Shown here: piece by piece, positions 1-22,151 of the stretch
Layout of the letters: every line of letters begins with the position of its first letter
Numbering within the stretch: position 1 is the first letter of the stretch
Origin: a virus
Direction: 5' to 3' (one strand)
Virus record (IMG/VR): IMGVR_UViG_3300027503_000067
Span: 1-22,151 of that record
Length of the DNA stretch: 22,151 nucleotides
Notes under the pieces: model-generated
Told to the model about the DNA's origin: nothing
Database searches by the model: none
What the model saw: the letters and a program-made list of their open reading frames with translations, nothing else
Program-made: the position numbers and the translations under genes

Positions 1-482
1 TCACACCTACACCAACTATTACACCAACGCCAACACCAACACCAACTATTACACCTACACCAACGCCAACACCAACGCCAACTATTACACCAACGCCAAC
101 ACCAACGCCAACTATTACACCTACACCAACTATTACACCAACGCCAACACCAACGCCAACTATTACACCTACACCAACTATTACACCAACGCCAACACCA
201 ACGCCAACTATTACACCTACACCTACACCAACACCAACGCCAAGCTGTACTTGTTGGACATTCTATAATTCAGGTGGAACAGTTGGAAATGTATCATATA
301 ATGGATGTGGAATAGGTTCTACACAAATAAATGTAGATATTGGAGATACTATTTGTAAATGTGTGACATATGGAACTACTCTAACTGTTAACAGTGGAAC
401 AATTGAAGTAAGTCCTACGTCAATAAATTGTGATGGTGATTTTGACTGTACTAATTGTACAGGTGGTGGAGGTGGTTCTTAA
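1..482 (+). CDS. Thr-Pro-rich surface/fibre protein, C-terminal part (5' end outside window)
   Basis: The reading frame is open from the left edge (first full codon at 3) to a TAA at 480-482. Positions 3-242 encode about 80 residues of alternating Thr-Pro punctuated by Ile (TPTPTI and [10 protein letters not shown] blocks). After this comes a Cys-rich domain of about 79 residues beginning [12 protein letters not shown], with a CKC motif, then [10 protein letters not shown] and a terminal run of five Gly and a Ser. The tract looks like a flexible, mucin-like stalk and the tail like a small disulphide- or metal-stabilised tip. Placement before a glycosyltransferase cassette suggests an exposed virion protein whose Thr residues could be glycosylated; that is inference. 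I do not recognise the C-terminal domain by name, and the N-terminus that would define the protein is missing. Confidence 0.7.
3..242 (+). repeat. Thr-Pro-coding low-complexity tandem repeat
   Basis: Imperfect tandem repeat of ACACCAACGCCA/ACACCTACACCA hexamers, broken by ACTATT (Thr-Ile) roughly every 18-36 bases. It is in frame throughout and contains no stop. Copies differ at third positions (ACA/ACG, CCA/CCT). The array is a likely hotspot for slippage length change. Confidence 0.9.
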
Positions 483-522
483 ATATTGAATTAATTTATG
501 TATATTTGTAAATAAAAAGTTT

Positions 523-1782
523 ATGATGAGAAGCATACACTCTCCAAAAATATTTGTGCAGATTGCAAGTTATAGAGATTTGCAATTAATACCTACAATA
601 GATGATATGTTAGCTAAAGCCAAAAATCCTAATAATTTAGTATTTGGAATATGTTGGCAGTATGGAGATGATGAGGACATATCGTATTATGATAATAGAA
701 AAAACTTTAGAATATCAAAACATCATTATTCAGAAAGTAATGGATTAGGTTGGGCAAGAAAAATAACAAATGAACTTTATGATGGTGAATTGTATACTTT
801 ACAGATAGATTCACATCATAGATTTGTTAAAAATTGGGATTCAATATTATTAGAAGATTTTGGAGAGGCTTTAAAGTATTCAACAAAACCTATTATAACA
901 ACATATTGTACTCCATTTGACCCAAGTATAGATGAAAGTGAATATATACAAATACCATGTTTAATGTCACAATATGAGTTTAGCAGTGACAAACTTCTTA
1001 TGAGTATGCCTTGGTATATACAAGATTATGAAAGTAGACAAAGTATTATAAGAGCTAGGACTATAAGTGGTCATTTTTATTTTACATATGGAAAGTTTAT
1101 AAATGATGTACCTTATGACCCTGAAATATATTTTGGAGGATATACTGAAGAGACTACATTAAGTTTGAGAGCATTTACTCACGGATATGATTTTTACAGT
1201 CCATACAGAATGATTATGTGGCACGAATATACTAGAAGTTATAGACCTAAACATTGGGAAGACCACGGAGAAGTATCTCAAACAGAATATACAAGCACTC
1301 AAAGAGATATATTTTCAAGAAATAAAACAAGACAACTTTTTGGTCAAGAAGATAACGGTATAGTAATAAATAAAGAATATGGACTTGGTAATGATAGAAC
1401 TTTAGAAGATTATGAAATTTATGGTGGATTTAAGTTTAAGGAATGTCTAATACAAAGATATACTTTGGATGTTAAAGAACCACCAAATCCAATTTCTTGG
1501 GAAGAAGATTTCAAAACAAAAGAATATACTTTAGATTGTGTATGGGATTTACAATTCTTTAGAAATTTTAACTTTACTAAACCTAAATTCTTAACATTAG
1601 GAATACATTCAGACACTGAAGAACTATACAGAGTAGATTTATTAGATGACACTTATATAAATTTAAAAACAAATTTTTATGAAGTTACTATGAATGCTAT
1701 CAAAGAACCTAAAAAAATAGTTATGTATCTATATGACGAAGATTTAGGTTGGAGCAGCAGATACGAAAAATCTTTCATATGA
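523..1782 (+). CDS. GT60-like glycosyltransferase (polypeptide GlcNAc-transferase family)
   Basis: 419 residues. The N-terminal third matches the pattern of the family that includes Dictyostelium Skp1 GlcNAc-transferase and Trypanosoma cruzi mucin O-GlcNAc-transferase: IFVQIASYRD near residues 10-19 (sugar-nucleotide strand), FGICWQ near 41-46, and LQIDSHHRF around 93-101 with the DSH (96-98) as the presumed metal-binding DxH site. WHEYTR and RPKHWEDH lie near 233-248. Those relatives transfer GlcNAc to hydroxyproline or Thr of proteins. Residues about 310-419 form a C-terminal extension I do not recognise. The start is ATG-ATG at 523/526; either Met is possible. It is the first gene of the sugar cassette, 40 bases after the Thr-Pro protein, and its 3' end overlaps the next gene by 4 bases. 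Donor and acceptor here are inferred, not shown. Confidence 0.75.
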   Translation: MMRSIHSPKIFVQIASYRDLQLIPTIDDMLAKAKNPNNLVFGICWQYGDDEDISYYDNRKNFRISKHHYSESNGLGWARKITNELYDGELYTLQIDSHHRFVKNWDSILLEDFGEALKYSTKPIITTYCTPFDPSIDESEYIQIPCLMSQYEFSSDKLLMSMPWYIQDYESRQSIIRARTISGHFYFTYGKFINDVPYDPEIYFGGYTEETTLSLRAFTHGYDFYSPYRMIMWHEYTRSYRPKHWEDHGEVSQTEYTSTQRDIFSRNKTRQLFGQEDNGIVINKEYGLGNDRTLEDYEIYGGFKFKECLIQRYTLDVKEPPNPISWEEDFKTKEYTLDCVWDLQFFRNFNFTKPKFLTLGIHSDTEELYRVDLLDDTYINLKTNFYEVTMNAIKEPKKIVMYLYDEDLGWSSRYEKSFI

Positions 1783-2972
1783 GAATAGCATTTGTAACTA
1801 TAGGTAATAGTCGTAGAAGTAACTATGTTAACGGATACACTATGAGATATCAAGGAGGAAGTTGTTCAGGTACTGATACAAGTGTTATATTGGTTGCTGA
1901 ATATTTAAGTAAGTTAGGAAATGAAGTTGTAATTGCTACTGATGATTTAGAACCACAACTTAAAGAAGAATATATAAATTTAGGAATTTTATACAATTAT
2001 GGATATGAGTATAGAGGAGTATTATATACTAATTTGAATTTTGATGGCATATCAAATAAAAAGTTTGATATATTAGTTAGTATGCTTTGGTTTGAAAACT
2101 ACGATTCATTACCTATATCTGTTAGTAGTTCTGTAATATACTGGTCTCATATGCAATGGATATATGGCATTGACAGCATAGTAGATTATATAAAAAAACA
2201 TAATTTAAATTTAGGTTTTGTACATATATCTGATTGGGAAAAGAAAATGACAGGAAATCTTTCAAAATTTGTACAAGAAAATTTGGGAGAAGAACATATA
2301 AAAATAACAACAATACCTAATCCAGTAATGGATGAAATGTTAGATAAAGTATTAAAAGAAAAACCAATTAAGAAACCTCATAAATTTATATTTCACGCAT
2401 CTTGGGCGAGGGGTGGAGACATAGCTTACTCAGCTATTAATAAACTAGAGTATCAAGATAAAGAGTTCCATGCATTTGATTATTTAATAACAATACCTAG
2501 TAACAATACAGATTTTTTTTATAGACATAACGGAGTAGATAAAAAAACACTGTTTAAACATTTAGCTGAGAGTGAATATTTTGTGTACCCATTATATACA
2601 CCATATCAAGACGTTCATAAGGATACATTTTCATGTGTAGTAGCTGAAGCTATAGCTTTAGGTGTAACGGTTATCACGTATCCTCTAGGAGCATTATATG
2701 ATAATTATAGAGACTATTGTCAATGGCTTCAGCTCCCTGAAGGTTTTGATTTAGATATAATTCAAAACGAACCATTAACTAAAGATTTGGAAGGTAAGTT
2801 TAAAATAGATGAAAATATTATACATATGATTCATTATTTAGAACAGAACCCACAAGTTAAAAATTTTGTCAAAGAAAATGGATATAACTATATTACATCG
2901 AAATACAAATTAGAAAATATAGGTAATATGTGGTATAATTTTATAAATGAACTATATAAAAATGAATCATAA
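1779..2972 (+). CDS. GT4-like (GT-B fold) glycosyltransferase
   Basis: 397 residues starting MRIAFVTIGN. I chose the ATG at 1779, which forms an ATGA overlap with the previous stop; an in-frame ATG at 1749 would only add a non-family N-terminus. It shows the two-Rossmann layout of GT-B enzymes: an N-terminal strand followed by a Gly-rich stretch (YQGGSCSGTDTS), the interdomain IPNPV near residue 200, HASWARGGD at the start of the second domain, and a C-terminal nucleotide-sugar motif DTFSCVVAEAIALGVTV with the spaced acidic residues typical of Glycos_transf_1. It probably adds a sugar from a nucleotide donor in the cytoplasm. Specificity cannot be read from the sequence. It overlaps the next gene by 11 bases, which implies co-translation. 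Confidence 0.8.
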   Translation: MRIAFVTIGNSRRSNYVNGYTMRYQGGSCSGTDTSVILVAEYLSKLGNEVVIATDDLEPQLKEEYINLGILYNYGYEYRGVLYTNLNFDGISNKKFDILVSMLWFENYDSLPISVSSSVIYWSHMQWIYGIDSIVDYIKKHNLNLGFVHISDWEKKMTGNLSKFVQENLGEEHIKITTIPNPVMDEMLDKVLKEKPIKKPHKFIFHASWARGGDIAYSAINKLEYQDKEFHAFDYLITIPSNNTDFFYRHNGVDKKTLFKHLAESEYFVYPLYTPYQDVHKDTFSCVVAEAIALGVTVITYPLGALYDNYRDYCQWLQLPEGFDLDIIQNEPLTKDLEGKFKIDENIIHMIHYLEQNPQVKNFVKENGYNYITSKYKLENIGNMWYNFINELYKNES

Positions 2973-3645
2973 AATTGTTAGTTTTTTTGGAAATAATGTG
3001 CCAAAAGAAATAGTAGTATTACAGAAAAAAGTATTCGATTTTTATGAAATAAATATAGAGCAAATATCTTTTAAGGAAAATACTAATAATGATAGACATG
3101 CTATAGCTATAGAAGATTATTTAGTATATAATAATGATTGGGATTCAATAACATTATTTGATGTTGATTGTATACCAATTAAAAAAGATTGTATAGATAT
3201 AGCTTTAGAATATATAAAAGATAATAAAACTATATATGGTAATGCACAAGCATCTAATTTATTTGATATTAATTTATATAAAACACCTCCATTTGTAGCA
3301 CCAAGCTTTATTAGTTTTACTAAAGAATTGTGGGAAAATTCCAATTGTAAAAGTTTTAAATTTTCACATTACCCAAATCCTAATGGATATCTGACTGAAG
3401 TTGATGTTGCTGAAATGTTTACAAGAGAAAATGAAAAGCAAGGTAATACTATAGTACTAGCATATCCTATAAAAACATTAACAGATTATACTTGGAAATA
3501 TGATGGTAGTTTTGGATATAAAAAATTTAGTTATGGTAATGGTACTGAGTTTGAAAGTGGAACTTTTCACAATTTTCAAATAAGAGTGCCTGATAAACAA
3601 AAAATATTTATTGATTATTGTAATAAATTATTATATGAAAATTGA
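2962..3645 (+). CDS. Small GT-A-like glycosyltransferase, DVD motif
   Basis: 227 residues from the ATG at 2962 (MNHKIVSFFG); an ATG at 2947 would add five residues and deepen the overlap, so I prefer 2962. The core is WDSITLFDVDCIPI near residues 60-73, where DVD (67-69) sits after a hydrophobic strand as in the DxD metal/nucleotide site of GT-A enzymes. Further on come PPFVAPSFISF and a C-terminal ESGTFHNFQIR, consistent with an acceptor-side His. It has no signal peptide or membrane segment. I cannot assign it to a CAZy family by eye. Its position between GT4-like and GT25-like genes, with 11-base overlaps on both sides, makes a role in the same glycan likely. Confidence 0.65.
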   Translation: MNHKIVSFFGNNVPKEIVVLQKKVFDFYEINIEQISFKENTNNDRHAIAIEDYLVYNNDWDSITLFDVDCIPIKKDCIDIALEYIKDNKTIYGNAQASNLFDINLYKTPPFVAPSFISFTKELWENSNCKSFKFSHYPNPNGYLTEVDVAEMFTRENEKQGNTIVLAYPIKTLTDYTWKYDGSFGYKKFSYGNGTEFESGTFHNFQIRVPDKQKIFIDYCNKLLYEN

Positions 3646-4327
3646 TAAGTTTTTTGAAAAAGGTTTTTATATAAACTTAGATAGAAGATACGACAGAAGG
3701 GAACAGTTCGAGAATGAAATGAGTAATTATGGATTAGACAACTTTTTTGAAAGAATTTCTGCTGAAGATTCTATAAATGAAAGTGATTTCGTAAAAAAAC
3801 ATTATTACTGTGCATTAACTTATTATAAATTATTTCAAAGAATTTATGATGAAAAATATGAAAAAATTTTAATTTTTGAAGATGATGCTTATTTTTATAA
3901 TTGTAAAAATTATCGAGGTATTGAATTAGTTGAAACTGCTTTAGATGAGTTAGAATATTTTAGTGATTGGCAAATGATATACTTTGGAGGACATCCAATA
4001 CATAAAGTAGATATAGTTTCTAAAACATTAATGAGAGCACCTACTATATTAGCAACTCATGCTGTAGGATATAAAAGAGAGGTAGTAAAAATCATATTAG
4101 ATAATTATAAGGTTTTTCAAGATTCTGCAATAGATGGATGGTTAGGTCAAAGACAAGATATAGTAAAATATATAATATACCCAATTGCAGTACCTCAAAG
4201 AATTTCTAAAAGTGATTTAGATGCCAGTGGAGATGGAGTTGGAATCAACGGTTTTAAAGATAGTTATAGAGTTGTTAAAAAAAATTATATGATATATGAT
4301 AAAAAAATCAAAAATACTAACAAGTAA
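3635..4327 (+). CDS. GT25-family glycosyltransferase (LPS galactosyltransferase type)
   Basis: 230 residues from ATG 3635 (MKIDKFFEKG); an in-frame ATG at 3611 lies deep in the previous gene and adds nothing family-like. FYINLDRRYDRREQFENEM (residues 11-29) is the N-terminal signature of Glyco_transf_25, in which INL.RR.DR precedes a long helix. KILIFEDDAYF (77-87) provides the acidic EDD metal site. Bacterial members are mostly beta-galactosyltransferases of lipooligosaccharide; eukaryotic relatives glycosylate collagen hydroxylysine. Galactose transfer is the best guess and would give an acceptor for the GT11-like enzyme encoded next. It overlaps the preceding gene by 11 and the next by 32 bases. 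Confidence 0.8.
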   Translation: MKIDKFFEKGFYINLDRRYDRREQFENEMSNYGLDNFFERISAEDSINESDFVKKHYYCALTYYKLFQRIYDEKYEKILIFEDDAYFYNCKNYRGIELVETALDELEYFSDWQMIYFGGHPIHKVDIVSKTLMRAPTILATHAVGYKREVVKIILDNYKVFQDSAIDGWLGQRQDIVKYIIYPIAVPQRISKSDLDASGDGVGINGFKDSYRVVKKNYMIYDKKIKNTNK

Positions 4328-5132
4328 TTATATAACTAGTAGATTACAAGGTAGAACAGGAAATATGATGTTCCAAATAGCACATGGTTTTGCCAAATCA
4401 TTAGAATACAATAGACAATATGTAGCACCATTCGCTGAATCTTCAAGTAAGCATTTAGAAAAAACATTATTTAGAAAAATAGATTTTAATATACCAAATA
4501 CATCAAATAGTGATATTTCTAAATATGTATGGAGTAAATTTGAATATGAAGAATTAATACCTGATAATGAAATACCTACTGTTTTTTGTGGTTGGTATCA
4601 GAGTGAAAAATATTTTGCAAAATACAAACAAGTTATAAAAGATATGTATTCACCAACATTAGATTTTGTTGATAGAGCATTAAAAGATTTTCCATTCTTT
4701 ATAGATTCAACAGTTGCAGCAATAAATGTTAGACGTGGAGATTATTTAGATTTCCCAACAAGACATCCTGTAATTAGTGTAGAATATATAGAATATGCAT
4801 ATACTAAATTACCAAAACACGATATTCTAATAGTAGTTAGTGATGATATAGAATGGTGTAGACAGAATATTAAACTACCAAATGTAGTATATATAGATAA
4901 TTATATAGATTGTGATGGTTTATGGCTATTATCATTATGTGATTATTTTATTATATCAAATTCTACATTTTCTTGGTGGGGAGCTTATTTGTCTAGAAAT
5001 TCAAATAAAGTTGTAATCGCACCTGATACATGGTTTGGCCCTGATATATTAGAAAAAACTGATGATATATATTGTCAAGATTGGATTAAGATACCTACAA
5101 GATGGGAAAATGGTTATATTAAATTAAAATAA
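4296..5132 (+). CDS. GT11-family fucosyltransferase-like protein
   Basis: 278 residues. Three GT11 landmarks are in order: LQGRTGNMMFQIAHGFA (17-33; the family consensus is LxGGLGNQMFQYA), INVRRGDYL (143-151; the GDP-fucose-binding HxRRGDY block) and SNSTFSWWGAYLS (221-233). Family members are alpha-1,2-fucosyltransferases that usually cap a galactose, and the length is normal. Deviations (GRTGN for GGLGN, NVRRGDY for HxRRGDY) leave donor specificity open. The only credible start is the ATG at 4296, inside the end of the GT25 gene. No GDP-fucose synthesis genes are in the window, so the donor would come from the host or from elsewhere in the genome. Confidence 0.85.
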   Translation: MIKKSKILTSNYITSRLQGRTGNMMFQIAHGFAKSLEYNRQYVAPFAESSSKHLEKTLFRKIDFNIPNTSNSDISKYVWSKFEYEELIPDNEIPTVFCGWYQSEKYFAKYKQVIKDMYSPTLDFVDRALKDFPFFIDSTVAAINVRRGDYLDFPTRHPVISVEYIEYAYTKLPKHDILIVVSDDIEWCRQNIKLPNVVYIDNYIDCDGLWLLSLCDYFIISNSTFSWWGAYLSRNSNKVVIAPDTWFGPDILEKTDDIYCQDWIKIPTRWENGYIKLK

Positions 5133-5135
5133 GAT

Positions 5136-6215
5136 ATGATAGATTATTTAATAGTAGGTTCAGGATTTTATGGTTCTATATGTGCATACGAGCTGAATAA
5201 AAAAGGTTACAAAGTATGTGTAATAGATAAGAGAAATCATATAGGAGGAAATTGCTATACTTCAAATAGAGATGGCATCCATGTTCACGAATATGGCCCA
5301 CATATATTTCATACATCAAATAAAAAAGTTTGGGAATGGGTAAATCAATTTGTATTGTTTAATAATTTTACATTGAGACCTGTAGCATCCTATAAAAATG
5401 AAATATATTCATTACCTTTTAATATGTGGACTTTTACAAAATTTTGGGGAGATGCATCACCAAGCATAGTAAAAGAAATTATTAGATTACAATCAAAACA
5501 TATAAATAACCCAAAAAACTTAGAAGAACAAGCTATTAAATTAGTAGGAACAGACGTATACGAAGCATTAATAAAAGGATATACTGAAAAGCAGTGGAGA
5601 AAGAAAGCTACAGAATTACCTAAAGAAATAATAGAAAGATTACCTGTAAGATTTACATATGACAACAATTATTTTAATGATACTTACCAAGGAATACCAA
5701 TAGGAGGATATACTCAAATTTTTGAAAAATTGTTGGAAAATATAGATATTATATTAAATACTGATTATTTTAATTCAGAACTACCTACTCATAAAAATGT
5801 TATATACACGGGTGCTATAGATAAATTTTTTGATTATAAATATGGATTATTAGAGTATAAAACAACTAGATTTCAGCATACTCAAGTATCTGTTCCAGAT
5901 TTTCAAGGAACTGCAATGATAAACTATACAGATATAAATATCCCATATACTAGAATTGTAGAACATAATCATTTTGATTATAAAAAAGTAGACTCTACAT
6001 GGATAACTTATGAATATCCAATAGAATACACGGAGATATCAGAACCCTTATATCCTGTAAATGATTTTGAAAATACTGAAAAATATAAAAAATATAAAAA
6101 TTTGGCAGATGAACTCCCAAATGTACATTTTGGTGGCAGATTAGCTGAATATAAATACTATGATATGCATAATATAATTGAAAATGCTTTAAATTATATA
6201 GATAGTAATTTTTAA
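5136..6215 (+). CDS. glf: UDP-galactopyranose mutase
   Basis: 359 residues, close to the usual 365-390. The N-terminus has the FAD-binding LIVGSGFYGS (5-14), followed by the acidic/Gly-rich VIDKRNHIGGNCYT (29-42) and the family signature HEYGPHIFHT (51-60). VEHNHF, TYEYP and the C-terminal GGRLAEYKYYDM (from 333) complete the Glf pattern. The flavoenzyme interconverts UDP-galactopyranose and UDP-galactofuranose, so the cassette can make a furanose donor. It begins 3 bases after the GT11-like stop and ends the cassette; a promoter-like motif follows. None of the five upstream transferases is a recognisable galactofuranosyltransferase, so one of the less typical ones (the GT4-like or the DVD protein) is the candidate user. 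Confidence 0.95.
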   Translation: MIDYLIVGSGFYGSICAYELNKKGYKVCVIDKRNHIGGNCYTSNRDGIHVHEYGPHIFHTSNKKVWEWVNQFVLFNNFTLRPVASYKNEIYSLPFNMWTFTKFWGDASPSIVKEIIRLQSKHINNPKNLEEQAIKLVGTDVYEALIKGYTEKQWRKKATELPKEIIERLPVRFTYDNNYFNDTYQGIPIGGYTQIFEKLLENIDIILNTDYFNSELPTHKNVIYTGAIDKFFDYKYGLLEYKTTRFQHTQVSVPDFQGTAMINYTDINIPYTRIVEHNHFDYKKVDSTWITYEYPIEYTEISEPLYPVNDFENTEKYKKYKNLADELPNVHFGGRLAEYKYYDMHNIIENALNYIDSNF

Positions 6216-6228
6216 TCTAAATATCTTA

Positions 6229-6240
6229 TATTTATAATAA
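6229..6240 (+). promoter_or_regulatory. TATTTATAATAA motif before the packaging genes
   Basis: TATTTATAATAA, 11 bases before the ATG at 6252, in the short gap after glf. It is identical to the copies at 12861 and 19751 and similar to those at 9856, 14926, 17699 and 18774. It is probably a late promoter element or an AU-rich expression signal; the function is inferred from recurrence and position only. Confidence 0.5.
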
Positions 6241-6251
6241 AACTATATACT

Positions 6252-6911
6252 ATGAATAACAGTAAAACCAAGTTAAAAAAATTAGATTTTTTGAAAAAAA
6301 TTGAAAATTATGTTAATAAAGTTACTGTCTTAAACGAAGAAGTAACACCTCAAACTATTCAAAATTCAAAGTATTTTGAAAGAATAAAGTATTTCCTAGA
6401 TAAACTTGTTCAAACTGAGGGTGGTAAAAATGTAAAAACCATAAACTCTATTAGAACTGCCATAGAAAAATACTTAACAGGTATAAAAGATGTTTCAAAA
6501 TCATCAGCATTGAAATCATTTAAGAGTGGTGTAAATGAATCAAACCGTAAACTATCTAATAAGGATTTAAAGTATTTATTAGAATTTATTCACGAAGCTG
6601 AAAAAGTAGATAAGTTAAAATCAGATAAAAAATCTGATAATACTAAACAAGAGAAAAAATCAGATGATTCTAAAAATTTAGAAAAATCAAAGCAAGATAA
6701 AAAACCTGAAGAAGAAACAGTATCACCTAGTAATAGTGTAGCAACACTTCTTAAATCTTCAGGATTTTCAAATTTTGTGCAAGATGCTTCAAGAATGAGC
6801 TCTAGGAGGGATAAAGCTGAAGCATATATTCAAATGTTATCTGCTTTACCAAGTATATCTGATGCATCTATACGAAAAGCAATTATAAATAAATTTAAAA
6901 CACGAGAATAA
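6252..6911 (+). CDS. Unknown Lys-rich two-domain protein upstream of terminase
   Basis: 219 residues with no family I recognise. Residues 1-120 look helical (repeated KYFxRIKYFLDKL-like amphipathic segments). Residues 121-155 are a charged linker of Lys/Asp/Glu/Ser (SDKKSDNTKQEKKSDDSK). Residues 160-219 form a second compact helical domain ending LPSISDASIRKAIINKF. No signal peptide, Cys or membrane segment is seen. It is the first gene after the sugar cassette, carries the TATTTATAATAA motif and sits 6 bases before the next gene. The place in front of terL is where small-terminase or DNA-binding packaging factors often lie, but nothing in the sequence proves that role. Confidence 0.65.
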   Translation: MNNSKTKLKKLDFLKKIENYVNKVTVLNEEVTPQTIQNSKYFERIKYFLDKLVQTEGGKNVKTINSIRTAIEKYLTGIKDVSKSSALKSFKSGVNESNRKLSNKDLKYLLEFIHEAEKVDKLKSDKKSDNTKQEKKSDDSKNLEKSKQDKKPEEETVSPSNSVATLLKSSGFSNFVQDASRMSSRRDKAEAYIQMLSALPSISDASIRKAIINKFKTRE

Positions 6912-6917
6912 TATATT

Positions 6918-7538
6918 ATGTCGAAGTTACAAAATATAAAAGCTGTAAGACAATTATTAGCAGGAGAACATAAAATGCAGACAAGGACTGTCGTTGGTTA
7001 TGAAAAACCAAAAGACAGTAGTCTGCATAAGGTTGGAGAAATTTGGGAAGAAATATTACCAAGTGGAGATATTATAGAATGGGAACAAAAACAAGGATAT
7101 AGAGTAAAGAGACGTAAAAATCTAAAAGTATTATCAAATCTTAGACAAGAGCTAGAATCGTATGATAAATGTTATGATGATTGCGAGAAAAGAAAAAACA
7201 AAATATATACAAGATATGATAAGCAAACTTGTTTATCACATAAGATGTGTTTAGATTGTTTAACCAGATTCGAAACATATCTAAAAGTAGAAGGTAAGTT
7301 TGAAGAATACGAAAAGAGAAAAAATTATGAATCTTTAGTAGCATTTTTTATAGATGCTGAAAAAGAAAAAGAAGTAATAAAAGCATCATTAGATTCTATC
7401 GAATATGTAGAAGAGGATGGAAGTAGGGAGATTTGGAATTTTGAAAATAAGAAAAATTTTCTAGAAAAGATAGATAATGATTTTAAGAAATTAAAAGAAG
7501 ATATGTTAGAACCTTATAAAGAATATTTTCAAAACTAA
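6918..7538 (+). CDS. Unknown Cys-containing protein, packaging neighbourhood
   Basis: 206 residues, unassigned. The N-terminus (NIKAVRQLLAGEHKMQTRT, then VGEIWEEILPSGDIIEWEQKQGY) looks like a small folded domain. The middle carries five cysteines at 85, 89, 105, 111 and 114 (CYDDC, then C-x5-CLDC), which could bind zinc. The rest is strongly helical and charged. It starts 6 bases after the preceding gene and ends 15 bases before the membrane protein at 7554. I recall similar leading sequences in proteins next to terminase in marine T4-like phages but cannot name a function. A terminase partner is only a guess. Confidence 0.65.
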   Translation: MSKLQNIKAVRQLLAGEHKMQTRTVVGYEKPKDSSLHKVGEIWEEILPSGDIIEWEQKQGYRVKRRKNLKVLSNLRQELESYDKCYDDCEKRKNKIYTRYDKQTCLSHKMCLDCLTRFETYLKVEGKFEEYEKRKNYESLVAFFIDAEKEKEVIKASLDSIEYVEEDGSREIWNFENKKNFLEKIDNDFKKLKEDMLEPYKEYFQN

Positions 7539-7553
7539 AATTTAAATACTAAA

Positions 7554-7865
7554 ATGAACCAATATTTAAATTATTTGTATTATATACTAACAGTAATAGT
7601 ATTGTTATATGGTTTTTTTAAAATAAAAGACTTCATATCTAAGTATAAATTAGGAAAAAGTTTGGCAGAAGCTGAAAAAATTAAAAATACTATAGACAAT
7701 AGTGAAAAAGAATTAGTTGATACTATAAAAAATAAAAAAGAAAATATAAAAAAAATTAAAGAGAAAATTAAAGAAATAGAGAAAAGTAAAGATAGTGTAG
7801 TTAATGAAAAAAAATCAATAGAAACAGACATAAAAAAGATATCTAAAAAATTAAAAAATTTATAA
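7554..7865 (+). CDS. Small membrane-anchored coiled-coil protein (inner-membrane spanin-like)
   Basis: 103 residues. One N-terminal transmembrane helix (about 8-22, LYYILTVIVLLYGFF) is followed by an uninterrupted Lys/Glu/Ile coiled coil to the C-terminus. The N-in, TM, long periplasmic coil layout and size resemble phage i-spanins (Rz type), which act with an outer-membrane partner to fuse the envelope at lysis. It ends TAA directly followed by the ATG of the next gene, itself a coil/TM protein, so the two are probably made together. Sequence identity to a known spanin is not visible; an alternative is a structural or membrane-tethering protein. Confidence 0.6.
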   Translation: MNQYLNYLYYILTVIVLLYGFFKIKDFISKYKLGKSLAEAEKIKNTIDNSEKELVDTIKNKKENIKKIKEKIKEIEKSKDSVVNEKKSIETDIKKISKKLKNL

Positions 7866-8270
7866 ATGAAAAATTCATTAACTGCACTATTTTTATTATT
7901 TACAAATCTATTATTATCTCAGGTAGAAGTTGATACAGTATTTACTGAAAAACAAGTAATAAGAATATATAATTATATAGATTCATTAGAAACTACAAAT
8001 AGTAAATTAACTAAAGATTTACAATTAAATAATTTATTATTAGAGCAATATAGAAATGAAAATGCTGAATATGAACAGTTGTCGTATTTAGATGAAAAAC
8101 TAAACAAATTAAAAGATGAGAGAATACTTTATATGCAAAAAAGTATACAAGCATATAAGGATTATATAAACTCAAATAAAAAAAGTTTTTTTAAAAAACC
8201 TGTAGTTTGGTTTTCCATAGGAATTATTACTGCATATACATCTTCCAAAATTGTAGCAAATATAAAATAA
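7866..8270 (+). CDS. Exported coiled-coil protein with C-terminal membrane helix
   Basis: 134 residues. The N-terminus is a signal peptide (MKN then LTALFLLFTNLLLSQ, cleavage near 19) of the type common in Bacteroidota. Residues about 35-105 form a coiled coil (LETTNSKLTKDLQLNNLL and following). Residues 112-130 form a hydrophobic helix (VVWFSIGIITAY), then a short basic end. Signal, coil and C-terminal TM recall unimolecular spanins, but the lipobox Cys those carry is absent. With the preceding protein it makes a plausible two-part envelope complex. The ATG follows the previous stop without a gap, and its own TAA abuts the ATG of terL. Confidence 0.6.
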   Translation: MKNSLTALFLLFTNLLLSQVEVDTVFTEKQVIRIYNYIDSLETTNSKLTKDLQLNNLLLEQYRNENAEYEQLSYLDEKLNKLKDERILYMQKSIQAYKDYINSNKKSFFKKPVVWFSIGIITAYTSSKIVANIK

Positions 8271-9854
8271 ATGCAAGAGGAAGTAAAAGTAAAAAAAACT
8301 TTAAAAGAAATAATTGAAGAAGAGTATAAGAAATGTTCTGTTGACCCTACTCACTTCATGAAGAAGTATTGTGTAATACAACATCCAAAAAAAGGTAAAG
8401 TTAATTTTAAACTATTTTCATTCCAAGAACAATGTTTATTTGATTTTGAAGAAAATAGATTTGTTGTAGTTAATAAAGGAAGACAGTTAGGATTATCCAC
8501 ATTGACAGCAGGATATATCTTGTATAAGATGACTTTTAATTCTGATTTTAATGTATTAGTTATTGCAACAAAACAAGAAGTTGCTAAAAATCTAGTTACT
8601 AAAGTTAGAGTTATGTATGAGAATTTACCATCATGGTTAAAAGCTGCATCTATAGAAGATAACAAATTAAGTTTAAGATTAAAAAATGGCTCACAGGTTA
8701 AGGCAGTTGCTGCTTCTGTAGATGCAGGTCGTTCTGAAGCATTATCATTGCTTGTGATTGACGAAGCAGCTCATATAGATACTATAGATGATATCTGGAC
8801 AGCAGCACAGTCCACACTATCTACAGGGGGAGGAGCACTACTAATATCATCCCCAAACGGAACAGGAAACTTGTTTCATAAAAAATGGACATTAGCACAG
8901 CAAGGTAAAGAGTTTTTTCCAATAAGATTACCATGGTATGTGCATCCTGAAAGAGACCAATCTTGGAGAGATGAGCAAGATAATCTTTTAGGCCCAAAAA
9001 TGGCTGCACAAGAGAATGATTGTGATTTTATAACTTCAGGACATACAGTTATTGATGGGCCCATCATAGAATGGTACAGAACCACATATGCTCAAGACCC
9101 TATAGAAAAAAGAGGTTTTGATGCTAATTACTGGATATGGGAATATCCATCATATCAAAAATCATATATAGTTTCTGCTGACGTTGCAAGAGGTGATGGA
9201 GAAGATGAAAGTGCATTTGTTATAATTGATGTAGAAACTGTAACAGAGGTTGCAGAATATAAAGGTGCTATAAGCACTAAAGATTTTGGTAATATGTTAG
9301 TATCGGTAGCTTCTGAGTGGAATAATGCGTTATTAGTTATAGATAATAATGGAGTTGGATGGGATACTGTTCAAGTTGCTTTGGATAGAGGATATACTAA
9401 TTTGTTTTATCACTATAAAAATGACCCTTATGTAGATGTTTCAAAACATTTAGTAGGTTCATATGACTTACAGGATAGAAGTAAAATGACCCCAGGTGTA
9501 TCCATAAATCTAAAAACAAGACCTGTAATGATTTCTAAATTAGAAACTTATTTTAGAGAAAAATCTCCAACATGTAAAAGTGTTAGGTCTTTAGACGAAT
9601 TTAATACATTCATATGGAAAAATGGTCGGGCTGAAGCTCAAAGAGGATATAATGATGATTTAACAATGTGTTGGGCAATGGCATTTTGGGTTAGAGATAC
9701 AGCATTAAAATTAAAACAACAAGGTATAGAAATACAGAAAGCTACTTTAGATAATTTTAAAAAATCACTATATTCAAGTAATAATCGTAATCATAAGACT
9801 TGGACTCAAGAATTGCCAAATAAAGAATCAGATTCATTAAAATGGTTATTATAA
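8271..9854 (+). CDS. terL: Terminase large subunit (T4 gp17-like)
   Basis: 527 residues. The N-terminal ATPase has the terminase Walker A variant VNKGRQLGLST (67-77), Walker B LLVIDEAAHID (160-170) and the coupling motif LISSPNGTGN (191-200). The C-terminal RNase H-like nuclease shows ADVARGDGEDES (303-314), VIDNNGVGWDT (357-367) and the acidic pair in YNDDLTMCWA (460-469), with Asp304, Asp358 and Asp462/463 as likely metal ligands. It translocates DNA into the prohead through the portal encoded next and cuts concatemers. The start abuts the stop of the preceding gene. The portal gene begins 22 bases downstream; in T4 the sheath and tube genes (18, 19) would lie between, and they are absent here. 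Confidence 0.97.
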   Translation: MQEEVKVKKTLKEIIEEEYKKCSVDPTHFMKKYCVIQHPKKGKVNFKLFSFQEQCLFDFEENRFVVVNKGRQLGLSTLTAGYILYKMTFNSDFNVLVIATKQEVAKNLVTKVRVMYENLPSWLKAASIEDNKLSLRLKNGSQVKAVAASVDAGRSEALSLLVIDEAAHIDTIDDIWTAAQSTLSTGGGALLISSPNGTGNLFHKKWTLAQQGKEFFPIRLPWYVHPERDQSWRDEQDNLLGPKMAAQENDCDFITSGHTVIDGPIIEWYRTTYAQDPIEKRGFDANYWIWEYPSYQKSYIVSADVARGDGEDESAFVIIDVETVTEVAEYKGAISTKDFGNMLVSVASEWNNALLVIDNNGVGWDTVQVALDRGYTNLFYHYKNDPYVDVSKHLVGSYDLQDRSKMTPGVSINLKTRPVMISKLETYFREKSPTCKSVRSLDEFNTFIWKNGRAEAQRGYNDDLTMCWAMAFWVRDTALKLKQQGIEIQKATLDNFKKSLYSSNNRNHKTWTQELPNKESDSLKWLL

Positions 9855-9855
9855 C

Positions 9856-9867
9856 TATTTATAAAAA
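9856..9867 (+). promoter_or_regulatory. TATTTATAAAAA motif before portal gene
   Basis: TATTTATAAAAA, 9 bases before the portal ATG, in the 22-base gap after terL. It is preceded by AAC as at other copies (ACTATTTATA). A variant of the recurrent pre-gene motif. Confidence 0.4.
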
Positions 9868-9876
9868 AGTAAACAA

Positions 9877-12855
9877 ATGGCAGAAGAATCATATAGGTCA
9901 AGATTGGCTAAATTATTCTCAACTAAAGTAGTAGTTAGAAGAACAGGTAAGAATAGAATAAAAGTATACGATACTTCAAAATTACAATCAGTAGGTACAA
10001 GAGATAGTGCATATAGAGGTAGATATACAGGAGTTCATACCTATAAATCGCACGGATATTACACACCTAACGCTTCTACAAACTTCTTTGCTACAAAATT
10101 AGAATTATATAGAGATTATGAAGCAATGGATGAAGACCCAATCTTAGCATCTGCATTGGATATATATGCTGATGAGTCAAGTATAAGGTCTGCTGATGGT
10201 TCAATTTTGAAGATAAAGACACAGAACGATAAAGTAAAACAAATATTACATAATTTATTCTATGATATATTAAATATAGAATTTAATTTATGGCCTTGGA
10301 TAAGGAATACTTGTAAATATGGAGATTTCTACCTAGCATTAGATTTGGATGAAGAATTAGGTGTTGTAAATGTAATACCTATGTCATCATATGATGTTCA
10401 GAGATTAGAAGGATTAGAAGCACAACAGTTTGGTATGAAATCTGATATGCAGAATAGATTTGACCAAGGTGGGATGGCTGAGTATAATCCGTATGATGTT
10501 AAGTTTAAATACGAACCATTAACAAATAAAAACCCATTTTTAAAAGAAGAGTATGAGTATTATGAAATAGCTCATTTTAGATTGTTATCTGATACTAATT
10601 TTTTACCCTATGGAAGGTCTATGTTAGAACCTGCAAGAAAGGAATTTAAAAGATTAGCTTTAATGGAAGATGCTATGATGATTCATAGAATTATGAGAGC
10701 ACCTCAAAGAAGAGTCTATAAGATAGCTGTGGGTAATCTTAGTCCTAACGAGATTGACCAGTATATGCAGAAAATTATGGATGATACAAAAAAGACTCCA
10801 TACATAGATGAGAAAACAGGACAGTATAATCTGAAGTTCAATTTGCAAAATATGTTGGAAGATGTCTATATTCCTGTTAGGGGAGGAGATAACCAAACAG
10901 AAATTGATACTTTAGATGGAATGAGCAACGATGGTTTTATAGAAGACGTTGATTATATTAAGCAGAAAATGATGGCTGCTTTAAAAATACCTAGAGCATT
11001 CTTAGGATTTGATGAAAATTTGGAAGGAAAATGTGTAAGTCCAAATACAAAAATACCTTTAATAAATGGAACAGTAAAAACAGTAGGAGAATTAATTGAG
11101 GATTATAATAATGGAATAAAGAATTATGTGTATTCTTTAGATGAGAGTACAAACAATATTGTTCCAGGAGAAATTGAGTGGGCAGGATTTACTCGAATGA
11201 ATGCAACTGTTTTAAGAGTTCACTTAGATAATGACAAGTATATAGACTGTACTCCTGACCATAAATTCTTACTAAGGGATGGAACTTGGGTAGAGGCTCA
11301 ATATTTAAATGTTGAAGATTCTCTAATGCCTTTATATATATCAAATGGAGGTTATAAAAACAACTATACAAAAGTATATCACCCTTCTAGTGGAAGATAT
11401 CAATTAGTACATCAAATGGTGGCAGAATACTACGGTAAACGACAAGAAGGAAAAGTAATACATCATATTGATTTTAATAGTAGAAATAACAACATAGAAA
11501 ATTTAGATTGTTCTATGAATTTTTGGGAGCATAGAAAATTCCATTCGGATAATGCAAAACTTTTGCAGACTAGTCCAAATATGATAAGATATAATAAAAG
11601 TGAAGCTAAAAGAATAAATTCTAGTATTGCAGGTAGATTAGGAGGAATTATATCAGCACCTAAGTTAGTAGATTGGATTAAAAATAATAATCCTTGGAAT
11701 AAAAAAGAAGATTTATACATTAGTTGTGCTATTTGCAATTCTAAGTTTAAGATACCTCATTATAGACTTAATGAAGCAAAAACTTGTTCTAAAAGTTGTT
11801 ATAAGAAATATTGTAGAAATATAAAATTGAATAGTGTATTATATAATGAAAAGTATAGTAGTGTAAGTATAGAACAGTTAATAGATATAGCTAAAAATTG
11901 TAACTCTTTCTCACAATTAAAAGATGAACTAAATATTGATAGAACTACCTTATATAAAATATTTAAGTATAATAACATTGATAAAATTGATTTCATATTT
12001 AAAAATATGCCTTTAGCTTTAGAAAATAAAGCTTTTATGCAAAATTATAGAAAATATGAGTATGAATATAAAAATCATAAAGTATTAAGATTAGAATTAC
12101 TAGAGGATAGAATAGATACTTGTGATTTAACTATAAAAGACTATCATAATTTCGGAACTGATGCGGGAGTTATTATACATAATTCTGTATTAGCAGCAGA
12201 AGATGTAAGATTTGCGAGAACTATAGAAAGAATTCAAAGTATATTTGAATCTGAATTATATAAAATAGCAGTAATACATTTATTTTTACAAGGATATACT
12301 GATTCATCTTTAATTGATTTTGAATTAAGTTTAAATAATCCATCTATAGTATATGAGAGACAGAGGGTTGAGATACTAAATGAAAAGATTACACTAGCTA
12401 ATGCTATGAAAGATTCTAAATTAGTTTCTAGAAAATATATTTATGAAAATGTATTGAATTTAAGTAGAGACGAATGGGTTGCTGAAGAGGAGCTATTGCT
12501 AAAAGACCAGGCTACAGCTTGGAGAATGGAACAAATAGCAAATGAAGGTAATGACCCCAAGCAATCAGGAGAAGCTAAAGGTACTCCACACGCAATAGCT
12601 CAAATGCACGTAGCAAAAGAACCTGTAGAGAGTGATGGTGGAGAGTTTGGAGATTTGGGAGGAAGACCTAAATCAAATAAAAAGTTTGGAACTGATAGAG
12701 ATAAATCAAATGGAAGAGACCCACTAGGATATCAAAGAGTTATGTCAGATACAGGATTTTCAACAAGAGGGGAGGGAGTAGATAGAACTAAATTACTAAA
12801 GCAATTACAAGATAGTTTTGGAAAGAGAAGTTTAAATGAAATGTTAGATTCATAA
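9877..12855 (+). CDS. Portal protein (T4 gp20-like) interrupted by an HNH intein
   Basis: 992 residues in one frame; removing the intein (residues 386-769) leaves a portal of 608. The N-extein contains features of gp20-type portals: YEAMDEDPILASALDIYADE, an RSMLEPARKEFKR stretch, HRIMRAPQRRVYKI and GGDNQTEIDTLDG, then VDYIKQKMMAALKIPRAFLGFDE up to the insertion. The C-extein resumes SVLAAEDVRFARTIERIQ, the conserved block after the insertion, and ends in a flexible Gly/Lys-rich tail. The portal forms the dodecameric vertex through which terminase packs DNA and on which the prohead nucleates. The leader AGTAAACAAATG has no Shine-Dalgarno. The frame is intact, so function depends on protein splicing. 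Confidence 0.95.
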   Translation: MAEESYRSRLAKLFSTKVVVRRTGKNRIKVYDTSKLQSVGTRDSAYRGRYTGVHTYKSHGYYTPNASTNFFATKLELYRDYEAMDEDPILASALDIYADESSIRSADGSILKIKTQNDKVKQILHNLFYDILNIEFNLWPWIRNTCKYGDFYLALDLDEELGVVNVIPMSSYDVQRLEGLEAQQFGMKSDMQNRFDQGGMAEYNPYDVKFKYEPLTNKNPFLKEEYEYYEIAHFRLLSDTNFLPYGRSMLEPARKEFKRLALMEDAMMIHRIMRAPQRRVYKIAVGNLSPNEIDQYMQKIMDDTKKTPYIDEKTGQYNLKFNLQNMLEDVYIPVRGGDNQTEIDTLDGMSNDGFIEDVDYIKQKMMAALKIPRAFLGFDENLEGKCVSPNTKIPLINGTVKTVGELIEDYNNGIKNYVYSLDESTNNIVPGEIEWAGFTRMNATVLRVHLDNDKYIDCTPDHKFLLRDGTWVEAQYLNVEDSLMPLYISNGGYKNNYTKVYHPSSGRYQLVHQMVAEYYGKRQEGKVIHHIDFNSRNNNIENLDCSMNFWEHRKFHSDNAKLLQTSPNMIRYNKSEAKRINSSIAGRLGGIISAPKLVDWIKNNNPWNKKEDLYISCAICNSKFKIPHYRLNEAKTCSKSCYKKYCRNIKLNSVLYNEKYSSVSIEQLIDIAKNCNSFSQLKDELNIDRTTLYKIFKYNNIDKIDFIFKNMPLALENKAFMQNYRKYEYEYKNHKVLRLELLEDRIDTCDLTIKDYHNFGTDAGVIIHNSVLAAEDVRFARTIERIQSIFESELYKIAVIHLFLQGYTDSSLIDFELSLNNPSIVYERQRVEILNEKITLANAMKDSKLVSRKYIYENVLNLSRDEWVAEEELLLKDQATAWRMEQIANEGNDPKQSGEAKGTPHAIAQMHVAKEPVESDGGEFGDLGGRPKSNKKFGTDRDKSNGRDPLGYQRVMSDTGFSTRGEGVDRTKLLKQLQDSFGKRSLNEMLDS
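11032..12183 (+). mobile_element. Full-length intein with HNH homing endonuclease in portal gene
   Basis: 384 residues (portal residues 386-769). It starts with Cys1 in CVSPNTKIPLINGTVKTVGEL (block A). Block B is DCTPDHKFLLRDGTWVEA with Thr459 and His462. The C-terminal splicing end is DLTIKDYHNFGTDAGVIIHN, followed by Ser+1 of the extein, so the penultimate His and terminal Asn are present and splicing should work. Between them lies an HNH nuclease (VIHHIDFNSRNNNIENLD, residues 527-544, plus His555/556), a four-Cys zinc motif (C617, C620, C637, C641) and a helix-turn-helix-like part (about 664-702). Boundaries are read from the splice motifs and the restored portal sequence EGK-SVLAAEDVRF. 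The endonuclease would spread the element into intein-less portal genes. Confidence 0.95.
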
Positions 12856-12860
12856 TTGTA

Positions 12861-12872
12861 TATTTATAATAA
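12861..12872 (+). promoter_or_regulatory. TATTTATAATAA motif after portal gene
   Basis: TATTTATAATAA in the 31-base gap between the portal stop and the ATG at 12887, 14 bases before that ATG. Exact copy of the motif at 6229 and 19751. Confidence 0.5.
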
Positions 12873-12886
12873 ATAATTAAGATATA

Positions 12887-13729
12887 ATGTCGAAAATTTT
12901 TAAACACAAAAAAATAAAGAATACAGGACTTCTATATGAATTGCTGATTAGACAAATGACGAGTGATGTTTTGCAAGGAAAAAATCCGTTAAGTATAAAA
13001 TTTGTCAAAAAGTATTTCAATGATGGTTCACCATTGAAATCAGAACTAAATTTATATAATACGTTATATAATTATAAAGAGAAAAATCCTGAATTTGCTT
13101 TGAAAATGGTAGATGCTGTTATAAAAGAGCATTCCCAAATAAATTATCCACTTTTAAATAAAAGTAAATATAATCTTGTTAAAGATATAAATAATAACTT
13201 TAATAGAGATATATTTATGAAAACTCAGATAGATAACTATAAAATATATGCTTCTATATATAATTTATTTGAACATAGAGAATCCGACAATCCATCTTTA
13301 TATTTGAAAAATAAATTATATATTGTAAATCATATTACAAATAATAATGTAGATAGTGTAAATGATAAACAAGAATTCATGGAATCTGTAGACCCTGAAT
13401 TAAAGTCTTTAACATTTAAACTACTTACTGAAAAGTTTAATAATAAATGGAGCTCTAATCTTGATGAAAATCAGAAAGAAATAATAAGACATTTTATATT
13501 CAATTCTGTTGATAGTGAGAAAACAACAACATTTATTACAGAACATGTAAATAATATAGAATCTAAATTAAAATCTAGAATATCTGCTAACTCTAGAGAA
13601 GATGCTGTATTAGATATAAAATTAAAAGAAATTTTAAGCATACTTCCAAATTTAAAAAATTCAAGTTTTATAACTGAAAGTCATTACTTATCTTTGATAA
13701 GATATTATGAATTGATAAGAGAGCTGTAA
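12887..13729 (+). CDS. Unknown head-module protein between portal and protease
   Basis: 280 residues, mostly alpha-helical by composition, with no signal or membrane segment. The N-terminus KHKKIKNTGLLYELLIRQMTSDVL is distinctive and looks like a conserved family signature, but I cannot attach a function. Later parts are rich in Asn, Lys and Leu with amphipathic helices. By position it occupies the slot where T4 carries the small prohead-core genes 67/68 (portal to protease), but it is much larger and I see no sequence likeness. It carries its own TATTTATAATAA motif and is followed after 11 bases by another unknown. Confidence 0.7.
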   Translation: MSKIFKHKKIKNTGLLYELLIRQMTSDVLQGKNPLSIKFVKKYFNDGSPLKSELNLYNTLYNYKEKNPEFALKMVDAVIKEHSQINYPLLNKSKYNLVKDINNNFNRDIFMKTQIDNYKIYASIYNLFEHRESDNPSLYLKNKLYIVNHITNNNVDSVNDKQEFMESVDPELKSLTFKLLTEKFNNKWSSNLDENQKEIIRHFIFNSVDSEKTTTFITEHVNNIESKLKSRISANSREDAVLDIKLKEILSILPNLKNSSFITESHYLSLIRYYELIREL

Positions 13730-13740
13730 ATATATAAACT

Positions 13741-14220
13741 ATGAAACTAAATAACATATATGATTCTATAGAAGAGGATTTATCTAAGATATCTCAACAA
13801 TTAGAAGAGGAAAATGTGACAGGTAATGTTGAAGGTTATCAATCACCTAATATATTTATGAAAAAACCTCCAAGAAAGTCTGACGAAGCTAAAAAAAATT
13901 CTAATTTAAAAAATTCTGTAGGAAAAGAAATAAAAAAATCATATAAGAATACAATACCATATAGAAAATCTTTATCTGAGATAACATATTATGATTACAA
14001 GAATGATGATTCAAGTACAAATAAAGAAAAATTAAATAAATGTTTTATAGATATAGATAAAAGTTTGGAAGATGTTAAAAAAATAATAGATAATAACATA
14101 AAGTTAAAAAAAGATTTTCAATTAGATGGTCAGTTTTGGCAAAACAGTTCTAAAAAGTTTTATTCTATAAATTCAAAACTTGTATATATACAAAATAAAC
14201 TTCAAGAATTGTTTAATTAA
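13741..14220 (+). CDS. Unknown head-module protein
   Basis: 159 residues. The N-terminal helix NNIYDSIEEDLSKISQQLEEE is followed by VTGNVEGYQSPNIFMKKPPRK, a Gly/Pro-rich segment that looks conserved; the middle is basic and probably disordered; the C-terminal half (from about 95) is helical. It starts 11 bases after the preceding gene and is followed after 10 bases by the protease. Encoded between portal and protease, it may be a prohead core or inner head component. LEE- and IEE-containing segments could be protease substrates, but that is speculation. Confidence 0.65.
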   Translation: MKLNNIYDSIEEDLSKISQQLEEENVTGNVEGYQSPNIFMKKPPRKSDEAKKNSNLKNSVGKEIKKSYKNTIPYRKSLSEITYYDYKNDDSSTNKEKLNKCFIDIDKSLEDVKKIIDNNIKLKKDFQLDGQFWQNSSKKFYSINSKLVYIQNKLQELFN

Positions 14221-14230
14221 TTATAAACAT

Positions 14231-14884
14231 ATGACATCTAACAAATCATTACTTATAGAATATCATCAATTTAGTCCAAATGTAGACTTAATAAAAGAAG
14301 CTATAAATAATAATAGACCTATTAGAGTTACAGGTATACTACAGAGAGCAGGTGCAAAGAATCAAAATGGTAGAGTATATCCAATGGATATCTTAAAAAG
14401 AGAAGCAGACAAATATAATGAAGAATTTGTTACTCAGAGAAGAGCTTTAGGTGAGTGTGACCATCCTGATTCATCGGTAGTTAGTTTAGCTAATGCATCT
14501 CACCATATTACTAAGATGTGGTGGAATGGAAATGATTTAATGGGAGATATTGAAATATTACCAACACCATCTGGAAACATACTAAAAAACATTTTAGCAT
14601 CTGGAATAATAATTGGAATTAGTTCAAGAGGATTAGGTTCTATAAGGGAAGTATTTACAGAAGATAAAGACAAATATTTAGAAGTTCAAAATGATTTTGA
14701 ATTAGTAGCATTTGATTTTGTTTCAAACCCATCAACACATGGAGCATACATGTTTCCTGTAAATGAAAGTATAAATACAAATTCAATAATAGAAGAAAAT
14801 AAAAATATTGAAAAAAATAAAAAAATAAATACATTAATCTCTAATATAATATGTGATATACAAGGAGTTTGCAGTTGTAATTAA
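14231..14884 (+). CDS. Prohead core protease (T4 gp21-like)
   Basis: 217 residues from the ATG at 14231; an in-frame ATG at 14180 lies inside the previous gene and adds nothing family-like. The serine-protease core is visible: GRVYP (47-51), ALGECDHPDSS (72-82) with catalytic His78, GISSRGLGS (129-137) with nucleophile Ser131 or Ser132, and FDFVSNPSTHGAYM (161-174) with an acidic residue near 162. This is the herpesvirus-assemblin-like fold of phage prohead proteases. It cleaves scaffold and capsid precursors, typically after (I/L)xE, once the prohead is complete. The Asn/Lys/Glu tail with SIIEENKN may be a self-removal site. Scaffold and capsid genes follow, as in T4. Confidence 0.92.
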   Translation: MTSNKSLLIEYHQFSPNVDLIKEAINNNRPIRVTGILQRAGAKNQNGRVYPMDILKREADKYNEEFVTQRRALGECDHPDSSVVSLANASHHITKMWWNGNDLMGDIEILPTPSGNILKNILASGIIIGISSRGLGSIREVFTEDKDKYLEVQNDFELVAFDFVSNPSTHGAYMFPVNESINTNSIIEENKNIEKNKKINTLISNIICDIQGVCSCN

Positions 14885-14918
14885 AAAAAAAATTAAAATA
14901 TTGGTATTTTATGTAAAT

Positions 14919-14943
14919 TATATACTATTTATAATAGTATATA
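14919..14943 (+). promoter_or_regulatory. Inverted repeat containing a TATTTATAATA motif, upstream of scaffold gene
   Basis: TATATACTA (14919-14927) and TAGTATATA (14935-14943) are perfect inverted repeats around TTTATAA. The core TATTTATAATAG (14926-14937) is a copy of the pre-gene motif, here about 90 bases before the ATG rather than 9-19. It may be a promoter-operator for scaffold and capsid genes. Confidence 0.45.
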
Positions 14944-14961
14944 CTAAATATTAATATTTAG
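14944..14961. promoter_or_regulatory. 18-base perfect palindrome, possible operator
   Basis: CTAAATATTAATATTTAG reads the same on both strands and abuts the preceding inverted repeat. It lies in the longest non-coding gap of the window (14885-15025), upstream of the scaffold and capsid genes. A dimeric regulator site or a cruciform/RNA hairpin are the options. AT-rich sequence makes chance palindromes more likely. Confidence 0.35.
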
Positions 14962-15025
14962 TTTAAAATATAACTAAAGTGTAATAGGGATTCAAATAAT
15001 CCTTTTATTAAAAAATAGAAACCAA

Positions 15026-15973
15026 ATGCAAGATTTATTAAAAGAAGCGATTGCCGATGCTAAAGCTATTCGTCAAGTAGCTATTGAAAATGCTAAAGCA
15101 AGTTTAGCAGAAACATTTGCCCCTAAAATCAAAAGAATGGTTGCAGAGGAAATGAAAAATGATGATGACAATCTTTATGAAGAAGACGAATATTCTGAAG
15201 AAGATGATTCTTTAGATGAAACTTTGTTCGAAATGGAAGATGAAGATATGACAGAAGGTGACACTATGGATGATGATGAAATGATGGAAGGTGACGATAT
15301 GGGTGGTGAAGATATGGAAGATGGTGATATGGAAACTGAAGATGATTATGGTGATGACTCTGAAGATTTAGAAGAAATTCTAAGAGAGTTAGATATGGAA
15401 GAGGAAGACCCAATGATGGAAGAAGAGGATATGGAAGAACCTGCACCTGCACCAAAGGAAGCTCCTGTAATGAAAGAGCCATCAAAAAAATCTGATTTAG
15501 AAGAATTCATTAGAGAAATGTTAGCAGAAATGGAAGGCTCTGAAGAAGAGGAAACACCATCTGATGATATGGAATCAATGAAAGAAGAATTAGATTCAAA
15601 AGAACAAGAATTACAAGAAGCCTATAGAACAATTAAATTTTTGAAGCAAAAGATTAATGAGTCTTTGTTAATCAACTCCAAACTTTTGTATTCAGGAAAG
15701 TTGTTTAGAGCACATAATTTGGATGAAAGCCAAAAAGTATCTATTTTAGAAAGTTTTGATAGAGCAACGTCTATTAGAGAAACAAAACTACTCTATGCAT
15801 CACTTGCAACAACGTTGAATGAAATCAAATCAAAAGCTAATAGCAAGTCTGTTCGTTTGAAAGAGTCAAGGGCTTCAAAGTCAACGCTTAATTCAACTAA
15901 GCCATCTCCGAAAGTTCTTGAGGAAAACAAAATGGTAAGTCGTTTACAACAACTTGCGGGAATTATTAAATAA
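15026..15973 (+). CDS. Prohead scaffold/core protein (T4 gp22-like)
   Basis: 315 residues. The N-terminal helix (about 1-47) has alternating Ala/Lys; residues about 48-190 are extremely acidic (runs of Glu/Asp/Met, such as MEDEDMTEGDTMDDDEMMEG); a Pro/Ala hinge (EEPAPAPKEAP) lies near 136-147; then a coiled coil from about 190 (KEELDSKEQELQEAYRTIKFL) and a C-terminal domain with HNLDESQKVSILESFDRA, the part most like gp22-type scaffolds. Many LxE-like sites would allow digestion by the protease encoded upstream, as expected for a core that must leave the head. The gene sits between protease and capsid genes exactly as in T4. The start follows AGAAACCAAATG. Confidence 0.85.
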   Translation: MQDLLKEAIADAKAIRQVAIENAKASLAETFAPKIKRMVAEEMKNDDDNLYEEDEYSEEDDSLDETLFEMEDEDMTEGDTMDDDEMMEGDDMGGEDMEDGDMETEDDYGDDSEDLEEILRELDMEEEDPMMEEEDMEEPAPAPKEAPVMKEPSKKSDLEEFIREMLAEMEGSEEEETPSDDMESMKEELDSKEQELQEAYRTIKFLKQKINESLLINSKLLYSGKLFRAHNLDESQKVSILESFDRATSIRETKLLYASLATTLNEIKSKANSKSVRLKESRASKSTLNSTKPSPKVLEENKMVSRLQQLAGIIK

Positions 15974-15992
15974 TTTTAAAAAAGAATAAACA

Positions 15993-17633
15993 ATGAATAT
16001 TCAATCATTTCTACCTACAGACTACAACCGTACTCGTAAAGCGGAGGTTGCAGGTCTTGTTAAGAAGTGGGAAAAAATTGGACTCTTAGAAGGTCTTTCT
16101 GACGAGAGGCAAGAGAAATCCAATGTTGCTATCCTTTTAGAGAATCAAGCTAAGCAATTAGTAGTAGAAGCTAATAGGACAGGTACTAATGCTAACTCTG
16201 AAGAGTGGGCAGGTGTAGCATTACCACTTGTAAGGCGTGTATTCACAGAAATTGCTGCAAAAGATTTTGTGTCTGTACAGCCTATGAATTTACCAACAGG
16301 TTTGGTATTTTTCTTAGATTTTAAATATGGAACTGCTCAGGGTGGATTCCAAACAGGTTCAGGAAGAACTTCACAGGCAGACTCTGTGTTTGGTGTTACT
16401 GATGCTCGTAGAGGAACTCCTGGCACAGGAGGTCTATATGGTGCAGGTCGATTCTCCTACACTTCTAATGATGTATCTAAGTCATTGACAAGAGCATCTT
16501 CTGTTAGTGCTGGAAGTAACACTTATACAACTTCATCTATTTCAACAACAGCTGCTTGGAATGCTGCATTAAATTATGATTCTGTTGTATCTGCTTCATT
16601 AGCATCTGCTGGTGTAACTTTGAAAAAAGTAACAGTTGCAACAGGTTCTTTAACAGGACTTGACGTTGAAGCAATCAGAGCATTCAAAATTAGTGGTAGT
16701 GGTATTACAACTTATTACCCTGCGTTTACTAAATTGAATACTTCAAACCATATTGAGTTTATTATTAGAGGTACTGCAACTAATGCTGTTGTAACCTATA
16801 CTAAGCAACCTACATCTACAACTCGTGGTGATTTTGAAGCAGGTCAAGCATCTGCAACATTTGATGCACAATTAGATATTCCTGAAATCAATTTAGAACT
16901 CCGTTCAGAAGAAATTACAGCTAAAACCCGTAAGTTGAAAACTAAGTGGAGTGACGAATTTGCTCAAGATTTAAATGCATATCATTCATTAGATGCTGAA
17001 GCTGAATTGACTGCTATGCTTAGTGAGTATATTTCGCACGAAATTGATTTGGAAATTCTTGATATGCTTATTAAGAATGCTCAAACTGTAGATTATTGGT
17101 CTGCAAAGAACAATGAGATTTGGGATGGAACTCAATTTGTCCAGCAATCAGCAGGTTCAGGAGGATACTACAATTCACAGGGAGAGTGGTTTCAAACATT
17201 GGGAACTAAACTTCAGAAAGTATCTAACGAAATACATCGTTTAGTATTGAAGGGTGGAGGAGCTAACTTTATGGTATGTTCTCCAACTGTTTCTACTGTT
17301 TTAGAATCTATACCTGGCTATGCTGCCAGTACCGATGGAACTAAGATGGAATATGCAATGGGTGTACAGAAGATTGGTACAATCAATAGCAGATATACTG
17401 TCTATAAGAATCCATATATGACTGAGAATACAATTCTTCTTGGATATAGAGGTAGTCAGTTTTTGGAAACAGGTGCTGTATATGCTCCATATATTCCAAT
17501 TATGATGACTCCAACAGTTCTTGACCCTGAGAACTTCACACCAAGAAAAGGAATTCAGACAAGATATGCCAAGAAAATGGTAAGACCTGAATTCTATGGT
17601 AAGATTTATGTAGGAGGTCTTCAAACTATCTAA
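15993..17633 (+). CDS. Major capsid protein precursor (T4 gp23-like)
   Basis: 546 residues (T4 gp23 has 521). The N-terminus aligns with gp23: LVKKWEKIGLLEGL near 22-35, ILLENQAKQL near 47-56, then LPLVRRVFTEIAAKDFVSVQPMNLPTGLVF (about 77-106), the HK97-fold entry segment. The C-terminal GGGANFMVCSP, YTVYKNPYMTENTILLGYRG and YAPYIPIMMTPTVLDPENFTPRKG are also typical. Residues about 115-295 are Ser/Thr/Gly-rich and probably an insertion domain on the capsid surface. LLE at 31-33 and 48-50 and VVE near 57-59 are candidate maturation cleavage sites. It uses CGT for Arg more than its neighbours, consistent with high expression. The leader is AATAAACAATG. A strong terminator follows. Confidence 0.97.
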   Translation: MNIQSFLPTDYNRTRKAEVAGLVKKWEKIGLLEGLSDERQEKSNVAILLENQAKQLVVEANRTGTNANSEEWAGVALPLVRRVFTEIAAKDFVSVQPMNLPTGLVFFLDFKYGTAQGGFQTGSGRTSQADSVFGVTDARRGTPGTGGLYGAGRFSYTSNDVSKSLTRASSVSAGSNTYTTSSISTTAAWNAALNYDSVVSASLASAGVTLKKVTVATGSLTGLDVEAIRAFKISGSGITTYYPAFTKLNTSNHIEFIIRGTATNAVVTYTKQPTSTTRGDFEAGQASATFDAQLDIPEINLELRSEEITAKTRKLKTKWSDEFAQDLNAYHSLDAEAELTAMLSEYISHEIDLEILDMLIKNAQTVDYWSAKNNEIWDGTQFVQQSAGSGGYYNSQGEWFQTLGTKLQKVSNEIHRLVLKGGGANFMVCSPTVSTVLESIPGYAASTDGTKMEYAMGVQKIGTINSRYTVYKNPYMTENTILLGYRGSQFLETGAVYAPYIPIMMTPTVLDPENFTPRKGIQTRYAKKMVRPEFYGKIYVGGLQTI

Positions 17634-17656
17634 TAAATTATTTTAGATAATAATAT

Positions 17657-17689
17657 AAAGAGACTCTATTTTTAGAGTCTCTTTTTTTT
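17657..17689 (+). terminator. Rho-independent terminator after the capsid gene
   Basis: AAAGAGACTCTA (17657-17668), loop TTTT, TAGAGTCTCTTT (17673-17684), a perfect 12-base stem whose end runs into a tract of eight T (17682-17689). It starts 24 bases after the capsid stop and is the only clear intrinsic terminator in the window. It separates the head genes from phoH. Confidence 0.92.
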
Positions 17690-17698
17690 ATTTCTATA

Positions 17699-17710
17699 TA
17701 TTTATATATG
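17699..17710 (+). promoter_or_regulatory. TATTTATATATG motif before phoH-like gene
   Basis: TATTTATATATG lies just after the terminator and 19 bases before the ATG at 17730, with the leader AATAAACAAATG. A gene beyond a terminator needs its own promoter, which makes this copy the best argument that the motif is part of a promoter. Confidence 0.5.
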
Positions 17711-17729
17711 AAGACCAAACAATAAACAA

Positions 17730-18386
17730 ATGAGTGAAAACAAAGAGAAGAGAGTACCGAAGTCTGACGTAAAATTTTCAATATCATTATCAGATGAACA
17801 AAAAGTAGCAAAAGAACAAATATTAAAACATCTATATAGTTTTGTGTTAGGGGAAGCTGGAAGTGGTAAAACATTATTAAGTATTCAAATAGCTTTGGAT
17901 AGATATTTTAAAAGAGAAATAAATAAAATAATAATATCTAGACCTACAGTAGCTAACGAGAATAATGGATTTTTACCAGGTACGATAAAAGAGAAAATGC
18001 AACCATGGTTAGTACCTATTGTGGATAATCTAAAAAAAGTATATAACAAAAATGTAGTCATAGATAAAATGTTGGAAGAAGATTCCATAGAGATAGTATC
18101 ATTATCTCATTTTAGAGGAAGAACTTTTGATAATGCAGTATGTATACTAGATGAATGTCAAAATCTAACTTCAGAACAGACAGCAATGTGTTTGGGAAGA
18201 TTAGGTAAAGAAAGTCAAATGATATTTTGCGGAGATATGAAACAAGTTGATTTAAGAAACTTGTATGATAGCGGATTGTCAAGACTTAATAAACTAAAAG
18301 AAAGTTCATATGTATATATTGTAGAATTGCAAGAGAATCATAGACATCCTGCATTAAAAGAAGTTTTAGGATTGTATTATTCATAA
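17730..18386 (+). CDS. phoH: PhoH-like ATPase
   Basis: 218 residues. Walker A GEAGSGKT (41-48), IIISRPTV (67-74), NNGFLPGTIKEKMQPW (78-93), VCILDECQNLT (137-147; Walker B) and FCGDMKQVDLR (166-176) are the PhoH family landmarks in order. Length matches the short phage form, which lacks the KH or PIN domains of some bacterial versions. PhoH-like proteins are RNA/nucleotide-metabolism ATPases common in marine phages; the role during infection is not settled, and the old link to phosphate stress is regulatory in bacteria. It stands alone behind the capsid terminator and is followed by a small unknown after 13 bases. Confidence 0.93.
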   Translation: MSENKEKRVPKSDVKFSISLSDEQKVAKEQILKHLYSFVLGEAGSGKTLLSIQIALDRYFKREINKIIISRPTVANENNGFLPGTIKEKMQPWLVPIVDNLKKVYNKNVVIDKMLEEDSIEIVSLSHFRGRTFDNAVCILDECQNLTSEQTAMCLGRLGKESQMIFCGDMKQVDLRNLYDSGLSRLNKLKESSYVYIVELQENHRHPALKEVLGLYYS

Positions 18387-18399
18387 ATAAAATAGTAAT

Positions 18400-18753
18400 A
18401 TGAAAGTTTTTAAAATGCCTTGGAAACAGCAAACAGTTGATTTAGAATCTGTAATTTTAGTTGAAAAGATGTCTTCTAAAAGTAGATTAGATTTAGAAGA
18501 GATGAGTATTATTGATGATAATGAATATGTTAATTGGAAATCCAAATATAAGTTAGTTGGATTATATGAAGTTTACAAAGACAAAGAATCTTATGAAAAA
18601 AGAGTTATTCCTATAGATATTGTAAAGTATACTATTACAAAATCTTGGGAAGATGTAACCTCAAAAGATATATCAGATATATTAATAGAAAACATACATA
18701 CTTTTAAGTTAGATAATCAAGATTTTTCCAAAGGACAAGTAATTATATTATAG
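18400..18753 (+). CDS. Unknown small protein downstream of phoH
   Basis: 117 residues, soluble, no cysteine, mixed alpha/beta by eye. KMPWKQQTVDLESVILVEKM starts it and a central WKSKYKLVGLYEVYKDKESYEKR segment is the most distinctive part; the C-terminus ends FSKGQVIIL. I do not recognise the family. It begins 13 bases after phoH, probably on the same transcript, and is followed by a 41-base gap with the TATTTATA-type motif that opens the fibre module. Confidence 0.6.
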   Translation: MKVFKMPWKQQTVDLESVILVEKMSSKSRLDLEEMSIIDDNEYVNWKSKYKLVGLYEVYKDKESYEKRVIPIDIVKYTITKSWEDVTSKDISDILIENIHTFKLDNQDFSKGQVIIL

Positions 18754-18773
18754 AATATTATGTAAAACTATAC

Positions 18774-18785
18774 TATTTATATAAA
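18774..18785 (+). promoter_or_regulatory. TATTTATATAAA motif opening the fibre module
   Basis: TATTTATATAAA inside AACTATACTATTTATATAA, 9 bases before the ATG at 18795. The extended context TATACTATTTATA also occurs at the copy near 14921. Confidence 0.45.
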
Positions 18786-18794
18786 AGAAATAGT

Positions 18795-19193
18795 ATGGCA
18801 GCAGGTTTATATAATTTTATAATAGAGCAAGGAACAACTGTAGATTTAAGAGTCGATTACAAAGATTCTGATGGAGTTCCCTTTGATTTAACTAATTATA
18901 GTGCAAGGATGCAAATAAGAAATGCACCTAAAGGCTCTATAGTATATGCAAGATTAACATCAACACTTGGACAATGTGGAACAGGACTTAACCTAACTCC
19001 AACAGTAGGTAATTTAGTATACCCAAAATCTTCTGGTAGTATAGGCATAACAATTAGTGCTGCATCATCATCTGCTTTTTCATTTGACCAAGCTTACTAT
19101 GATTTAGAAATTGTAAGTGGTAGTGGAAATTGTGAAGTCGTTACAAGAATATTACAAGGAAAGGTAAAACTAAGTAAAGAAGTAACATTCTAA
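18795..19193 (+). CDS. Virion structural protein, BppU-N-like beta domain
   Basis: 132 residues. The pattern YNFIIEQGTTVDLRVDYKDSDG then VPFDLTNYSARMQIR resembles the N-terminal domain of phage upper-baseplate proteins (BppU type) and a widespread marine-phage structural protein: an Ig-like beta sandwich with a DLT-x-Y-x-A-x-M/I-x-R strand. The remainder alternates strands and Gly/Ser loops and ends ILQGKVKLSKEVTF. It is likely a baseplate or fibre-connector component. Its stop TAA overlaps the next ATG by one base (TAATG), so the two products are probably made in related amounts. Confidence 0.65.
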   Translation: MAAGLYNFIIEQGTTVDLRVDYKDSDGVPFDLTNYSARMQIRNAPKGSIVYARLTSTLGQCGTGLNLTPTVGNLVYPKSSGSIGITISAASSSAFSFDQAYYDLEIVSGSGNCEVVTRILQGKVKLSKEVTF

Positions 19194-19726
19194 TGTCTAG
19201 GAGAATAATAGTAAATAGTGAAGATGAGAAAATAACGCTGAATTCTAAAAGTTCACCTGAGATTGTCGTAGTAAGTAAGAATGATACTAGAGTAGTTACT
19301 GTTAACTCTGTTGGCCCAAGAGGCCCTAGAGGATTCCCAGGTGATTCACTCTTTAGACAAACAGGAAGTTTTTACACAACAACTAATAATTTTAAAATAA
19401 CAGGTTCATTTTACGCATCTCAATTCTATGGAGATGGAAATGGCATATATAATATATCAACATCTTCTATAGTAAATTTCAGTTCAGAAGTTTCTAAATC
19501 TATGTTTCCTTATGTAGGTAAGGCTGAAATAACAGGTTCTGTACAAATATTAAGACCTAATATAATAGCAGGTTTAGATTTTTTTATAATAAGGTCAGGT
19601 TCATTTAATGCATTAACGGTAACTTCAGATGGAGTTCTCAAATTAGGTGAATTTGATGAACTTCCTTCACCTGTTGCAGGAGGTTTAGCATACAGTAAAG
19701 CTAATTTTTGGGTAGGTATAGAATAA
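19193..19726 (+). CDS. Fibre-like virion protein with short collagen segment
   Basis: 177 residues. The N-terminal 38 residues are beta-rich (RRIIVNSEDEKITLNSK), followed by four collagen-type triplets GPR-GPR-GFP-GDS at 41-52 that could trimerise the chain. Residues from about 57 have the repeating fibre pattern TGSFYTTTNNFKITGSFYAS and YGDGNGIYNIS. The GDGxGL/I-type turn is frequent in phage tail fibres and also occurs as GNGAGLTGL in the next gene. The C-terminus (GGLAYSKANFWVGIE) resembles the end of beta-rich fibre tips. It is probably a short fibre or attachment protein, translationally coupled to the gene before. Confidence 0.65.
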   Translation: MSRRIIVNSEDEKITLNSKSSPEIVVVSKNDTRVVTVNSVGPRGPRGFPGDSLFRQTGSFYTTTNNFKITGSFYASQFYGDGNGIYNISTSSIVNFSSEVSKSMFPYVGKAEITGSVQILRPNIIAGLDFFIIRSGSFNALTVTSDGVLKLGEFDELPSPVAGGLAYSKANFWVGIE

Positions 19727-19750
19727 TGATTTTTTTTTCAAATAAGTATA

Positions 19751-19762
19751 TATTTATAATAA
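19751..19762 (+). promoter_or_regulatory. TATTTATAATAA motif before fibre gene
   Basis: TATTTATAATAA in the 54-base gap before the ATG at 19781, 18 bases upstream of it. Exact copy of those at 6229 and 12861, followed by AAACTATATA as at 6239. Confidence 0.5.
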
Positions 19763-19780
19763 AGATAAAACTATATATCA

Positions 19781-20713
19781 ATGGCTCAATGGAAAAAAGT
19801 ATTAGTAAGTGGTTCTAATGCGCATATAACTTCGATAACTTCATCTGTATTAACTAATGATAATTTAATTATTGCAGGAGTTGGAGGTAGGTTAGAATCA
19901 AGTGGGTTAACATTTAATGGAACTAAGCTAAATTTAACATCAGCGTCTGTAATATCAGGTTCAATATTCTCAGGTTCATTTGTCGGAAATGGTGCAGGAT
20001 TGACAGGATTAGTTTCCACATTGACCATAATAGATGAGTTTGCAGGTTCAGGTACGGTATCTTTAAAAACACAAAACTTAACTGTAACAGGAGGTGAGGG
20101 TATTGACACAACAATGTCAGGTCAGACACTTACTATATCAGGTGAAAATTCATCATATACAAATAAAGGTGTATCATCTTTCGGAAGTGGAAGTTTTTCT
20201 GTAAATTCAGGACATGTTACTTTAGCTAATTCTACAACAGGAGCTGTTCTTAGCATAGGTGGAACACCAAACGAAGTTGATGTATCAAGAAGTAATGGTA
20301 CTGTAACTGTAGGTTTACCTAACAATGTTATTGTAGCAGGTGATTTAACAGTAGGTGGTGATTTAGCAGTTAATGGAGATTTAACTTATATAAATACAAC
20401 AAATTTATTAGTTAAAGACCCTTTTATATTAGTTAATTCAGGTTCAGTAAATACTGATTCAGGTATAGTATTTGGAGGTAGTACAGGTGTAGCAAACAGC
20501 GGTTCAGCATTATTTTGGGATTATAGTTATAATAGTAATGATGGAAGACTAGCTGTAGCAAATGAAATATCTTGGAATAATACAGGAAACCAAACTCCAA
20601 GTTATCATATAGCAGGTGTATTTGAAGGAACAGAAGCTAATGCAGCAACTGCACAAGCTGACCATGTGGGTAATATAAGAATTGAAAGTGGACAAATATA
20701 TATTTACGTATAG
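19781..20713 (+). CDS. Fibre-type virion structural protein
   Basis: 310 residues, almost all beta-prone Gly/Ser/Thr/Asn sequence. The N-terminus MAQWKKVLVSGSNAHI is shared with the protein starting at 21074 and is probably an anchor. Repeated SGSIFSGSFVGNGAGLTGL units follow, then TVGGDLAVNGDLTYINTTNLLVKDPFILVNSGS (about 190-222, described here in overlapping parts: GDLAVNGDLTYINTT and LLVKDPFILVNSGS), a block I know from tail-fibre or virion proteins of marine T4-like phages. The C-terminal SALFWDYSYNSNDGRLAV belongs to the same block. It likely forms a trimeric fibre shaft; the receptor is unknown. It ends 2 bases before a TTG and 71 bases before the next ATG. Confidence 0.75.
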   Translation: MAQWKKVLVSGSNAHITSITSSVLTNDNLIIAGVGGRLESSGLTFNGTKLNLTSASVISGSIFSGSFVGNGAGLTGLVSTLTIIDEFAGSGTVSLKTQNLTVTGGEGIDTTMSGQTLTISGENSSYTNKGVSSFGSGSFSVNSGHVTLANSTTGAVLSIGGTPNEVDVSRSNGTVTVGLPNNVIVAGDLTVGGDLAVNGDLTYINTTNLLVKDPFILVNSGSVNTDSGIVFGGSTGVANSGSALFWDYSYNSNDGRLAVANEISWNNTGNQTPSYHIAGVFEGTEANAATAQADHVGNIRIESGQIYIYV

Positions 20714-20784
20714 ATTTGAAATTGTTAATAAATAAAATATTGAAAGTTTTGCCAACAGTTATTAAAAAAGGAATTCCAAGAACT

Positions 20785-20970
20785 ATGTCTGCAACATATT
20801 CAGAAAGTGGAGAAGATGTTCAATCAAAAATAACATATACACCCGAAGAACTCCAGTATATTATAACAGTACTAGGAGAACAAACATTTAAAATAAAAGA
20901 TATAGAATTTATATATAATCTAATTATAAAATTACAAGAAGATTATATAAAACAATCAAATAGAAAATAG
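20785..20970 (+). CDS. Small helical protein between fibre genes
   Basis: 61 residues from the ATG at 20785 (MSATYSESGED). The sequence TYTPEELQYIITVLGEQTFKIKDIEFIYNLIIKLQEDYIK suggests three amphipathic helices and no membrane segment. The frame stays open upstream to a TTG at 20716, two bases after the previous stop, which would add LLINKILKVLPTVIKKGIPRT; every other accepted start here is ATG, so I prefer 20785, but the TTG start is possible. Small helical proteins between fibre genes can be chaperones or connectors; none is proven. No family is recognised with certainty. Confidence 0.55.
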   Translation: MSATYSESGEDVQSKITYTPEELQYIITVLGEQTFKIKDIEFIYNLIIKLQEDYIKQSNRK

Positions 20971-21073
20971 TGTTTTATAGTAATATATAAAATATTGAAT
21001 AAATTTATTATTGGCCCTATGGGGAAGTGGGCTTCCAAAAAGAAGTTACCAACCATAATAAAAAATATATAAA
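20971..21073 (+). promoter_or_regulatory. Leader with GC-rich hairpins before the collagen fibre gene
   Basis: The gap is AT-rich except for GGCCCTATGGGGAAG and the following TGGGCTTCC (21013-21036). Two exclusive stems are possible: GGAAG/CTTCC (21023-21027 with 21032-21036, loop TGGG) and GGCCC/GGGCT (21013-21017 with 21029-21033, one G-U). A third, CTTC/GAAG (21032-21035 with 21042-21045), competes as well. There is no T tract, so it is not a standard terminator. A 17-codon ORF lies within (21019-21072). A structured 5' leader controlling the fibre gene is possible. Confidence 0.35.
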
Positions 21074-22151
21074 ATGCCTAATTGGCGTAAAGTAGTAGTT
21101 AGTGGTTCTAATGCAGAACTAAATAGATTAAATGTATCCACATCATTTACATCAAGTGGAATACATTATCCAATATCAGATGGACTGTCAGGTCAATTCA
21201 TACAAACAGATGGTTTAGGAAATTTAACTTTTAGTGGTGTATCAACAGTAACTGAAAACGTTAAAAATGTTTCAGGACACACATTGTATAAAGGTACTCC
21301 TGTCCACGCAACAGGCTCAGGAACTTCAGGTAATCTTGTAGGTGTTATACCTGCAAGTGCATCTATTGCTTCCACAATGCCATCAACATTTATTTTAGCT
21401 CAAACACTAGCTCCTGATGAAGAAGGTTTAGGTATTATATCAGGATTGATAAATGGAGTAGATACTTCTGCTTTTCAGAATGGACAAGTAATATATGTAG
21501 GAACAAATGGAGGATACACTAACGTAGCTCCAACGGGTTCGAATCTAATACAGAATTTAGGTATTGTAACCAAAGTACATCCAATTAATGGTGGAGGTAT
21601 CGTTTTGGGTGCAGGTAGAGCAAATGCAACTCCAAATTTATTAAATGGATATGTTTTTTATGGAACTAATAACAGGTCAGTAGCAAGACCTTTAGGTGAT
21701 ATAATATCAGGAAGTATATTTAATTATACAGGTTCATTCACAGGAAGCATAAAATTACCAACAATACCACAAGGTACTTCTGAGACAAATATAGTACTCG
21801 TTAATGGAAGTGGAGGTCTAGTATATAGAAGTAATTTATCATTAACAGGAGCTCAAGGTAACCAAGGCCCACAAGGCAATCAAGGCCCTACAGGTCTGCA
21901 AGGTACAACAGGAGCACAAGGCAATCAAGGCCCTACAGGTCTGCAAGGTACAACAGGTGCTCAAGGAGCACAAGGTTTTCAGGGAAGGCAAGGCCCACAA
22001 GGCAATCAAGGCCTTACAGGTCTGCAAGGTACAACAGGTGCTCAAGGCAATCAAGGTATCCAAGGTACAGTTGGTGCTCAAGGTAACCAAGGCCCTACAG
22101 GTCTGCAAGGTACAACAGGAGCACAAGGTAACCAAGGCCCTAAAGGTCTGC
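21074..22151 (+). CDS. Tail fibre with collagen-like repeats (3' end outside window)
   Basis: 359 codons are visible with no stop. The N-terminus MPNWRKVVVSGSNAEL matches the fibre at 19781. Residues about 60-190 form a recognisable fibre domain: VKNVSGHTLYKGTPVHATG, APDEEGLGIISGLINGVDTS, GQVIYVGTNGGYTNVAPTGS, NLIQNLGIVTKVH and GAGRANATPNLLNGY. TGSFTGSIKLPTIPQGTSE is the linker. From 21848 a collagen-like Gly-X-Y tract (GAQGNQGPQGNQGPTGLQ and so on) runs off the edge. Such tracts form trimeric rods in phage fibres. The receptor-binding tip is probably downstream of the window. The ATG follows AATATATAAA, with no Shine-Dalgarno. Confidence 0.85.
   Translation, partial: MPNWRKVVVSGSNAELNRLNVSTSFTSSGIHYPISDGLSGQFIQTDGLGNLTFSGVSTVTENVKNVSGHTLYKGTPVHATGSGTSGNLVGVIPASASIASTMPSTFILAQTLAPDEEGLGIISGLINGVDTSAFQNGQVIYVGTNGGYTNVAPTGSNLIQNLGIVTKVHPINGGGIVLGAGRANATPNLLNGYVFYGTNNRSVARPLGDIISGSIFNYTGSFTGSIKLPTIPQGTSETNIVLVNGSGGLVYRSNLSLTGAQGNQGPQGNQGPTGLQGTTGAQGNQGPTGLQGTTGAQGAQGFQGRQGPQGNQGLTGLQGTTGAQGNQGIQGTVGAQGNQGPTGLQGTTGAQGNQGPKGL
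21848..22151 (+). repeat. Collagen-coding tandem repeat, 45-base unit
   Basis: More than 100 Gly-X-Y triplets' worth of residues in one frame (about 101 residues visible), built from a 45-base, 15-residue unit GNQGPTGLQGTTGAQ. Adjacent copies start at 21875 and 21920 and are nearly identical; later copies are shuffled (QGFQGRQGPQ, QGIQGTVGAQ). Gln and Asn replace the usual Pro and Lys in many Y positions. The high DNA identity implies recent expansion by recombination or slippage. Confidence 0.92.

Follow-up and report, generated by a model that had tools for sequence, protein, structure and literature searches.

Inteins in phage head-packaging genes have been described for mycobacteriophages, where they occur in PORT and TerL, with splicing and DNA cleavage demonstrated for those in TerL (PMC5050341); these reside in other phages and are likened to the element described here by host gene alone. 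The huge phage LR756508 (484 kb) has an intein in the same gene and at the same register (EGK/C ... N/ST), with an HNH-type nuclease. The N-terminal 174 residues of this intein, the third in its portal, are 35% identical to those of the element studied here, but it differs in the C-terminal part of the nuclease, ends in KN instead of HN and is accompanied by two further inteins elsewhere in the portal. On the LR756508 contig (L017, 3962-8122) the three portal inteins are located at YGK/C..HN/SVLEG, KQL/C..HN/TLLEDAML and EGK/C..KN/STLSQQS, and an upstream ORF (from 2099) contains another intein, ending HN/CLWGGDEG. In the haloarchaeal MCM-d intein (PMC10643990) the invaded alleles always show Ser at position +1, whereas the empty alleles mostly have Pro, a position at which Ala is found here. 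The MCM-d intein differs in its LAGLIDADG nuclease and archaeal helicase host, and the neighbouring MCM inteins occupy separate, fixed sites. Among curated profiles, the splicing domain matches that of an RtcB-related intein best (NCBIfam NF052663, 2.4e-36). The RtcB host is part of this model, and the score of 126 bits lies far below the cut-off of 1050; the host protein is different. By sequence, the nearest solved structures are the NrdJ-1 intein (PDB 8ubs) for the splicing part and the endonuclease I-HmuI (PDB 1u3e) for the HNH part, both with weak similarity (3.9e-9 and 0.0027, respectively). Movement of an intein to a new site is regarded as very rare, since flanking homology is required for homing (PMC1635734), and inteins that occupy different sites in the same protein are seldom close relatives (PMC2814812).

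The stretch of DNA that was analysed (the window), a virus contig, is 22,151 bases long and contains a portal gene interrupted by an open intein frame (Table 1). The Portal_T4 domain of the host protein lies within a terminase-portal-protease-capsid cluster, as expected for a T4-like gp20: the upstream neighbour encodes the terminase large subunit (8271-9854), and the other neighbours are a prohead protease, the major capsid protein and a PhoH-like gene. A run of glycan genes (523-6215) adjoins the terminase gene and encodes a GlcNAc transferase, GT25 and GT11 proteins and a UDP-galactopyranose mutase. The left contig end (3-238) carries tandem ACACCAACACCAAC-type repeats with periods of 30 and 48, while collagen-like GxQG repeats in units of 18-81 bp (21854-22151) lie in a probable tail-fibre gene that is cut short by the other end. 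An Rfam search of the window gave 0 matches.

Table 1. Features of the interrupted portal gene and its intein, in window coordinates.
Feature	Position	Strand	Evidence or remark
T4-like portal (gp20) gene, interrupted	9877-12855	+	single open frame spanning both exteins and the intein
Portal N-extein (gp20)	9877-11031	+	Pfam Portal_T4 1.8e-71; phrog_213 portal 2e-69; ends ...NLEGK
384-aa intein with nested HNH endonuclease, in frame	11032-12183	+	Pfam Intein_splicing 1.3e-16 (residues 8-384), HNH_3 5.2e-8; exact empty allele L018
N-terminal splicing (HINT) half, residues 1-102	11032-11337	+	NCBIfam intein_Nterm 1.1e-11; alignments
Cys1	11032-11034	+	TGT; first intein codon
TPDH, block B	11251-11262	+	within N-terminal HINT half
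HNH domain core	11404-11544	+	HNH_3 at residues 125-160; I-HmuI (1u3e) among profile matches
HNH catalytic motif HHIDFNSRNNNIENLDCSMNFWEHRKFH, residues 144-171	11461-11544	+	intact in 25/29 members
Four-Cys putative zinc motif C232-x2-C235-x16-C252-x3-C256	11725-11799	+	invariant in 8 sequences; 24/29 members
Three-helix HTH-like unit, residues 280-313, presumed DNA binding	11869-11970	+	AlphaFold2 helices; weak HTH_Cbp1 (E 0.0085)
C-terminal splicing half, residues 348-384, ending VIIHN	12073-12183	+	alignment; Asn384 codon AAT ends at 12183
Portal C-extein	12184-12855	+	Ser+1 codon TCT 12184-12186, where empty allele L018 has Ala (GCC)

A reading made from the sequence alone had placed an intein at exactly these coordinates, and the domain matches confirm it. 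The insert lies in frame between intact host halves and is absent from L018 and from 78 other portals; the match set is far beyond chance. The residues expected of a class 1 intein, all of which that reading had named, are present (C1, T74-H77 as the block B TxxH, H383-N384 and S+1). In an alignment of 8 intein sequences, Cys1, T74, D76, H77 and His383-Asn384 are invariant and P75 is replaced by Leu in a single sequence. The HNH residues H144, H145, N152, N153, N157, H167 and H171 are equally invariant, as are the four cysteines of the second motif, which presumably binds zinc. An AlphaFold2 model of the intein has a mean pLDDT of 76, with the splicing halves at high confidence, and helices 280-287, 293-300 and 304-313 form the HTH-like unit; the three nuclease elements of the sequence-only reading (HNH, four-Cys motif and HTH-like domain) are all recovered. 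A Foldseek search with the model returned 58 PDB chains with E up to 0.001, the matches listed being inteins or related HINT proteins, and gave a probability of 1.00 to intein structures, in agreement with a HINT fold. A degenerate copy is ruled out, since the window copy contains no stops or frameshifts and its HNH motif is intact.

The insertion site corresponds approximately to T4 gp20 393/394, an assignment that is made by alignment across a gap in the loop. In T4, residues 374-398 constitute the tunnel loop, which connects to a bent helix (399-428) and protrudes into the channel; its deletion blocks full-genome packaging (PMC4493910). The intein of the window thus maps by alignment to the loop that lines the portal DNA channel. 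Because of this location a functional portal likely depends on intein splicing: an unspliced 384-aa insert should not be tolerated in the tunnel loop, and the precursor should not form a working DNA channel. The segment had been expected to be highly conserved, which holds for the sequence after the site, TLAAEDVRFARTIER, but not for the three residues at the site itself, which vary among empty portals (EGK, GSK, SGK, NGK and others). The empty loop follows the pattern LG-xxxxx-[EGSN]-[GS]-K-[AS]-x-LAAED.

Viral contigs were scanned with intein, portal and junction patterns as queries, all sequences being metagenomic contigs. The intein-bearing set comprises 29 non-identical portals including that of the window, together with two partial ones (L110 and L124). 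The intein is rare, as 79 of the 80 portals nearest to that of the window are empty. No relative was detected in genome_contigs, which was searched for a bacterial source at the sensitivity used. Portal genes with and without the intein at the same site, which had been proposed as a check, were found in the pair L003 (intein) and L018 (empty). Over shared flanks of 2.0 kb upstream and 1.4 kb downstream, the identity of these contigs in 150-nt bins ranges from 95 to 100% (mostly 98-99%), and besides the intein the junction differs only in GCC (Ala) in L018 versus TCT (Ser) in L003 at +1, plus a nearby synonymous change. The same element also occurs in the independent contig L002 (99.93% identical). 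L116, with phage flanks 93% identical to the window, has a mini-intein of 143 aa from which the nuclease is deleted. All states are therefore represented within the window's own clade: empty (L018), full (window, L002, L003, L119) and mini (L116). Further reduced inteins occur in L123 (152 aa), in L133 (206 aa) and, with 202 aa when TGA is translated as Trp, in L147 together with its copies. In L130 the splicing domain is retained, the Cys4 motif is absent and the nuclease tail differs. The natural empty allele, the mini-inteins and the three insertion registers described below go beyond the sequence-only reading.

Related inteins are present at three codon positions of the loop, all falling within four consecutive residues and each directly before a Ser. 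In register R1 the intein follows GK (window, L003, L005, L109, L116-L119). R2 lies two codons before R1, ahead of SKAT (L004, L006, L007, L013, L099, L104, L107, L147), and R3 three codons before R1, ahead of SGKAT (L010, L106, L123, L126-L131, L133, L134). Splicing domains resemble one another to roughly the same extent across registers (best pairs 76% identity) and within a register (means of 68-74%); for L133 (R3) and L118 (R1) the N-exteins are 77% and the inteins 72% identical. Grouping of R3 as one clade is rejected by AU tests on the full alignment, the nuclease only and the splicing domain (p_AU 0.0045, 0.0035 and 0.0047, respectively). Monophyly of R1 is rejected only in the splicing-domain alignment (AU p 0.024), and that of R2 is not rejected by the AU tests. 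A safe count from these trees is at least two register changes, the number in the full-length tree; the five changes of the splicing-domain tree are not claimed, since the longer alignment needs only two.

We consider it probable that a single HNH intein family has shifted two or more times among these three positions, one to three codons apart, each move ending where a Ser is available as the +1 nucleophile. The spliced loop, counted from the conserved G to LA, has 10 residues in 28 of the 29 intein-bearing portals (L129 is one residue longer), equal to the 10 residues in all 81 empty portals examined. This constancy implies that most likely the boundary moved and the host sequence was preserved. 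The target of the nuclease is probably the strongly conserved DNA on the downstream side of the site; in a recipient that has diverged, the junction formed by recombination would then not have to coincide with the register of the donor, and selection would retain those products that stay in frame, preserve the host loop and have Ser at +1. Alternatively, a single ancestral insertion may have remained in place, with small compensating indels in the two exteins, codons added to one and removed from the other, giving an apparent shift. The registers do partly track the intein tree, the two changes of the full-length tree being as few as rare events predict. However, each such shift needs two matched indels that preserve the loop length, canonical host residues are retained on both sides of the intein, and the dispersion of R3 over more than one clade requires more than one event. 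Paired extein indels are consequently less likely than movement of the intein, and we regard them as an unlikely source of the registers.

The +1 residue is Ser in 29 of 29 invaded alleles, whereas Ser is present at the R1 position in only 9 of 81 empty portals and at any of the three register positions in only 26 of 81. Insertion ahead of a pre-existing Ser was considered as a general rule and rejected, as the closest empty relatives of R1 (L018, Ala) and of R3 (L041, Gly) lack Ser. The absence of Ser from these empty relatives suggests that Ser was often brought in or selected.

Other inteins were met among the relatives. The same intein family is carried by T4-like contigs in which TGA encodes Trp (L014/L111, L107, L144, L146-L148). 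L014/L111 was considered as a broken intein and discarded as such, as its stops are TGA codons; read as Trp, they yield an intact mini-intein at a different portal site (L111, FLSQ/C..KN/SADGRGS). A distant HNH intein (24%) in L113 (3501-4631) occupies a further portal site, MEA/C..HN/TPEISSALD, which brings the intein sites of gp20 to at least five. A relative of the window intein is located in L114 (3501-4040) at EGSNP/C, in a gene that resembles one for a ribonucleotide reductase.

That the element is a mobile class 1 intein in a T4-like portal is held with high confidence. The prediction that the window copy is mobile and not degenerate has stood: with its open frame, the empty allele L018 and the comparison of L010 and L011, the intein looks mobile, as judged from sequence. 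The inteins of L010 and L011 are 99.2% identical, with a dS of 0.027, against values of 1.23 and 0.96 in the synonymously saturated exteins. This contrast indicates, at the level of sequence, a recent transfer between diverged portals, and together with the patchy presence of the intein, for which the portal tree demands 12 gains or losses, it reveals natural spread between alleles. Identity of the two contigs falls to 80-90% directly upstream of the intein and stays at 100% for ~60 nt downstream before dropping there too, a tract that hints at a cut or conversion on the C-extein side. L010 and L011 could in principle be assembly chimeras, but this would require two misjoins in each, and both flanks differ.

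The HNH part has a dN/dS of 0.09-0.16 in 6 of 7 pairs with measurable change and of 0.32 in the pair of the window and L005, while one pair shows zero nonsynonymous changes in this part; for every intein domain and every pair tested dN/dS is below 0.4. These values point to purifying selection on the HNH domain. Substitution of catalytic HNH residues in close copies had been set beforehand as the outcome that would speak against mobility. The motif is complete in all 25 of the 29 distinct relatives that retain the domain, and the remaining 4 have lost the domain mostly or wholly by deletion, with no point decay. An already inactive nuclease in an element that is only vertically inherited is very improbable. 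The inteins of the window and L003 have indeed diverged to nearly the same extent as the flanks (90.6% versus about 87% identity), and the copy in the window may for that reason be inherited and not newly homed. The intact HNH motifs and low dN/dS nevertheless disfavour inactivity, and the 12 gains or losses and the near-identical inteins in diverged portals disfavour vertical inheritance alone. It is even less credible that the intein is kept because its splicing regulates portal supply and times head assembly, as had been suggested, since the location in a functional loop and the conditional splicing reported for some other inteins are set against a near-identical phage without the intein (L018), a phage with only a mini-intein (L116), 79 of 80 near portals that are empty, which is at odds with a conserved regulatory benefit, and purifying selection on the nuclease, which fits selfish upkeep. 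The near-identical empty phage and the 79 empty portals make splicing a cost to be cleared and not a conserved switch, and no observation made here favours a role in the timing of head formation.

For the mobile intein a life cycle can be proposed that would accommodate its parts, its empty, full and mini alleles, the transfer between diverged portals and the purifying selection, all of them read from sequence comparisons. The intein would be synthesised within the portal polypeptide and then remove itself, leaving an uninterrupted portal, by way of an N-S shift at Cys1, the block B His, transesterification to Ser+1 and cyclisation of Asn384. When phages co-infect a cell, the nested HNH nuclease would cut portal alleles that lack the intein, the L018 allele being the defined target, and recombination would copy in the intein along with the adjoining C-extein codon (Ala to Ser). 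The family would in this way pass through empty, full and mini (nuclease-less) states, with three neighbouring codon positions occupied.

The portal thus provides a new intein site, the channel loop of a head-assembly protein. The neighbouring registers bear on the unsettled question of how inteins come to occupy new sites. Keyword searches of open-licence papers gave no precedent for intein sliding or near-allelic shifts, and the novelty of the register pattern is to this extent provisional. Matching empty alleles and mini-inteins are at hand for each stage, so that short synthetic alleles could be used to test the question. If the register changes are real, near-allelic shifts that arise while an intein homes into diverged alleles would offer a way to new intein sites.
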